Shown here piece by piece: positions 1 to 64,000 of a stretch of 64,000 bases of DNA (the first letter of the stretch is position 1; each line of letters opens with the position of its first letter). This DNA is from Oceanicola sp. (lineage in GTDB: Bacteria > Pseudomonadota > Alphaproteobacteria > Rhodobacterales > Rhodobacteraceae): assembly GCA_022447275.1 (NCBI GenBank), contig JAKVBK010000010.1, positions 1 to 64,000 on the forward strand, given 5' to 3'. The notes under the pieces were generated by a model. The model saw only the letters and a list, made by a program, of their open reading frames with translations, was not told where the DNA came from and ran no database searches. The position numbers and the translations under genes were made by a program.

Positions 1-425
1 AGACGGACACGTCCTGTAGCTTGACCTGAACGTAATCGCTTCCTGTTACACAGACGATAAACCGTGCTCACTTTGCGAAGATGCACCGCACCGAAACGAT
101 CGCGCCAGTTGGGCGCGTGCTGCGGTCCACTGCAACAGGTGTTCAGCTCAATTTCCCCCGCATCCCAGCCTCTGCCCCACTGCACGGCAGAGCCGAGCAA
201 ATCCGTGCGCTGCGGTCTGCTGCGGGCCGTCTCTGAAAGCAGGCAACAGCGCCTACCTGACCGGAAAAGCCAGCTAGCCAACCGAACCCATGCAATTGCT
301 GCATAGCGGCATTTCTGAGACGTCCGTTGTGCGCGGGCAGCTTATGGCTATCTATCCGTCATGACAGCGGGGCGCAGAAAGCCCCAGGAAATTGGCAAGA
401 CACTGCCACACCGATGAGGCTTAAA
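1..425. other. Left-edge non-coding stretch
   Basis: No convincing coding region was found before the DUF1127 gene. The open frames here have low-complexity, shadow-like translations and no good ribosome binding site. The last part is presumably the promoter and 5' leader of the DUF1127 gene, but no promoter matching a consensus could be singled out. Confidence 0.5.
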
Positions 426-647
426 ATGGCTTACGTTCAGACGACACAGACGACTTCTTTCTTTGGCTCTTTCACCGCGTTCTTCAAGCGCGTTGCAGCC
501 GACATGAAAGCCCGCTCCGAAGCAAAAGCACGCTACAACACGACCTTCCGCGAGTTGAGCGCCCTGTCCAATCGCGATCTCGCCGATCTGGGCATCAGCC
601 GCTCGATGATCCGCGGCCTGGCTCTGGAAGCAGCAGAGCGCGGCTAA
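426..647 (+). CDS. DUF1127 domain small protein
   Basis: This 73-residue protein ends in the typical DUF1127 helix-turn block: an L-S-x-R-D-L-A-D-L-G-I-S-R core at about residues 48-60, followed by a short basic and acidic tail. Proteins of this family in alphaproteobacteria are small and arginine-rich. Some have been linked to phosphate and carbon metabolism or to RNA turnover, but the role of this one is unknown. The start at 426 was chosen because GAGG lies about six bases upstream and the N-terminus then matches family length. An upstream in-frame start at 327 would add 33 residues of unlikely composition. It stands alone and is followed by a strong terminator. Confidence 0.85.
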   Translation: MAYVQTTQTTSFFGSFTAFFKRVAADMKARSEAKARYNTTFRELSALSNRDLADLGISRSMIRGLALEAAERG

Positions 648-763
648 ACCGAACACGTACCAGGATGCCCTTCCTCCTCCCGGGGCACTCCTGCTTCGGC
701 GGTGGCGCTTCTCCTCCCAGGCGCCGCCGCCAACCCAATCCCTCCCCTACGCAGGGGACGTAA

Positions 764-803
764 AAAACGCCCGGTTGCAGCGCGCAACCGGGCGTTTTGC
801 GAT
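764..803. terminator. Bidirectional rho-independent terminator
   Basis: A perfect 15-bp stem (764-778 with 784-798) encloses a five-base loop. The A-run on the left and T-run on the right let it work in both directions. It sits between the converging DUF1127 gene (plus) and response regulator gene (minus) and probably ends both transcripts. Confidence 0.9.
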
Positions 804-838
804 TTTGCTGTGCGCAGCGCGCGAAACGGCGCGCGCTA

Positions 839-1267
839 TCAGTTGCCTGCGGCAGATGCCCGGGGCTGGGGCGATACCTCCAGCCCCAATGCGATGCGCC
901 GCTCAGGGAGCATGTCTTTGCCGCCTTTTGCCAAATGTTCGCTCACCTCGATGAGGTCTTCGATATCGACGGGCTTGTAGAGCACGCCGGCAATCGCATC
1001 CGACAGGGAAAACAGGCCGCCATCGGCATTCTGCGCAGCGCCTGTCACCACAAGCGTGGGCGTCTCGCCCAGTGCGCCGGTCAGATCGCCAGCATCGCCA
1101 TCGGCCAGGTAGTAATCCAGCAAAACAAGATCAAACATGTCTTGCTCCAAAGCGGTGCGGGCCTGTGAAGCGGATTGGGCCGCGTGGTGCGTATGACCAG
1201 CCTGTTCGAACACGTCCTGCCAAAGAATACAGAGGTTTGGATCATCTTCGACGATCAATATTTTCAT
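839..1267 (-). CDS. Single-domain response regulator
   Basis: This CheY-like receiver of about 142 residues has the acidic pair D8/D9, the phosphoacceptor D51 in LVLLDYY, T75 in VVTG and K98 followed by P99. All catalytic positions are therefore present. There is no DNA-binding or enzymatic output domain; after the receiver only about 25 polar residues remain. It probably relays phosphate or acts by protein contact. The ATG at 1267 gives the canonical start MKILIVEDD; a GTG six bases upstream is the alternative. No histidine kinase is encoded nearby, so its partner cannot be named. Confidence 0.85.
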   Translation of the reverse strand: MKILIVEDDPNLCILWQDVFEQAGHTHHAAQSASQARTALEQDMFDLVLLDYYLADGDAGDLTGALGETPTLVVTGAAQNADGGLFSLSDAIAGVLYKPVDIEDLIEVSEHLAKGGKDMLPERRIALGLEVSPQPRASAAGN

Positions 1268-1336
1268 TGTCACACCAGTTTATTGCGCCCGCATCCGGGC
1301 GAGTCGCAATGTTCTATCAGGAAAGATTGTCGCAGG

Positions 1337-3760
1337 TCAAAAGGGGACATCATCCGCAGAGGCTGCAGGCACGACAAACCGCCCAACCACATGTTTGACG
1401 CCCGCTTTGTCAAAGGCGATTTCAAGCTTGTCGCCCTCAACGCCGATGACGGCGCCATAGCCGAATTTCTTGTGGAACACGCGCTCGCCGATCACAAAAG
1501 CCGAGACCGCCGCGCTGTCGATCACCACGTTGCGGCTTTCGCGGGGCTGCGCCATGGGCCTGTCGGACGCGCGCTGCTGCAGACGCCGCCATCCCGGCGA
1601 ATTGTAGACATCCGCCCGCGTGGCGGCCTCTTCAAGATCAGACCGCGCGGGTGTGGCGGGCGCAGCGGCACCATAGCCCCCGCCGTACAGGCCGGGCGGG
1701 GTAAGCACATCCACATGGTCTTGCGGCAATTCATCGATAAAGCGCGACGGCAGGGCTGATTGCCACTGGCCATAGACGCGGCGGTTGGCTGCAAAGGAGA
1801 TCGTGCACACCTCCTCGGCCCGGGTGATGCCCACATAGGCCAGCCTGCGCTCCTCTTCGAGGCCCACCGTACCGCTTTCATCCATGCTGCGCTGTGAGGG
1901 GAACAACCCATCTTCCCAGCCGGGCAGAAACACCGCCGGAAACTCGAGGCCCTTGGCGGCGTGCAGTGTCATGATCGACACTTTGGCGCCGCCATCATCC
2001 TTTTCATTGTCCATGATCAGCGCGACATGCTCGAGGAAACCCTGCAGGTTTTCAAAGCCTTCAAGCGCTTTCACAAGCTCCTTGAGGTTCTCCAGACGGC
2101 CAGGGGCTTCGGGCGTTTTGTCGTTTTGCCAATGGGCAATATAACCGGACTCCTCGAGGATCGCTTCGGCCAGCGCGATGTGGTTTTCGCGGTCATCCAA
2201 AACGCCCGCGTGCCATCGCCCAAAGCCCTCAAGCAACTGTTGCAGTGCCGTTTTGGCACGGCCCTTGATCCCGCCAGAGGCGAGCGCGATCCGCGCGCCC
2301 TCGAGCAGGGATACCCCATTGGCCCGAGCGGCAACCTGCATGGTCTGGATCGCCTTTTCGCCCAAGCCGCGCTTTGGCGTGTTGACGATGCGCTCGAACG
2401 CCAGATCGTCGTCTGGGCTGGTGGCCACGCGGAAATAGGCCATGGCATCGCGGATCTCCATGCGCTCGTAAAAGCGCGGGCCGCCAATCACCCGATAGGG
2501 CAGACCGATGGTCAAAAAGCGATCCTCAAAGGCGCGCATCTGATGGCTTGCGCGCACAAGGATGGCACATTCCTCAAGGCCAAACGGGCGCATGTGGCGC
2601 GTGCCTTGGCCCATGGCCTCCAGTTCCTCGCCGACCCAGCGCGCCTCTTCATCCCCGTCCCAATGGCCGATCAGGCGGACTTTTTCGCCCTCCTCGGCCT
2701 CGGTCCACAGGGTTTTGCCCAACCGGCCCTTGTTGCCGGCGATCACACCGGACGCGGCAGCCAGAATATGGGGCGTGGAGCGGTAATTCTGCTCCAGTCG
2801 CACCACTTTCGCGCCCGGGAAATCCTTCTCAAAGCGCAGGATGTTGCCCACTTCGGCCCCGCGCCACCCGTAGATCGACTGATCGTCATCCCCCACGCAG
2901 CAGATATTCTGGTGCCCCCCCGCCAGCAAACGCAGCCACATGTACTGGGCCACGTTGGTGTCCTGATACTCATCCACAAGAATAAAGCGGAACCAGCCCC
3001 GGTACTTCTCGAGCAGATCGGGGTTTTGCTGGAAAATCGTCACCACATGCAGCAGCAGATCACCAAAATCCGTGGCATTGAGCTCCAGAAGGCGGCGCTG
3101 ATACTGCGCATAGAGCGCAATCCCCTTGCCGTCGAAAGCAGAGGCCTCGGCGGTGGGAACGGCCGAGGGCGTCCACGCGCGGTTTTTCCAATTGTCGATG
3201 ATGCTTGCGAGCTGGCGGGGTGGCCAGCGCTTTTCATCAATGTTGTTGGCGATGATCAACTGCTTGAGCAGGCGGATCTGATCATCCGTATCCAGAATGG
3301 TGAAGTTTGATTTGAGGTGCAGCGCCGGTTCCCTGCCCTCGATCACCGCGTCATCGGCACTGTCGCCGACCAGTTCTGCGTGGCGGCGCAACAGCTTGAC
3401 GCACAGGGCATGGAAGGTGCCCAACCACGGCATCCCTTCCACTTGCTGGCCCAACAGTTTGGCCACCCTGTCCTTCATCTCGCGCGCGGCCTTGTTGGTG
3501 AAGGTCACCGCGAGGATTTCGTTGGGCCGGGCCGTGCCGGTGCGGATCAGATGCGCAATGCGTGCGGTCAGGGCCTTGGTCTTGCCGGTACCGGCACCCG
3601 CCAGCATCAAGACGGGCCCCTGAAGGGCCTCGACGGCCTCGCGCTGCGCCGGGTTCAGATCTTCGAGATAAGGCGCAGACCCAGCCGCGCCTGCCATGGC
3701 GCGTTGCGAAAGGGGCATGCTGGCCAGTTCGAAGGCCTCGCTATCATCAAAACTGCTCAT
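1337..3760 (-). CDS. uvrD: UvrD/PcrA-type DNA helicase
   Basis: This 807-residue superfamily 1A 3'-5' helicase is expected to act in nucleotide excision and mismatch repair and in clearing recombination intermediates. Visible motifs are the Q motif LNPAQREAV (residues 35-43), Walker A GAGTGKT (55-61), Walker B LVDEYQDTN, motif III GDDDQSIYGWRGA, and motif VI RRLAYVGITRAEE. The C-terminal tail (IGERVFHKKFGYGAVIGVEGD) is the Tudor-like segment that binds RNA polymerase in PcrA/UvrD proteins. The start at 3760 gives the family-like N-terminus; the open frame continues 51 codons further upstream but overlaps the next, divergent gene's leader. It is monocistronic. Confidence 0.95.
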   Translation of the reverse strand: MSSFDDSEAFELASMPLSQRAMAGAAGSAPYLEDLNPAQREAVEALQGPVLMLAGAGTGKTKALTARIAHLIRTGTARPNEILAVTFTNKAAREMKDRVAKLLGQQVEGMPWLGTFHALCVKLLRRHAELVGDSADDAVIEGREPALHLKSNFTILDTDDQIRLLKQLIIANNIDEKRWPPRQLASIIDNWKNRAWTPSAVPTAEASAFDGKGIALYAQYQRRLLELNATDFGDLLLHVVTIFQQNPDLLEKYRGWFRFILVDEYQDTNVAQYMWLRLLAGGHQNICCVGDDDQSIYGWRGAEVGNILRFEKDFPGAKVVRLEQNYRSTPHILAAASGVIAGNKGRLGKTLWTEAEEGEKVRLIGHWDGDEEARWVGEELEAMGQGTRHMRPFGLEECAILVRASHQMRAFEDRFLTIGLPYRVIGGPRFYERMEIRDAMAYFRVATSPDDDLAFERIVNTPKRGLGEKAIQTMQVAARANGVSLLEGARIALASGGIKGRAKTALQQLLEGFGRWHAGVLDDRENHIALAEAILEESGYIAHWQNDKTPEAPGRLENLKELVKALEGFENLQGFLEHVALIMDNEKDDGGAKVSIMTLHAAKGLEFPAVFLPGWEDGLFPSQRSMDESGTVGLEEERRLAYVGITRAEEVCTISFAANRRVYGQWQSALPSRFIDELPQDHVDVLTPPGLYGGGYGAAAPATPARSDLEEAATRADVYNSPGWRRLQQRASDRPMAQPRESRNVVIDSAAVSAFVIGERVFHKKFGYGAVIGVEGDKLEIAFDKAGVKHVVGRFVVPAASADDVPF

Positions 3761-3882
3761 AGGGGCAAGGTAGCGCGCAAAGCCCCTGAGGGGAAGCCTG
3801 CGTTCGCGGAATGTTCCAAAGGATTTACGTGTCCCCTGCCTCGGAATTTGACCTTGCGAGAACGACAGGACATGGTCGCGCC

Positions 3883-5022
3883 ATGGCAGACCTCGACGAT
3901 CGCTTTCCCGCACTGGAAGACTTGCGCGCCCGTGCCCGCAAACGCATTCCGCATTTCGTGTGGGAGTATTTTGACAGCGGCACGGGCACCGGCGCTGCCC
4001 AAAGCCGCAACCGCGCAGATCTGGACGCGGTGCTGCTGGCCCCCGCCATTCTGAAGGGGCCCGTCACGCCAGATCTGTCTTGCAGCATTTTGGGCCAGAG
4101 CTTCACCGCGCCCATTGGCATTGCCCCCGTTGGCATGTCCGGCGTGATTTGGCCCGACGCCGAGCGCCTTTTGGCCCGACTGGCAGCCAAGCAAGGCATA
4201 CCCTACTGCTTGTCCACCGTGGCGGCCCAATCGCCCGAGGTGATCGGCCCCATCGCCGGCGCGCGCGGGTGGTTCCAGCTCTACCCGCCCACGGATCCTG
4301 ACATTCGGCGGGACATGCTACGCCGCGCCCGGGAGGCAGGCTTTTCAGCGCTGATCCTGACCGTCGATCTGGCCGTCATGTCGCGCCGGGAACGGCAGCG
4401 CCGCTCCGGGCTGACAAATCCCCCAAGGATCACGCCGAGGCTGGCCGCGCAGGTTGCCATGCGACCGGCCTGGGCGCTGGCCATGCAGCCGTTGGGCCTG
4501 CCGCGCATGCGCACGCTCGAACCCTATGTGGACATGGGCAAGGGGCTGCCGTCGGGCGCCCATGCGGGCACGATGATGCGCACTGCACCGGATTGGGAGT
4601 ACCTTGCCGCCTTGCGGGATGAGTGGGACGGCCCGCTGATCATCAAAGGGGTATTGGGCGCTTCAGATGTGCCCCGGCTGGCACAGGTTGGCGTCGATGG
4701 GATCTGGGTGTCCAACCATGCCGGGCGCCAGTTTGATGCGGCCCCCTCCGGCCTGAGCGCGCTGAAGGCTGTGCGGGCTGCGGCGGGCCCGGACATGCCG
4801 ATTATCTACGACGGGGGGATCGAAAGCGGGCTCGACGTGCTGCGCGCGCTCGCGCATGGGGCGGATTTCACGATGCTCGGGCGGGCGTGGCACTATGGGC
4901 TGGGGGCGGCAGGGGCGGCCGGCGCCCGGCAGGTTTTGCACATCCTGAGCGAGGACATGAAAGCCTGCATGGGCCAGATGGGAATCGCCCGCCCAGAGGA
5001 GGTGCGCACTCACCTTCTGTGA
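3883..5022 (+). CDS. FMN-dependent alpha-hydroxy-acid dehydrogenase (LldD-like)
   Basis: This 379-residue TIM-barrel flavoenzyme belongs to the L-lactate dehydrogenase/glycolate oxidase/mandelate dehydrogenase family, which oxidises L-2-hydroxy acids to 2-oxo acids. The catalytic histidine lies in SNHAGRQFD, where most members have SNHGGRQ. The FMN phosphate loop DGGIESGLDVLRAL and the following GR motif (MLGRAW) are present. The N-terminal half has the WEYFDSGTG segment, which in many homologues reads YxYxxGGA. The start at 3883 was chosen because it gives the usual N-terminal length. The substrate cannot be decided from sequence. It is divergent from the helicase gene. Confidence 0.85.
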   Translation: MADLDDRFPALEDLRARARKRIPHFVWEYFDSGTGTGAAQSRNRADLDAVLLAPAILKGPVTPDLSCSILGQSFTAPIGIAPVGMSGVIWPDAERLLARLAAKQGIPYCLSTVAAQSPEVIGPIAGARGWFQLYPPTDPDIRRDMLRRAREAGFSALILTVDLAVMSRRERQRRSGLTNPPRITPRLAAQVAMRPAWALAMQPLGLPRMRTLEPYVDMGKGLPSGAHAGTMMRTAPDWEYLAALRDEWDGPLIIKGVLGASDVPRLAQVGVDGIWVSNHAGRQFDAAPSGLSALKAVRAAAGPDMPIIYDGGIESGLDVLRALAHGADFTMLGRAWHYGLGAAGAAGARQVLHILSEDMKACMGQMGIARPEEVRTHLL

Positions 5023-5211
5023 CGTTTGGTTAAGACCTCACCCTCGATATTTGGGGGTTTTGCTCCATAACTTAACGGCATTACTTTCCACACGGTCGCA
5101 AAAAAGCGCCAACATCGCGTTCAATCGCATCGAAAACTACCCACTACCGGGCATTGTGCGGCCGTGACGGGCTGCTTATGCATGGGGCAACCCACAGGAG
5201 ACCCGCGACCC

Positions 5212-8200
5212 ATGGCCGAATTCAGCAAGATCCTCATTGCCAACCGGGGCGAAATCGCAATCCGCGTGATGCGAGCCGCCAACGAACTTGGAAAACGCAC
5301 GGTGGCTGTCTATGCCGAAGAGGACAAGCTGAGCTTGCACCGTTTCAAAGCAGACGAGGCCTATCGCATCGGAAAGGGCATGGGCCCGGTGGCGGCCTAC
5401 CTGTCCATCGATGAGATTATCCGCGTGGCCAAGATGTGCGGCGCCGATGCCATCCATCCCGGCTATGGCCTTCTGTCAGAAAACCCGCAATTCGTGGATG
5501 CCTGCACCGCCAATGGCATCACCTTCATCGGACCCAAGGCTGAGACGATGCGCCGGCTCGGCGACAAGGCAAGCGCGCGCAAGGTTGCAATGGAAGCCGG
5601 TGTGCCCGTTATCCCGGCCACCGAGGTGCTGGGCGATGACATGAAGGCCATCGCCAAGGAGGCCAAGGAGATTGGCTATCCGCTGATGCTCAAGGCGTCA
5701 TGGGGCGGCGGCGGACGCGGCATGCGCCCCATCGAGGGGCCCGATGAACTGGAAGAGAAAATTCGGGAAGGCCGGCGCGAAGCCGAAGCCGCCTTTGGCA
5801 ATGGCGAAGGTTATCTCGAAAAGATGATCCTGCGCGCCCGCCATGTGGAGGTGCAGATCCTCGGCGACCAGCACGGCCAGATGTACCACCTGTGGGAGCG
5901 CGATTGCTCGGTGCAGCGGCGCAACCAGAAAGTGGTGGAGCGTGCGCCTGCCCCCTATCTGTCTCCGGCGCAGCGCGAAGAACTGTGCAACCTCGGCAAG
6001 AAAATCTGCGCCCATGTGAACTATGAATGCGCCGGCACTGTCGAATTTCTGATGGATATGGAAAGCGGCGCTTTCTACTTCATCGAAGTCAATCCGCGTG
6101 TGCAGGTGGAGCATACGGTGACAGAGGAAGTCACGGGCATCGACATCGTCCGCGCCCAGATCCTGATCGCGGAAGGCAAATCCCTTGTCGAAGCCACTGG
6201 CACAGCCTCGCAATATGACGTCAGCCTGAAAGGCCATGCCCTTCAGTGCCGGGTTACGACCGAAGACCCCACCAACAACTTTATCCCGGATTATGGCCGC
6301 ATCACCGCCTATCGCGGGGCCACGGGCATGGGCATCCGCCTAGACGGCGGGACAGCCTATGCAGGCGCGGTGATCACGCGCTACTATGACAGCCTTCTTG
6401 AAAAGGTCACCGCCTGGGCGCCCACGCCCGAAGCCGCGATTGCCCGCATGGACCGGGCCCTGCGGGAATTCCGCATCCGCGGTGTGGCGACAAATATCGC
6501 CTTCGTCGAAAACCTGCTCAAGCACCCGCAGTTCCTGAACTACGAGTACCACACGAAATTCATCGATCAGACCCCTGAACTCTTTGATTTCAAGCCGCGC
6601 AGAGACCGCGCCTCAAAGGTGCTGAACTACATCGCAGACATCACCGTGAACGGGCATCCCGAAGTGAGGGACCGGCCCAAACCGGCGGAAACACTCAAAC
6701 TGCCCAAAGCCCCGATGCCCATGGCAGAGGCGCCTGCAAAGGGCCTGCGCCAGATGATGCTGGAACAAGGCCCCAAAGCCGTGGCCGATTGGATGCTCGC
6801 TGAAAAGCGGCTGCTGATCACCGACACGACCATGCGCGACAGTCACCAATCCCTGCTGGCAACGCGGATGCGCTCGACCGACATGATCGAGATCGCCCCG
6901 AATTACACCAGCGATCTTCCGGGCCTGTTCTCGATCGAATGCTGGGGCGGCGCCACCTTCGATGTGGCCTATCGTTTCCTCAACGAATGCCCCTGGCAGC
7001 GCCTGCGCGATCTGCGCGCCGCCATGCCCAACCACCTCACCCAGATGCTGCTGCGCGGCTCAAACGGCGTGGGCTACACGAACTACCCCGACAATGTGGT
7101 GCAGGCCTTCGTCAAACAGGCGGCCGACACGGGCATTGACCTGTTCCGCGTCTTTGATCCGCTCAACTGGGTGGAGAACATGCGGGTGGCCATGGATGCG
7201 GTGCTGGAGAACGAGCGCATTCTGGAAGGCGTGCTGTGCTACACGGGCGATATCAATGACCCCGCCCGTTCGAAATATGATCTGAAGTACTACGTGAAGA
7301 TGGCCAAGGAATTGGAGGCCGCGGGCTCCCACATCCTGTGCATCAAGGATATGGGCGGCTTGGTGAAACCCGCAGCCGCACGCACGCTGGTAAAGGCGCT
7401 CAAAGAAGAAACCGGCCTGCCGATCCACTTCCACACCCACGATACGGCGGGCATCGCCTCGGGCGCGATTTTCGCCGCCGCCGAGGCGGGGATCGATGCG
7501 GTCGATTGCGCGATGGATGCCCTGTCCGGCAACACCAGCCAGGCAACCCTTGGCACGGTGGTGGCGGCCCTGCACAACACCGAGCGCGACACCGGCCTCG
7601 ACATGGATGCAATCCGGCAGGTCTCAAACTACTGGGAATCCGTGCGCGGCCATTACGCGGCCTTCGAAAGCGGGCTCCAATCGCCCTCCTCCGAGGTGTA
7701 TCTGCACGAAATGCCCGGTGGGCAGTTCACCAACCTCAAGGCGCAGGCCCGCGCCCTCGGTCTGGAGGATCGCTGGCACGATGTGGCCAAGGCTTATGCG
7801 GATGTGAACCAACTGTTCGGCGACGTCATCAAGGTGACCCCGATCGCCAAGACGGTGGGCGATCTTGCGCTTTTGCTCGTCACCCAGAACATGACCACCG
7901 AAGACCTCCTGAAGCCGGAAACCGAGTTCGCCTATCCCGACAGTGTCATCACGCTGATGAAGGGGATGGTCGGCCAGACACCCGGCGGCTTCCCGCCCGC
8001 GTTGGTCAAGAAAGTGCTCAAGGACGAAGAGCCGATCACGGTGCGGCCCGGCTCGCTGTTGCCCCCCGCAGACTTGGAAGCGGAGCGGAGCGCGCTCGAA
8101 GCGCGGTTTGGCACCAGCATCGATGACGAGGACCTGAACGGGTACATGATGTATCCCAAGGTTTTCACCGACTACCTCACCCACCATCTGGAGAATGGCC

Positions 8201-8655
8201 CGGTGCGGACATTGCCGACGCGCACTTTCTTCTACGGCATGACCCCCGGCGAAGAGATCTCAGCAGAGATCGATCCGGGCAAAACGCTAGAGATCCGTTG
8301 CGCCGCGGTTGGTGAGGCCAATGAAGAAGGCATCGCGAAGGTGTTCTTCGAGTTGAACGGCCAGCCGCGCACCGTGCGCGTCTCCGACAAATCCGTTGCG
8401 GCAACAACCGCCGCGCGCCGCAAGGCCGAGGCCGGCAATCCTGCCCATGTGGGCGCACCGATGCCGGGGGCTGTGGCCACGGTTGCGGTGAAGGCCGGAA
8501 GCAAGGTCTCCGCTGGGGATCAATTGCTGACGATCGAGGCCATGAAGATGGAAACCGGCCTGACCGCCGAGCGTGACGGCGTTGTGCAGGCGATCCATGT
8601 CTCGCCCGGTGACCAGATCGACGCCAAGGATCTGCTGATCGAATTTGAAGGCTGA
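5212..8655 (+). CDS. pyc: Pyruvate carboxylase
   Basis: This 1147-residue anaplerotic enzyme makes oxaloacetate from pyruvate, bicarbonate and ATP. The biotin carboxylase domain fills about residues 1-455 (it starts KILIANRGEIAIR and has the glycine-rich GGGGRGM loop). The carboxyltransferase domain follows at about 530-800 with TMRDSHQSLLATRMR and the metal-site histidines in HFHTHDT. The biotinyl domain is at the C-terminus with EAMKMET, the biotin lysine being near residue 1112. The start at 5212 has an AGGAG site eleven bases upstream. It stands alone with 190 bases of leader and its own terminator, so it is likely a single-gene transcript. Confidence 0.98.
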   Translation: MAEFSKILIANRGEIAIRVMRAANELGKRTVAVYAEEDKLSLHRFKADEAYRIGKGMGPVAAYLSIDEIIRVAKMCGADAIHPGYGLLSENPQFVDACTANGITFIGPKAETMRRLGDKASARKVAMEAGVPVIPATEVLGDDMKAIAKEAKEIGYPLMLKASWGGGGRGMRPIEGPDELEEKIREGRREAEAAFGNGEGYLEKMILRARHVEVQILGDQHGQMYHLWERDCSVQRRNQKVVERAPAPYLSPAQREELCNLGKKICAHVNYECAGTVEFLMDMESGAFYFIEVNPRVQVEHTVTEEVTGIDIVRAQILIAEGKSLVEATGTASQYDVSLKGHALQCRVTTEDPTNNFIPDYGRITAYRGATGMGIRLDGGTAYAGAVITRYYDSLLEKVTAWAPTPEAAIARMDRALREFRIRGVATNIAFVENLLKHPQFLNYEYHTKFIDQTPELFDFKPRRDRASKVLNYIADITVNGHPEVRDRPKPAETLKLPKAPMPMAEAPAKGLRQMMLEQGPKAVADWMLAEKRLLITDTTMRDSHQSLLATRMRSTDMIEIAPNYTSDLPGLFSIECWGGATFDVAYRFLNECPWQRLRDLRAAMPNHLTQMLLRGSNGVGYTNYPDNVVQAFVKQAADTGIDLFRVFDPLNWVENMRVAMDAVLENERILEGVLCYTGDINDPARSKYDLKYYVKMAKELEAAGSHILCIKDMGGLVKPAAARTLVKALKEETGLPIHFHTHDTAGIASGAIFAAAEAGIDAVDCAMDALSGNTSQATLGTVVAALHNTERDTGLDMDAIRQVSNYWESVRGHYAAFESGLQSPSSEVYLHEMPGGQFTNLKAQARALGLEDRWHDVAKAYADVNQLFGDVIKVTPIAKTVGDLALLLVTQNMTTEDLLKPETEFAYPDSVITLMKGMVGQTPGGFPPALVKKVLKDEEPITVRPGSLLPPADLEAERSALEARFGTSIDDEDLNGYMMYPKVFTDYLTHHLENGPVRTLPTRTFFYGMTPGEEISAEIDPGKTLEIRCAAVGEANEEGIAKVFFELNGQPRTVRVSDKSVAATTAARRKAEAGNPAHVGAPMPGAVATVAVKAGSKVSAGDQLLTIEAMKMETGLTAERDGVVQAIHVSPGDQIDAKDLLIEFEG

Positions 8656-8686
8656 TCCGCCGCGCGCGGACTGCTGAAAAACATGC

Positions 8687-8719
8687 CGGCTCTGGCCCCT
8701 TGCGGGCCGGGGCCGTTTT
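8687..8719 (+). terminator. Rho-independent terminator of pyc
   Basis: A 12-bp stem (8687-8698 with 8704-8715, including two G-U pairs) with a five-base loop is followed by TTTT. It begins about 30 bases after the pyc stop. Confidence 0.85.
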
Positions 8720-8720
8720 C

Positions 8721-8738
8721 ATATCTGGCACCAGATAT
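8721..8738. repeat. Perfect 8-bp inverted repeat with 2-base centre
   Basis: The sequence ATATCTGG-CA-CCAGATAT lies immediately after the pyc terminator in the convergent gap before recN. It lacks a T-run, so it is not an obvious terminator. Its AT-rich ends differ from the surroundings. It may be a protein-binding site, but nothing in the neighbourhood identifies the protein. Confidence 0.5.
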
Positions 8739-8843
8739 CCATCGGCCTGCGGCAGCGAGAGAGCTGCCGTACCGACGCGCACTGCTTACTCGAAGCCTGT
8801 TTCGAAAGAGCGCCCCACATGGGCCAGACGCGCCAGGCGGGTA

Positions 8844-10496
8844 TCAGCCCTCCAGCAGGGCGCGGGCAGCATCGCGGGCGGCATCCGTGATGCTGTCGCC
8901 CGCCAGCATCCGGGCGATCTCATCCACCCGTGCGGATGGGTCCAGCCCGACAACGGTCGACAGGGTCTGCCCCTCAGCCACATGTTTTTCAACGCGCCAA
9001 TGATGCCCACCCAGTGCGGCAACCTGCGGCGAATGCGTCACCACCAGAACCTGTCCGCCCTCCGCCAAGGCCTTCAGCCGTCGACCCACAGCATCTGCCG
9101 TGGCCCCACCGACGCCCCGGTCAATCTCGTCGAAGATCAGCGTGCGTGCGCCTGTCTTGGAGGTGAGACACACTTTCAGCGCCAGCAGAAAGCGCGACAG
9201 TTCCCCGCCCGATGCAATCTTGTTGAGCGGCCCCGCCGGAGCGCCGGGATTGGTGGCCACCGCGAAGGTCACCTCGTCGATCCCATCGGGCCCCGCAGCG
9301 GCCGGGGCGAAGGTGGTTGTGAAGACGGCGCGGTCCATGCGCAGGGGGGCAAGCTCTGCCGCCATGGCCTTGTCCAATTGCTGCGCGGCAGACTTGCGGG
9401 CGGCGCTCAATGACTCTGCGGCCTCGGCCCAGGCAGCGTGGGCGGCGTCGCGGGCACGGGTCTGTTCGGCAAGACCCTCAGCGCCACCATCGATGGCTTC
9501 AAGCCGGGCGCGCAGTTCCGTCGCCAACTCCGCCAGCGCATCGGAAGCCACGTCGTGTTTGCGCGCCAAGGCCCGGATCGCAAACAACCGTTCCTCTGTG
9601 GTCTCCAACGCGTGGGGCTCGAAGGCCATGCCTTCCAGCACCGCCGCCACCGCGGCCTCCGCATCGCCCAAGGCTTCTATGGCGCGGCCCACCGCGTCCA
9701 GCGCGCCATCAAGCTGCCCGTCAAGTGCGGTGGCCGCCCCATCCAACCAGCGCGCCGCCTCTGACACAGCCGCCTCCGCCCCATTGGCAGACAGCATCTC
9801 ATGGGCCCGTGCGATATCGCTTTGAACCCGCTCGGCGGCCTGCATCTGCCGCCGGGCGGCATCAAGCTGCGCATCTTCTCCGGGCTGGGGATCAAGCGCA
9901 TCGAGTTCAGCCACAGCGTGGCGCAGAAAATCCTCCTCCGCCTGCAAAGCCGCAAGCGTATCCTGCGCATCTTGCAACGCACGGTTGGCCTTGCGCGCAG
10001 CCCCCCAAAGCCCGGCGACCTTGTCGCGCTGGCCCTCAAGCTGGGCAAAAGCATCAAGCAAAGCGCGGTGGCCCTTCGGATCCAGCAGGCCGCGGTCATC
10101 ATGCTGGCCGTGCAGCTCCACAAGATGCTCTGACACCCGGCGCAGAACATCACCAGAGGCGCGTCGGCCATTGATCCAGGCCGTTTTGCGGCCTTCGCGT
10201 GTGTTCACACGGCGCAAGAGCAACTCGCCGTCTTCCGCAGGGATGCCCGCGTCTTCAAGCTCGGCCAGCGCTCCGTGGCCCTCGGGCAGCTCAAACTCGG
10301 CTGTCACCTCCCCTTGCGGGGCCCCTGCGCGCACCAATTCCGCCCGCCCGCGCCAGCCGAGCACAAAACCAAGCGAATCCAGCAAAATTGACTTGCCCGC
10401 CCCGGTTTCACCGGTCAGCACGTTCAATCCGGGCTGAAACTCCAGCTCCAGATGATCGATGATCAGGAGATTTCGGATTTCAAGAGCACGCAGCAT
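8844..10496 (-). CDS. recN: DNA repair protein RecN
   Basis: This SMC-like ATPase of double-strand-break repair has about 550 residues. Walker A GETGAGKS lies at residues 29-36. A long alanine/glutamate-rich coiled-coil middle follows, then the ABC signature ASGGELSRFLLALK and the Walker B segment LIFDEIDRGVGG. Two starts are possible: ATG 10508 and ATG 10496. An AGAAGGA ribosome site abuts the first but lies at proper distance from the second, so 10496 was chosen. It follows bamD on the same strand with a gap of about 80 bases, as the last gene of the dcw-lpxC-bamD run. Confidence 0.95.
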   Translation of the reverse strand: MLRALEIRNLLIIDHLELEFQPGLNVLTGETGAGKSILLDSLGFVLGWRGRAELVRAGAPQGEVTAEFELPEGHGALAELEDAGIPAEDGELLLRRVNTREGRKTAWINGRRASGDVLRRVSEHLVELHGQHDDRGLLDPKGHRALLDAFAQLEGQRDKVAGLWGAARKANRALQDAQDTLAALQAEEDFLRHAVAELDALDPQPGEDAQLDAARRQMQAAERVQSDIARAHEMLSANGAEAAVSEAARWLDGAATALDGQLDGALDAVGRAIEALGDAEAAVAAVLEGMAFEPHALETTEERLFAIRALARKHDVASDALAELATELRARLEAIDGGAEGLAEQTRARDAAHAAWAEAAESLSAARKSAAQQLDKAMAAELAPLRMDRAVFTTTFAPAAAGPDGIDEVTFAVATNPGAPAGPLNKIASGGELSRFLLALKVCLTSKTGARTLIFDEIDRGVGGATADAVGRRLKALAEGGQVLVVTHSPQVAALGGHHWRVEKHVAEGQTLSTVVGLDPSARVDEIARMLAGDSITDAARDAARALLEG

Positions 10497-10575
10497 CTGC
10501 GACGGCATCCTTCTGAACGAAACATCAGGAACACGAGAGGGCGGCGCCGGAACGCCAGCCCTTTCGACGACTTGC

Positions 10576-11427
10576 TCAGAGCCAGCGACCCTTCACCATC
10601 TGCCGGTAGATCTGGTTCAACCAACTGTCCCCTTTGGCAGCGGCCTCTAGGCCCCGCTCGACCAGCAGGCGGTAGCTGTCCTCGTACCATTCCGAGCCTT
10701 GGAAGTTGTAGGCGAGGATGGCGCCAGCTGTCTGCGCTTCGTCCACGAGGCCGAGGCTAAGGTAGGATTCGACGAGGCGGTGCAGAGCTTCTGCCACATG
10801 AGATGTGGAGGGGTAATCCTCCACCACCACGCGGAAGCGATTGATGGCCGATGGGTAATGCTCGCCGCGCAGGTAGTAGCGCCCGATTTCCATTTCCTTG
10901 CCTGCGAGATGATCGAACGCCAGTTCGAATTTCAGGATCGCAGAGGAGGCATATTCGCTATCCGGATAGCGTTCGATAACCTCGCGCAGAGCTTGCAGCG
11001 CCTGGAAGGTCAGGCCTTGATCGCGGCCGACTTCCTCAATCTGGTCATAGTAGCTGAGCGCCAGCAGGTACTGGGCATAGGCTGCATCTTCATCGGCGGG
11101 ATAAAAGTCGATAAAGCGCTGCGCAGCTTGGCGGCTGGCCTCGTAATCCTGATCTTCGTGATAGGCGAAAGCCTGCATGATCAGGGCGCGCTTTGCGAGT
11201 TCCGAATAGGGATAAAGCCGCTCGACTTCGCCGAAGAATCGCGCCGCTTCGTCTTCGTTTCGCGAGGCCAGTTCGAATTCACCGCGCGCATAGATCTGCT
11301 CGGCGGAGAGATCCTCAAGCTGTGTCTCGACTTCGCGGGGGCCGCAACCCGTTAGCAACAAGGCCAAAGCGCCAATTGCAGCGGCGCGTGCGATCCGATG
11401 GCCTTTTTGAGATCCGCTGTGATACAT
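10576..11427 (-). CDS. bamD: Outer-membrane assembly lipoprotein BamD
   Basis: This 283-residue lipoprotein of the BAM complex helps insert beta-barrel proteins into the outer membrane. A signal peptide ends in the lipobox LLTGC with C28 as the lipidation site. The mature part holds tandem TPR-like helix pairs, with YARGEFELASR, FFGEVERLYPYSELAKRA and YPDSEYASSA as typical pieces. It is placed between lpxC and recN, an arrangement common in alphaproteobacteria. That ties outer-membrane protein and LPS biogenesis genes to the division cluster. Confidence 0.95.
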   Translation of the reverse strand: MYHSGSQKGHRIARAAAIGALALLLTGCGPREVETQLEDLSAEQIYARGEFELASRNEDEAARFFGEVERLYPYSELAKRALIMQAFAYHEDQDYEASRQAAQRFIDFYPADEDAAYAQYLLALSYYDQIEEVGRDQGLTFQALQALREVIERYPDSEYASSAILKFELAFDHLAGKEMEIGRYYLRGEHYPSAINRFRVVVEDYPSTSHVAEALHRLVESYLSLGLVDEAQTAGAILAYNFQGSEWYEDSYRLLVERGLEAAAKGDSWLNQIYRQMVKGRWL

Positions 11428-11593
11428 GCCCTGCCCACCCTGCAGACTTTATACTTTGTCTCTGCGAACAGAGACCGGTTTGGGTCTCTCTAGCATGTTT
11501 AGTTGCCATGCAAAACGCCTGTCTGCACAGGGGCGGCAAAGGGTGGACATCACGCCACGGTTACGGGGAAAGAACGGGGCGCAAAACCCTTGG

Positions 11594-12514
11594 TCAGGCG
11601 ACGTGCCGCAGGTCATCAAAGCTGACGCCCACACCGGGCAAAAGCCCTGCCTTGCCAGCGTCCAGAGACACGATGCGGTAAGCGCTCGAATCTGCAAACA
11701 GGGCGCGCAGCAACGTGTTGGTCAGCGAATGGCCTGCACGGTATCCCTTGTAGGCGCCAAGCAGGGCGCCATTAGCCAGCGCCAGATCCCCGAGAGCATC
11801 CAGCATCTTGTGGCGCACCGGCTCATCCGGGTACCGCATGCCATCCGGGTTGAGCACTTCTGCGCCTTCGACAACAACCGCATTCGACAGCGAGCCGCCC
11901 AAACCTTTCCCAACCGCACGCATCGCATCCACATCCGCCTGGCGGCAGAATGTCCGGCTGTTGCAAAGTTCGCGCACGAAGGCACCGTTTGCCATGTTCA
12001 ATGCGCGCGCCTGATGGCCGATCGCTGCGTCCGGGAAATCGATCTCAAAGGCGATGGACAGGTTTGCCGCCGGATCGAGACGTGCCCATGCCCGCTCCTT
12101 GCGCACTTGCACGGTTTTCAACACTTCAATGGCGCGGATCGGGGCATGCAACTGGCGCAGGCCTGCCTTGAGGATGGCCGCGACAAACGGCTCGGAGGAG
12201 CCATCGAGTATTGGCACTTCGCCACCCGAGATCTCCACAACAGCGTTGTGCACGCCACAGCCCGCCAAGGCGGCCATCAGGTGCTCCACCGTAGACACGG
12301 AGACACCATCCGCATTCACAAGCTTCGTACAAAGGGGGGTGCGCTCAACCAAATCCCATCGTGCTGGAACCACCGGGTCGCCGTCAACACGATCCGTACG
12401 TTTGAAACAAACGCCTGTTCCAGCCGGGGCCGGCAGAATCCGTAGCGTGACAGCACAGCCAGAATGCAGGCCAATGCCACGCAGAGAAATATCGGTCTTT
12501 ACGGTCGTTTGCAC
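11594..12514 (-). CDS. lpxC: UDP-3-O-acyl-N-acetylglucosamine deacetylase
   Basis: This 306-residue zinc enzyme catalyses the committed step of lipid A synthesis. The first zinc histidine is H78 in VEHLMAAL. The other zinc ligands lie in the C-terminal HKMLDALGD segment, and the general-base or stabilising histidine in AGHSLTN. The substrate-loop DGSSEPFV is present. It lies between ftsZ and bamD on the same strand. A terminator separates it from ftsZ, so it probably has its own promoter in the gap of roughly 200 bases upstream. Confidence 0.97.
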   Translation of the reverse strand: MQTTVKTDISLRGIGLHSGCAVTLRILPAPAGTGVCFKRTDRVDGDPVVPARWDLVERTPLCTKLVNADGVSVSTVEHLMAALAGCGVHNAVVEISGGEVPILDGSSEPFVAAILKAGLRQLHAPIRAIEVLKTVQVRKERAWARLDPAANLSIAFEIDFPDAAIGHQARALNMANGAFVRELCNSRTFCRQADVDAMRAVGKGLGGSLSNAVVVEGAEVLNPDGMRYPDEPVRHKMLDALGDLALANGALLGAYKGYRAGHSLTNTLLRALFADSSAYRIVSLDAGKAGLLPGVGVSFDDLRHVA

Positions 12515-12710
12515 AGAAGCCCCAACGTGTATTCAGCAGCCCCCCAGAGGCCGGCAAGAATGGAATAGAGCCGCGGGACCTGCACCACAATTCAAAGATT
12601 GTGACCGTCTGAAACATCTTTACGTTTCCGTAAGGAAAGGCGCCAAAGAGCCAATGCTGCGACGCAGCGATTTCTGTCAAGGAATCCCGGCGCATAGAGG
12701 AAAACATAAG

Positions 12711-12740
12711 AAAAAACGCGCCCTTGAGGGGGCGCGTTTT
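12711..12740 (-). terminator. Rho-independent terminator of ftsZ
   Basis: An 11-bp stem (12713-12723 with 12730-12740) with a six-base loop is followed, read on the minus strand, by a run of six T. It starts about 50 bases after the ftsZ stop and separates ftsZ from lpxC. Confidence 0.9.
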
Positions 12741-12791
12741 ACGTGATTACGAGACGCTAGAAAAGGAGCCGCTTCGTAATATGTCGGTCGA

Positions 12792-14426
12792 TCAGTTTGC
12801 TTGTCTGCGCAGGAATGCGGGGATTTCAATGCGTTCCTGTTCCGGGTCAAGCTCAGCCGATTCTTCATAGCTTTCAACCCGCGGGCGCGCGCCCAAGCTG
12901 GGCTGCGCCCGTGGGGTTGGCGCAGGGGCGGGCTCGCTCTGACCGGCCATGCGCCCGATCAGCGACCCGATGCTCAGACGCCCGGTTGCAGGCGCGGGCT
13001 CAGGAGCTGGTTGCGGCGCGATTGCCGCGGGCTCAGCCGCTTCAGGCTTTGGGCTGGCGCTTGGTGCTGATTTCCCGATGGCTGCTTTCAGGCGCGCCAG
13101 TGCTTCGGGCGTGGGCGACCCGGCAACGGGCTGCTGCTCGGCCACGAAATCTTCCTGCGGCTGCTCAGCTGCAATCAGCATTTCCGGCTCAGCGGGAGGG
13201 GTATACGCCGGGGGCGGCAGATCATCCTGAGCAACCTCGGCCTGGCTCTCAACACCTTCCATTCCGGTAAACAGGCTCGGCTCCGCTGGTTGGGCAGGGG
13301 CTTCTTCCATCACAGCCGGTTGCGCAGCCGGGACGGCAGCGGCAACTGCGGCAGGTGCCGCGACGGGTGCCGGGGCATCTGCAACGGCCTCTTCCGTACG
13401 GGTCGGGGCCAGAGGCTTTGCAAGGCTGCGGCGGGGCACGGGAATGTCGCGTGACGCCTCAGAGGCATCGATACCCGTTGCCACCACAGACACGCGCATC
13501 ATGCCTTCCATGGTCGTATCAAGCGTGGAGCCAACGATGATGTTGGCCTCGGGATCGACCTCTTCGCGGATGCGGTTGGCCGCCTCATCCAGTTCGAACA
13601 GGGTTAGATCGTGGCTGCCGGTGATGTTGATCAGAACACCCTTGGCACCTTTGAGGCTGATTTCGTCGAGCAGCGGGTTTGCGATCGCCTTCTCGGCAGC
13701 TGTGATGGCGCGATCTTCGCCTTCCGCTTCGCCGGTGCCCATCATGGCCTTGCCCATCTCGTCCATCACGGCGCGCACGTCCGCGAAATCGAGGTTGATC
13801 AGGCCCGGGCGGACCATCAGGTCCGTCACCCCTTTGACGCCCTGGTAAAGCACGTCATCGGCAAGGGCAAAGGCCTCGGTGAATGTCGTCTTTTCATTGG
13901 CGAGGCGGAACAGGTTCTGGTTTGGAATGATGATCAGCGTATCGACGACCTTCTGCAGAGCTTCAACGCCCTCTTCGGCCTGCCGCATACGCTTTGCGCC
14001 CTCGAACTGGAACGGCTTGGTCACGACGCCCACGGTGAGCACGCCCAACTCGCGCGCGGCCTGAGCAATGATCGGCGCTGCGCCGGTGCCCGTGCCGCCG
14101 CCCATGCCGGCTGTGATGAAGCACATGTGTGCGCCGACGAGATGGTCGACGATTTCTTCGATCGCCTCTTCAGCAGCGAGGGCCCCGACAGCAGGGCGCG
14201 CCCCGGCACCCAGCCCTTCGGTGGCCTTCGTGCCCATCTGGACGCGGGCCTGCGCCCGGTTTTGCTGCAATGCCTGCGCATCGGTGTTGGCCACGACAAA
14301 TTCAACCCCGTCGAGCTGTTTGTCGATCATGTTGTTGACTGCGTTGCCGCCCGCGCCACCAACGCCAAAAACGGTAATACGGGGCTTCAGCTCTTCCTGA
14401 TCGGGCATCTGAAGATTGAGTGTCAT
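12792..14426 (-). CDS. ftsZ: Cell division protein FtsZ
   Basis: This is the tubulin-like GTPase that forms the division ring. The 544 residues are long for FtsZ. A conserved GTPase core (about 1-330) carries the signature GGGTGTGA at 109-116 and the synergy region [12 protein letters not shown] linker of about 200 residues, rich in alanine, proline and glutamate, follows. The C-terminal peptide has IPAFLRRQ, the site that binds FtsA and other partners. Long linkers are usual in alphaproteobacteria. It is the last gene of the ftsQAZ part and has its own terminator, but 390 bases separate it from ftsA, so a dedicated promoter is likely. Confidence 0.98.
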
Positions 14427-14816
14427 GTCATATCCGCCTGTCTGTCATGCTCTGTTCGGGCTAATTGCGAGGCGTGCCTACTGCCTCATCGCCCACCGGC
14501 CTGCGCTCATTGATAATCGCTACTGTACGAGAGCCTGCGGGTTACGTCACGGGAAAAACACGTTTTTGGCGCAAAATATAGCGAAATTTAGCGCAAAGCG
14601 GGCTACCTAATGTGGATCACCCCGATATCTAGGGGTATTTCACGCGGACACACCAAAGGAGCCCACCGAAATTGGTAGAAAATGCCGAATTATGTGTCTC
14701 ATCTGGCGGGAAGACTGCTCTGCCTGCCCAACGGGCTCTGCGGCCCTTTCGATAAGTCGTAGCAAGTGTTCCTGCCCCAGGCCAGCAAAATCTGGCCTGT
14801 ATTCGGCAACAAACCG
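14427..14816. other. ftsA-ftsZ intergenic region, probable ftsZ promoter
   Basis: This 390-base gap within an otherwise tight cluster contains no gene. It holds an AT-rich patch (about 14565-14600, with a minus-strand TATATT) that stands out from the GC-rich flanks. A short inverted repeat, ACCCC/GGGGT around an eight-base GATATC-containing loop, lies at 14619-14636. A cell-cycle-controlled ftsZ promoter is the expected content, but no defined box could be assigned. Confidence 0.4.
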
Positions 14817-16151
14817 CTACCAGTTGTCCCGAAACCAACGGACAGCCCGCCGCAGAGAGCGGCCTGCAGTGCTGGGCGCCGGCAATTCGAAATCCCACCA
14901 CTCGTCTTGGGGATAAGCGGCAAACAAGCACAGGCCGACAGCCGCCGCAAAGGCGGGGCCGGTTGCGGCTTGTGGCAGCCCCTGCACCCGCAAAGGCCGA
15001 CCCAGACGGATCTGCTGACCAAGGATCCGGCTTGCGAGGCCTTCCAGGCCCGGCACCTGCGAGCCTCCACCAGTCAGAACGATTTGCTGGCTGGGCAGAT
15101 GTTCAAAACCCGCCGCATCCAGCTTGGCCCGGACCTCCTCGAAGATCTCTTCCAGGCGCGGCCGCATGACCCCAATGACTTCAGCACGGCTGACCTGCCT
15201 GCGGTCATGTTCCCAATCGCCAGTTTCGCCGCCGATCTCGATCATCTCGCGGTCATCAAGGCCTGTGGCCACGACACCGCCATGAAAGGTCTTGATACGT
15301 TCTGCCTGATGCGGGGCAATCTGTAGCCCCTTTGAGATGTCAGATGTCACGTGATCGCCGCCGATCCGGACACTGTCGGAATAAATCATATGTTTGCGCA
15401 GGAAGATCGACACGCCGGTGGCACCGCCCCCCATGTCGATACAGGCGGCCCCCAGTTCCTGCTCATCTTCCACCAAAGCCGCGATCCCCGCCGCATAGGC
15501 CGATGACGCAAGCCCGGCCAGTTCCAGATCACAGCGCTTAATGCAGTGGATGAGATTGGCCACAACGCCCCCATCGACCGACAGCAGGTGCATGTCCGTG
15601 GCAAGCCGGTTGCCGGTTTGTCCGCGCGGATCGCTGAGACCAGAGCGGTGATCGATTGCAAAATTCACAGGCTGGGCATGCAGCACCTCGCGCCCCTCGC
15701 CCAGATCGGGCGCGTCGCAGGCAGCAAGAGCCCGCGCCACGTCCTGCTCGGAAATCGGCGTCTCGGTCAGGTTGATCTGGCTATCCAACCCGTAAGAGCG
15801 CGGGCGCCCGCCCGACAGGCAGGCAATCACGTGATCCACACGAACCTGCGCCATTTTCTGCGCCCCGGACACGACCGTACGGATCGCGCGCTCGGTCTCT
15901 GCCATCGCTTCGATTTCGCCAAAGGCCACGCCGCGCGACCGGGTTGTGGCCGCACCGATCACACGAAAGCGGCTTTGGCCAGCCAAGGCGCCAACCCCGT
16001 CCCGTCCGCCGCTGGGATCTACGCCGTCAAAGCGCAGCACAAGGCAGGCAATCTTGGTGCTGCCCACATCGAGGATCGCAATCACGCCACGATCCATCGC
16101 GGCATTGCGCATCCGCCTTTGTGCCCGCTGAGATTGATACAGATCGAACAT
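14817..16151 (-). CDS. ftsA: Cell division protein FtsA
   Basis: This 444-residue actin-like ATPase tethers FtsZ to the membrane. The phosphate-binding start VIAILDVGSTKIACLVLR, the ACIDMGGGATGVSIF segment and the adenosine motif IVLTGGGSQVPGLEG are all visible. The C-terminus ends in an amphipathic, basic and tryptophan-bearing helix (LRRAVRWFRDNW), the membrane-targeting sequence. Its start overlaps the ftsQ stop by one base (TGATG), so translation is coupled to ftsQ. Confidence 0.97.
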   Translation of the reverse strand: MFDLYQSQRAQRRMRNAAMDRGVIAILDVGSTKIACLVLRFDGVDPSGGRDGVGALAGQSRFRVIGAATTRSRGVAFGEIEAMAETERAIRTVVSGAQKMAQVRVDHVIACLSGGRPRSYGLDSQINLTETPISEQDVARALAACDAPDLGEGREVLHAQPVNFAIDHRSGLSDPRGQTGNRLATDMHLLSVDGGVVANLIHCIKRCDLELAGLASSAYAAGIAALVEDEQELGAACIDMGGGATGVSIFLRKHMIYSDSVRIGGDHVTSDISKGLQIAPHQAERIKTFHGGVVATGLDDREMIEIGGETGDWEHDRRQVSRAEVIGVMRPRLEEIFEEVRAKLDAAGFEHLPSQQIVLTGGGSQVPGLEGLASRILGQQIRLGRPLRVQGLPQAATGPAFAAAVGLCLFAAYPQDEWWDFELPAPSTAGRSLRRAVRWFRDNW

Positions 16152-17053
16152 CAGGGCGTTCCTCCTGATTCAAGGCTGCGAATGCGCAGCATTTCTTGGG
16201 TGGCTGCCTGCGACAGCCGTAACGTGGGCCGTTCGGGCAGGCGCATATCGAAAATCGTGATGTCCCGGGCAAACAGATCCTGCGCCTTGTCGCGCGCGAT
16301 CAGACGCTGCAGCGCGGTCACCGGATCCCGCCCCTCAGCGGCATCGGGCAACTGGATGACCTGGCTGCGATCCAGCACCACATCCCAGCGCCGCTCACCG
16401 CGCCGCTTTAAGCCGCGGACACGATCCCCCAGCGGGGCAGCGGCGTTCAAAACGGCCAAACCTTCCTGAATTGCGCTGTCAGCCCCCTCGCCGGACAGCA
16501 GCGGCATGCCCGGGAAGTCGGCGCGCCGCAGCGCCAGCCGGATCGGGTGGCCCGTCACATCAATCGTCCAAAGCTCGCCCGCAGGTGTTCGCCAAAGTGC
16601 CACCGGGCTGCGCTCTTCGATCTGGATTTGCAAAACGCCGCCCTGCCGCACCTGCAACTGCGCAGTGGCAACGGGATTGAGCGTCTCGATATCGGCACGC
16701 ATCTTGTCGAGCTCAAGATCGAAGGAGGAAATCGGCAGGTCCAGCATCAGGGTCTGGCGCACCTCCTGCGCCAAAGCCGGAGAGGCGCCATCAACCGCCA
16801 ACATGCGGACAGAGAATTCCGGCCTCTGCTCGATCGAGCGGCGGGCCTCATGATAGATGTCGGTGAGCAGCGTGCGGCGGGCCTCATCCACCCAGATCCA
16901 ACCGCCCAACGCCGCCATGGCCGCAAGGGGCAAACCCAGCTTTACCGTGCCCCTGAACAGCGGCGACAGCAAAAGCCGGTTGATCTTGTAGGCAGTTCTG
17001 GAAGGGCTTGGGTCTGATCGCCCAGCGGCATTGCGTCGGGTTAGCGGCCACAT
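16151..17053 (-). CDS. ftsQ: Cell division protein FtsQ
   Basis: This bitopic divisome protein of about 300 residues has a basic cytoplasmic N-terminus, one transmembrane helix at about 37-56 and a periplasmic part. The periplasmic part begins with a POTRA domain (about 75-150, ending [23 protein letters not shown]) followed by the FtsQ beta domain. Two starts compete: GTG at 17080 and ATG at 17053. A GGAGG site lies seven bases before the ATG, which decides for 17053. The gene overlaps the end of ddl by 13 bases and is coupled to ftsA downstream. Confidence 0.95.
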
Positions 17054-17955
17054 GATGCGTCCTCCACCATCCAGCGACACAGGGCCCCGAACGAATAGCC
17101 CGCCAGGGCGGCCTGCTCTGGCGAAAGTGAGGTTGGCGTCATGCCGGGCTGGGTGTTCGTCTCAAGCAAGACGAGGCCATCCAGCCCCTTGCTTTCGTCC
17201 CAGCGGAAATCCGTACGCGTCACGCCCCGACAGCCCAGAACCGTATGTGCGCGCAAAGCGTAGTCTTCGCAGGCCGCATAAATCTCGGGTGGGATTTGGG
17301 CGGGACAGACGTGGCGTGATCCGCCCGTCTGGTACTTGGCATCGTAGTCATACCAGCCGTCCGTCAGAATATCGGTCACGCCCAGCGCTTGGGTGCCCAT
17401 CACGGTGGCCGTCAATTCGCGCCCGGGCACAAACGCTTCGACCATCAGGTGATCGGGCATGTCATCGGCGATGCGCGGTGGGCCATTGCTGGCTTCATGC
17501 ACGAGGTACACGCCCACGGAGGAGCCCTCATTGACCGGTTTGACGACATAGGGCGGGGGCAGAACATGGCGGGCCGTGATTTCGCTGCGGGCAGCCACCT
17601 TGCTCAGCACCACGGGCAGGCCTGCACTGCGATAGACGGCCTTGGTGCGCTCCTTGTCCATGGCGAGGGCCGAGGCCAGAACGCCCGAATGGGTGTAGGG
17701 CAGACCCAGCCATTCCAGCACGCCCTGCACACAGCCATCTTCGCCCCAGCGGCCATGCAGTGCGTTGAAAACCACGTCCGGCGCCGCGGCCTGCAACTGA
17801 GACACAAGGTCCGGGCCTGCGTCGATCTCGACCACGTCAAACCCTTCAGACATCAGCGCATCAGCGCAGCCCCGACCGGAGGACAGCGATACATCACGCT
17901 CTGCGGAGCGCCCGCCCATCAGGACGGCAACCCTTTGGGATGTCCTGCTCGACAT
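17041..17955 (-). CDS. ddl: D-alanine--D-alanine ligase
   Basis: This ATP-grasp enzyme of about 304 residues makes D-Ala-D-Ala for peptidoglycan. The N-terminal [19 protein letters not shown] matches the family, as do the central [12 protein letters not shown] and the C-terminal [15 protein letters not shown] with its metal-binding acidic residue. An ATG at 17955 with GAAAGG upstream is preferred over a GTG at 17973. The gap of 185 bases before it, relative to murB, holds a minus-strand TATAAA-like sequence near 18089-18095 and two copies of GTGACCTGTC (17999 and 18022). A promoter for ddl-ftsQ-ftsA may sit here, but that is only inference. Confidence 0.95.
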
Positions 17956-18140
17956 GCCCGTACTGCCTTTCACGGGCGTTGGCCGCCCGGTTCTTGTTGT
18001 GACCTGTCCGGAGTTTTCCCCGTGACCTGTCGCCTGTCAGGCTCCGCGTGTGCCGCGACCGGATCGCACCGCCCGGTTTTAAAGCCCGTTTTATACTGCC
18101 TGCGCGCCGGGTTTGGCCCCCTTATGTGGCCCGCCGCCCC

Positions 18141-19067
18141 TCAGGACGGATCACCGACCCGCATGATTTCCCACTCTAGTGTTATTCCCTGACTCTCGGC
18201 AACTTTTTTCCGGACCAATTCGCCCAAAGCTTCGAGGTCGGCCGCGGTGGCCCCATCCGCATTGATCATGAAATTGGAATGCTTTTCGCTCATTTGAGCC
18301 CCGCCGACGCGGGCCCCGCGCATGCCGGCATTGTCGATGACCTTCCACGCCTTGAGATCGTGCACATCATCTTCGCGCCCGGTCGAGGAAAATCCGGCGG
18401 GATTTCGGAAGGTCGATCCGGCAGAGCGATCCCGGGTGGGTTGTGTTGCATCCCGCTGGGCCAATTGCGCCTCCATCCGAGCATGCAATTGCTCTGGCAC
18501 ACCGCGCGGGGCGCGCAGATGGGCCGCCGTTACCACCCATCCCTCCGGCAAATTCGAGGATCGATAGGACAGGGCCAGTTCCGCAACCGTCAAGCGGCGC
18601 ATCTCACCGGTCCGCGTGACAACCTCGACCGCCTCCAACACATCCGCCATGTAGCTGCCATAGCAGCCCGCGTTCATGCGCACGGCCCCGCCGATGGAGC
18701 CCGGGATGGTGCGCAGAAATGTCAGATCAAGCCCGGCATCGGCAGCCTTGCGGGCCACCTGCGCATCCAGCGCCGCCGCACCTGCCCGCACCCTGTCGCC
18801 AGAAATCTCAACCGTATTGAACCCCCTGCCCAATCGGATCACCACGGCCCGCAGCCCACCGTCGCGCACGATCAGGTTTGAGCCAACCCCCATGGGAAAA
18901 ACCGGGACCTCCGCCGGAAGCGCCGCCAGAAACGCGGCCAAATCCTCGGCGTCTGCCGGTTGAAAGAACCAATCCGCAGGCCCGCCCACACGCAGCCATG
19001 TGAGGCCCGAAAGCGCTTTGCCCTCGCTCAATTTGCCCCGCACGGGCGGCATCTGGAAATCACTCAC
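18141..19067 (-). CDS. murB: UDP-N-acetylenolpyruvoylglucosamine reductase
   Basis: This 308-residue FAD enzyme makes UDP-MurNAc. FAD-binding pieces [11 protein letters not shown] and [12 protein letters not shown] are visible. So is the proton-donor serine in SAGSTFRNP and the C-terminal [10 protein letters not shown] segment, with its glutamate near the end. It belongs to the type I MurB group by length. Its start overlaps the end of the DUF2484 gene by eight bases, so the two are translated together. Confidence 0.97.
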
Positions 19068-19299
19068 CTTGCACCTGCCTTTTGGTCCAGCGCCACAGGT
19101 AAATCACCGGCCAGCGCAAGACCAGAGCCCCCACACAAAGCGCGAACACAGCCGCCATCGTACCTTCGCTCAGCCAGACATAGATCAGGATCGGAATACC
19201 GACGGCAATCAGCCCATAGGCCAGTGGCCAGTGCTGCTTCTTGGATGGGAAGGCAGACAGGGCCGCAGCGCAGATCACCCACAGACATACGAAAACCAT
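19060..19299 (-). CDS. DUF2484 small membrane protein
   Basis: This 79-residue protein has three hydrophobic segments (about 1-15, 25-42 and 46-62) and a basic tail ending [12 protein letters not shown]. It matches DUF2484, a family I know only from Rhodobacterales, where it sits between murC and murB. The eight-base overlap with murB shows that it is translated as part of the dcw operon. Its function is unknown; position suggests a link to cell-wall synthesis or the divisome at the membrane. Confidence 0.8.
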
Positions 19300-19383
19300 A
19301 TCTCTTCCTCCTATCTGGGCCGCGGTTCAGCGCCTGACATGCGGGGCCATAGGAGCTTAGCGCAGACCCCGCGCGTGCAGCCG

Positions 19384-20805
19384 TTATTCCGCCAGGCGTG
19401 CCGGCAACGCATTGGCCCAGGCGCTGATCGTACCTGCGCCGAGACACACAACAATATCGCCGGGCTTGGCCTCTTCCTGCACAAGGCGCACCAAGGCATC
19501 CTCATCCGCAATGGCGCTGGCATGGCGATGACCATGGGCGATCAGCCCGTCCACCAGATCGTCCCGCGAGGCGCCCTCGATGGGCGCTTCACCCGCTGCG
19601 AACACCTCGGCAATTGCCACCACATCAGCCCCGTTAAAGCAGGCGCAGAAATCCTCGAAAAGCGAGGACAGCCGGGAATAGCGGTGCGGCTGATGCACCG
19701 CAATTACCCGCCCGTCGTCCTCGACGGACTGGCGCGCCGCGCGCAGGACAGCGGCGATCTCGACCGGGTGATGGCCATAGTCATCAATAATTGTAACGCC
19801 ATTGACTTCGCCCACCTTGGTGAAGCGCCGATTGACCCCCTTGAAGGCGGCCAGCGCGTTGCGGATCTGATCGGCGCGCATGCCCAGATGGCGCGCCACC
19901 GCCACGGCCGCCAACGCGTTGGACACGTTGTGATCGCCCGGCATCGGCAGCACGCAGCCTTCGATGATCCTGTTCTCGCTCTGCAGACCGATGTCGAAAT
20001 GGGCCTCCCCCTTGCGGTAGCGCAAATTCATGGCCCGCACATCCGCCTGCGCGTTGAACCCGAAAGTCCGCACCCGGCGATCGGAGATCCGCCCGACAAG
20101 CGCCTGAACCTCCGGATGATCGGTGCAGCAGACAGCCAGCCCGTAAAACGGAATGTTGGAGACGAAATCATAAAAGCCCTGGCGCAGATTCTCGATCGTG
20201 CCCCAGTGCTCCATATGCTCGGGATCAATATTCGTTACGATCGCAATCGTCGCCGGAAGGCGGTTGAACGTGCCGTCGGATTCATCGGCCTCCACCACCA
20301 TCCATTCCCCTTGGCCCATGCGGGCATTGGAGCCATAGGCATGAATGATGCCGCCGTTCACGACAGTCGGGTCAATTCCGCCCGCATCCAGCAAGGTGGC
20401 CACCAGGGTTGTCGTGGTGGTCTTGCCATGGGTGCCCGCCACAGCAATGTTCGATTTCAGCCGCATCAACTCGGCCAGCATTTCTGCCCGGCGCACCACC
20501 GGCAGGCCCATGCGGCGCGCGGCGTCGAGTTCCGGGTTACCCGGCTTGATGGCGGATGAAATGACCACGACCGCCGCTTTCAGCAGGTTGTCCGCGTGCT
20601 GCCCGATGAAAATCTCAGCGCCCCGGTCGCGCAGCCGGTCGGTGATGCGCGAGGCCTTCAGATCAGAACCCTGAACCTGATAACCAAACTCCAGCAGCAC
20701 TTCGGCAATGCCGGACATCCCGATGCCACCGATCCCGACAAAATGGATCGGGCCCAGTTGGGCGGGCAGTTTCGTGACACCTTCCATAATGCGTGATCCG
20801 TCCAT
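19384..20805 (-). CDS. murC: UDP-N-acetylmuramate--L-alanine ligase
   Basis: This 473-residue Mur ligase adds L-Ala to UDP-MurNAc. The N-terminal Rossmann motif [15 protein letters not shown], the ATP loop [13 protein letters not shown] and the carbamylated-lysine/metal region [12 protein letters not shown] are all present, with a C-terminal domain beginning [11 protein letters not shown]. The first ATG (20805) follows an AGAAGAG site and is used; an ATG six codons later is possible. The murG stop is only 11 bases upstream, so the pair is co-transcribed. Confidence 0.97.
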
Positions 20806-20816
20806 GCTTGCTCTTC

Positions 20817-21938
20817 TCAGTTCTCGTTCGCTGTCGGGGGCGTGCCTGTCAAGCGCTCAACCAGTGCAACCAGGCGCTCGGTTGCATCGGGGGTGGCCTG
20901 CGCCAGTGCTTGCTGCGCCATTTGGGCGGCGGCATCGGGCTGTGTCAGGATCGCGTTTATCTGCTCGGCAAGGCTGTCTGCGCTCAACCGGCTTTCGGGG
21001 ATCAGAACCGCAGCGCCCGCTTCGACCAGCCCTCGGGCGTTGTGGGTCTGGTGGTCATCGGTGGCTGCTGCAAATGGGATGAGTATGGAGGGCCGGCCAA
21101 TCACGCCGATATCCGCGACCGACGAGGCCCCTGCGCGCGAGATCACCAGTTGGGCCTCTGCCAACCTGCGGGGCACATCCTGAAAGAACGGGGCCACTTC
21201 GCAGCGAATGCCCGCCGCGTCATAGGCCTCTTGCACCCGCGCAACATCTTCGGGCCGCGCCTGATGGGCAATGCGCACCCGGCTGCGCAGCGCCTCAGGC
21301 AAGGATGCGAGCGCGGCCGGCACCGTATCCGAGAGAATGCGCGCCCCCTGGCTGCCCCCGATCGACAGGATATCAACAGGGCCCGCATCGGGCGCCATGT
21401 AGGGCGATCCGGCGCGTGCAAGAATCGCACCGCGCACCGGATTGCCTGTGTGCAGGCCCTCAATGCCGTGGGGCAGTTGCGCAGGCCATGTCCCGCAGGC
21501 AACCGCATCGACACGGGGCGCAAACACGGTGTTCACCCGCCCAAGCACGGCGTTTTGTTCATGGATCATACGGGGCAGTTTCAGCAGCCATGCCGCCCCC
21601 ACGGAAGGAATTGCGGGATAGCCGCCAAACCCCACCACAATGGCCGGACGGTCGCGGCGCATGCGCCGGGCTGCGCCCAGCACGCCCGCAAGGATCTTGA
21701 AGGGAACCAAGGCCTTGGCGAAAATGCCCCCATGGGCAAAGGTGGCAGAGGAAACCTGCTCCACATCGACCGAATGGGGAAAGCCGCCGGTGTAGCGGGC
21801 ACCGCGCGCATCGGTGGACAGACGCACACGCCAGCCCTTGCGCAGCATGGCTTCCGCAAGCGCCTGAGCGGGGAACATGTGCCCGCCCGTACCGCCTGCT
21901 GCAATCACCATCAATGGCCCACTTTGTGCCGTGTTCAT
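20817..21938 (-). CDS. murG: Lipid II synthase MurG (N-acetylglucosaminyltransferase)
   Basis: This 373-residue GT-B glycosyltransferase transfers GlcNAc onto lipid I at the inner face of the membrane. The N-terminal glycine loop [17 protein letters not shown], the second loop [10 protein letters not shown] and the UDP-binding [11 protein letters not shown] are visible. It lies between ftsW and murC, with a 63-base gap to ftsW. Confidence 0.97.
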
Positions 21939-22001
21939 CCTGTCTGCACCCCTGTGCTATCCTCGCAAATGCTGCATCGCAGCAGCCCGTCGCGGCGGCT
22001 T

Positions 22002-23168
22002 CTACAATGCACCGCCACGGAATGCATCCCGGATTGCGCCCTGTGGCCGTTTTTGCGTCAGGGCAAGCAACATGCCCAGGGTGATGCCCCCGGCCAGCAA
22101 CGAAGACCCGCCGTAGGACACGAACGGAAGTGTCATGCCCTTGGCGGGCAAAAGCCGTACGGCAACACCCATGTTGATCATGGCCTGCACGGCGAAAATG
22201 CTGACAAGGCCACAGCCCGCGAGGCGTACGAACGGATCACGTTCCACGATCAGCCGGGCCAGCGAGCGAAACACCACCGTGAAATAGAGGCCGATGATTA
22301 CCAACACCAACAGCAAGCCGAACTCCTCCGCTGCCACCGCGATAATGAAATCCGTATGGGCATCGGGCAGAGACCACTTCACTGCGCCCTCGCCGATCCC
22401 AACGCCCAGAAAGCCCCCTTCCCGGATCGCGTTGGCGGCGTAGCCAAGCTGCGTTGTCGGGTCGACCTCGGTCGACAGGAAGCCATCGATCCGTCGTGCA
22501 AAATGCTCGGAACTGTTATAGGCCAGCATGCCCGCGCCGAGCACGGCAAACGCCAAAGCGATCAGGAAAAACATCGGCGCGCCAGCTACGAAGTACATCA
22601 CGCCCCAGGAAAACAGGATCAGCGCCGATTGCCCGAAATCGGGCTGAATGGCGAGCAAACCCACCACCACGCCAGTTAAGGCCAGGGTCACCGTTTTGCC
22701 CGGCGGGCCGCTGACCTCGCTGGAAGCTGCAATGAGCCAGGCGCAAAACACCACATAAACCGGCTTTAGGAATTCAGAAGGCTGTAGGGTGGCAAACCCA
22801 AGCGAATACCAGCGCGTGGCACCCTTGCCGAAATCCTGTCCGAAGATCGGCAACAGGGCCAAGGCCACAAATGCGGCCACAAACCCAAGCGTCGCAAGCC
22901 TGCGGATCGCTTCGGGGGGCAGCATGGACAGCAAAATCATCGCCGTCAGCCCCATGGCGCCGAACAGGGCTTGTCGTTCGACGTAGTGGGTCGGGGCGAA
23001 GCTGTGTTTCTCGGCCAGCGGGGCCGAGGCGGCCAGCCCCAACAGAAGCCCGATGCCGAACAGGGCAAAGATGCAAACAATCGTCCAACGATCCACTGTG
23101 CGCCACCAGCGCGGCAGGATCGGCTCGCCCGTGCGGGTGCGCACGGTGCCATAAACCATTTCCGTCAT
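22002..23168 (-). CDS. ftsW: Peptidoglycan glycosyltransferase FtsW
   Basis: This SEDS-family lipid II polymerase of the divisome has about 388 residues and around ten hydrophobic segments, starting with IVCIFALFGIGLLLGLAA. The C-terminal SYGGSSLLAGGITLGMLLAL motif is characteristic. The start MTEMVYGTV at 23168 matches what I recall for this order of bacteria. The frame stays open 23 codons further, but that segment contains a perfect hairpin (23229-23246) and is probably leader. No strong ribosome site was seen. Transcription probably starts in the divergent gap towards the flavoprotein gene. Confidence 0.93.
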   Translation of the reverse strand: MTEMVYGTVRTRTGEPILPRWWRTVDRWTIVCIFALFGIGLLLGLAASAPLAEKHSFAPTHYVERQALFGAMGLTAMILLSMLPPEAIRRLATLGFVAAFVALALLPIFGQDFGKGATRWYSLGFATLQPSEFLKPVYVVFCAWLIAASSEVSGPPGKTVTLALTGVVVGLLAIQPDFGQSALILFSWGVMYFVAGAPMFFLIALAFAVLGAGMLAYNSSEHFARRIDGFLSTEVDPTTQLGYAANAIREGGFLGVGIGEGAVKWSLPDAHTDFIIAVAAEEFGLLLVLVIIGLYFTVVFRSLARLIVERDPFVRLAGCGLVSIFAVQAMINMGVAVRLLPAKGMTLPFVSYGGSSLLAGGITLGMLLALTQKRPQGAIRDAFRGGAL

Positions 23169-23418
23169 GGGAAGCTGCTCATTTGCCTCATTTTGGGGGC
23201 TGAACCCCGGGTTTCTATTGCCTGTATTGGCACCCAAAAGGGTGCCCTGCCGTCTGCTGCGCCCCCATTTTCGGGGGTCTGTGCCGCAAGGCTACCGGAT
23301 ATAATCCCATCCGACCAGCATTTTGCGCCCCCCAGGGGCCAATTCATTGCTCTGACGTGTCTTAACTCACGGACCAAAGCCCCTTGCGCCGCCGCGCAGG
23401 CTCGGGCAACAGGCAGAC

Positions 23419-24624
23419 ATGCACATCGACACTTTGATCCTCGGTGCCGGAGCAGCCGGCCTGATGGCGGCCGCCCATTGTGGCGGGCGTGTGCTGGTGG
23501 TTGATCACGCGCGCAAGCCCGGCGAAAAGATCCGCATCTCAGGCGGAGGGCGCTGCAACTTCACCAATATCTACACCTCTGCCGACAATTTCCTGAGCGC
23601 CAATCCGCATTTCGCAAAGAGTGCACTGGCCCGCTACACGCAATGGGATTTCATCGATCTCGTGGATCGGCACGGCATCGCCTGGCATGAGAAAACTCTT
23701 GGCCAACTGTTTTGCGATGGCCGGTCGCAAGCCATCATCGACATGCTTCTGGCCGAACTGCGCAGCGCGGGCGCTGACCTTTGGCTGCAAACCGAGATCG
23801 GGACGATTTCCCGGGACGACGCGACCGGCTTTCAGGTTGCGCTGCGCCGCCAGGGCGAGGCCGTGACCGTGCACGCCAAAAATCTGGTTCTGGCCACGGG
23901 CGGCAAATCCATCCCAAAGATGGGGGCCACGGGGCTTGCCTATCAAATCGCGCAGCAATTTGGCCTGCCGATGCAACCCACCCGGCCCGCGCTTGTGCCC
24001 TTCACCTTCGATGAGCAGGCCCGCGACAGGTTGCGCCCGCTGGCCGGCGTGGCCTGCCCGGCCCGCGTGGCTGCCCGCGAAGGGCCCGCCTTCGAGGAAG
24101 CCCTGCTCTTTACCCATCGCGGTCTATCCGGGCCGGCTGTCTTACAGGCCTCTTCCTACTGGAGCGCGGGCGAGGCAGTTCAGATCAGCCTGTGCCCCGA
24201 CACCGACCCGCTGGCCTGGCTGCAGGCGGAGCGCAGCGCCGCAGGCCAAGGGCGCAAGGCCCCGGCGACCGTTCTGGCGGGTCTGTTGCCCAAGGCGTTG
24301 GCCGGACACCTTGTGGATGCCACAGGCCTCGAAGGCACGCTTGCAGATCAGTCCGATGACAGTCTCGGACGTCTTGCCAAGCGGATCAGTGGCTGGTCGG
24401 TCACGCCGTCTGGCACAGAAGGCTATCGCACGGCCGAGGTGACAGCCGGGGGTATCTGCACCGATGCGCTGGACGCGCGCAGCCTCCAAAGCCGCGCCGT
24501 GCCCGGCCTGTTTGCCATTGGAGAGGCCGTGGATGTCACCGGGTGGTTGGGCGGCTACAATTTTCAATGGGCCTGGAGTTCGGCCGTCGCCGCCGGGCGC
24601 GCCATCGCCGCAAGCGCGGCGTGA
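23419..24624 (+). CDS. HI0933/BaiN-family flavoprotein
   Basis: This 401-residue FAD-dependent oxidoreductase starts with the dinucleotide loop LILGAGAAGLMAA and has the family hallmark SGGGRCNFTN at about 43-52. The C-terminal FAD segment GLFAIGEAVDVTGWLGGYNFQWAWSS is also typical of this family. Some family members reduce bile-acid double bonds, but most have no known substrate, and none can be given here. It is encoded on the strand opposite to the surrounding murD and ftsW genes and interrupts that cluster; its end lies 33 bases from the murD stop. Confidence 0.85.
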   Translation: MHIDTLILGAGAAGLMAAAHCGGRVLVVDHARKPGEKIRISGGGRCNFTNIYTSADNFLSANPHFAKSALARYTQWDFIDLVDRHGIAWHEKTLGQLFCDGRSQAIIDMLLAELRSAGADLWLQTEIGTISRDDATGFQVALRRQGEAVTVHAKNLVLATGGKSIPKMGATGLAYQIAQQFGLPMQPTRPALVPFTFDEQARDRLRPLAGVACPARVAAREGPAFEEALLFTHRGLSGPAVLQASSYWSAGEAVQISLCPDTDPLAWLQAERSAAGQGRKAPATVLAGLLPKALAGHLVDATGLEGTLADQSDDSLGRLAKRISGWSVTPSGTEGYRTAEVTAGGICTDALDARSLQSRAVPGLFAIGEAVDVTGWLGGYNFQWAWSSAVAAGRAIAASAA

Positions 24625-24657
24625 CCTGCCCCCTGCCCGTCCCTGACCGCGAAGGGT

Positions 24658-26079
24658 CTAGGCCTCTGCCGCAAGAATCTTTTGGACCTGCGCGGTGAAA
24701 TCATCACCGCGCTGCTCGAAATTGTCATATTGGTCAAAGCTGGCAGCTGCTGGGGCGAGCAACACAACATCGCCCGCCTCCGCCTCGGCAGCCGCAGCCG
24801 CCACCGCCGCAGCCATCGTCTTGCACACCGCGACCTGTGGCGCCTTGGGCCCAAGCGCAGACAGGTCCAGCGCGAAGGCCTCAGCCTCGCGCCCGATCAC
24901 ATAGGCCTTGGCGACGTGCTCCAAGCCCGCGCCCAGCCCGTCCAGCCCACCTTCTTTTGCCAATCCGCCACAAATCCAGCGGATCGGCGCGAAAGCTGAC
25001 AGCGCCTTGGCCGCAGCATCCACATTGGTGGCCTTGCTGTCATTGACGAAGCGCACACCGGCGGAGGTGGCCACAGTCTGCGATCGGTGCGGCAGACCGG
25101 CGAAACTTTCGAATGCATCAGCAATATCGCGCGGCGCCAACCCAAGGCAGCGGGCAACGGCATAGGCCGCACAAGCGTTCTGGTGGTTATGCGCCCCGGG
25201 CAGGCCAGACACGGCGCGCAAATCCACCGATGCCACCTGCCGCCCCTTGCGGCTTTCCGACAGGAACCCCTTGCGCGCAGTCACCGACCAGCCGGGCCCG
25301 CCAAGCTTGCGCCCGGCAATGCGGATCACTCTGTCATCAGCGGCATATTCAGACAATTGGCCGGCCAGGAACTGCCCCTCCAGCTCATCCACCCCGATGA
25401 TGGCGCGATCAGGGCCACCCTCAGAAAAGAGCCGGCGCTTGGCGGCAAAATAGCCGCCCATGCCGCCGTGACGGTCCAGGTGATCGGGGGAAAGGTTGGT
25501 GAAGACTGCGATATCCGGGGTCAGGGAACGGGCCAGTTCCGTCTGATAGGAAGACAACTCCAAGACCACCACACTGCCATCTTCTGGCGGCTCCAGATCG
25601 AGCACGCCGCGCCCGATATTGCCTGCCAACTGCACGGGCCGCCCCAATTGCGCCAGCACGTGGGCGATCAGAGCAGAGGTGGTCGATTTCCCGTTCGAAC
25701 CCGTCACCGCCACGATCTTGGGCTCGGTCTCGAACCTGTCCCAACCCGCCCCATCGAGCGAGCGGAAGAACAGACCGATATCATTGTCCACGGGCACCCC
25801 AGCATCGAGCGCTGCCTGCAACACGGGATGAGGCGCGGGATAGAGATGGGGAATGCCGGGGGATGTCACGAGACAGGCCATGCCCTCCAACGCGCCTGCC
25901 TTGGACAGGTCCTTGAGCAGAAAGCCCTCCGCCTCTGCCCGGGCCCGTCCGGCTGCACCATCATCCCAGCAGATCGGCTGCGCACCGCCGGCCCGCAGGG
26001 CACGGGCCGTCGACATGCCCGAACGCCCCAGCCCCAGCACCCCCACATCCTGTCCTGCGAACCCTCTGACCGGGATCAT
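24658..26079 (-). CDS. murD: UDP-N-acetylmuramoyl-L-alanine--D-glutamate ligase
   Basis: This 473-residue Mur ligase adds D-Glu to UDP-MurNAc-L-Ala. The N-terminal [17 protein letters not shown], the ATP loop [14 protein letters not shown] and the C-terminal [17 protein letters not shown] segment, which holds the conserved NDSKATN, are clear. The ATG at 26079 with AGGGAG eight bases upstream is used; the frame is open 19 codons further. The genes that usually precede it in dcw clusters (mraY, murF, murE, ftsI) are absent here; instead a divergent block begins at about 26.1 kb. Confidence 0.97.
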
Positions 26080-26164
26080 CGCCTCGTCTCCCTTGCGACG
26101 TGAGCGCCACAGATGCAGGGACATGCCCCTTCTCATGGCCTCTCACGATACTTACATCCCGTTC

Positions 26165-26278
26165 ATGACTGATCCCAAGAGCCCCGGCAACCCATTGTCG
26201 TTTCCAGACTTTCCCTACTGGTCGGAGCGATTTGCCTACGATATAGTCACCCCACGCGACAGGGGGACGCAGGCGTGA
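26165..26278 (+). CDS. Micro-ORF of 37 residues upstream of xpaC
   Basis: This short frame encodes an aromatic, acidic peptide with FPDFPYWSERFAYD in its middle. It does not look like a shadow translation. Its stop overlaps the GTG start of the next micro-ORF in the classic four-base GTGA arrangement. An in-frame ATG at 26135 (47 residues) is an alternative start; neither start has a strong ribosome site. No hydrophobic segment is present, so it would be soluble or peripheral. No family is recognised. It could be a leader peptide or a small subunit of the module that follows. Confidence 0.45.
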   Translation: MTDPKSPGNPLSFPDFPYWSERFAYDIVTPRDRGTQA

Positions 26279-26361
26279 CAGACTCCGGATTACAGAAACT
26301 GGCCTTCGTGCTTTTAATGGCATTGATGATCTATGTTGCCGTAACTTCAGGAGGCGCCTGA
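26275..26361 (+). CDS. 28-residue single-pass membrane micropeptide
   Basis: A GTG start preceded by AGGGGGA at seven bases opens a 28-codon frame. The peptide is almost entirely one transmembrane helix (LAFVLLMALMIYVAV) with a short polar N-terminus and a glycine-rich end. Its stop overlaps the xpaC ATG by one base (TGATG), and its start overlaps the preceding micro-ORF stop. The strong ribosome site plus overlaps at both ends make translation likely. No family is recognised. It may assist assembly or regulation of the four-helix XpaC-like protein. Confidence 0.6.
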   Translation: MTDSGLQKLAFVLLMALMIYVAVTSGGA

Positions 26362-27266
26362 TGGCTCAAAGATACTCTGGCGCCTACAGTCCGAACGCGA
26401 ACAAGCAATCCGGTGGAGGGGCCCCTGGCGGCCCGCCCCCCAGAGCGCGCCCGATGGCAGGCCAGAAGCCAACCAAAGCCGGGGCGCGGGTTAACTTCAC
26501 TTTCATATTGCCTCTGGCCTTCCTGATCCGGGCCTTTGCCTCGGAGCCGGTTGCGATGGCGACCTACCTGCTCGCCGTGGGCCTCCTGCTGCTGGCCGCA
26601 TGGATGACCCGTGAGGGACTGAAGGCCGAAGATGCCTATGCCGCGCGAAAGGTGGCCCGGCGCCCCGCCATGCCGCGCAAGATATTCGGCTCTGTCCTGA
26701 CCGGGCTCGGCCTTGCGGTCGCAGGGCTTGCGGGCCACGGCATGACCGATGCCATCATCTTTGGCGTGCTGGGCACCGCTTTGCACTTTGGGGCTTTCGG
26801 GCCAGACCCGATGAAAGACAAAGGCATGGAGGGCATCGACACCTTCCAGCAAGACAGGGTTGCGCGCGCAGTCGAAGAAGGCTTGGGCCATCTCGACGCC
26901 ATGCAAGACGCCATCCTGCGCACCCGTGACCGCGACCTGCAGAACAGGGTCGACAGCTTTGGGGAGACCGCCCGCACCCTCTTCCGGACGGTGGAGGACG
27001 ATCCGCGCGATTTGACAGCCGCCCGCAAATATCTGGGCGTCTATCTCAAGGGTGCCCGCGACGCCGCCGTTAAGTACACGGAGTTGACGGCCAATGGCCC
27101 CAACCCGGACGCGCGGGCGTCGTTCATTGCCTTGCTCGATGACCTCGACAGTAATTTTGCCGCCAGAACCAAATCTTTGCTGCTGGATGACAGGACCGAT
27201 CTCGATGTCGAGATTTCCGTTCTGCGTGACCGGCTGGCCCGTGAGGGGGTGCGGGTCGATCCCTGA
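26361..27266 (+). CDS. xpaC: XpaC-like membrane protein (5-bromo-4-chloroindolyl phosphate hydrolysis family)
   Basis: This 301-residue protein has a glycine/proline-rich cytoplasmic start and four predicted transmembrane helices in two hairpins (about 44-60, 65-82, 107-125, 129-146). A helical, charged C-terminal half follows from about 155 to 301, predicted to be cytoplasmic. It matches the XpaC family, named after a Bacillus gene affecting hydrolysis of an indolyl phosphate dye; a true hydrolase activity is doubtful and no catalytic motif is visible. Genes of this family are often next to telA, as here (57 bases). It is translationally linked to the upstream micropeptide. Confidence 0.8.
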   Translation: MAQRYSGAYSPNANKQSGGGAPGGPPPRARPMAGQKPTKAGARVNFTFILPLAFLIRAFASEPVAMATYLLAVGLLLLAAWMTREGLKAEDAYAARKVARRPAMPRKIFGSVLTGLGLAVAGLAGHGMTDAIIFGVLGTALHFGAFGPDPMKDKGMEGIDTFQQDRVARAVEEGLGHLDAMQDAILRTRDRDLQNRVDSFGETARTLFRTVEDDPRDLTAARKYLGVYLKGARDAAVKYTELTANGPNPDARASFIALLDDLDSNFAARTKSLLLDDRTDLDVEISVLRDRLAREGVRVDP

Positions 27267-27323
27267 CGGGCGCAGTCACCCTTTTTGAAACCACAAAACG
27301 CCCCGTCCAAACCGGAGATCCCG

Positions 27324-28523
27324 ATGTCTGACACAACGCGAACGAAAGCCCAGGAATCCGCAACCGAAGTACAGGCGGTGGCCGCCCAGCTTCTGCCGGA
27401 GCCCGTTCCGGCCCATGAGGTTGTTCCACTGGCCGATGCTGCGCCGGAGCAGTCAGAAGCGATCATGACACGGATCAGCGAGTTGGACATGAGCGACACC
27501 GGCTCGATCGTCGCCTTTGGCTCCGCCGCACAGGGCGAACTGCAGCAGATCAGCCAAGCCATGCTGGCCGATGTGAAAAACAAAGACGTGGGCCCCGCAG
27601 GCGACAGCCTGCGCTCGATGGTCGGGGCCATCCGGGGCTTCTCGGTCTCGGAACTCGACGTGCGGCGCAAACGCTCGTTCTGGGAAAAGCTGATGGGACG
27701 CGCTGCCCCCTTCTCAAACTTCCTGTCGCGCTTCGAAGAAGTGCAGGGCCAGATCGACAAGATCTCTGACGATCTGCTGGAGCACGAGCACACGCTACTC
27801 AAGGACATCAAGTCGCTCGATATCCTGTATGAGAAGACGCTGAACTTTTACGACGAGCTGGCGCTGTACATTGCCGCTGGCGAGGAAAAGCTGCGCATTC
27901 TCGACAGTGAGGAAATCCCTGCAATGGAAGCCGCTGTGACGGCTGCACCGGAAGAGGACCAGGTGATCAAAGCCCAGGAACTGCGAGACCTGCGGGCCGC
28001 GCGCGATGATCTGGAGCGCCGGGTGCATGATCTTAAATTGACGCGCCAGGTGACCATGCAGTCGCTGCCCTCGATCCGGCTGGTGCAGGAGAATGACAAA
28101 TCCCTCGTCACCAAGATTAATTCCACCCTGGTGAACACGGTGCCGCTGTGGGAAACCCAACTGGCACAGGCGGTCACGATCCAGCGCTCGCGGGAGGCGG
28201 CCGAAGCCGTGCGCAGCGCCAATGATCTGACCAACGAACTGCTGCAGGCAAATGCCAAGAACCTGCGCGAAAGCAACAAGGTGGTCCGCGAAGAAATGGA
28301 ACGCGGCGTGTTTGACATCGAGGCCGTGAAGGTCGCCAATGCTGAGCTGATCGCAACCATTGAGGAAAGCCTGCAAATCGCCGACGACGGAAAGAAGCGC
28401 CGGGCAGAAGCAGAGGGTGAACTGGTCAAGATGGAGGCAGAGCTGCGCGACACGCTGGCCTCCGCCAAGGCGCGCAAGACAGGCACGGGCGACGTGGCAG
28501 CCACGTCGGTGCCTGAGGCCTGA
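27324..28523 (+). CDS. telA: TelA-family toxic anion resistance protein
   Basis: This 399-residue cytoplasmic protein is mainly alpha-helical. It has an acidic, alanine-rich start, the GSAAQGELQQISQAML segment and long coiled-coil stretches, and matches the TelA/KlaA family linked to tellurite and other stress resistance. How these proteins act is unclear. The start at 27324 follows a GGAG site. It lies 57 bases after xpaC and 12 bases before the DUF2927 lipoprotein gene, so the three are probably one transcript. Comparative work on tellurium-resistance networks places TelA and XpaC together in membrane-linked stress responses. Confidence 0.88.
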   Translation: MSDTTRTKAQESATEVQAVAAQLLPEPVPAHEVVPLADAAPEQSEAIMTRISELDMSDTGSIVAFGSAAQGELQQISQAMLADVKNKDVGPAGDSLRSMVGAIRGFSVSELDVRRKRSFWEKLMGRAAPFSNFLSRFEEVQGQIDKISDDLLEHEHTLLKDIKSLDILYEKTLNFYDELALYIAAGEEKLRILDSEEIPAMEAAVTAAPEEDQVIKAQELRDLRAARDDLERRVHDLKLTRQVTMQSLPSIRLVQENDKSLVTKINSTLVNTVPLWETQLAQAVTIQRSREAAEAVRSANDLTNELLQANAKNLRESNKVVREEMERGVFDIEAVKVANAELIATIEESLQIADDGKKRRAEAEGELVKMEAELRDTLASAKARKTGTGDVAATSVPEA

Positions 28524-28535
28524 TCCCGCATCCCA

Positions 28536-29462
28536 GTGTCCTTGTGGCAGCGCATAGGGGCAGGTCTTCTGCCATTGGCCTTGGCGGCCTGTCAGGTTGG
28601 CGCTCCGGCGCCTTCCCCCCTGCCCATTGCGCCGCCTGAGGCCCCAGCGGTCGCCCCGTCAGAGGCCTCGCAGGCCTTGTCGCGCCACTATGCACGCGTG
28701 CAGGAAGACCTCGTCTCGCAGGGCTTGCTGCGCCGCGATACCGGGCTCGATATTCCCCTGTCCTCGTCGCGGCTGGCCGAAACCTTTCTGACCGTTGCCC
28801 TGTTTGACGAATATGTCCGGCAGGGCGATCGGCTTGTGCCGCAGGCAACCCAGACGGTTTTGCGCCGCTGGGACATGCCGGTGCGGGTGTCTCTTCGCTT
28901 TGGCGCCAGCGTCCCCGAGGCCCAGCGCGGCACTGACAGGCGCACAGTGGCCGCCTACACGCGACGCTTGTCGCAGGCGACAGGTCATCCGGTAATGCTG
29001 TCGGAAAGCCGGCCCAATTTTCATGTGTTTGTGCTCAATGAAGATGAGCGGCTGGACTACGACGATGAATTGCGCGCAGCGCTTCCGGGCATCGATGCCA
29101 CCACCTTGCGCACGATCCGCACCTTGGCGCGCGATACCTTCTGCGTGGTCTTTGCCTATGGCTCTGCAGATACGGGCACATTTTCCCGGGCGCTGGCGAT
29201 CGTGCGGGGTGAGCATCCGGATCTTTTGCGCGGCTCCTGCCTGCATGAGGAGATTGCCCAGGGGCTGGGCCTTGTGAATGACAGCCGCACCGCGCGCCCC
29301 TCGATTTTCAATGATGACGAGGAATTCGCCTATCTGACAGGCCACGACGAGCTGCTTTTGTCGATGCTCTATGATCCGCGCATGCGTCCGGGCATGACCC
29401 TGCAACAAGCCCGCCCCATCGCCTATCAGATCGCCGCCGAGAAACTGGGCGGGGAAAGCTGA
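28536..29462 (+). CDS. DUF2927 lipoprotein
   Basis: This 308-residue protein starts at a GTG (28536), 12 bases after the telA stop. The signal peptide ends in LALAAC with C19 as the predicted lipidation site, so it should be anchored to a membrane on the periplasmic side. A proline-rich stretch (about 23-45) leads to a DUF2927 domain. The domain holds the conserved segment CLHEEIAQGLGLVNDS and a following NDDEEFAYLTGHDELLL block. HEE with the later H and D residues resembles a metal site, but the family has no proven enzyme activity. It is the secreted member of the xpaC-telA block. Confidence 0.8.
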   Translation: MSLWQRIGAGLLPLALAACQVGAPAPSPLPIAPPEAPAVAPSEASQALSRHYARVQEDLVSQGLLRRDTGLDIPLSSSRLAETFLTVALFDEYVRQGDRLVPQATQTVLRRWDMPVRVSLRFGASVPEAQRGTDRRTVAAYTRRLSQATGHPVMLSESRPNFHVFVLNEDERLDYDDELRAALPGIDATTLRTIRTLARDTFCVVFAYGSADTGTFSRALAIVRGEHPDLLRGSCLHEEIAQGLGLVNDSRTARPSIFNDDEEFAYLTGHDELLLSMLYDPRMRPGMTLQQARPIAYQIAAEKLGGES

Positions 29463-29680
29463 CATGGCACAGGCTGGCCGGGTCTTTACGCGGCCTTCAG
29501 GCCGGCTGCGCAAAGGTGCAACGGCGTGCATTTTCAAGATGGCACGCAAAGCGCTTCACAGGACGGGGGCGTGCGCATAGCATCTAACCTTGAAACCGTG
29601 CGGCGGGCCCGCGGCAAACCACAGCCATTTGCCCCAGCACATTGCGATACATACCGGGTCTTTTCGAAAGGATAACCGCC

Positions 29681-30841
29681 ATGGGCATTTTCGACTTTCT
29701 CTCCGGCCAGTTCATCGATGTCATCCACTGGACCGATGACACCCGAGACACGCTGGTCTGGCGGTTTGAACGTGAAGGGCATGAGATCAAGTACGGCGCC
29801 AAGCTGACCGTGCGCGAGTCGCAGGCCGCTGTTTTTATCCATGAAGGCCAGCTGGCCGATGTGTTCACGCCCGGGCTGTACATGCTCGAAACGAACAACA
29901 TGCCGATCATGACGTCCCTGCAGCATTGGGATCACGGGTTTAAATCCCCCTTCAAATCCGAGATCTACTTCATCTCGACCCAGCGCTTCGGGAACCTGAA
30001 ATGGGGCACCAAAAACCCGGTGATGCTGCGTGATCCCGAGTTTGGCCCCACCCGGATCCGCGCCTTTGGCACCTATGCGATCCGCGTCACCGATCCGGCA
30101 CGCTTCATGGCGGAAATCGTGGGCACCGATGGTGAGTTCACGTTGGACGAGATCCGCTTCCAGATCCGCAACATCATCGTGCAGGAAGCCTCACGCGTGA
30201 TGGCCAGCTCTGGCATCCCAGTGCTGGACATGGCCGCCAACACCGCGGACATGGGCAAGCTGATCGCCACGGAAGTGTCCAAGGTGCTGACCGATTACGG
30301 TGTGATGATGCCGGAATTCTACATCGAAAACATCTCGCTTCCGCCAGCGGTAGAAGCCGCGCTCGACAAGCGCACCTCCATGGGCCTTGCGGGTGATCTG
30401 GGCAAGTTCACCCAGTATTCGGCCGCCGAAGCCATGACGGCCGCCGCCCAGAACCCCAATGGCGGTGGCGGCATGGGGGCCGGCCTTGGCATGGGAATGG
30501 GCATGGCCATGGCAAACAATATGATGGGCGGCGCACAGGGCGGGCCGTGGGGCGCCGCACCACAGGCACAGCCACAGGCCCCCGCCCCGGCGGCTCCGGC
30601 CGCCGCAGCGCCACCGCCGCCGCCCCCCGTAGAAGAGCATGTCTGGCACATTGCCACCGATGGGGAGGTCACCGGCCCCTATTCCAAAGCCCGGCTTGGC
30701 CGCATGGTGGCCGAGGGCAGCTTCGCCCGCGATACCCATGTCTGGACCGCCGGACAGGATGGCTGGAAGAAAGCCGAGGATGTGACAGAGCTTGCCCGCC
30801 TGTTCACAATTCTGCCGCCACCGCCGCCGCCGGGCGTCTAA
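29681..30841 (+). CDS. SPFH-domain protein with C-terminal GYF_2-like domain
   Basis: This 386-residue protein has an SPFH/band-7-type domain at about 20-250, close to the Bacillus YdjI or 'virion core protein' subgroup (start MGIFDFLSGQFIDVIHWTD). A glycine/methionine-rich then proline/alanine-rich linker follows (about 262-325). The C-terminal GYF_2/DUF4339-like domain (about 328-378) carries GPYSKARLGRMV and a DGW motif. SPFH proteins form membrane-associated rings or scaffolds; GYF_2 domains bind proline-rich peptides. The next gene starts with a poly-proline stretch, a possible ligand. The ribosome site GAAAGGA supports the start. The name 'virion' does not imply a phage. Confidence 0.85.
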   Translation: MGIFDFLSGQFIDVIHWTDDTRDTLVWRFEREGHEIKYGAKLTVRESQAAVFIHEGQLADVFTPGLYMLETNNMPIMTSLQHWDHGFKSPFKSEIYFISTQRFGNLKWGTKNPVMLRDPEFGPTRIRAFGTYAIRVTDPARFMAEIVGTDGEFTLDEIRFQIRNIIVQEASRVMASSGIPVLDMAANTADMGKLIATEVSKVLTDYGVMMPEFYIENISLPPAVEAALDKRTSMGLAGDLGKFTQYSAAEAMTAAAQNPNGGGGMGAGLGMGMGMAMANNMMGGAQGGPWGAAPQAQPQAPAPAAPAAAAPPPPPPVEEHVWHIATDGEVTGPYSKARLGRMVAEGSFARDTHVWTAGQDGWKKAEDVTELARLFTILPPPPPPGV

Positions 30842-30955
30842 CAGGCGTGGCGCCGGCCCCATCTGCGGGCCGGCACGCGCTTTGCAACGGCCCTGTCCGA
30901 CGCACGCGCCCCGCCGTGACGGCCCTTAAAGCCACCCCTTGCTCGGGAGATCCGC

Positions 30956-32161
30956 ATGACGCAGCCTCCGCCCCCACCCCCGCCGACCGATCTGGACAGG
31001 AGCGACGGCGCCGTGCTGCGCAGCGATGTCACCGCGGGCGCAATCGAAGAGCACCGTTTTCCCTGCTCGAACTGCGGCTCAGACATGCGCTTTGCCCCGG
31101 GTGGCGCGGGGCTTGAATGCCCCCATTGTGGCGCCACAGAGGCGCTTGATCCCGATGACAGCGCACCCGATGCGATCCCCGAGTTGGATTTTCGCCAAGC
31201 GCTGGCCGACCAACTGCCCGCCGCTCAGATGGAAGAAACCCGCGTTCTGTCCTGTGATAGCTGCGGCGCTCAGGTCGAGTTTGACGCCGTCACCCATGCC
31301 AAGGAATGTCCGTTCTGCGCCTCACCCGTCGTGACGGATACCGGCACCCATCGCCATATCAAACCCCGCGCCGTGCTGCCCTTTAGCCTGAAAGGTAAGC
31401 AAGCCCGCGATGCCATGGAGGCGTGGCTGGGCAAGCTGTGGTTTGCCCCCAATGGACTGAAGGAATTCGCGCGCAAGGGGCGGCCTCTGCAGGGCATTTA
31501 CCTGCCCTACTGGACATATGATGCCGACACAAAAACCCAGTTCACCGGACGGCGCGGCGATGTCTACTACGTAACCCGGACGCGCGTCGACTCTGACGGG
31601 AATACAGAAACCTATCAGGAAGAACAGGTTCGTTGGACAAATGTGTCAGGCCGGGTTGCCCGCGTCTTTGATGATGTGCTGGTTCTGGCCTCCCAAAGCC
31701 TGCCGCGCGAGCATACAGAAGCGCTCGAGCCTTGGGATCTGTCCGAACTGCGCCCCTATGCGCCCGAGTTCCTTGCAGGCTTTCGGGCCGAGGGCTACGC
31801 GATCGGGCTGGAAGATGGCTATGACCATGCCCGCCAGAAGATGGATGCGGTGATCCGAAGGGATGTCCGCTTCAAAATCGGCGGCGACCGACAGAAAATC
31901 ACCTCAATGGATACGGATGTCTCGGATGTGACGTTCAAGCACGTGTTGTTGCCGGTCTGGCTGGCGGCCTACCGGTTCAGGGGCAAAGCCTATCGCTGTG
32001 TGATCAACGGACGCACCGGGCGGGTGCAGGGCGAACGGCCATGGTCGGTCGCTAAGATCGCTCTGGCTGTTTTGGCCGGGTTCCTGCTGGCGGCTACGAT
32101 CGGCTATGTCTACGCCGTCAGCCAAGGCGCATTGCCCGCGCCGGCCATCCCCGGCCTTTAG
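30956..32161 (+). CDS. Double zinc-ribbon membrane protein (YdjG-like)
   Basis: This 401-residue protein starts with a run of seven prolines. Two zinc ribbons follow (C37/C40 with C55/C58, and C100/C103 with C118/C121), then a central beta-rich region with YLPYWTYDADTKTQF, and one C-terminal transmembrane helix at about 366-388. It resembles proteins often misannotated as primosomal N'-like helicases and, in layout, Bacillus YdjG. There is no helicase motif. The N-terminal proline run could be the ligand of the GYF_2-like domain of the SPFH protein encoded 114 bases upstream. The pair probably forms a membrane complex. Confidence 0.75.
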   Translation: MTQPPPPPPPTDLDRSDGAVLRSDVTAGAIEEHRFPCSNCGSDMRFAPGGAGLECPHCGATEALDPDDSAPDAIPELDFRQALADQLPAAQMEETRVLSCDSCGAQVEFDAVTHAKECPFCASPVVTDTGTHRHIKPRAVLPFSLKGKQARDAMEAWLGKLWFAPNGLKEFARKGRPLQGIYLPYWTYDADTKTQFTGRRGDVYYVTRTRVDSDGNTETYQEEQVRWTNVSGRVARVFDDVLVLASQSLPREHTEALEPWDLSELRPYAPEFLAGFRAEGYAIGLEDGYDHARQKMDAVIRRDVRFKIGGDRQKITSMDTDVSDVTFKHVLLPVWLAAYRFRGKAYRCVINGRTGRVQGERPWSVAKIALAVLAGFLLAATIGYVYAVSQGALPAPAIPGL

Positions 32162-32165
32162 GCCA

Positions 32166-32209
32166 GCGGCCCAGCGCGCGGCGGGCCAGGCCCGCCCAAG
32201 CTGGGCCGC
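32166..32209 (+). repeat. Nested two-level hairpin after the zinc-ribbon gene
   Basis: A perfect 10-bp outer stem (32166-32175 with 32200-32209) encloses an inner palindrome at 32181-32195. It starts five bases after the zinc-ribbon gene stop. There is no T-run, so it is not a standard terminator; it may protect the 3' end of the mRNA or stop transcription weakly. Confidence 0.5.
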
Positions 32210-32343
32210 CCCTCCCCGCCGCACAACGCCGTTGAAGGCTGCCCAAAAGCCTAGACGGTGCAGCATCACCGGGCTATCGCTTGCCGGAACAACGGCTCCG
32301 TTGCGCCCTGCCTCGCAAGCCAGCCCTCAAGAAAGACAGCCCC

Positions 32344-33270
32344 ATGATCCTCTGCGCCGGCGAAGCCCTGATCGACATGCTGCCCCGCGAAAGCGCAGAT
32401 GGCACGGCCACATTGGCCCCCACAGCAGGTGGTGCGGTTTTCAATACGGCAATCGCTCTGGGCCGCCTCGAGGTGCCCACCGGCTTTGCCTGCGCCCTCT
32501 CCGATGACATGTTCGGCCGCCAGTTGCGCCGCACCCTGGCCGACAGCAACGTGGACACGACCCATTGTGCAACAGTTGCCCGCCCATGCACGCTGGCCTT
32601 TGTCGAATTGATCGACGGGCACGCGCGCTATGCATTTTACAACGCGGGCACCGCTCTGAAAGAGATGGGCCCCCAAGAGTTGCCCAGCGATCTGTCAGCG
32701 ATCAGTGCCCTGTTCCTCGGCGGGATCTCCCTGATGGATGAGCCCTGTGGCACGGCCCTCGAAAGCCTTGTGGATGCGCTGCCAGACAGCGTGCCCCTGA
32801 TGTTTGATCCCAATATCCGGCCCAGCTTTATCGCCGACGCGCAGGCCTATCGTGCCCGGTTTGATCGGATCACCGCGCGCGCAGACATCGTGAAACTCTC
32901 CGATGAGGATTTAGAGTGGCTGACCGGCACCGCCGATCCGTCTGATGGAGTCAGCCAGCTGATCGATCGGGGCGTTTGTCTTGTGTGCCTCACCCGGGGC
33001 GCAGCAGGGGTCACCGCCTACACGGCCTCCGGCAGCCTTTCGGTTCCGGCCCCTCAGGCCCATGTCGTGGATACCGTTGGCGCCGGAGACACGTTCAACG
33101 CGGGCCTGCTCGCCGGGCTGCACCGCGCGGGCCACCTGGCCCGGGGCGCGCTGGCCGCACCGGATGAAACAGCCCTGCGGGACAGCCTCTCGCTTGGCGT
33201 GACCGCCGCCGCCGTTGTTGTGTCTCGCGCGGGCGCCAATCCCCCCACCCTTGCAGAACTGGAAGGCTAA
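32344..33270 (+). CDS. PfkB-family carbohydrate kinase (fructokinase-like)
   Basis: This 308-residue ribokinase-type sugar kinase starts [14 protein letters not shown], as fructokinases do. The substrate segment [16 protein letters not shown] is followed by the anion-hole and base motif [12 protein letters not shown] near the C-terminus. The exact sugar cannot be read from the sequence. It lies two bases before dtd, so the two are co-transcribed. No sugar transporter or regulator is adjacent. Confidence 0.85.
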
Positions 33271-33272
33271 TC

Positions 33273-33710
33273 ATGCGCGCACTTGTACAACGTGTGACCG
33301 AAGCATCCGTCCGCGTGGACGGCACGGTCATCGGTGAAATCGGGCACGGGGTTCTGATCCTTGTCTGTGCCATGCAGGGCGATGGTCCGGACGTCTCTGC
33401 CAAGCTGGCCGCCAAGATCTCCAAGCTGCGCATATTCAAGGATGACGCGGGGCGGATGAACCGATCCCTGCTTGATACGGGCGGTGCGGCACTGGTTGTT
33501 TCTCAATTCACGCTGGCGGCTGATACGTCGCGCGGAAACCGGCCGGGTTTCTCTGCGGCAGCGCCCCCCGAGGAGGGCGCAGCGCTCTATGAGACCTTCA
33601 AGGCCGACATGGCCAGCTTGGGCATAGAGGTGGCCTCTGGCCAGTTCGGGGCCGACATGGCCGTTGCACTGATCAATGATGGGCCGGTCACGATCTGGCT
33701 CGACATATAG
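33273..33710 (+). CDS. dtd: D-aminoacyl-tRNA deacylase
   Basis: This 145-residue enzyme removes D-amino acids wrongly charged onto tRNA. The full family length and both signature motifs are present: [17 protein letters not shown] (about 77-93) and the Gly-cisPro motif NDGPVTIWL near the C-terminus. It is coupled to the preceding kinase gene by a two-base gap. A short inverted repeat GGCGCC(6)GGCGCC overlaps its stop codon (33710-33727) but has no T-run. Confidence 0.96.
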
Positions 33711-33856
33711 GCGCCGGACACGGCGCCCCCTGAGTTGCACAAAAAACAGGCAGCCCCCGGGGGCCACGCCCTGCGCCCCCCGCAGAATTCCTGTGAAATA
33801 GCCGCGAGCGCCTGCCGGTGCTTGCGGCCCGTTCATCTTTGGTTAACGGTCCGAGT

Positions 33857-35290
33857 ATGAGCGATACACCCCGGTTCTTTGACGAATTGGCGGGCACGGG
33901 CGACACGGCCCGGTCCCCCTATGCCGACTATGCCACCTGGTTCGAACAGGAGAGCATTCCCGACCTGCGCAAGAAGGCCGCGCAAGCGGAAAACTTTTTC
34001 CGTCGTACGGGCATCACCTTCAATGTCTATGGCGCGCAGGATGCAGATGAACGGCTGATCCCCTTCGATGTGGTGCCACGCGTGATCTCCAACCGCGAAT
34101 GGCAGAAACTGACACGGGGCATCGAGCAGCGGGTGCGGGCGATCAACGCCTTTCTGCATGACATCTACCACCGGCAGGAAATCATCCGGGCGGGGCGCAT
34201 TCCTGCGGAGCTGATCGCCAACAATGAGGCCTTCTTGCCGCAGATGATCGGCGTTGAGCCCCCCGGCGGTGTCTACACCCACATCGTGGGCACCGACCTT
34301 GTGCGCACCGGTGAAAACGAGTTCTTCGTGCTCGAAGACAATGCGCGCACACCCTCCGGGGTCAGCTACATGCTGGAAAACCGCGAAACCATGTTGCGCA
34401 TGTTCCCAGAACTGTTCGCACGCATCCGCGTCAAACCGGTGCAGGACTATCCCACCCGGCTGCTGCGCGCCCTGCAGGCCAGCCTGCCTCCGGCCTATAC
34501 CGGCTCTGGCAAACCCACGGTGGCCGTGCTCACCCCCGGCATCCACAACTCAGCCTATTTCGAACATTCCTTCCTGGCCGAACAGATGGGCGCAGAATTG
34601 GTCGAGGGCCATGATCTGCGGATCGAGAACGGACGGGTCGCCATGCGCACCACCCGGGGCTATACGCCGATCGATGTGCTCTACCGCCGGATCGACGATG
34701 ATTTCATCGATCCGCTGAATTTCCGGCCTGACAGCATTCTGGGCGTGCCCGGCATCTTTGACGCCTACCGTGCCGGCAGCATCACCCTGGCCAACGCTCC
34801 GGGCACCGGCATCGCCGATGACAAAGCCATCTACAGCTACATGCCCGAGATCGTTCGGTTTTACACGGGCGAAAAGCCGATCTTGGAAAACGTCCCAACC
34901 CATCGCTGCTCGGACCCTGAAGCCTTGGCCTATGTGCTGGACAACCTGGAATCCCTCGTGGTCAAGGAAGTGCACGGCTCTGGCGGCTACGGAATGCTGG
35001 TCGGGCCTGCAGCTTCCAAGCGCGAAATCAAGGCCTTCCGGGCCAAGCTCGTCGCAAAGCCCGCCAACTATATCGCCCAACCAACGCTGGCGCTTTCAAC
35101 GTGCCCGATCCTGACAAAAGCAGGGCTGGCACCGCGCCACGTGGATTTGCGCCCCTTCGTGCTCGTGCGTCCCGACGGGATCGATCTTACGCCCGGTGGC
35201 CTGACACGGGTGGCCCTCAAGAAGGGCAGCCTGGTGGTGAACTCCTCCCAAGGGGGCGGCACCAAGGACACTTGGGTTCTGGAGGACTGA
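33857..35290 (+). CDS. Circularly permuted ATP-grasp protein of the Anbu operon
   Basis: This 477-residue protein belongs to the COG2308 type of circularly permuted ATP-grasp ligases. Visible pieces are ENEFFVLEDNARTPSGVSYM, the central VLTPGIHNSAYFEHSFLA, and VKEVHGSGGYGMLVGP, the glycine-rich ATP loop with its lysine. Members are thought to form peptide-like bonds. The ATG at 33857 lies just after TTTGGTTAACGG, a typical AT-rich promoter-edge sequence in this order. It starts a four-gene operon with the alpha-E, transglutaminase-like and Anbu genes; the next gene begins six bases after its stop. Confidence 0.9.
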   Translation: MSDTPRFFDELAGTGDTARSPYADYATWFEQESIPDLRKKAAQAENFFRRTGITFNVYGAQDADERLIPFDVVPRVISNREWQKLTRGIEQRVRAINAFLHDIYHRQEIIRAGRIPAELIANNEAFLPQMIGVEPPGGVYTHIVGTDLVRTGENEFFVLEDNARTPSGVSYMLENRETMLRMFPELFARIRVKPVQDYPTRLLRALQASLPPAYTGSGKPTVAVLTPGIHNSAYFEHSFLAEQMGAELVEGHDLRIENGRVAMRTTRGYTPIDVLYRRIDDDFIDPLNFRPDSILGVPGIFDAYRAGSITLANAPGTGIADDKAIYSYMPEIVRFYTGEKPILENVPTHRCSDPEALAYVLDNLESLVVKEVHGSGGYGMLVGPAASKREIKAFRAKLVAKPANYIAQPTLALSTCPILTKAGLAPRHVDLRPFVLVRPDGIDLTPGGLTRVALKKGSLVVNSSQGGGTKDTWVLED

Positions 35291-35296
35291 CGCGCA

Positions 35297-36238
35297 ATGC
35301 TGGGAAAGACCGCCGCCGGCCTCTATTGGATGTTCCGCTATCTCGAGCGGGCAGAGAACACCGCCCGCCTGATCGAGGGCGGCTTTCGCATCGCCCTGAC
35401 CCGCCCTGACAGCGCCGACGACGAATGGGCGGGCGTGCTGGACAGCATCGGCGCCCGGAGCCCCTATCTGGCCCGTCATGAGACCTTCGAGCAGGGACAG
35501 GTGGTCAATTTCCTGCTGCGCGATCCAGCCAACCCCACCAACGTGCTGGCAGAAATCAAACTCGCCCGGGATAATGCACGGCTGGTGCGCACGGCCCTGT
35601 CGCGCGAAGTCTGGGAAGCGGTCAATGATTGCTGGATGCAGCTCAACGCGGCGCTGTCGCGCCCGGTACCACTGCGTGACTTGCCCGAAGTGCTGGGCCT
35701 GATCCGGCAGCAATCTGCGCTGGTGCGTGGCGCATTGCACGGAACAATGCTGCGCAACGACATCTTCAATTTCGCGCGTCTCGGCACCTTCCTTGAACGG
35801 GCGGACTACACGGCCCGCATCATTGACGTGAAGTATTACGTTCTGCTGCCGACGGTCGCCCAGGTCGGATCCCAGGACGACAACATGCAATGGGAACACA
35901 TCCTGCGGGCCACAGGCGGGCAGGCTTCGTTCAAGTGGCTCCACGGGGGCGAAGTGTCTGCGCGCGCAATCGCGGATTTTCTAATCCTTGATGGCCGGAT
36001 GCCGCGCTCGATCGCGTTCTGTGTCGGCAAGATGCAATCCAACCTCAACTACCTCGCGCGGGAATACGATCTGCGCAAACCCTGCCACGACATGGCGGAC
36101 GCCCTTCTGGGCCGCCTGAGTTCGGCCACGATCGACACTGTCTTCGAGCACGGCCTGCACGATTTCAATCTCGATTTTGTCAGTCGTCTGTCTGCGCTTG
36201 GGGCGCAGATCGAAACAGACTATCGGTTCGACCGATGA
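35297..36238 (+). CDS. Alpha-E domain protein of the Anbu operon
   Basis: This 313-residue all-helical protein (COG2307/alpha-E type) starts LGKTAAGLYWMFRYLERAENTARLIEGG, the characteristic first helices. It has a second ERADYTARIIDVKYYVLL repeat-like segment in the middle. The family always occurs with the permuted ATP-grasp protein. It may modify or bind the same peptide product, but no activity has been shown to my knowledge. It is six bases from the ATP-grasp gene and 34 bases from the next. Confidence 0.9.
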   Translation: MLGKTAAGLYWMFRYLERAENTARLIEGGFRIALTRPDSADDEWAGVLDSIGARSPYLARHETFEQGQVVNFLLRDPANPTNVLAEIKLARDNARLVRTALSREVWEAVNDCWMQLNAALSRPVPLRDLPEVLGLIRQQSALVRGALHGTMLRNDIFNFARLGTFLERADYTARIIDVKYYVLLPTVAQVGSQDDNMQWEHILRATGGQASFKWLHGGEVSARAIADFLILDGRMPRSIAFCVGKMQSNLNYLAREYDLRKPCHDMADALLGRLSSATIDTVFEHGLHDFNLDFVSRLSALGAQIETDYRFDR

Positions 36239-36272
36239 GCGGGCACACCGGGAACGTCTGAAAGGGAACGCC

Positions 36273-37079
36273 ATGCGCCTGTCTATCCAGCACAGCACGA
36301 CTTACACCTTCTCAGACCAGGTGGCCTACGGGTTGCAGCAATTGCGCATTCTGCCCAAAAGCCGCCGCGGCCAGAGCGTGCTGACATGGGAAAGCGAGAT
36401 CACCGGGGCATCCCGGCAGCTTGAGTTTGATGACCAGCACATGAACCGTGTCTGGCTGGTACGCTTTGACGGCGAAACCACGCAGGTGACGATCCGCTCG
36501 CAGGGCGAAGTGGAAACGGCAGATACCGCTGGCGTCGTTGGCCAGCACGCGGGGTTTTCGCCCCTGTGGCTGTTCCAACGCCCCACCGCACTGACGCGCC
36601 CGGGCGCGGGTGTGCGGGCCATTGCCAAGGGCATGGCGGGCCGTGGCACAGCGGATGTGGGCGTGCTGCATGAATTGTCGGCCCGGGTGATCGCCGCGCT
36701 GCCCTATGGCAAGGGGGCGACAGAGGCGCGCAATACGGCGGAAGAAGCATTGGGGATGCCCGCCGGTGTGTGTCAGGACCACAGCCATATCTTCGTGTCT
36801 GCCGCCCGCCTGCTGGGCTTTCCGGCCCGGTATGTCTCGGGCTACCTGCTGATCCCGGAAGACAGCCACCAGGAGGCTGGCCATGCCTGGAGCGAAATTC
36901 ACGTGGACGGTCTGGGGTGGGTCGGGTTTGACGTGTCCAACCAGATCAGCCCGGATGAACGGTATGTGCGGGTTGCAACGGGTCTGGACTATGCCGAAGC
37001 TGCTCCAGTACACGGGGTGCGCCTTGGCGAGGACGTCGGCGAGACCCTTGCCGTCGACATTCAGGTGCAACAACAATAA
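36273..37079 (+). CDS. Transglutaminase-like cysteine protease of the Anbu operon
   Basis: This 268-residue protein has an N-terminal beta domain (starting MRLSIQHSTTYTF) and a C-terminal transglutaminase-core domain. The catalytic triad is complete: C167 in GVCQDHSH, H204 in GHAWSEI and D220 in GWVGFD. Such proteins are expected to cleave or form amide bonds. The ribosome site AAAGGGA supports the start at 36273. It sits between the alpha-E and Anbu genes. Confidence 0.9.
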   Translation: MRLSIQHSTTYTFSDQVAYGLQQLRILPKSRRGQSVLTWESEITGASRQLEFDDQHMNRVWLVRFDGETTQVTIRSQGEVETADTAGVVGQHAGFSPLWLFQRPTALTRPGAGVRAIAKGMAGRGTADVGVLHELSARVIAALPYGKGATEARNTAEEALGMPAGVCQDHSHIFVSAARLLGFPARYVSGYLLIPEDSHQEAGHAWSEIHVDGLGWVGFDVSNQISPDERYVRVATGLDYAEAAPVHGVRLGEDVGETLAVDIQVQQQ

Positions 37080-37124
37080 GCCGCTCGTCCTGTCGGACGG
37101 CATAGCCCGCGAAAGTATGCAGCC

Positions 37125-37889
37125 ATGACTTACTGTGTCGGCCTCAAGCTGGATAAGGGCCTAGTGCTCATGTCCGACACCCGGACCAATGCAGGCATCG
37201 ACAACATCTCCTCGTTTCGCAAGATGCATGGCTTTGAGGTGCCCGGCGAACGCTCCATTACGATTCTGTCGGCGGGCAATCTGGGCACGACACAGGCGGT
37301 GATCTCGCTGCTCAAGGAGCGCAGCAAGGCTGTCGAGGAGCGTAATCCCTCAATTTACGAGCAGCCGTCGATGTTTCAGGTGGCGCGCATGGTGGGGGAG
37401 ACCCTGCGCGAGGTGATCTCGGGCCATGCGGAGACGGGCCAGCAAGCCGATAGCGCCTTTCAGGCCACGCTGATCGTGGCTGGCCAGATTGCACCGGGCC
37501 CGCCCACGCTGTTTTTGGTCTACCCCGAGGGGAACTTTATAGAGGCCGGCGTCGACACGCCGTTTTTCCAGATCGGTGAAACCAAATATGGCCGCCCGAT
37601 TCTGGTGCGGGCCTTCGATCCGGCGATGTCGTTTGAGGATGCAATCAAGCTGTTGCTCGTGAGCTTTGATTCGACCGTGAAAGCCAATCTGTCTGTTGGC
37701 CCCCCTTTCGATTTCGAAATCTATCCCAATGATCAACTCAAGCGCGGCACGGTCGGGCGCATTGAGCCCCATGACCCCTACTATCAGTCCATATCTAGGG
37801 GCTGGGGTGCAGCGCTCAAACAGGCGTTCGACCATTTGCCAGATTTCCATCTGGCAGAGGCGCAAAGCGGGCAAAAAGAGACGCCTTGA
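37125..37889 (+). CDS. Anbu proteasome-like peptidase
   Basis: This 254-residue Ntn-hydrolase of the Anbu type (COG3484) is related to HslV and the 20S beta subunit. After removal of Met1, T2 would be the N-terminal nucleophile. D18 (SDTRTN) and K33 (FRKM) supply the rest of the proteasomal active site. Length and the extended C-terminal region fit Anbu rather than HslV. Structural work on family members shows open or helical assemblies with little activity on standard peptides. It is the last gene of the four-gene operon and is followed by a mobile-looking two-hairpin repeat. Confidence 0.92.
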   Translation: MTYCVGLKLDKGLVLMSDTRTNAGIDNISSFRKMHGFEVPGERSITILSAGNLGTTQAVISLLKERSKAVEERNPSIYEQPSMFQVARMVGETLREVISGHAETGQQADSAFQATLIVAGQIAPGPPTLFLVYPEGNFIEAGVDTPFFQIGETKYGRPILVRAFDPAMSFEDAIKLLLVSFDSTVKANLSVGPPFDFEIYPNDQLKRGTVGRIEPHDPYYQSISRGWGAALKQAFDHLPDFHLAEAQSGQKETP

Positions 37890-37928
37890 GGGCTTTTCCG
37901 GCGCGTGCGCGGGTGACTTGCAATCGGA

Positions 37929-37982
37929 GGGGGCGCTGCCCCCGGCCCTTTGCAGGGCCTCCCCCGAGGTATTTTCAGCAAG
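37929..37982 (+). repeat. Two-hairpin repeat, copy A (intergenic)
   Basis: This 54-base unit lies 40 bases after the anbu stop. Hairpin 1 is GGGGG(5)CCCCC (37929-37943), hairpin 2 is GGCCC(6)GGGCC (37944-37959), and the tail runs TCCCCCGAGGTATTTT followed by a GC-AAG end (to 37982). A second copy with the same layout lies inside xdhB (47646-47700). It resembles the REP-like repeats seen often in Roseobacter genomes, from memory. Confidence 0.7.
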
Positions 37983-38065
37983 AGGAAAGGCAGCGCACGG
38001 GGCCGATTTCGAAAGCGGCTTGGGCGCCTGCGTTCGGTGGGCTGAAGTCTTTTGAATCGGACAAG

Positions 38066-38092
38066 AAAAAGGGCGCCCCGTGAGGGCGCCCT
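38066..38092 (-). terminator. Rho-independent terminator of degP
   Basis: A 9-bp stem (38070-38078 with 38084-38092) with a five-base loop is followed on the minus strand by TTTTTC. It lies about 50 bases after the stop of the DegP-type protease gene and also faces the end of the Anbu operon. Confidence 0.85.
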
Positions 38093-38099
38093 TCGTTGC

Positions 38100-38125
38100 T
38101 TTGGGCTTTGGGCTTTGGGCTTTGG
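38100..38125. repeat. Heptanucleotide tandem repeat
   Basis: The 7-base unit TTTGGGC is repeated three full times plus five bases, between the degP stop and its terminator. It is non-coding here. Short tandem arrays of this kind can vary in copy number by slippage. Confidence 0.75.
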
Positions 38126-38141
38126 AGTTGATTGCGGCGGA

Positions 38142-39605
38142 TTACTCCAGCGACAGCGCCACGAAGCGTGGTTCACCGTCGCGGCGGACGAGCAGGAGCA
38201 GCGAGCGGCGACCTGCATCGCGTGCCTCTTCGATCCGCGCCTCCAGGTCGGACAACTCGGTGACGGCCTGCTGGCCTGCCTCAGTGATCACGTCGCCAGC
38301 GCGAACGCCCTTCTCATACGCTTCCGAATCTTCGGGAACATCCGTGACCAGAAGGCCGTTGATGCTGTCCGCCAGATCCATCTCAGAGCGCATCTGATCG
38401 GTGATGACCGACAGGGTGATGCCGAGGATTTCCGCTGTGTCAGGCTCCACCGGGCCGGGCTGTGCTGCTGGGATGGCTTCGGCCGTTTCACGACGCCCCA
38501 GTGTCACCATCAGCGTTTCCATGGCGCCATCGCGGAACACTTCCACTTCCACGGCCTTGCCGACAGCCGTGTTGCCGACCTTACGGACCAAGCCGCGGGT
38601 ATCGGCAACGTCTGTGCCGTCAAAGGTCAGGATCACGTCACCCGCCTCGATGCCAGCGTCCTTGGCGGGACCGTCGGGCACATCGGTGACCAGCGCACCT
38701 TCTGCAGTGGCGAGACCAATCGCATCAGCCACGTCGCCGCTGACGTCCTGGATGCGGACGCCCAGCCAGCCCCGGCGCGTTTCGCCAAAGCGCTGCAATT
38801 GGTCAACCACCTGGATCACCACGGCAGAGGACATGGCAAAGCCGATCCCGATCGAGCCACCATTGGGCGACAGAATGGCAGTGTTCACACCGATCACATC
38901 CCCCTCCATGTTGAAGAGCGGACCGCCGGAATTGCCGCGGTTGATCGCTGCATCGGTCTGGATGTAGTCATCATAGCTGCCTTGCAGCGCCCGGCCCCGT
39001 GCCGACACGATACCGGCGGAGACCGAGAAGCCCTGGCCGAGCGGGTTGCCCATGGCCATGACCCAATCGCCAACGCGCGCGGCATCGCTGTCGCCAAAGG
39101 CCACATATTCCAGCGGCTCTTCGCTTTCGACTTTGAGCAGGGCAATGTCCGTTTTGGGATCGGTGCCGATGACCTCTGCGGGCAGATCGAAGCCTTCGAA
39201 AAACTCGATCATGATCTGATCAGCGCCCTCGATGACGTGATTATTCGTCACGATATAGCCATCCTCGGAAATCACGAAACCCGATCCCAGAGCGGAAGAA
39301 CGCCGGGGACGGTTCGGACCATCTTCCTGGCGCTCAAGGAAATCGCGGAAGAAATCCTCAAACGGAGAGCCTTCGGGCACGACCGGCGCCTGGCGCATAT
39401 CGGAGGCTACATTTGTTGACGTCGTGATGTTGACGACCGACGGGCTGATCTTTTCGGCCAGATCGGCGAAGCTTTCGGGCGCGCCACGGGCCTGAGCGGC
39501 CATGGCTTGTGCAAGCACCAGCAGAGCTCCGAACAGAACGGCGATCAGCGCCTGTGGCGTGTAGGTGCGCGCGGGGCGCGCAGGAAGAGAGACTTGAGGC
39601 GTCAC
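38142..39605 (-). CDS. degP: DegP/Do-like periplasmic serine protease
   Basis: This 487-residue HtrA-family protease starts with a hydrophobic signal or anchor (about 18-38). The trypsin-like domain follows with the triad H123 (TNNHVIEG), D153 (KTDIALLKV) and S226 (RGNSGGPLF). Two PDZ domains make up about 280-370 and 395-480. The LA-loop stretch (about 70-100) is acidic. The GTG start at 39605 is decided by a near-perfect AAAGGAGGT ribosome site five to six bases upstream. It probably degrades or refolds damaged envelope proteins. It is a single gene with its own terminator. Confidence 0.95.
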   Translation of the reverse strand: MTPQVSLPARPARTYTPQALIAVLFGALLVLAQAMAAQARGAPESFADLAEKISPSVVNITTSTNVASDMRQAPVVPEGSPFEDFFRDFLERQEDGPNRPRRSSALGSGFVISEDGYIVTNNHVIEGADQIMIEFFEGFDLPAEVIGTDPKTDIALLKVESEEPLEYVAFGDSDAARVGDWVMAMGNPLGQGFSVSAGIVSARGRALQGSYDDYIQTDAAINRGNSGGPLFNMEGDVIGVNTAILSPNGGSIGIGFAMSSAVVIQVVDQLQRFGETRRGWLGVRIQDVSGDVADAIGLATAEGALVTDVPDGPAKDAGIEAGDVILTFDGTDVADTRGLVRKVGNTAVGKAVEVEVFRDGAMETLMVTLGRRETAEAIPAAQPGPVEPDTAEILGITLSVITDQMRSEMDLADSINGLLVTDVPEDSEAYEKGVRAGDVITEAGQQAVTELSDLEARIEEARDAGRRSLLLLVRRDGEPRFVALSLE

Positions 39606-40177
39606 GGGTGACCTCCTTTGCTGCAGTCATGTCAGCGCATCTGCGGCGCGGTACTCTGGCACCGGCACGAGAATGCATGCCCTTCTTCATCACGATAGGA
39701 CGGCTCCGATGCAACACAAAGGGCAAAGAGGCGGCGTCAAACTGCCGTGACGGCTTTCAAGCGTTCGCTCACTTTACTGTGACATGGTCCGCGAGCCTGT
39801 TGCGGCAAGTGGCGGCCTTGCGCGCGGTTGCGCAAGACAGCGTTATCTTATTGACGTTGCGTCGCTTTGAAGCGCGAAAGAATGGCTTTGGGCGGCACGA
39901 GAGAACGCGTCCGCCAGGGCGAAAAACACCGGTTTACCAAGGACTGAAATTGCACAGGCTTGAGGCGGCGAAAATGGGGCGGTGAGCGCGGAACGCGCCA
40001 TCACCCCATGGATGACCGTTTTGGGCTGGGCCTTTGCGCGCTTTGGTTTGCCATTTACATCCTGGCGCGCCTTTTGCCGTTTGCCCCTGCCGTGGCAAGG
40101 GCGTAGTTTGGCGCGGCAGGTGGGCGGGCAGGCCTGCATGCGATTGGGCAAACGGGCAGACAGGCAGGATCACCCCG
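39606..40177. other. Divergent intergenic region between degP and the M48-like gene
   Basis: These 572 bases hold the degP ribosome site and presumably the promoters of two divergent genes. Overlapping open frames exist, but their translations are arginine- and tryptophan-rich shadows. A minus-strand TTGTGT, 16 bases, TATCGT arrangement near 39690-39720 is a weak promoter candidate for degP. No RNA gene was recognised. Confidence 0.4.
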
Positions 40178-41197
40178 GTGAGCAAGACGGCGCTCTCTCA
40201 GTATACACGGCTGGAAAGCCTCGGTGTCTGGACGCCGGAACCCGGCGGGCGCAAGGTCAATGTTTTGGTGTCCTTTGGTGCGGCGACACTTGTGATCTCT
40301 GACCAGCGGGACCATCCCCTGTCGCACTGGTCGCTGGCAGCCGTCGTGCGGGTCAACCCGGGCGAACGGCCTGCGCTTTTCGCGCCGTCAGCGGCGGCCG
40401 CGGAGCTGCTGGAAATCGAAGATCCGGACATGATCGCGGCATTAGAGACTGTGCGCAAAGCGGTGCTGCGGGGCACGCCACGGGGCGGACGTCTGCGGCG
40501 CACGATCGCTGCGCTGTTGGTCTTGGCGGTCGCGGTTGGGGTATTCGCCTTCGGCCCAAACGCTCTTGTGCGCCATGCGGAACGCACGCTGCCCGATGCC
40601 GCCCGCGCCGAGATCGGGGCCGGTGTCTTGCAAGCTTTGCACCGGGTGGCTGGGGCGGGCTGCACATCGCCAGAGGGAGATGTGGCGCTGCAGATGCTCC
40701 AGGAAGAATTGCCCGGCCTTGAGGGTCAACGCCTTCAGGTTTTGCCCCAGGGACCGGGCCATGTGCTCACCCTGCCGGGCGGCTGGTTCCTGCTGGAACG
40801 CCGCATGGTCGAAGAATTTGACACCGCTGAGGTTGCTGCAGGACATCTGCTGGCCGCACAGGTGCGCAAAGAGGACATTCCCCCCCTGCGCGCCCTTCTG
40901 GAAGAAGCCGGGAGCCTCGCCGTGCTGCAGCTTCTGACCACTGGCCAATTGCCGCCCGACCTGTTGCGCAGTCACGCAGAGACGCTGATGCGCGCGCCCC
41001 CTGCCACGGTGCAGGAGGCGGCTTTGCTGCAACGGTTTGCCGAGGCGGGTATCACCGCGCGCCCCTATGCTTTCGCCTTGGACATTACCGGGGAGACGAC
41101 CCTCGGCCTGATCGAGGCAGACTCCGTTCGGCCAGACCAATCACGACGCCTGCTGCGCGACAGAGACTGGCTGGCCCTGCAAGGGATCTGCGAATAA
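40178..41197 (+). CDS. Degenerate M48-type membrane protein (probable pseudoprotease)
   Basis: This protein of about 339 residues starts at a GTG (40178). An N-terminal beta domain (about 5-90) resembles the one preceding some M48 peptidases. A transmembrane helix lies at about 108-127. The rest follows the M48 layout: CTSPEGDVALQML, then HVLTLPGGWFLLERRMV, the place where M48 proteins read NAFALPGG. The expected HExxH at the next helix is replaced by GHLLA (about 222-226), and the second zinc glutamate is not obvious. I infer a catalytically dead family member. It lies beside dnaE, tail to tail. Confidence 0.6.
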   Translation: MSKTALSQYTRLESLGVWTPEPGGRKVNVLVSFGAATLVISDQRDHPLSHWSLAAVVRVNPGERPALFAPSAAAAELLEIEDPDMIAALETVRKAVLRGTPRGGRLRRTIAALLVLAVAVGVFAFGPNALVRHAERTLPDAARAEIGAGVLQALHRVAGAGCTSPEGDVALQMLQEELPGLEGQRLQVLPQGPGHVLTLPGGWFLLERRMVEEFDTAEVAAGHLLAAQVRKEDIPPLRALLEEAGSLAVLQLLTTGQLPPDLLRSHAETLMRAPPATVQEAALLQRFAEAGITARPYAFALDITGETTLGLIEADSVRPDQSRRLLRDRDWLALQGICE

Positions 41198-41274
41198 TCA
41201 GGTCGCCTGACCAGCGCCGGGCGCAGGGCAGGCACAGCTACAGATGTCAGCAGCCGCCCCACGGCCGTGCGGGC

Positions 41275-44200
41275 CTATCCGTCCTCCACGGCCACCACGC
41301 CTGACAGGGATTTCAAAGCTGATCGCACCTGAGGTGTGACCGGGAAGGTTTCGCCAAGATCAACATCGATCTCTCCCCCCTCAGGTGTGAGAAGGCACAG
41401 TTTCACATTGGCCTGACCCTTTGCGCCGGCCTCCGAGGCAACCCGCTCCAACAGCCCTTTCACATGGCTCACCGCCGGTGCCTGATCGAGCAGCACGCGC
41501 AGGTCCAACCCGCCGCTTTGGGCCACCATGTTCTCCATCGGTGCAACTGAACGGGCAACCGGGTCGAACTGGCCTTCATTGAAGCGCGCCTCAAGCGTGA
41601 TGATCACCTTGTCAGATTGCTCGAACACCGCGCGGCACTTGTCGAAATCATCTGCAAACAGCGCAATCCCCGGCACCTGCAGGGTCGGATCGCTGATCGT
41701 GAGGCGGAAAAACCGCGTCCCCCGGCCTGATTTCCGCTCCTGCAGACCGGAGACAATCACACCGACACGGCCCACGGCAGCCCCGTCGCGCTCGGCCTTC
41801 TCCTGCAACCCGGCCAGCGTGAGACAGCCCTGCCGTTTCAGGGGGCCTGCAAAATCATCCAGCGGATGGCCCGACAAATAGAAGCCGATCGCCTTGTGCT
41901 CCTCGGCGAGACGCTCATTGGGCATCCAATCCTCGACCATGGCCAGACGGGGTTCTGGCAGGTCATCGCCCGCCTCCCCAAACAGCGAGACCTGCGCCGA
42001 GTTTTTCTGATCGTGCACCGCAGCGGAGTAGTTCACCAGCGCATCGAGGCTTTCAAGCACCCGGCGGCGGTTCCTGTCGAGGCTGTCAAACGCACCGGCG
42101 CGGGCCAGCATCTCAAGCGGGCGCTTGCCGATCCGCTTCATATCCACCCGGCGGGCCATGTCATAGACAGTGGCAAAAACGCCCCCCTCCTGGCGGGCCT
42201 GCACGATCAGCTTCATCGCCTCAGGGCCCACATTCTTGAGCGCGCCCAGCGCGTAGACCACCTTGCCGTCAGCCACCGTAAAGCGCGCATCCGAGGCATT
42301 CACGCAAGGCGCAACGATCTCAAGCCCCATGCCGCGCCGCACCTCTTCGGCATAGATCGCCAGCTTTTCGGTGAGGTGGATATCGCAGTTCATCACACCG
42401 GCCATGAAGGCCACCGGGTGATTGGCCTTCAGCCACGCCGTCTGGTAGCTGACCACCGCATAGGCCGCAGCATGAGACTTGTTGAAGCCGTAATTGGCGA
42501 ACTTGTCGAGCAAGTGCCAGACTTCCAGCGCCTTCTTCTCATCCACGTTGTTTTCTGCCGCGCCCTTGAGGAATTTCGGGCGCTCCGCATCCATGGCTTC
42601 CTGGATTTTCTTACCCATGGCGCGGCGCAGCAGGTCCGCTCCGCCAAGGCTGTATCCAGCCATTTCCTGAGCGATCTGCATCACCTGTTCCTGATAGACG
42701 ATGATGCCCTGGGTTTCGTCGAGGATATGATCAATCGAAGGGTGCAGCGTGTCGCGCTCGCTCAGCCCGTTCTTGACCTCGCAATATTTCGGAATGTTCT
42801 CCATTGGCCCGGGACGGTACAGGGCCACAAGCGCCACGATATCTTCGATGCAGGTGGGCTTCATGCGCCGCAACGCATCCATCATGCCCGAGCTTTCCAC
42901 CTGGAACACCGCCACCGTCTTGGCAGAGGCATAGAGCTTGTAGGTGGCTTCGTCATCGAGGGGGATGGCGTTGATCTGGTTTGTGGCCCCCTCTGCCGGC
43001 ACATAGAGTTCGGTGCCATCTGCCGCGATGTGAAGAGGCCTGCCCGAGGCAAAGATCAGATCCATCGCATTCTGGATCACGGTCAGCGTTTTCAATCCGA
43101 GGAAGTCAAACTTCACCAGCCCGGCCTGCTCAACCCACTTCATATTGAACTGCGTGGCCGGCATATCCGAGCCCGGATCGCGGTAGAGCGGCACCAGCGC
43201 ATCGAGGGGCCTGTCGCCGATCACAACACCAGCGGCATGGGTGGACGCATTGCGCAACAGCCCCTCAACCTGCTGGCCGTAGGTCAGCAAACGGTCCACG
43301 ACCTCTTCGTTTCTGGCCTCCTCGCGCAGCTTTTCCTCTGTCGCCAGCGCCTTCTCGATCGACACCGGTTTCACACCTTCCACCGGGATCAGCTTGGACA
43401 GCCTGTCGACCTGCCCAAACGGCATTTGCAACACCCGCCCAACATCGCGTACGGCCGCCTTGGACAGAAGCGCACCAAAGGTGATGATCTGGCCCACTTT
43501 GTCCTTGCCGTATTTCTCCTGAACGTAGTGGATGACCTCCTCGCGGCGATCCATGCAGAAATCGATGTCGAAATCCGGCATCGATACCCGTTCAGGATTG
43601 AGAAACCGCTCGAACAACAGCGAATAGCGCAGGGGATCAAGGTCGGTAATGGTCAGGGCATAGGCCACAAGGCTGCCCGCACCAGACCCCCGGCCCGGCC
43701 CCACCGGAATATCGTGATCCTTCGCCCATTGGATAAAGTCAGCAACGATCAGGAAATAGCCCGGGAACCCCATGCCTTCGATGATGCCCAGCTCGAAATC
43801 CAACCGTTCCTGATAGGCCTCAACACTGTCAGCATGGGGGATCACGGCGAGGCGGGCCTGCAGCCCTTCATTTGCCATCCGACGCAGTTCCGCCACCTCA
43901 TCATCGGCAAATTTCGGCAAGATGGGATCGCGCAGATAGGTGCCAAAACCACAGCGGCGCGCGATCTCGACCGTATTTTCCAAAGCCTCCGGGATATCGG
44001 CAAACAGCGCAGCCATTTCCTCGGGCGACTTAAGGTAATGCTGCGGGGTCAGGCGGCGGCGAGGTTGCTGCTGATCGACATAGGCCTTCTCCGCGATGCA
44101 GATCAGCGCGTCATGGGCCTCATACATCCCGGGCTTTGGAAAATAGACGTCGTTGGTGGCAACCAGCGGCAGCCCCATCGCATATGCCATTTCCACATGC

Positions 44201-44781
44201 CCTTGCTCGACGCGGCTCTGTGCGGCGGTTGGTCCGCCCTCGCCCGGATGGCGCTGCAGTTCCACATAGAGGCGATCGCCGAAAGCCGCGAAAAGGCTCT
44301 GCATCAGGGCCTCGGCCTTGGGGCGTTGCTGGTTGTGGAGCAGCTGCCCAACGGGGCCACCCGGCCCCCCTGTGAGGCAAATCACATCGTCTGAATGCTC
44401 GGCCAGCTCGCTCAGGGTCACATGGGGCAGGCTGCCATCTTCGCGCAGGTAGAGGAAGCTGTTGAGCTTCATCAGGTTTTCGTAGCCGGCCTCCGTCTGG
44501 GCCAGCAAGACGATCGGCGCCGGCGGAACAGGCTTTTCGCCCAGACCTGAGGACACATATTCCAGATCCACCTGGCAGCCCATGATCGGCTGCAGGCCAG
44601 CCTTCTGAGCACTGACAGCAAATTCCAGCCCGCAGAACATGTTGTTGGTGTCGGTCACGGCCACGGCAGGCATGTTCAGATCGGCGATCTGCTGGGGCAG
44701 TTTCTTCAACCGCATTGCGCCTTCCAGCAACGAGTATTCCGTGTGCAGGCGCAGGTGAATGAATCGGGGGGATGTGCTCAT
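41275..44781 (-). CDS. dnaE: DNA polymerase III alpha subunit
   Basis: This 1168-residue replicative polymerase subunit has an N-terminal PHP domain (HLRLHTEYSLLEGAMRL). The palm has the catalytic aspartates in MPDFDIDFCMDRREEV, preceded by GPGRGSGAGSLVAYAL. The finger motif NKSHAAAYAVVSYQTAWLK is present, and an OB-fold and C-terminal region end the protein. The start at 44781 gives the family-typical N-terminus; the frame is open 28 codons further. It is a single gene, divergent from the xdh operon. Confidence 0.97.
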   Translation of the reverse strand: MSTSPRFIHLRLHTEYSLLEGAMRLKKLPQQIADLNMPAVAVTDTNNMFCGLEFAVSAQKAGLQPIMGCQVDLEYVSSGLGEKPVPPAPIVLLAQTEAGYENLMKLNSFLYLREDGSLPHVTLSELAEHSDDVICLTGGPGGPVGQLLHNQQRPKAEALMQSLFAAFGDRLYVELQRHPGEGGPTAAQSRVEQGHVEMAYAMGLPLVATNDVYFPKPGMYEAHDALICIAEKAYVDQQQPRRRLTPQHYLKSPEEMAALFADIPEALENTVEIARRCGFGTYLRDPILPKFADDEVAELRRMANEGLQARLAVIPHADSVEAYQERLDFELGIIEGMGFPGYFLIVADFIQWAKDHDIPVGPGRGSGAGSLVAYALTITDLDPLRYSLLFERFLNPERVSMPDFDIDFCMDRREEVIHYVQEKYGKDKVGQIITFGALLSKAAVRDVGRVLQMPFGQVDRLSKLIPVEGVKPVSIEKALATEEKLREEARNEEVVDRLLTYGQQVEGLLRNASTHAAGVVIGDRPLDALVPLYRDPGSDMPATQFNMKWVEQAGLVKFDFLGLKTLTVIQNAMDLIFASGRPLHIAADGTELYVPAEGATNQINAIPLDDEATYKLYASAKTVAVFQVESSGMMDALRRMKPTCIEDIVALVALYRPGPMENIPKYCEVKNGLSERDTLHPSIDHILDETQGIIVYQEQVMQIAQEMAGYSLGGADLLRRAMGKKIQEAMDAERPKFLKGAAENNVDEKKALEVWHLLDKFANYGFNKSHAAAYAVVSYQTAWLKANHPVAFMAGVMNCDIHLTEKLAIYAEEVRRGMGLEIVAPCVNASDARFTVADGKVVYALGALKNVGPEAMKLIVQARQEGGVFATVYDMARRVDMKRIGKRPLEMLARAGAFDSLDRNRRRVLESLDALVNYSAAVHDQKNSAQVSLFGEAGDDLPEPRLAMVEDWMPNERLAEEHKAIGFYLSGHPLDDFAGPLKRQGCLTLAGLQEKAERDGAAVGRVGVIVSGLQERKSGRGTRFFRLTISDPTLQVPGIALFADDFDKCRAVFEQSDKVIITLEARFNEGQFDPVARSVAPMENMVAQSGGLDLRVLLDQAPAVSHVKGLLERVASEAGAKGQANVKLCLLTPEGGEIDVDLGETFPVTPQVRSALKSLSGVVAVEDG

Positions 44782-45088
44782 GGGGCAGAGGGTGGCGCGC
44801 CCAGCGATCCACGACAAGCCCGAAATCAACCCAACCGACAGGTTAACGCCCGCGCCCTCCTGCATCTGTGCTATGCCGCGCGCGGGCCAGACAGGCAGGC
44901 ACCGCCTTCAAAACCCCGCCTGCACAGGCGAGACGTGGCGTCGTTTGCCTAATTTTTAAGCATCAAGAGGCTTTGCCGCCTGACAGCCCTTGCACCCCTA
45001 AAGCGCTTCCGCTTTCATCCTGTGCAAAGGCAGGGGTCGGTCTACGCCACATCGACCACACCCCGCAAAGCCGTAACCCAAGGGTAAC
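44782..45088. other. Divergent dnaE-xdhA intergenic region
   Basis: This gap of about 300 bases must contain the promoters for dnaE and for the purine operon. It holds a small inverted repeat AAAGCG-CTTC-CGCTTT (45000-45015), about 75 bases before xdhA, which could be an operator. No small gene or RNA was recognised. Confidence 0.35.
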
Positions 45089-46489
45089 GTGGCCGCATTA
45101 AAACGCATGGAGATTACGTTCCGCCTGAATGGCGAACCTGTCACGGTGGCCGATGCCCCCCCGACATTGACGTTGCTCGACTGGCTGCGCGAAACGCGCA
45201 ACCTGACCGGTACCAAGGAAGGCTGCAATGAGGGCGATTGCGGCGCCTGTTCTGTGATCGTGACCGACGACTTGGGTCAGAAAGCGCTCAATGCCTGCAT
45301 CCTGTTCATGCCGCAACTTCAAGGCAAGGCCGTGCGCACGGTGGAAGGGCTCACTGGCCCCGATGGCAGCCTGCATCCGGTGCAACAGGAAATGATCCGC
45401 CACCACGGCGCCCAGTGCGGCTTTTGCACACCAGGATTCGTGACGACCATGGCCGCAGCGCATACCGCAGGCCGCACCGATCACGAGGACCAGTTGGCTG
45501 GCAACCTGTGCCGCTGCACAGGCTACGCGCCCATCCTGCGTGCGGCGCAAGCCGCGCAAGCCGCACCTGTTCCGGCCTGGATGCAGGAAAGCTTGCCGCC
45601 CAAAGCCCCCCCGCAGACAGGCGCAGACGCCGGTGCATGGTCCCTGCCCACATCCAGCGAAGCGCTCGCCCAGTGGTGTGCTGATCATCCCGACGGAACT
45701 TTGGTGGCAGGCGCTACCGATGTGGGCCTGTGGGTGACAAAGGGGCTCAAAGACATTGCCCCGGTTGCCTTTCTGCACGCCTGCACGGACTTGCGCGGCA
45801 TCACGCAGGGCCCTGAAGGCTGGCGGATCGGCGCGATGACAGACATCGAAACCCTTCGCCAGACCTTGACCCCTCATTTCCCACAATTTGGCGAGATGCT
45901 GCGCCGCTATGGCTCTATCCAGGTACGACAAGCAGCAACGGTCGGTGGCAATATTGCCAATGGCTCTCCCATCGGGGACAGCCCGCCTGCGTTGATTGCC
46001 CTCGGGGCCACCTTGCATTTGCGCAGCACCGAGGGCACGCGCAGCTTGCCGCTTGAGGATTTTTTCCTCGAGTATGGCAAGCAGGATCGCAAGCCCGGGG
46101 AATTTGTCGAAGCGGTGACAATCCCAGCGCAGGTGGACACCCTGTCTGTGTTCAAACTGTCCAAGCGGTTTGATCAGGACATCTCCGCCGTCTGCGGCGC
46201 CTTCAACATCGTACGGCACGGGGGTGACGTTGCCCAGGCGCGCATTGCCTTCGGCGGGATGGCTGGCACACCGAAGCGGGCCCGTCACACGGAGGATGTG
46301 CTGTGTGGAGCGCCTTGGAGCGAGGCGACGATCAACGCGGCCATGGCCGCACTTGAGCAGGACTTCACCCCGCTCTCAGATATGCGGGCTTCAGCCGAAT
46401 ATCGGATGCAAGCGGCTCGCAACATGTTGCTGCGTTGCTGGCATGACAGTCAGGGTGCGACCACGTCGGTCCGTGCGGTGCAGTCATGA
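45089..46489 (+). CDS. xdhA: Xanthine dehydrogenase small subunit (2Fe-2S and FAD)
   Basis: This 466-residue subunit passes electrons from the molybdenum site to NAD. The first 2Fe-2S site is C46-C51-C54 ([12 protein letters not shown]). The second lies in CGFCTPGF and CRCTGYAP. A linker then leads to the FAD domain (about 185-460) with [17 protein letters not shown]. The GTG start at 45089 has AAGGG upstream; the ATG six codons later (45107) is the alternative and fits family N-termini better. Its stop overlaps the xdhB start by four bases (ATGA). It opens the purine operon. Confidence 0.96.
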
Positions 46490-48852
46490 GCGTTGCAAAG
46501 CCTCTGCCCCACGATGCCGCCCGCCTGCATGTCACTGGCACGGCCCGCTACATTGACGACATCCCGGTACCCGCAGGCTGTCTGCATCTGGCCTTTGGGC
46601 TGTCACCCGTCGCCCGGGGCCGCCTGACTCATGTGGATCTCGCGGCGGTGCGCGCGGCCCCTGGGGTAGCGCTTGTGTTGACCGCCGCAGACCTCGTCCG
46701 CCCTGCGGATTGCTCACCGTCCGCCCATGACGAACCCCTGTTGGCGGAAGACGAGGTGCACTATGCCGGTCAGCCAATTTTTCTGGTCGCGGCAGACAGC
46801 CACCTGGCAGCGCGAAAGGCCGCTGCGCTGGCGCAGATCGACATCAGCCCCCTGCCTGCAATCCTGAGCATCTCTGATGCGCTGGCAGCAAACAGTCGGT
46901 TCGAGGACGGCCCGCGTATCTACGGGCGCGGTGATCCGGATGCGGAACTGGCCACGGCAGAGATCGTGACAGAAGGGGAGATCGAAATCGGCGGCCAGGA
47001 GCATTTCTACCTGGAAAGCCAGGCCGCTCTGGCCCTGCCGCAAGAGGGGGGCGACATGATCGTGCACTCCTCCTCCCAGCATCCGACCGAGATCCAGCAC
47101 AAAGTGGCGGATGCGCTTGGCGTGCCTATGCACGGCGTGCGTGTTGAAGTGCGCCGCATGGGCGGGGGCTTTGGGGGTAAGGAAAGCCAGGGCAACGCCC
47201 TTGCCATCGCTTGTGCTGTGGTGGCCCAGATGACCGATCGCCCGGCCAAGATGCGCTATGACCGTGATGATGATTTCACGATCACGGGCAAGCGGCATGA
47301 CTTCCGCATTGCCTACAAGGTGGGCCATGATGCCCAGGGCAAGATCAGCGCTTTGGTGTTCGAGCAGTTTTGTCGCTGTGGCTGGTCGATGGATTTGTCC
47401 CTGCCCGTGGCCGACCGCGCCATGTTGCATGCGGATAATGCGTATTGGCTGGAACATGTGCGCATCACATCGCACCGGTTAAAAACCAACACCCAGTCGG
47501 CCACAGCATTTCGCGGGTTTGGCGGACCACAGGGCATGGTTGGGATCGAGCGGGTGCTGGATCATGTGGCCCATGTTGTAGGCCGCGATGGAACAGCCGT
47601 GCGCAAGTGCAATTTCTACGGCGCACCAGCGGATCGCTCAGATCAGGGGGCCTTGCCCCCCGGCGGCGCAGCCGCCTCCCCCCAGAGTATTTCCGCCAAG
47701 GCGATCTACAATGGAACGCGCACGCCCTATGGGATGGAAGTGACGGATTTCATCCTGGACGATCTGGTCGCGCGTCTTGAGAGCAGCAGTGCCTATGCAG
47801 AGCGGCGACAGGCCGTTGCCGCATTCAACGCGCAAAATGCTGTGATCAAGAAGGGGTTGGCGCTGAGCCCTGTGAAATTCGGCATTTCCTTCACGCTCAC
47901 GCATCTGAACCAGGCCGGTGCGCTGGTGCATGTGTATCAGGATGGCTCGATCCATCTCAACCATGGCGGCACGGAGATGGGCCAGGGTCTGTTCCAGAAG
48001 GTGGCACAGGTTGCCGCCAGCCGGTTTGGCGTTGGGCTGGAGGCGGTGAAAATCACGGCCACGGATACGGCCAAGGTGCCGAATACCTCCGCCACGGCGG
48101 CCTCGTCCGGCTCTGATCTGAATGGCATGGCAGTGCGGGCGGCCTGCGACACGATCCGGGACAGGATCGCCGTCTTTCTGGCCGAGCGGACGCAGTCTGA
48201 CCCCACCGACATTGTTTTTGCCGATGGGATGGTCCGGGTTGGCGGGCTGGAGATGCCTTTTGCCCAAGCCGCGAAGGAAGCCTGGATGGGCCGGGTCAGC
48301 CTGTCTGCCACGGGGTTTTACAAGACGCCTGATATCGTCTGGGATCGCATCCGCGGCACGGGCAGGCCGTTTTACTATTTCGCCTACGGGGCTGCTGTGA
48401 CGGAGGTGGCGATTGATACCCTGACCGGCGAAAACCGCATTTTGCGGGCAGATATCTTGCATGATGCGGGGGCGTCACTGAACCCGGCCCTCGACATCGG
48501 CCAGGTTGAAGGGGGCTATGTGCAAGGGGCCGGTTGGCTGACCATGGAAGAGCTGGTTTGGGATCAGACCGGGCGTTTGCGCACTCATGCGCCCTCCACG
48601 TACAAGATCCCGGCGGCCTCGGACACGCCTGACATCTTCAATGTGTCGCTGTACGATACGCCAAATGCCGCGGACACGATCTATCGCTCGAAGGCCGTTG
48701 GAGAGCCGCCTTTGATGCTGGGGATTTCCGCCCTTTTGGCGCTGTCTGATGCCTGTGCGGCCTGTGGACCTTGCTATCCCGCGCTGGATGCGCCTGCCAC
48801 GCCGGAGCGGATTTTGGCAGCGGTTGCGCGGGCGCGGGGAGCGCTGCCATGA
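46486..48852 (+). CDS. xdhB: Xanthine dehydrogenase large (molybdenum) subunit
   Basis: This 788-residue molybdopterin subunit hydroxylates hypoxanthine and xanthine. The conserved [10 protein letters not shown], the FRGFGGPQG segment and the catalytic glutamate in [10 protein letters not shown] near the C-terminus are present. Residues of about 387-405 are a short alanine/proline/glycine-rich insertion after [10 protein letters not shown]. At the DNA level it is a copy of the two-hairpin repeat found after anbu, inserted in frame. The flanks rejoin smoothly ([13 protein letters not shown]), so the gene is likely still functional. It is coupled to xdhA and xdhC by ATGA overlaps. Confidence 0.96.
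47646..47700 (+). repeat. Two-hairpin repeat, copy B (inside xdhB)
   Basis: This 55-base unit has hairpin 1 GGGGG(5)CCCCC (47646-47660), hairpin 2 GGCGGC(3)GCCGCC (47662-47676) and a tail TCCCCCCAGAGTATTTCC with a GCCAAG end. It has the same plan as copy A (37929-37982). Hairpin 2 uses different bases in each copy yet pairs perfectly in both. It is translated in frame within xdhB. Confidence 0.75.
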
Positions 48853-49817
48853 GCCTTGATCTGCAGCCGATCCGCACCGCCGTGGCCCGCCATGGGCGCG
48901 TGGCCCGCGTGATCGTGGCTGACGTGCGCGGATCTGCCCCGCGCGATGCTGGCACATCAATGCTGGTCTGGCCCGATGGGCAGGAGGGCACGATTGGCGG
49001 CGGCGCGCTGGAATGGGAGGCGGCGGCCACTGCGCGCCGGGCCTTGCAGAACGACAGGGGCGCAGTGGATCAGCGTCCACTAGGCCCGGACCTTGGCCAA
49101 TGCTGTGGCGGCTCGGTCGTATTGGGAACGGAAATCTGGGATGCAGAACGGCTGGCGCAGGCGGAGGATGCCGCCGCTGCAGGGCCGGTGTTTGTCAGAC
49201 GGATTGCAGGGGGGCTACCTTGCCCCAAACCCCTTAACACGGCATCGGGTCAATCGGCAGCACATGTCACCAGACTGGAGGCAGGCTGGCTGACCGAGCC
49301 GCTGCTGCCTGCGGCCACGCCCCTGTGGATTTGGGGAGCAGGGCATGTCGGGCGCGCGATTGTCGATGTTATGGCGCCGCTTCCGGGCTGGCAGATCACC
49401 TGGGCGGATACCGCCGCGGACCGTTTTCCCGCCAGCGAAACACCGGGTGTAACCGGGCTTTGGGCCTCTGACCTGCCCCGATTGGCCCACCACGCTCCAC
49501 AAGATGCCGCCCATTTGATTCTGACCTACTCCCATCCGATTGACCTCGCTTTATGCGATGCCTTGCTGCAGCGAGGCTTCGGGTTTTGCGGGTTGATCGG
49601 CTCGGCCACGAAATGGGCCCGCTTTTCAAAGCGTTTGACCGAAATGGGTCACTCGGAGCGCGCAGTCCGGCGCATCACATGCCCCATCGGCCAGCGCACA
49701 TTGGGCAAGCATCCGACGCAGATCGCCATTGGTGTTGCGTCCCAACTTTTGGCAGTGCAATTGGAACTGGAAGGTGAAACGTTGCCCACAAGCAAGTCAC
49801 GGCAGGCAGGTGTATGA
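48849..49817 (+). CDS. xdhC: Xanthine dehydrogenase accessory protein XdhC
   Basis: This protein of about 322 residues binds the molybdenum cofactor and delivers it, sulfurated, to XDH. The N-terminal part has VARVIVADVRGSAPRDAGTSM and GGGALEWEA with the conserved CCGG (QCCGGSV). The C-terminal Rossmann part starts LWIWGAGHVGRAIVDVM and ends with GLIGSATKWARF. The start at 48849 overlaps the xdhB stop by four bases, and its own stop overlaps the next ABC gene the same way. It is needed for active XDH and is therefore in the same operon. Confidence 0.95.
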   Translation: MSLDLQPIRTAVARHGRVARVIVADVRGSAPRDAGTSMLVWPDGQEGTIGGGALEWEAAATARRALQNDRGAVDQRPLGPDLGQCCGGSVVLGTEIWDAERLAQAEDAAAAGPVFVRRIAGGLPCPKPLNTASGQSAAHVTRLEAGWLTEPLLPAATPLWIWGAGHVGRAIVDVMAPLPGWQITWADTAADRFPASETPGVTGLWASDLPRLAHHAPQDAAHLILTYSHPIDLALCDALLQRGFGFCGLIGSATKWARFSKRLTEMGHSERAVRRITCPIGQRTLGKHPTQIAIGVASQLLAVQLELEGETLPTSKSRQAGV

Positions 49818-51388
49818 CCCAACCTAACTCGCAAGAGGCCCCTTTGCTGCGCATCAACGCGCTAACCAAGGCCTATCCCGGCGTCATCGCGAATGAAGAC
49901 GTCTCGTTTGATATCGGCACAGCTGAAATACACGCCCTGCTTGGGGAAAACGGGGCGGGCAAGTCGACGCTCGTCAAGATGATCTACGGGCTGGTCAAGC
50001 CCGACAGTGGCCAGATGGTATTTGCAGGCGCGCCCTTCGCGCCCCCTGCCCCCGCAGCGGCGCGCCAAACAGGCGTGGCCATGGTGTTTCAGCATTTTTC
50101 GCTGTTCGAAGCCCTGAACGTGGCAGAAAACGTGGCCTTGGGCATGGAGAACCCGCCCGCAATGGGGCAGCTGGCAGAGCGCATCACCAGCGTCTCGCGC
50201 GCCTACGGTCTGCCTTTGGATCCGGCACGGCGGGTGGGGGATCTGTCCGCAGGCGAACGGCAAAGGGTCGAGATCGTGCGCTGTCTTCTGCAGGATCCAA
50301 AGCTTCTTATCATGGATGAACCCACCTCTGTGCTAACGCCACAAGAGGTCGAGATCCTCTTTGAGACGCTGCGCAAGCTGCGCGCCGAGGGCACATCGAT
50401 CCTGTATATCAGCCACAAGCTTGAAGAAATCCGTACCCTATGCGACCGGGCCACGATCCTGCGCCGCGGGAAGGTCGTTGCAAAGACGGATCCCCAGCAG
50501 GCAAGTGCGTCGGAATTGGCTGAAATGATGGTGGGCACGGCCCTCAAGCCTGCGGCACGGGTCACGGGCATGAAGGGTGCGGTCATGCTGGAGGTGCGCG
50601 GGCTGTCGATGGCAGCGCCCTCCGATTTCGGCACCGCCCTGAAGGACCTGTCTTTCCAAGTGAATGCAGGGGAGATCCTCGGCATTGGCGGCGTGGCGGG
50701 CAACGGGCAGGACGAACTGTTGCTGGCCCTTTCCGGCGAGATAACCACCGCGGCAGGCACCGTGCGGATGCAAGACGATGACCTGAGCCAGCAGGGCCCG
50801 TTAGAGCGCCGCCGTGCAGGGCTGCTCTGCGCCCCGGAAGAGCGGCTGGGGCATGCGGCGGTGCCCGACATGTCATTGACCGAGAACGCCATGCTGACGG
50901 CCCGTGTGCGCGAGAACATGGATAAGGCCGGGATGCTCGATTGGGGGGCCGCACGCAGTTTCGCCCAAGACGTGATCAAGGCTTTCGATGTGCGCACACC
51001 GGGCCCCGCCACGGCGGCGCAGGCCCTGTCTGGCGGCAATCTGCAGAAATTTGTTGTCGGCCGGGAAATCCTGCAACAGCCAAGCGTGCTCGTGGTCAAC
51101 CAGCCCACATGGGGCGTGGATGCGGCGGCGGCGGCGGCCATTCGGCAAGCTCTGCTGGACCTTGCCGCCCAAGGGGCTGCGGTTGTGATGATTTCGCAGG
51201 ATCTCGACGAAATCCTCGAGATTGCAGACCGCTTTGTTGCCCTGAACGGGGGACAGCTTTCCGCCTCAGAGCCCGTAGAAGGCCTGACCCTTGAACGCAT
51301 CGGCCTCATGCTGGGCGGTGCCCATGGCATGGAAGTGGCCCAAGGCGCGCCCGCGCACGCCACAGCCCCGCAGGGAGGCCCGTCATGA
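49814..51388 (+). CDS. ABC transporter ATPase, BMP-type purine/nucleoside importer
   Basis: This 524-residue protein has two ABC domains. The first has Walker A GENGAGKST, signature LSAGERQRVEI and Walker B LLIMDEPTSVL. The second, from about 255, has a degenerate Walker A (GVAGNGQDE) and signature LSGGNLQKFVVGRE. This is the layout of the YufO/NupO-type ATPases that serve two permeases and a BMP-family binding protein. Its position in the xdh operon points to purines or nucleosides as cargo. It is translationally coupled to both xdhC and the first permease gene by ATGA overlaps. Confidence 0.92.
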   Translation: MTQPNSQEAPLLRINALTKAYPGVIANEDVSFDIGTAEIHALLGENGAGKSTLVKMIYGLVKPDSGQMVFAGAPFAPPAPAAARQTGVAMVFQHFSLFEALNVAENVALGMENPPAMGQLAERITSVSRAYGLPLDPARRVGDLSAGERQRVEIVRCLLQDPKLLIMDEPTSVLTPQEVEILFETLRKLRAEGTSILYISHKLEEIRTLCDRATILRRGKVVAKTDPQQASASELAEMMVGTALKPAARVTGMKGAVMLEVRGLSMAAPSDFGTALKDLSFQVNAGEILGIGGVAGNGQDELLLALSGEITTAAGTVRMQDDDLSQQGPLERRRAGLLCAPEERLGHAAVPDMSLTENAMLTARVRENMDKAGMLDWGAARSFAQDVIKAFDVRTPGPATAAQALSGGNLQKFVVGREILQQPSVLVVNQPTWGVDAAAAAAIRQALLDLAAQGAAVVMISQDLDEILEIADRFVALNGGQLSASEPVEGLTLERIGLMLGGAHGMEVAQGAPAHATAPQGGPS

Positions 51389-52470
51389 TCCGTCTCGAAC
51401 GCAGACCGCAGCCCTCCCGGCTTTGGGTTTGGTGCACACCGCTGCTTGCAGTGGCTCTGACAATGCTGGCGGGTGGGCTGATGTTCGCAGCGCTCGGAAA
51501 AGATCCGATCGAAGCCATCCGCACGATTTTCTTTGACCCGCTCTTCAACCCGCAATTTGCCTCCTATTCGCGACCACAGTTGCTTGTGAAGGCGGGCCCA
51601 CTGATCCTGATCGCCATTGGCCTCGCCTTGGGCTTTCGGGCCGGGGTGTGGAATATCGGGGCCGAGGGCCAGTATATCATGGGGGCGATTTGTGGCGCCG
51701 CAGTCGCGCTTGCCCTCTATCCGCTGGACTCGCCGATTGTGTTTCCGGCGATGGTGCTGGCCGGCCTGCTGGGGGGATTTGCATGGGCCATGATCCCGGG
51801 CGTGTTGCGCACCGCCTTCAACACCAATGAGATCCTCGTATCCTTGCTGCTGGTCTATGTGGCCGAGCAAATCCTCGCTGCAATGGCTCTGGGCCTGCTG
51901 CGCAATCCCGATGGCGGCGGCTTTCCCGGCTCGCGCAATCTGCAGCAATACCCCTCCGCGGCCAATCTGGAACTGATCGCGGGCACCGGGATGCACTGGG
52001 GCGTGGTGACGGCCTTCATCACCGTGATCCTCGCCTACATCGTGCTGACGCGGCATGTGCTCGGGTTCCACATCCGGGTGACCGGCTCTAGCCCGCGGGC
52101 GGCCCGGTTTGCCGGCGTGGTGCCGGCCCGGTTGATCCTGATCTGCCTGGGTGTGTCGGGCGCGCTGGCTGGCATGGCGGGCCTCTACGAGGTGGCCGGG
52201 CCCGCTGGACAGATCACCATCGATTTCAACTCAGGCTACGGGTTTACGGCCATTATCGTGGCGTTCCTTGGACGCTTGCACCCGGTGGGCATTCTGCTGG
52301 CCGGGTTGCTGATGGCGCTGACCTATATCGGCGGAGAGCTTGCCCAGTTCATGCTGGGCCTGCCCGCGGCAGCCATCCAGCTGTTTCAGGGTATGTTGCT
52401 GTTCTTCCTGTTGGGCGTCGATGTGCTGTCCAATTACCGCATTCGCATCGGCCGACCGGGGGTGGCATAA
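51385..52470 (+). CDS. ABC transporter permease 1 (YufP-like)
   Basis: This 361-residue inner-membrane protein of the branched-chain amino acid/BPD_transp_2 type has about eight to nine hydrophobic segments and the motif RAGVWNIGAEGQYIMGAI near residues 76-93. The region SPRAARFAGVVPARLILICLGVSGALAGMAG is the cytoplasmic coupling loop. It forms the channel together with permease 2. It starts by ATGA overlap with the ATPase gene and ends by a one-base TAATG overlap with permease 2. Confidence 0.92.
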   Translation: MIRLERRPQPSRLWVWCTPLLAVALTMLAGGLMFAALGKDPIEAIRTIFFDPLFNPQFASYSRPQLLVKAGPLILIAIGLALGFRAGVWNIGAEGQYIMGAICGAAVALALYPLDSPIVFPAMVLAGLLGGFAWAMIPGVLRTAFNTNEILVSLLLVYVAEQILAAMALGLLRNPDGGGFPGSRNLQQYPSAANLELIAGTGMHWGVVTAFITVILAYIVLTRHVLGFHIRVTGSSPRAARFAGVVPARLILICLGVSGALAGMAGLYEVAGPAGQITIDFNSGYGFTAIIVAFLGRLHPVGILLAGLLMALTYIGGELAQFMLGLPAAAIQLFQGMLLFFLLGVDVLSNYRIRIGRPGVA

Positions 52471-53402
52471 TGGATCTCTCAACGTTCAACTGGCTGCCCT
52501 TGCTGGCTGCGCTCATGGTCGCCTCGACCCCTATCCTGCTTGCGGGCATCGGAGAACTGGTGGTGGAAAAGGCTGGCGTGCTGAACCTCGGGGTTGAGGG
52601 GATGATGATCACCGGCGCGGTTTGCGGCTTTGCCATGGCGATCGCCACCGAAAGCGCAGTGATCGGTTTTGTATCGGCTGCGGTGGGCGGCGCGGTGCTC
52701 TCACTGCTTTTTGGCGTGCTGACACAGGTGCTGCTGTCAAATCAGGTGGCCACAGGCCTTGCGCTCACTCTGTTCGGGCTCGGGCTGTCGGCCGTGCTGG
52801 GGCAAAACTATATCGGGGTGAAAGGCATCGAGATCAGTGCCGTCAATCTCGGGCCACTGGCCGATATCCCCTTTCTGGGGCCGGTGCTGTTCCAACATGA
52901 TGGCATGGTTTACGTGTCCCTGCTGATGGTCGTGGCCGTGTGGTATTTTCTCAACCGCACCCGCGCGGGCCTTGTTCTGCGGGCCGTGGGCGAAAGCCAT
53001 GACGCAGCCCATGCGCTGGGCTACAAGGTGGTGCGCATCCGCCTGGCCGCAATTGCCTTTGGCGGAGCCTGCGCGGGGCTTGGCGGCGCTTATCTCAGCC
53101 TCATACGCGTGCCCCAATGGACCGAAGGCATGACGGCGGGGGCGGGCTGGCTGGCCTTGGCACTTGTGGTCTTTGCCAGTTGGAAACCCGGCCGTGTTCT
53201 GATCGGTGCCTATCTTTTCGGCGGTCTGACCGTGCTACAGTTGAACCTGCAGGCAGCAGGCGTCAAAGTACCTGTCGAACTGTTGTCGATGTCGCCCTAT
53301 GTCATCACCATACTTGTTCTGGTGCTGATTTCTTCGGGCCGCCGTGGCCGGCAAACGGCAGCACCCGCCTCACTCGGTCGTGCATTCCACGCGACCACTT
53401 AG
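52470..53402 (+). CDS. ABC transporter permease 2 (YufQ-like)
   Basis: This 310-residue permease is the partner of the preceding one. It has the parallel motif KAGVLNLGVEGMMITGAV at about 31-48, and the coupling loop ESHDAAHALGYKVVRIRLAAIAFGGACAGLGGAYLS. Around eight hydrophobic segments are visible. It is the last of six genes joined by overlaps; the binding-protein gene follows after 62 bases. Confidence 0.92.
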   Translation: MDLSTFNWLPLLAALMVASTPILLAGIGELVVEKAGVLNLGVEGMMITGAVCGFAMAIATESAVIGFVSAAVGGAVLSLLFGVLTQVLLSNQVATGLALTLFGLGLSAVLGQNYIGVKGIEISAVNLGPLADIPFLGPVLFQHDGMVYVSLLMVVAVWYFLNRTRAGLVLRAVGESHDAAHALGYKVVRIRLAAIAFGGACAGLGGAYLSLIRVPQWTEGMTAGAGWLALALVVFASWKPGRVLIGAYLFGGLTVLQLNLQAAGVKVPVELLSMSPYVITILVLVLISSGRRGRQTAAPASLGRAFHATT

Positions 53403-53464
53403 CATCACCCACGATCCGCGTGCGGGTCCAACAACACAACCCTTCCAGCAACGGAGATGACCCA

Positions 53465-54562
53465 ATGAAACTCAAAACCCTTCTGACCAGCACCGCGCTG
53501 GCCCTTGGCGTTGCCAATGCGGCCGCCGCGCAGGATCCCACGCAGGCCTGCTTTGTCTATGTTGGCCCGATCGGGGATGGCGGCTGGACATACCAGCACC
53601 ACCAGGGCGCTCTGGCCGTCAAGGAAGCCTATGGCGACAAGGTTGAAATCCAGTGGCAGGAGAACGTGCCGGAAGGGGCCGACTCCGAGCGTGTGATGAC
53701 GCAGATGGCGCTGTCCGGGTGCGACATCGTCTTCGCCACCTCCTTCGGCTACATGGACCCGATCAATAACGTGGCTGCCAAGTTCCCGGACGTGAAGTTT
53801 GAGCACGCCACCGGCTACAAGCGCATGCACCCCAATGTCACCACATACAACTCGCGCTTCTATGAGGGCCGCGCCGTGGTGGGCCACATTGCAGGCCGCA
53901 TGACGGAAACCAACAAGATCGGCTACATTGCCTCCTTCCCGATCCCGGAAGTGGTGATGGGCATCAACAGCTATTATCACCACGCCGCCAAGGTGAACCC
54001 GGATGTGGAGCTGGTGGTGACGTGGGTCTACACGTGGTTTGACCCCGCCAAGGAAGCCGATGCCGCCCGCGCCATGCTGGATCAGGGCGTCGACGTGATC
54101 ACGGCACATACCGACTCCACCGCGCCTTTGGCAGAAATCGCCAAGGAAGGCGGCAAGGCCATCGGCTTTGGTCAGGCCTCCGACATGGCGGCCTTCGCCT
54201 ACAATGATGATGGGACCCCCGGTCCGCGCGTTGCCTCGATCATCGACGATTGGTCGCCCTACTACGTCAAGCGCGTCGGGCAACTGATGGATGGCAGCTA
54301 TGAGCAAACCGACAGCTGGGGCGGCATGCCGGAAGGCGAAGTCGTGATCGGTGAAATGACCGACGCGATCCCGGCCGATGTGCAAGCCGAAGCACAAGGC
54401 ATGATCGACGCAATCACGGCGGGCGAGTACCACCCCTTCACCGGTCCGATGTCGAACCAGGCCGGCGAGCAGTTCCTGGCCGAAGGTGAAACCATCGAAG
54501 ACGGCCCACTGCTGGGCATGAACTTCTACATCGAAGGCATTACCGCGGAAATCCCGCAGTAA
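53465..54562 (+). CDS. BMP-family purine-binding lipoprotein-like periplasmic protein
   Basis: This 365-residue binding protein of the BmpA/Med family (COG1744) starts with a signal peptide cleaved after NAAAA. The binding-site region begins CFVYVGPIGDGGWTYQHHQG and also includes FATSFGYMDP and WFDPAKEADAARAM. It has no lipobox cysteine at the signal end, so it is probably soluble in the periplasm. It delivers substrate to the two preceding permeases. The ribosome site GGAGATG supports the start. Being last and 62 bases apart, it may have extra translation or promoter input, as binding proteins are usually made in excess. Confidence 0.93.
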   Translation: MKLKTLLTSTALALGVANAAAAQDPTQACFVYVGPIGDGGWTYQHHQGALAVKEAYGDKVEIQWQENVPEGADSERVMTQMALSGCDIVFATSFGYMDPINNVAAKFPDVKFEHATGYKRMHPNVTTYNSRFYEGRAVVGHIAGRMTETNKIGYIASFPIPEVVMGINSYYHHAAKVNPDVELVVTWVYTWFDPAKEADAARAMLDQGVDVITAHTDSTAPLAEIAKEGGKAIGFGQASDMAAFAYNDDGTPGPRVASIIDDWSPYYVKRVGQLMDGSYEQTDSWGGMPEGEVVIGEMTDAIPADVQAEAQGMIDAITAGEYHPFTGPMSNQAGEQFLAEGETIEDGPLLGMNFYIEGITAEIPQ

Positions 54563-54586
54563 ACCGCGATCCGGTTCCAAAACACG

Positions 54587-54617
54587 AAAAGCCCCGCGAC
54601 ACCGCGGGGCTTTTTTT
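54587..54617 (+). terminator. Rho-independent terminator of the purine operon
   Basis: An 8-bp GC stem (54591-54598 with 54603-54610), extended by A/T pairs, has a four-base loop and is followed by seven T. It begins 25 bases after the binding-protein stop. Confidence 0.93.
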
Positions 54618-54642
54618 ATCTGAGCGTATTTGTTGTGCTGGT

Positions 54643-55464
54643 TTACGCGCGTCGCCTGCGCAATATGGCCAAGGCCCCCATCCCGGCAATCACCAACGGA
54701 AGGCCAGCCGGAAGCGGCACGGTGCTCACCGCAGCACTGACCTGCGGCAAGCTTTCATACCGCACGTTTGACACCTCGAGGCCTGTTTGGGAAAAGCCGT
54801 ACAGGCCGAAAGACCCGGCCTGAAAGCTGGTCAGGCCCACCTCACCGGGTGTCACTTCCAGCGCAGCGATGTCCCCGATATGCAGGCGCACAACACTGGG
54901 AAGATATTCAAGCGTAAAGCCATAGGTTTGGTAATCGACCCACCCCATGTTTCCCAACGTGTCGGCCCGTTTAATCTCCTCAACCACGCCGTCATGCTTC
55001 CACGCATCAGCCTGCACGGTGATTTGCCCGCTGTTGCCGATCTCGTAGATATCGCCAGTGACCCTTGAGATGGCCATGCCAAGCGTGGCGTTTGTTTGGT
55101 TATCTTGCTTCCAGTCGATGAGCAGATAATCGATATCAGAATTGGCCTGCAGACCCTCGTTGGGGTAATAGATATCCCCGGCGGTGTATCCTATCACAAA
55201 GCCGATAAAGTCATCATCGTCGTCTGTATTGACTCTAAACGAGCCTGAGTAGCGGCTGAACAGATCGTTTTGCCCGGAGTGATAGACCGTGGGCGGGGAG
55301 TTCGAGGTCTGCCGAACGGTATTGCCCGCGTCGTGCACCGTCCAGTTTCCACCTTCGGCCACCCAGTCGGACATATTGAAGTTCACCGGCGCTGCCGACA
55401 GGGGGGCTGCACATGTGGCAAGGCCTATGGCAACAAGGCATGGACGCAGGCGCGCATATGTCAT
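54643..55464 (-). CDS. Secreted VPLPA-CTERM protein with thrombospondin-C-like domain
   Basis: This 273-residue secreted protein has a signal peptide cleaved near APLSA. Residues of about 30-235 have the look of the thrombospondin C-terminal (lectin-like) domain: NWTVHDAGNTVRQT, then SGSFRVNTDDDDDFIGFVIGY and LIDWKQDNQ. The C-terminus has VPLPAGLPLV, a hydrophobic helix and a run of arginines, the VPLPA-CTERM sorting signal. The start at 55464 is supported by an AGGAG site. The acidic FRVNTDDDDD loop may bind calcium. It is a single gene; its end faces the purine operon terminator. Confidence 0.75.
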   Translation of the reverse strand: MTYARLRPCLVAIGLATCAAPLSAAPVNFNMSDWVAEGGNWTVHDAGNTVRQTSNSPPTVYHSGQNDLFSRYSGSFRVNTDDDDDFIGFVIGYTAGDIYYPNEGLQANSDIDYLLIDWKQDNQTNATLGMAISRVTGDIYEIGNSGQITVQADAWKHDGVVEEIKRADTLGNMGWVDYQTYGFTLEYLPSVVRLHIGDIAALEVTPGEVGLTSFQAGSFGLYGFSQTGLEVSNVRYESLPQVSAAVSTVPLPAGLPLVIAGMGALAILRRRRA

Positions 55465-55669
55465 CGGGAGCTCCTGATCAGGACGGTTCCGCCACCAATC
55501 GGCAGCAGAACAGAGGTGTTCTTTCATCCAAGATGCCCTTTCCATTTGTCTTCAATTTGTATGGATCGTGGAGAGTCTGCGGCGAATTGAGGTCAGTTCA
55601 TGGCACAGAGTGCCCCTCGTCGCCCTGCTTTTGCTTGCTGCCTAAGACAGGGCATGGCACCGATAGCCC

Positions 55670-56602
55670 ATGACACATATGACAACACTTTCCGGCGCAG
55701 GCGTGACGGGCTGCGCCTTTGGCACGATGCAGTTTGGCGGCACTGCCGATCTGGACGCTTCAGAGGGGATGTATGCCGCATGCAGGGCGGCGGGGATTGC
55801 CCATTTCGACACGGCACATGTCTACACGGAGGGCGCCTCAGAACGCATTTTGGGGCGCCTGATCGCGCCGGAACGGGATGCGATATTCGTCGCCACAAAG
55901 GCGGGCTACACCGGTGGTAGCGGTGCAGCCAACCTGCGTGCTTCCGTGGAGACCAGCCGCGACAGGTTGCAGACAGATGTGCTGGATATGCTGTATTTGC
56001 ACCGATGGGATGATGACACGCCCCTAGAAGAAACCTTCGAAACATTGGCCGATCTGCAGCGCAAAGGGGCAATCCGGTATATCGGCGTGTCGAATTTTGC
56101 GGCTTGGCAGGTGATGAAAGCACAGGCTGTCGCGGCGGATTTGGGCACTCGGATCGACGCAATCCAGCCGATGTATTCACTGGTCAAGCGGCAGGTCGAA
56201 GTGGAAATCCTGCCCATGGCTAAGGATCAGGAAATTGCCGTGTTTGCGTACTCGCCCCTTGGCGGCGGCTTGCTGACAGGAAAATACGCCATGGGCGGCA
56301 CAGGCCGCCTGACCGATGACAGCCGCTATGCGGCGCGGTATGCACCCGCCGAAATGCACGCCGCCGCTGACGGGCTCATGGCCCTAGCCAGCGCTATGGG
56401 CACAAGCGCCGCCACGCTTGCAGTGGCTTGGGCCGCAGCCCACCCTGCCGTCACAGGCCCGATCCTGTCGGCACGCTCGACCGAGCAGTTGGGCGCCTCC
56501 CTGGATGCGCTGACATTCGACATGGAGCCCGGCCTGTACCGGGAGATCAGCCAGTTGTTCCCGGCGCCACCCCCAGCCACCGACCGTTTGGAAGAAGCAT
56601 GA
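55670..56602 (+). CDS. Aldo/keto reductase
   Basis: This 310-residue NADPH-dependent oxidoreductase has the full catalytic tetrad: D47 and Y52 (FDTAHVYTEG), K77 (VATKAGY) and H111 (YLHRWDDD). The cofactor-binding region near the C-terminus (about 232-290) is TGPILSARSTEQLGASLDA. The substrate is unknown. The stop overlaps the start of the FAD oxidoreductase gene by four bases (ATGA), so the two products probably act in one pathway. Confidence 0.9.
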   Translation: MTHMTTLSGAGVTGCAFGTMQFGGTADLDASEGMYAACRAAGIAHFDTAHVYTEGASERILGRLIAPERDAIFVATKAGYTGGSGAANLRASVETSRDRLQTDVLDMLYLHRWDDDTPLEETFETLADLQRKGAIRYIGVSNFAAWQVMKAQAVAADLGTRIDAIQPMYSLVKRQVEVEILPMAKDQEIAVFAYSPLGGGLLTGKYAMGGTGRLTDDSRYAARYAPAEMHAAADGLMALASAMGTSAATLAVAWAAAHPAVTGPILSARSTEQLGASLDALTFDMEPGLYREISQLFPAPPPATDRLEEA

Positions 56603-57672
56603 CCTCGGCTCTGATCATTGGCGGCGGCATCGCGGGGCTGACCGCTGCGGCCCATCTCAGCCCCCACATGGAGGTGTGCCTGCTCGAGGGGGAAAGCCAA
56701 TTCGGCTATCACGCCTCGGGGCGGTCGGCGGCGATGTTTCTGGAGAACTACGGAAATGATGTTGTCCGTGCCCTCAACAGCGCGTCTCGAGCCGGGCTGG
56801 AGGCCGCAGGCGTGCTCACGGCGCGCGCATTTCTGCTGTTGGCCGATGCTCAGAATGCAGAGGCGTTGCCCACAGAAGCTGCCAGCTTTGGCGCGCGCGA
56901 AATACCTGTCAGCGAAGCACAGGCCATGCTGCCGATCCTCGATCCAAACACCGTTATGCGCGCGGCCCGGATGGAGGACGCCTATGATCTTGATACCCAC
57001 GGGTTGATGGAGCATCTGCGCCACCGGGCGCTGGCTGCCGGTGCCACGCTTTTGACAAGCCAGGCTGTGCAGCACATCGCGCGCACACAGACGGGCTGGC
57101 GCGTGCAAACCGGCGCAGGCGCTGCCTATGAGGCCGATATCCTGGTCAACGCTGCCGGCGCCTGGGCAGACCCCGTGGCAGAGATGGCCGGCCTTGCCCC
57201 GCTGGGCATTCAACCCTACCGGCGCTCAATGGCCCGCCTCCCCGCACCGGGTGGGCATGACACGACAAACTGGCCCTTTGTCGATGGAGTGGGCGAAAGC
57301 TGGTACGCCAAGCCGGATGCGGGGGCGTGGCTTGTCTCGCCCTCAGAGGAAGACCCGGTGCCGCCACAAGATGCCTGGGCCGACGACATGGTGATCGCCG
57401 AAGGTCTTGACCGGTACGCACACTATATGACCGAGCCAGTGACACGCTTGCTGTCCACCTGGGCCGGGCTGCGCAGTTTCGCGCCGGACAGGGCCCTTGT
57501 GATCGGGCCTGATCGGGCTGAGCCCGCGTTCTACTGGTGTGCGGGTCAGGGTGGATACGGCTTTCAGACGGCCCTCGCCGCGGGCCAGCTTCTGGCCGAT
57601 CACGTACTGGGCCGCAGCCCGGCGTTGCCGGCGCCTGTCGTGGCCGCGCTGCACCCGGCGCGCTTCGCCTGA
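56599..57672 (+). CDS. DAO-family FAD oxidoreductase (D-arginine dehydrogenase-like)
   Basis: This 357-residue flavoprotein has the N-terminal FAD loop IIGGGIAGLTAAAHL. The segment YHASGRSAAMFLENYGNDVVRALN resembles D-arginine dehydrogenases, and the C-terminal FYWCAGQGGYGFQTALAAGQLLAD closes the FAD site. D-amino acids or secondary amines are likely substrates. It is coupled to the aldo/keto reductase gene, whose product could reduce the aldehyde or keto product. Its stop lies four bases from the convergent hypothetical gene. Confidence 0.85.
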   Translation: MTSALIIGGGIAGLTAAAHLSPHMEVCLLEGESQFGYHASGRSAAMFLENYGNDVVRALNSASRAGLEAAGVLTARAFLLLADAQNAEALPTEAASFGAREIPVSEAQAMLPILDPNTVMRAARMEDAYDLDTHGLMEHLRHRALAAGATLLTSQAVQHIARTQTGWRVQTGAGAAYEADILVNAAGAWADPVAEMAGLAPLGIQPYRRSMARLPAPGGHDTTNWPFVDGVGESWYAKPDAGAWLVSPSEEDPVPPQDAWADDMVIAEGLDRYAHYMTEPVTRLLSTWAGLRSFAPDRALVIGPDRAEPAFYWCAGQGGYGFQTALAAGQLLADHVLGRSPALPAPVVAALHPARFA

Positions 57673-57676
57673 TCCG

Positions 57677-58177
57677 CTACAAAAGGCCCATGCCGAAGGG
57701 CAGCTGCCATCGCCGTTGTGCGGGGCCGAGTGCTTGGGCGCATTCAGGTACGTCCGGCGCACCCAGCGTCGACATTTCGTTGACAAGCACCGCGCGCAAA
57801 CAGCTGGGCACCGGTGGCCAATCATTGCCATCCCCAAATGCGCTCAAGCGGATGAACACGGTTTTGCGGGTATCAAAAGGGTATGGCGCAATCACCCGCA
57901 CCAGCCAGGCATCCCCTTCGCAACTGTCACCACAGACCTCCCCCAGCCCCTGCAGATAGCGGGCCTGGGTCCACTCGCGCACGGCTGCGACAGTTACAGT
58001 GCCCGTGCCCCCCGGGCCCGGCAGGCCGACCGCCTGAGACAAGACAGGCGCATGATCTCCGATCAGTGCAACGGGTTGATCCGCCGGCGGGGTGCCTGGC
58101 CCAGCGTTCAGGATCACCCAGAGCAGCCCAGCGGTGGCAACTGCCCCGATCCCCAAGGCTGCAAGCCCCTTGCGCAT
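57677..58177 (-). CDS. Membrane-anchored hypothetical protein
   Basis: This 166-residue protein has an N-terminal hydrophobic helix (about 4-25) that may be an anchor or signal, and a periplasmic domain with four cysteines (EVCGDSC, PSCLRAV and PECAQAL), suggesting disulfides. A strong ribosome site (AAGGAG) precedes the ATG. I do not recognise the family. It converges with the FAD oxidoreductase gene. Confidence 0.7.
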   Translation of the reverse strand: MRKGLAALGIGAVATAGLLWVILNAGPGTPPADQPVALIGDHAPVLSQAVGLPGPGGTGTVTVAAVREWTQARYLQGLGEVCGDSCEGDAWLVRVIAPYPFDTRKTVFIRLSAFGDGNDWPPVPSCLRAVLVNEMSTLGAPDVPECAQALGPAQRRWQLPFGMGLL

Positions 58178-58349
58178 CCTCTTCTCCTTCTTGATCGCAA
58201 CCCGTATCCGCTGCGCCTACCTAGCGCGCATCCCGCTCCGCTGCCAGTGGGCCCGACGTGATGTAACGCGGGCAGATTTGCAAAGGGATAAGCACATGAG
58301 CAGCGGCTCGATCTTGCTGGTGCCGGATCAAACGCCGAGGAAACTTCCC

Positions 58350-58536
58350 ATGAGAACGACATTTACCGCCGCCTGCATTTGCCTGCTCGCGTTCAGGCCG
58401 CTCCCCTGCCATCGCGGCCAGTGAAAACATGCTCGGGGGCATGCTCACGCTGCTCAAGAAATGCGTGCCTTCGCTCGCAGGCAAGTTGGGCGATGGCAGC
58501 CTGCCCCTTTTCTCTGTCCAGTGGAAGACGGGCCGC
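58350..58536 (+). pseudogene. Frameshifted small secreted-protein remnant
   Basis: A frame starting at ATG 58350 (GAGGAAA ribosome site), or in frame at 58296 (AAAGGGATAAG site), encodes the start of a signal peptide, MRTTFTAACICLLAF. It then runs to a stop at 58424. In the neighbouring frame the sequence continues as SPAIAASENMLGGMLTLLKKC, a typical cleavage site and mature start. One base inserted near GTTCAGG (58391-58397) explains the break. The second frame then runs into the end of the dehydrogenase gene without a sensible protein, so the 3' end is lost too. Confidence 0.45.
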
Positions 58537-58537
58537 G

Positions 58538-61036
58538 TTACCCGTCGACGCGGATCACCGCATTTTTGGGATCATAGGGGCTGTCTTCTACGATCTCACA
58601 ATCCCACAGGCGGTTGAACATCTGGACCTTCAGCTTTGTGCCGGGCTTTGCAAGTTCCGGGGACACATACCCCATCCCGATGGACTTGCCGAAATGCACC
58701 GAGTAGCCGCCCGAAGTCAGCCGCCCCACCTTCGTGTCGCCGTCAAACAGGGCCTCGCGGCCCCACGGGTCGGCGTCATCGGGGCCGTCGATCAGCAGTG
58801 TCACGCATTTCGAACGCACACCGAGCGCTTCCATGGCCTGCTTGCCGCGGAAGTCTTTCGACATGTCGACAAACCGCGGCAGGTCTGCCTCTAGCGGGGT
58901 GGCATCGCGGCCCAGTTCAGTGCCGAACGCGCGGTAGCTTTTCTCCAGACGCAGCCAATTCTGCGCACGCGCGCCCACCAGCTTCATGCCATGCTTTGCG
59001 CCGGCGGCCATCAATTGATCCCACAGGTAGGTCTGCATTTCGATGGGATGGTGCAACTCCCAGCCCAGTTCGCCCGTATAGGCCACCCGGATCGCATCAA
59101 CCGGGCACATGCCCAACTCGATCTGGCGATACGACAGCCACGGAAAACGCTTGTTCGACAAAACGCTCGCAGGGTCCGCATCCTTCACGATTTCTGCCAG
59201 TACATCGCGGGACTTCGGCCCGGCAATGGCAAAGACACCCCATTGCGTCGTCACATCGTGGATATCGACGTAGCCCCCGCCTGCGGCCATGAAATCCTCG
59301 GCTGACTTGCGCAGATAGTCACTGTCATACTCCGTCCAGGCACCGGCAGACACCAGATAGAAGCTCTGCGCGGCCTTGCGCACGATCGTGTATTCGGTGC
59401 GTGTGGTGCCAGCCTCTGTCAGAGCATAGGTCAGGTTGATGCGGCCCACTTTGGGCAGTTTGTTGCAGGTGAAGTGATCGAGGAAAGCCTCAGCGCCCGG
59501 GCCACGGACCATGTGCTTGGTAAAGGCGGAGGCATCGATCAGGCCAACGCCCGTGCGGATGGCTTCGGCTTCGGCCTTGGCATAGGCCCACCACGCGCCC
59601 CGCCGGAAACTGCGGCTGTCATGGTCAAAACTGTCGGGCGCATCGAGCGGGCCATAGTAATTGGGACGTTCAAAGCCGTTCACGCATCCAAACTGGGCAC
59701 CGAGCGCCTTTTGGCGATCATAGGCCGGCCCGGTGCGCAGGGGGCGACAGGCTTCGCGCTCTTCATCCGGGTGATGCAGAATATAGACGTGCTCGTAGCA
59801 TTCCTCGTTCTTGCGCGCGGCATACTCCGTTGTCATCCAATTGCCATAGCGCTTGGGGTCAAGGCTCGCCATGTCGATCTCGGCTTCGCCCTCGGTCATC
59901 ATTTGGGCAAGGTAATAGCCTGTGCCCCCTGCTGCGGTGATGCCGAAGCTGAAGCCCTCCGCCAGCCACATATTGCGCAGCCCCGGCGCCGGACCCACCA
60001 GCGGATTGCCATCAGGGGTGTAGCAGATCGGGCCGTTGTAATCATCTTTGAGGCCAACGGTCTCAGAGGTCGGGATCCGGTGGATCATCGACATGTATTC
60101 CTCTTCGATCCGCTCCAGATCCAGCGGGAACAGATCGGCCCGGAAACTGTCCGGAACCGCATATTCGAAACGGGCGGGGGCATTGCGCTCATAGGGGCCA
60201 AGGATCCAGCCCCCGCGTTCCTCGCGCACATACCATTTCGCATCCGCATCCCGCAGCACCGGGTGCTCCGGGTTGGTCTTGCGCCAGTCCACCAGCGCCG
60301 GATCGGGTTCGGTGACGATGTATTGATGCTCCACCGGGATGGCCGGGATCTTGATGCCCAAAAGCTGCGCCGTACGCTGTGCATGATTGCCCGTCGCCGT
60401 CACCACATGCTCGGCGGTGATCACCATCTGCGCATCCGAAGGGATCAGGTTCCCCCCCTTCTCGACCATCTTGGTGACCGTCACTTCCCACGCATCACCC
60501 GTCCAGTGATAGGCATCCACCTGCCATTTCCGCTCGATGGTGACGCCAAACTGGCGCGCGCCCTTGGCCATCGCCTGCGTGACATCGGCCGGATTGATAT
60601 AGCCGTCGGTTGGGTGATAGATCGCGCCTTTCAGATCCTCGGTGCGCACCAGAGGCCACCGGTCCTTTATCTGCTGCGGGGTGAGAAACTCATAGGGGAT
60701 GCCCACGGTCTCGGCCGTCGAGGCATAGAGCATGTATTCATCCATGCGGTCCTGGCTTTGGGCCATGCGCAGGTTACCGACAACGTAGAAGCCGGGGTTC
60801 AGGCCGGTTTCCGCTTCGAGCCCTTTGTAGAATTTCACCGAATAGTCGTGGATATGGGATGTTGCGTAGCTCATGTTGAAGAGCGGCAACAATCCAGCCG
60901 CATGCCAGGTCGAGCCTGAGGTCAACTCGTCGCGCTCCAAAAGCATCGTATCCCAACCGGCCTTGCCCAGATGATAGGCAATCCCGGTGCCCACAGCGCC
61001 ACCGCCAACAACCAGTGCTTTGACATGGGTCTTCAT
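58538..61036 (-). CDS. Dimethylglycine/sarcosine dehydrogenase-like FAD-GcvT enzyme
   Basis: This 832-residue enzyme is expected to oxidatively demethylate methylated glycines. The N-terminal FAD domain starts VKALVVGGGAVGTGIAYHL and has H45 in GSTWHAAGL, the residue that binds FAD covalently in dimethylglycine dehydrogenase. The FAO_M and GcvT/aminomethyltransferase-like C-terminal half (from about 430) ends with RLTSGGYSVHFGKSIGMGYV. This half passes the methyl group to tetrahydrofolate. The start at 61036 has GGGAGA upstream. Roseobacters carry many such genes for breakdown of glycine betaine and related osmolytes. It is divergent from panC. Confidence 0.88.
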   Translation of the reverse strand: MKTHVKALVVGGGAVGTGIAYHLGKAGWDTMLLERDELTSGSTWHAAGLLPLFNMSYATSHIHDYSVKFYKGLEAETGLNPGFYVVGNLRMAQSQDRMDEYMLYASTAETVGIPYEFLTPQQIKDRWPLVRTEDLKGAIYHPTDGYINPADVTQAMAKGARQFGVTIERKWQVDAYHWTGDAWEVTVTKMVEKGGNLIPSDAQMVITAEHVVTATGNHAQRTAQLLGIKIPAIPVEHQYIVTEPDPALVDWRKTNPEHPVLRDADAKWYVREERGGWILGPYERNAPARFEYAVPDSFRADLFPLDLERIEEEYMSMIHRIPTSETVGLKDDYNGPICYTPDGNPLVGPAPGLRNMWLAEGFSFGITAAGGTGYYLAQMMTEGEAEIDMASLDPKRYGNWMTTEYAARKNEECYEHVYILHHPDEEREACRPLRTGPAYDRQKALGAQFGCVNGFERPNYYGPLDAPDSFDHDSRSFRRGAWWAYAKAEAEAIRTGVGLIDASAFTKHMVRGPGAEAFLDHFTCNKLPKVGRINLTYALTEAGTTRTEYTIVRKAAQSFYLVSAGAWTEYDSDYLRKSAEDFMAAGGGYVDIHDVTTQWGVFAIAGPKSRDVLAEIVKDADPASVLSNKRFPWLSYRQIELGMCPVDAIRVAYTGELGWELHHPIEMQTYLWDQLMAAGAKHGMKLVGARAQNWLRLEKSYRAFGTELGRDATPLEADLPRFVDMSKDFRGKQAMEALGVRSKCVTLLIDGPDDADPWGREALFDGDTKVGRLTSGGYSVHFGKSIGMGYVSPELAKPGTKLKVQMFNRLWDCEIVEDSPYDPKNAVIRVDG

Positions 61037-61125
61037 TGGACCGATCTCCCCGAGTTTCCTGTGGGTGTGATATTGCTCAAAACGATTGTCTACCGGCCTC
61101 TCGCGCCGACGCAAAACCGCACGAT

Positions 61126-61139
61126 TGCGACCTGTCGCA
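61126..61139. promoter_or_regulatory. Operator-like palindrome between DMGDH and panC
   Basis: TGCGAC-CT-GTCGCA is a perfect 6-bp inverted repeat with a two-base centre, in the 140-base divergent gap. It lies about 90 bases from the dehydrogenase start and 38 bases from panC. A dimeric regulator site is plausible, but no regulator gene is nearby. Confidence 0.35.
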
Positions 61140-61176
61140 TGGACAGTTTGGCGCATCGGCCCTAAGGGGCCGTGCC

Positions 61177-62025
61177 ATGGAAGTTGTCAAAACAAAATCT
61201 GCGCTGCGCAGCGCCCGCGCCAGCCTGAAAGGCCAGACCGGGTTCGTGCCCACAATGGGTGCCCTGCATGCGGGCCACATGGCCCTTGTCGAGGCGGCAC
61301 GCGGCCGCTGCGCCCACGTCGTGGCCTCGATCTTCGTCAACCCGACCCAGTTCGGCAACGCGGCCGATCTGGAACACTATCCCCAAACCCTCGCCGATGA
61401 TCTCGACAAGCTCGAGGCCGCCGGTGTCGATCTGGTCTTTGTGCCGAACGCAGCAGAAATGTATCCACCAGACGCGGATACATTCGTTGAAACGCCCCAT
61501 CTGGCAAACATCCTGATGGGCGCGCTGCGGCCCGGACATTTCCGAGGCGTGGCAACCGTTGTGACGAAACTGTTCAATCTGGTACGCCCGGATATGGCCT
61601 GGTTCGGGGCGAAAGACTTCCAGCAAGTGCTGGTGATCAAACGCATGGTGGCGGACTTGGAAATGGGCATAGACATCATCGCCCACCCGACCGTCCGCGA
61701 AGCGGACGGGCTTGCCATGTCGAGCCGCAACCTGCGCCTAGATCCCGATGACAGACACGCTGCCGCGATCCTCTATCAGGCCTTGCAGACTGCGCAGGCC
61801 ACAGCCGCCAAAGGCGCGTCCGCCAACGCCATCATGGAGGCCGCCCGCACGGTGATCGCCCGCGAGCCACGTGCCAGCCTGCAATCCCTCGATCTGCGCG
61901 ATGCCAACAGCCTGCAGGAGCTGCCTGCCGAACATGCTCTGTCAGCCCCAGCGGTGTGCCTGCTGGCCGCAGAGTTCGGACCGGTCCTGCTGATCGACAA
62001 TATGGTGATTGATCCAACGCGCTAA
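61177..62025 (+). CDS. panC: Pantoate--beta-alanine ligase
   Basis: This 282-residue nucleotidyltransferase makes pantothenate, the precursor of CoA. The HIGH-like motif is MGALHAGHMALV with H31 and H34. The conserved SIFVNPTQF, GAKDFQQVLVIKRMV and the KMSKS-like MSSRN are present. The start at 61177 has an AAGGGG site. No panB is adjacent, so the pathway genes are not all in one operon here. Confidence 0.96.
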   Translation: MEVVKTKSALRSARASLKGQTGFVPTMGALHAGHMALVEAARGRCAHVVASIFVNPTQFGNAADLEHYPQTLADDLDKLEAAGVDLVFVPNAAEMYPPDADTFVETPHLANILMGALRPGHFRGVATVVTKLFNLVRPDMAWFGAKDFQQVLVIKRMVADLEMGIDIIAHPTVREADGLAMSSRNLRLDPDDRHAAAILYQALQTAQATAAKGASANAIMEAARTVIAREPRASLQSLDLRDANSLQELPAEHALSAPAVCLLAAEFGPVLLIDNMVIDPTR

Positions 62026-62094
62026 GCGCTGCGCCAGCCCTGTCTTTGTCTGCCAAATACTCAACGGTGCGCAGCACCCCGGCCAAAGGCCGAG

Positions 62095-62123
62095 AAAAAG
62101 CAGTGCCCGGACCACGTCCGGGC
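62095..62123 (-). terminator. Terminator of the D-2-hydroxyacid dehydrogenase gene
   Basis: An 8-bp stem (62105-62112 with 62116-62123) with a three-base loop is followed, read on the minus strand, by a short spacer and TTTTT. It starts nine bases after the gene's stop codon. A second small hairpin, CGGCC(3)GGCCG, lies at 62080-62092. Confidence 0.7.
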
Positions 62124-62132
62124 GCCGCTGGA

Positions 62133-63119
62133 TCACAGCATGGAAGGCACGACAAGATCGGGCGGGCGGTGTCCGTCCTGAAACGTCTTGATATTGATGA
62201 TCACCTTTTCGCCCTGCTCTGTGCGTCCTTCTCGCGTGGCCGACCCCATATGGGGCAGCAGCACCACGTTGTTGAGCTCGCGCAAGCGTGGGTTCACCTC
62301 GTGACCATGTTCGAACACATCCAGCCCAGCGCCGGCAATTTCGCCAGCCCGCAACATGCGCGTCAGGGCATTTTCATCGACCACTTCACCGCGCGACGTG
62401 TTCACCAAAACCGCATCGGGCTTCAGCAGTTTCAACCGGCGGGCATTCATCAGGTGAAAGGTCGAGGGCGTGTGCGGGCAGTTCACGCTGATCACATCCA
62501 TCCGGGCAATCATCTGATCGAGGCTTTCCCAATAGGTCGCCTGCAACTCGGCCTCGGTTTCAGCCCGCAACCGACGTCGATTGTGGTAATGGACCTGCAT
62601 GCCGAAGGCAGCCGCGCGCCGCGCCACGGCTTGCCCGATCCGGCCCATTCCCAGAATGCCCAGCCTGCGGCCTGCCAGCCGCCCACCCAGAAAGGCTGTT
62701 GGCGCCCATCCGTCCCAGCGCCCCTCCTGCATGGTGGCCTGTCCCTCAGGGATCCGCCGTGTCACTGCAAGGATGAGGGCCATGGTCATGTCGGCGGTGT
62801 CATCCGTCACAACGCCCGGCGTATTGGACACAAGAATGCCATGCTGGCGGGCTGTGGCCACATCCACATTGTCAAAGCCAGCGCCATAGCAGGCGATCAA
62901 CTTCAACTGTGCGCCGGCCTGCGCGATCAACGGAGCATCGATCCTGTCGGTGACGGTGGGCACCAGAACATCCGCCCGCGCCATGGCCGCGCCCAACTCA
63001 GTGCGGGTCATGGGTTTGTCATCTTCGCGCAATTCGGCGTCGAACAGTTCCTTCAGACGGGTTTCAACCGCCTCCGGCAACCGTCGCGTCACGACAACAC
63101 TCAGACGCTCCGATGGCAT
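62133..63119 (-). CDS. D-2-hydroxyacid dehydrogenase (glyoxylate reductase-like)
   Basis: This 328-residue NAD(P)-dependent enzyme has the Rossmann loop LGILGMGRIGQAVARRAA. The catalytic arginine lies in NTSRGEVVDE, the glutamate in GLDVFEHGHEV and the histidine in LLPHMGSAT, with serine beside it as in glyoxylate/hydroxypyruvate reductases. The N-terminal part has LKLIACYGAGFDNVDV. It probably reduces glyoxylate or hydroxypyruvate. The ATG at 63119 with AGGGAG eight bases upstream is preferred over a GTG two codons earlier. It is divergent from the SH3 protein gene. Confidence 0.9.
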   Translation of the reverse strand: MPSERLSVVVTRRLPEAVETRLKELFDAELREDDKPMTRTELGAAMARADVLVPTVTDRIDAPLIAQAGAQLKLIACYGAGFDNVDVATARQHGILVSNTPGVVTDDTADMTMALILAVTRRIPEGQATMQEGRWDGWAPTAFLGGRLAGRRLGILGMGRIGQAVARRAAAFGMQVHYHNRRRLRAETEAELQATYWESLDQMIARMDVISVNCPHTPSTFHLMNARRLKLLKPDAVLVNTSRGEVVDENALTRMLRAGEIAGAGLDVFEHGHEVNPRLRELNNVVLLPHMGSATREGRTEQGEKVIINIKTFQDGHRPPDLVVPSML

Positions 63120-63254
63120 GGGCACTCTCCCTACGGGTTTTCAGATGCGTCAAGCTTTGGCAGATTGTCCGCGAATGACAAGATGCCAACAGGGTTCGGC
63201 GCCGCACAGGCCCACTGCACCGCGCAGGTACCCATATAAAAACGGGCAGGACAT

Positions 63255-63821
63255 ATGAGCAGGTTTCAAAGAGTGACCACGGGCTTCGCCCGCACCATAG
63301 AACGGACAATTGGGCGCGGCGGATATACAGCGCGCTTTGTGATGCTCGCCGCGCTGCTCTTGGCCTCTGCGCCCAGCGCCCCTGCGCTGGCAGAGCGCGG
63401 CCCCGTAACCAACCTGCCGATCCCGCGCTTTGTCTCCCTGAAAGTTGGCGAGGCCAACGCCCGGCGCGGACCGGCCCTGACACACCGGATCGATTGGGTG
63501 TTCCAACACAAATCCATGCCCCTCGAGATCACCGCAGAACATGGCCACTGGCGCCGCGTGCGCGATCGCGAAGGGGCCGGGGGCTGGGTGCATTATGCCC
63601 TGATCTCGGGCACACGAACGATCCTCATCGATGTGCCTATGGCCGAAATCTATGCAAGACCTGTGGCGGGCGCACCGGTTGTTGCCAAAGCCCAGATGGG
63701 CGTTGTCGGGCGGTTGGGAAAATGCCAGCCAGACTGGTGCCGGATCACGGTTGGGGGGCATCGCGGCTGGGTTCGCAAAGCCACGCTCTGGGGCGTGAAA
63801 CCAAATGAGATCCGCGACTAA
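63255..63821 (+). CDS. Secreted bacterial SH3-domain protein
   Basis: This 188-residue protein has a basic N-terminus, a hydrophobic signal helix (about 27-46) with cleavage near PALAE, and two SH3-like repeats. The first holds VGEANARRGPALTHRIDWVF and GGWVHYALI. The second holds PDWCRITVGGHRGWVRKATLWG. Such proteins are periplasmic and may bind peptidoglycan or envelope proteins. A signal of about 45 residues is long; an internal start (M30) is possible. No partner is evident. Confidence 0.85.
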   Translation: MSRFQRVTTGFARTIERTIGRGGYTARFVMLAALLLASAPSAPALAERGPVTNLPIPRFVSLKVGEANARRGPALTHRIDWVFQHKSMPLEITAEHGHWRRVRDREGAGGWVHYALISGTRTILIDVPMAEIYARPVAGAPVVAKAQMGVVGRLGKCQPDWCRITVGGHRGWVRKATLWGVKPNEIRD

Positions 63822-63829
63822 CCCTGCGA

Positions 63830-64000
63830 TCACCTGTCGGGCAGACGCGCCGTTCCCATGTAGATGATCGCCGTGCCCGGCACCCGCCCAAAGGTGAAAT
63901 CCCCGCGCCGGCTGATCCCGCGGGGTCCCAGTCCCGTCATCTGCCCAACAGAGAACCCTGCCCCTTGCAGAGCGGCGCGCAGCTCCGACGGTTTTATGAA
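63830..64000 (-). CDS. ubiG: Ubiquinone biosynthesis O-methyltransferase UbiG, C-terminal part
   Basis: The window cuts this minus-strand gene; only the last 56 codons are visible. They read FIKPSELRAALQGAGF, then MTGLGPRGISRRGDF, and end IYMGTARLPDR, which fits the end of UbiG-type methyltransferases (the KFIKPSEL motif and a hydrophobic strand before the end). The methyltransferase fold itself lies outside. The stop is at 63830-63832, eight bases from the SH3 protein stop. Confidence 0.7.
   Translation of the reverse strand, partial: FIKPSELRAALQGAGFSVGQMTGLGPRGISRRGDFTFGRVPGTAIIYMGTARLPDR

Follow-up and report, generated by a model that had tools for sequence, protein, structure and literature searches.

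The XpaC–TelA and SPFH–zinc-ribbon protein pairs, each already known, are joined here in one operon that lacks PspA and includes a transmembrane (TM) micropeptide; this combination is what is new. The operon lies on the plus strand (26275-32161) of the window, a 64,000-nucleotide stretch of an Oceanicola sp. contig, and its genes are well supported as a real, widely conserved bacterial module. The block probably combines two pairs known from Gram-positive stress responses into a protective sub-membrane scaffold, in a bacterial family (Rhodobacteraceae) mostly devoid of PspA. The fixed arrangement gives TelA, XpaC and DUF2927 a testable context, that of a membrane-protection complex. TelA is called a toxic-anion resistance protein, and to our knowledge its mechanism is not known; we also know of no agreed function for XpaC or DUF2927.

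The initial annotation had read seven consecutive plus-strand frames, including two micropeptides. Six of them stand, based on Pfam matches, cysteine pairs and conservation: the second micropeptide, XpaC, TelA, DUF2927, SPFH and the zinc-ribbon protein (ZnR). The XpaC family protein (26361..27266; PF10112, E 4e-25) has a predicted cytoplasmic helical part and hydrophobic stretches at about residues 40-65, 60-87, 107-134 and 130-148, consistent with the four TM helices expected of it. TelA (27324..28523; PF05816, E 3e-105), putatively cytoplasmic, is predicted by AF2, at moderate confidence, to form long helices (129-207 and 210-307). The DUF2927 lipoprotein (28536..29462; PF11150, E 4e-59) and the SPFH protein (29681..30841) follow, the latter matching Band_7_1 (PF13421, 1e-97), with a C-terminal GYF domain (PF14237, GYF_2, 3e-19) and, in the alignment, a proline-rich tail. 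These matches place TelA, the lipoprotein and the SPFH-GYF protein where they had been proposed. ZnR (30956..32161) carries two zinc ribbons with invariant cysteine pairs, a conserved globular domain and one C-terminal TM segment, in agreement with its description as a zinc-ribbon membrane protein. No Pfam model scored above its cut-off for ZnR, and comparison with solved structures matched generic zinc-ribbon segments solely. The core quartet reads XpaC–TelA–SPFH(GYF)–ZnR.

The retained micropeptide (26275..26361, GTG start, 28 residues, one TM segment) has a stop codon that overlaps the xpaC start by one base. A small TM-encoding ORF terminated at the xpaC start in 58 of 71 xpaC genes, the same count at other block genes being 0/79, 0/48, 0/102 and 3/89. 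Differences at the three codon positions were 0.247/0.126/0.453 between close pairs. The micropeptide evolves as coding sequence, is genuine and conserved, and offers a small, direct target for experiments. A membrane peptide of such length at the head of an operon is easily missed.

The other micropeptide (ATG, 26165-26278, 37 aa) had no convincing relative by tblastn over the fetched loci, none of which is of the same genus, and its frame overlaps a promoter-like element (26212..26242) identified by pattern search 5' of the operon. Of 46 Rhodobacteraceae loci, 10, the window among them, carried the pattern YCCCTAS-N13-24-SCTAnnnW 61-73 bases upstream of the start of the retained micropeptide, the background being ~0.001 per 160 bases; scanning for the sigma-70 consensus upstream of the operon gave no site. 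The lack of relatives in the fetched loci and the overlap with this recurring element led us to reject the frame as a gene, and the stretch is probably promoter DNA.

Rather than occurring independently in related genomes, the quartet genes stay together in Alphaproteobacteria, which supported the proposal that they form one conserved apparatus. Gene order is maintained across Rhodobacteraceae, XpaC adjoins TelA in the window and in 30/30 family loci, and family genomes mostly hold one copy of the block. Among 142 alphaproteobacterial genomes, ZnR was found in 6, every time within the quartet, XpaC in 9, strong Band_7_1 in 7 and strong TelA in 11. All XpaC and Band_7_1 genomes fall among the TelA genomes, and all ZnR genomes are nested in those with Band_7_1 (hypergeometric P for co-occurrence, 1e-12 to 2e-9). 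The quartet, devoid of DUF2927, was found again in Geminicoccaceae, Gammaproteobacteria and Campylobacterota, mostly in MAGs. Its presence in other classes, together with the genome co-occurrence, excludes chance clustering. That PfkB and Dtd likewise follow the block in many relatives would suit unrelated genes adjacent by accident, but such a reading is scarcely credible: it is contradicted by the unchanged order of the four genes in other classes and by their joint occurrence from genome to genome.

The block also exists in parts. At split loci, the halves XpaC-TelA(-DUF2927) and SPFH-ZnR are often both retained in one genome. Outside Proteobacteria, SPFH-ZnR is present without TelA in several phyla and is therefore not strictly TelA-dependent. 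As to DUF2927, the lipoprotein is indeed present at the locus, but as a lineage-specific addition and not a general block member: it lies beside TelA solely in Rhodobacteraceae-like loci.

The AF2 model of DUF2927 gave metzincins as top Foldseek matches (probability 0.96-0.99, target TM ~0.6), but with a best E-value of 6e-3, and its sequence profile had no match in the PDB. Like metzincin peptidases (MMPs, snapalysin), DUF2927 shows the active-site-helix glutamate and the glycine turn, and its predicted fold may be of the same type; unlike them, it is a lipoprotein whose zinc-binding His motif reads EExxQxxGxxN. EExxQxxG replaces HExxHxxGxxH/D in the 44 frames of one set, as read there, with EExxH seen once in another set. 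An active protease was discarded given this loss of the zinc motif, and the altered motif suggests that DUF2927 is probably a pseudo-protease. The literature searched yielded no mention of DUF2927.

PspA had no match in the host genome and, as far as contigs reach, was absent within ±10 kb of every SPFH locus examined. It was matched in 11 of 61 family genomes; ten family genomes carry PspA and TelA together, so the two are not mutually exclusive. PspA beside SPFH–ZnR where TelA is missing was also considered and none was found, XpaC–TelA sitting elsewhere in several such genomes. The B. subtilis control genome matched Band_7_1 (PF13421) too, and in this species the SPFH protein YdjI and the membrane proteins YdjG/H recruit PspA (PMC8581546).

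Sequence searches gave no solved structure for TelA, XpaC or DUF2927, and the TelA model showed no significant likeness to solved membrane-remodelling proteins. TelA as a PspA/ESCRT-III homologue found no support, the fold matches being weak and to mixed coiled coils that included BAR domains. TelA was earlier suggested to build sub-membrane structures (PMC7824862), and XpaC/TelA homologues are induced under envelope stress in Listeria and Lactococcus, by bacteriocins and membrane-protein overproduction (PMC12791056, PMC3139573). By analogy with these relatives and with YdjI/YdjG, the block would act in envelope stress.

The block might instead serve mainly tellurite or oxyanion tolerance, with TelA as effector, the other proteins in support and chemical stress, not general membrane damage, as the natural challenge. 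The telA gene of R. sphaeroides, of the same family, is given as a chromosomal determinant of tellurite resistance in PMC6955997, which cites O'Gara 1997; it is probably the orthologue of the block telA, since the family is almost always single-copy. We regard this function as unlikely: the block holds no reductase, transporter or thiol enzyme, the inducers of the homologues are of another kind, and the SPFH and ZnR partners indicate the membrane. Tellurite sensitivity could be secondary.

A constitutive role in organising the machinery of the membrane or cell wall, acting on cell shape or protein complexes and with no stress response, would fit the single copy in most family genomes, the annotation of Lactococcus XpaC for cell morphology (PMC3139573) and the delocalised peptidoglycan synthesis that the accessible text of PMC8581546 gives for YdjG/YdjH loss in B. 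subtilis. However, the block is missing from about nine tenths of the alphaproteobacterial sample, which argues against a general housekeeping need, and the homologues are stress-induced; such a role seems decidedly unlikely.

Phages carry part of the set. An alignment search with TelA found six viral TelA loci, two of them with XpaC, and in a Sinorhizobium jumbo phage the genes for a YqiJ-like protein, flotillin, XpaC and TelA follow one another, so that XpaC-TelA seems to have been united with an SPFH protein independently there. The phage Phosso TelA query found no viral copies. These phage genes, and the proposal that Ter/TelA proteins block phage or xenobiotic entry (PMC7824862), would be compatible with a membrane barrier against phage or superinfection. 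Such a barrier is nevertheless very improbable: PADLOC returned 0 families for the six block proteins, which also discards a known defence system, the SPFH half had no viral copies in IMG/VR, and single-copy conservation across the family is unlike that of typical defence genes.

Returning to membrane protection, we see roughly even chances that the block works as one functional module, a PspA-independent scaffold beneath the inner membrane that has TelA as structural element and serves in membrane protection or repair. XpaC and its translationally coupled TM micropeptide would form the membrane receptor for TelA, whose long helical hairpin may line or polymerise beneath the membrane. The SPFH oligomer would be anchored by ZnR, and its GYF domains may bind proline-rich tails, thus linking subunits. 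If the XpaC-TelA and SPFH-ZnR halves join at the membrane, TelA would take the position that PspA has in PspA-YdjGHI of B. subtilis. The putative pseudo-metzincin lipoprotein may, in Rhodobacteraceae, contribute a periplasmic binding or sensing part, and the trigger is likely envelope or oxyanion damage. More tentatively, the module could be a membrane-repair machine built on a platform of SPFH and zinc-ribbon proteins, where TelA, as a helical hairpin that shapes membranes, stands in for the ESCRT-III-like PspA. The TM micropeptide would then be one of the machine's conserved subunits and, in Rhodobacteraceae, the pseudo-protease lipoprotein its periplasmic sensor. The split into half-modules and the flotillin phage variant predict which proteins make contact.

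Subscription papers aside (the 2012 Ter survey and the R. sphaeroides telA paper), the literature search found no treatment of a TelA–SPFH module. The view that standard annotation does not name the apparatus needs correction as to its parts, which have precedent in the envelope-stress responses involving XpaC/TelA and in the YdjI/YdjG proteins acting with PspA in Gram-positives. From the Ter stress system, TerB, TerC, TerD and TerF are absent among the block's proteins. For the R. sphaeroides tellurite locus, the accessible text names telA alone and does not link its neighbours to tellurite. Flotillin-NfeD/YqiJ operons also pair an SPFH scaffold with a membrane partner, but the SPFH family here is another, with GYF_2 in place of Flot, and the block has no YqiJ/NfeD gene. 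In B. subtilis pspA-ydjGHI (PMC8581546, PMC11237479), a Band-7/SPFH gene adjoins that of a zinc-ribbon membrane protein and the products are thought to assemble a membrane-protecting complex, a likeness by features. The present block lacks PspA and YdjH, with no TPM domain among its proteins, and has XpaC and TelA in the operon instead; its SPFH protein carries a C-terminal GYF domain, the B. subtilis counterpart being described with a zinc ribbon. Finally, XpaC adjoins TelA both here and in the Firmicutes pairs (Listeria lmo1966-lmo1967, Lactococcus llmg_1115-1116), to which the block adds SPFH-ZnR, the TM micropeptide and, in Rhodobacteraceae, DUF2927.

The block (plus strand throughout) encodes XpaC (26361-27266, +; four hydrophobic stretches), TelA (27324-28523, +), a DUF2927 protein (28536-29462, +; with a signal of lipoprotein type whose Cys is almost invariant) and a GYF-containing SPFH protein (29681-30841, +), each with a Pfam match far over the cut-off. 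They are followed by a zinc-ribbon membrane protein (ZnR; 30956-32161, +) with two zinc ribbons and a C-terminal hydrophobic stretch, for which no Pfam model scored above the cut-off. No hydrophobic stretches were found in TelA or SPFH. In block order, the spacings were -1 (micropeptide/xpaC), 57, 12, 218 and 114 bases. Immediately 3' (window 32338-36238) lie genes for a sugar kinase of the PfkB type and an ATP-grasp protein in circularly permuted form, with further frames that we take to be Dtd and an alpha-E protein; kinase and Dtd-like frames likewise followed the block in many relatives.

The initial annotation had proposed two micropeptides ahead of xpaC, and only the second stood as a gene. 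It runs from a GTG (26275-26361, +), encodes 28 residues with a single transmembrane (TM) segment, and its stop overlaps the xpaC ATG. Of 71 xpaC genes, 58 had a small TM-segment ORF ending at their start; the corresponding counts were 0/79 for telA, 0/48 for DUF2927, 0/102 for SPFH, 3/89 for ZnR and 50/5000 for random ATGs. Differences between close pairs at codon positions 1/2/3 (0.247/0.126/0.453) indicated a gene under purifying selection. Longer forms, up to about 70 residues with two TM segments, were also found, and several gammaproteobacterial loci carried a similar small TM peptide at the equivalent position. The Paracoccus ferrooxidans gene table lists no XpaC gene at the corresponding place. 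The first candidate (26165-26278, +) was rejected as a gene, having no relatives among the loci compared and a frame that spans a promoter-like element, TCCCTACTGGTCGGAGCGATTTGCCTACGAT (26212-26242); this fits an element that nine further Rhodobacteraceae loci carry 61-73 bases 5' of the second micropeptide. The stretch is most likely promoter DNA.

The proposal that the genes belong together was upheld, the XpaC–TelA–SPFH(GYF)–ZnR quartet sharing the same alphaproteobacterial genomes and recurring in other classes, and we consider it highly probable that they form a module. In Rhodobacteraceae, 54 of 61 genera had TelA, almost always as a single copy, with XpaC directly upstream in 30/30 short loci and DUF2927, SPFH and ZnR downstream in most of 20 longer ones. 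Among 142 alphaproteobacterial genomes, XpaC (9) and strong Band_7_1 matches (7) were confined to those with strong TelA (11), and ZnR (6) to those with Band_7_1; the six ZnR genomes were those carrying the quartet on a single contig. Four other alphaproteobacterial families had the quartet without DUF2927. An SPFH query against 84,980 species (one genome each) gave, among the best 80 loci, an uneven sample grouped by hand from record titles, full quartets in 26 Rhodobacteraceae-like loci, 5 from other Alphaproteobacteria, 9 from Gammaproteobacteria or unspecified Proteobacteria, 3 from Campylobacterota and 1 without assignment. Quartet loci beyond Rhodobacteraceae were nearly all MAG contigs, and SPFH–ZnR pairs of other phyla in this sample mostly lacked TelA.

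Variants were also observed. XpaC–TelA occupied a separate genomic site in Solirhodobacter, Roseovarius and Methylotuvimicrobium, as did TelA–DUF2927 in a Paracoccus. Among the numbered loci, two (L127, L133) had tandem xpaC genes 5' of telA, and four (L036, L041, L043, L046) had a multi-TM frame between SPFH and ZnR that, judged by eye, looks like cytochrome b561. The Oceanicola genome itself holds a distant ZnR relative (G000:C78:76333-77352) outside the block.

The AlphaFold2 model of the DUF2927 protein (pLDDT 86.8) best matched matrix metalloproteinases and snapalysin in the PDB (probabilities of 0.96-0.99, target TM-scores of about 0.6 and E values no better than 6e-3). Its conserved motif, E238-E239-x-x-Q242-x-x-G245-x-x-N248, lies on and just past helix 229-243, where metzincins carry HExxHxxGxxH, a placement made by motif and secondary structure rather than superposed coordinates; the glutamate is kept, whereas the His ligands are not. 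The simplest reading would be a pseudo-protease serving as a binding or sensing part. The gene was present twice in some loci (L079, L085, L102, L110, L112), and a second DUF2927 protein is encoded elsewhere in the Oceanicola genome (G000:C44:8619-9218).

The TelA model (pLDDT 74.6) showed two helices, 79 and 98 residues in length, and matched known folds weakly, BAR domains among them; we treat it as a lead only. The SPFH C-terminus holds a GYF domain flanked by proline runs, with nearly invariant terminal prolines. Since GYF domains bind proline-rich peptides, it is plausible that SPFH subunits could be linked through GYF–proline contacts.

In other alphaproteobacteria (L051, L056, L160), telA adjoins a gene whose product has both SBP_bac_11 and VWA domains, with xpaC also close, so that XpaC–TelA looks like a core with varying partners. 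In the Sinorhizobium jumbo phage Phosso (PV764938.1, L184:2885-7065), YqiJ-like, flotillin-type SPFH, XpaC and TelA genes are consecutive; here XpaC–TelA seems to have become associated with an SPFH protein independently. In one locus (L157:7513-10296) the gene after XpaC-TelA encodes a GYF_2 protein in which no SPFH domain was recognised, and a Vibrio coralliilyticus plasmid (NZ_CP048695.1, L185) carried an SPFH-ZnR pair beside TIR-domain, TRAFs-binding and WD40-like genes.

In Listeria and Lactococcus, homologues of XpaC and TelA react to envelope stress (PMC12791056, PMC3139573), Rhodobacter sphaeroides telA is cited as a tellurite-resistance determinant (PMC6955997), and TelA has been proposed to form sub-membrane structures (PMC7824862). 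The best-supported reading is that the block would form a PspA-independent sub-membrane scaffold shielding the membrane; its detailed mechanism has about an even chance of being right.

PspA was absent within ±10 kb of every SPFH locus, as far as the contigs extend, and had no match in the Oceanicola genome (95.6% complete); it scored over the cut-off in 11 of 61 Rhodobacteraceae genomes. The 24 genomes with an SPFH locus lacking TelA included 7 with strong PspA and 9 with strong TelA, one being shared, which is suggestive, though confounded by ancestry. Because of this confounding, and since ten Rhodobacteraceae genomes have both proteins, we do not claim mutual exclusion. In B. subtilis, PspA is recruited to the membrane by the SPFH protein YdjI together with YdjG and YdjH, which are membrane proteins (PMC8581546). 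The block unites known parts in a new combination and variant and is not a wholly new kind of system.
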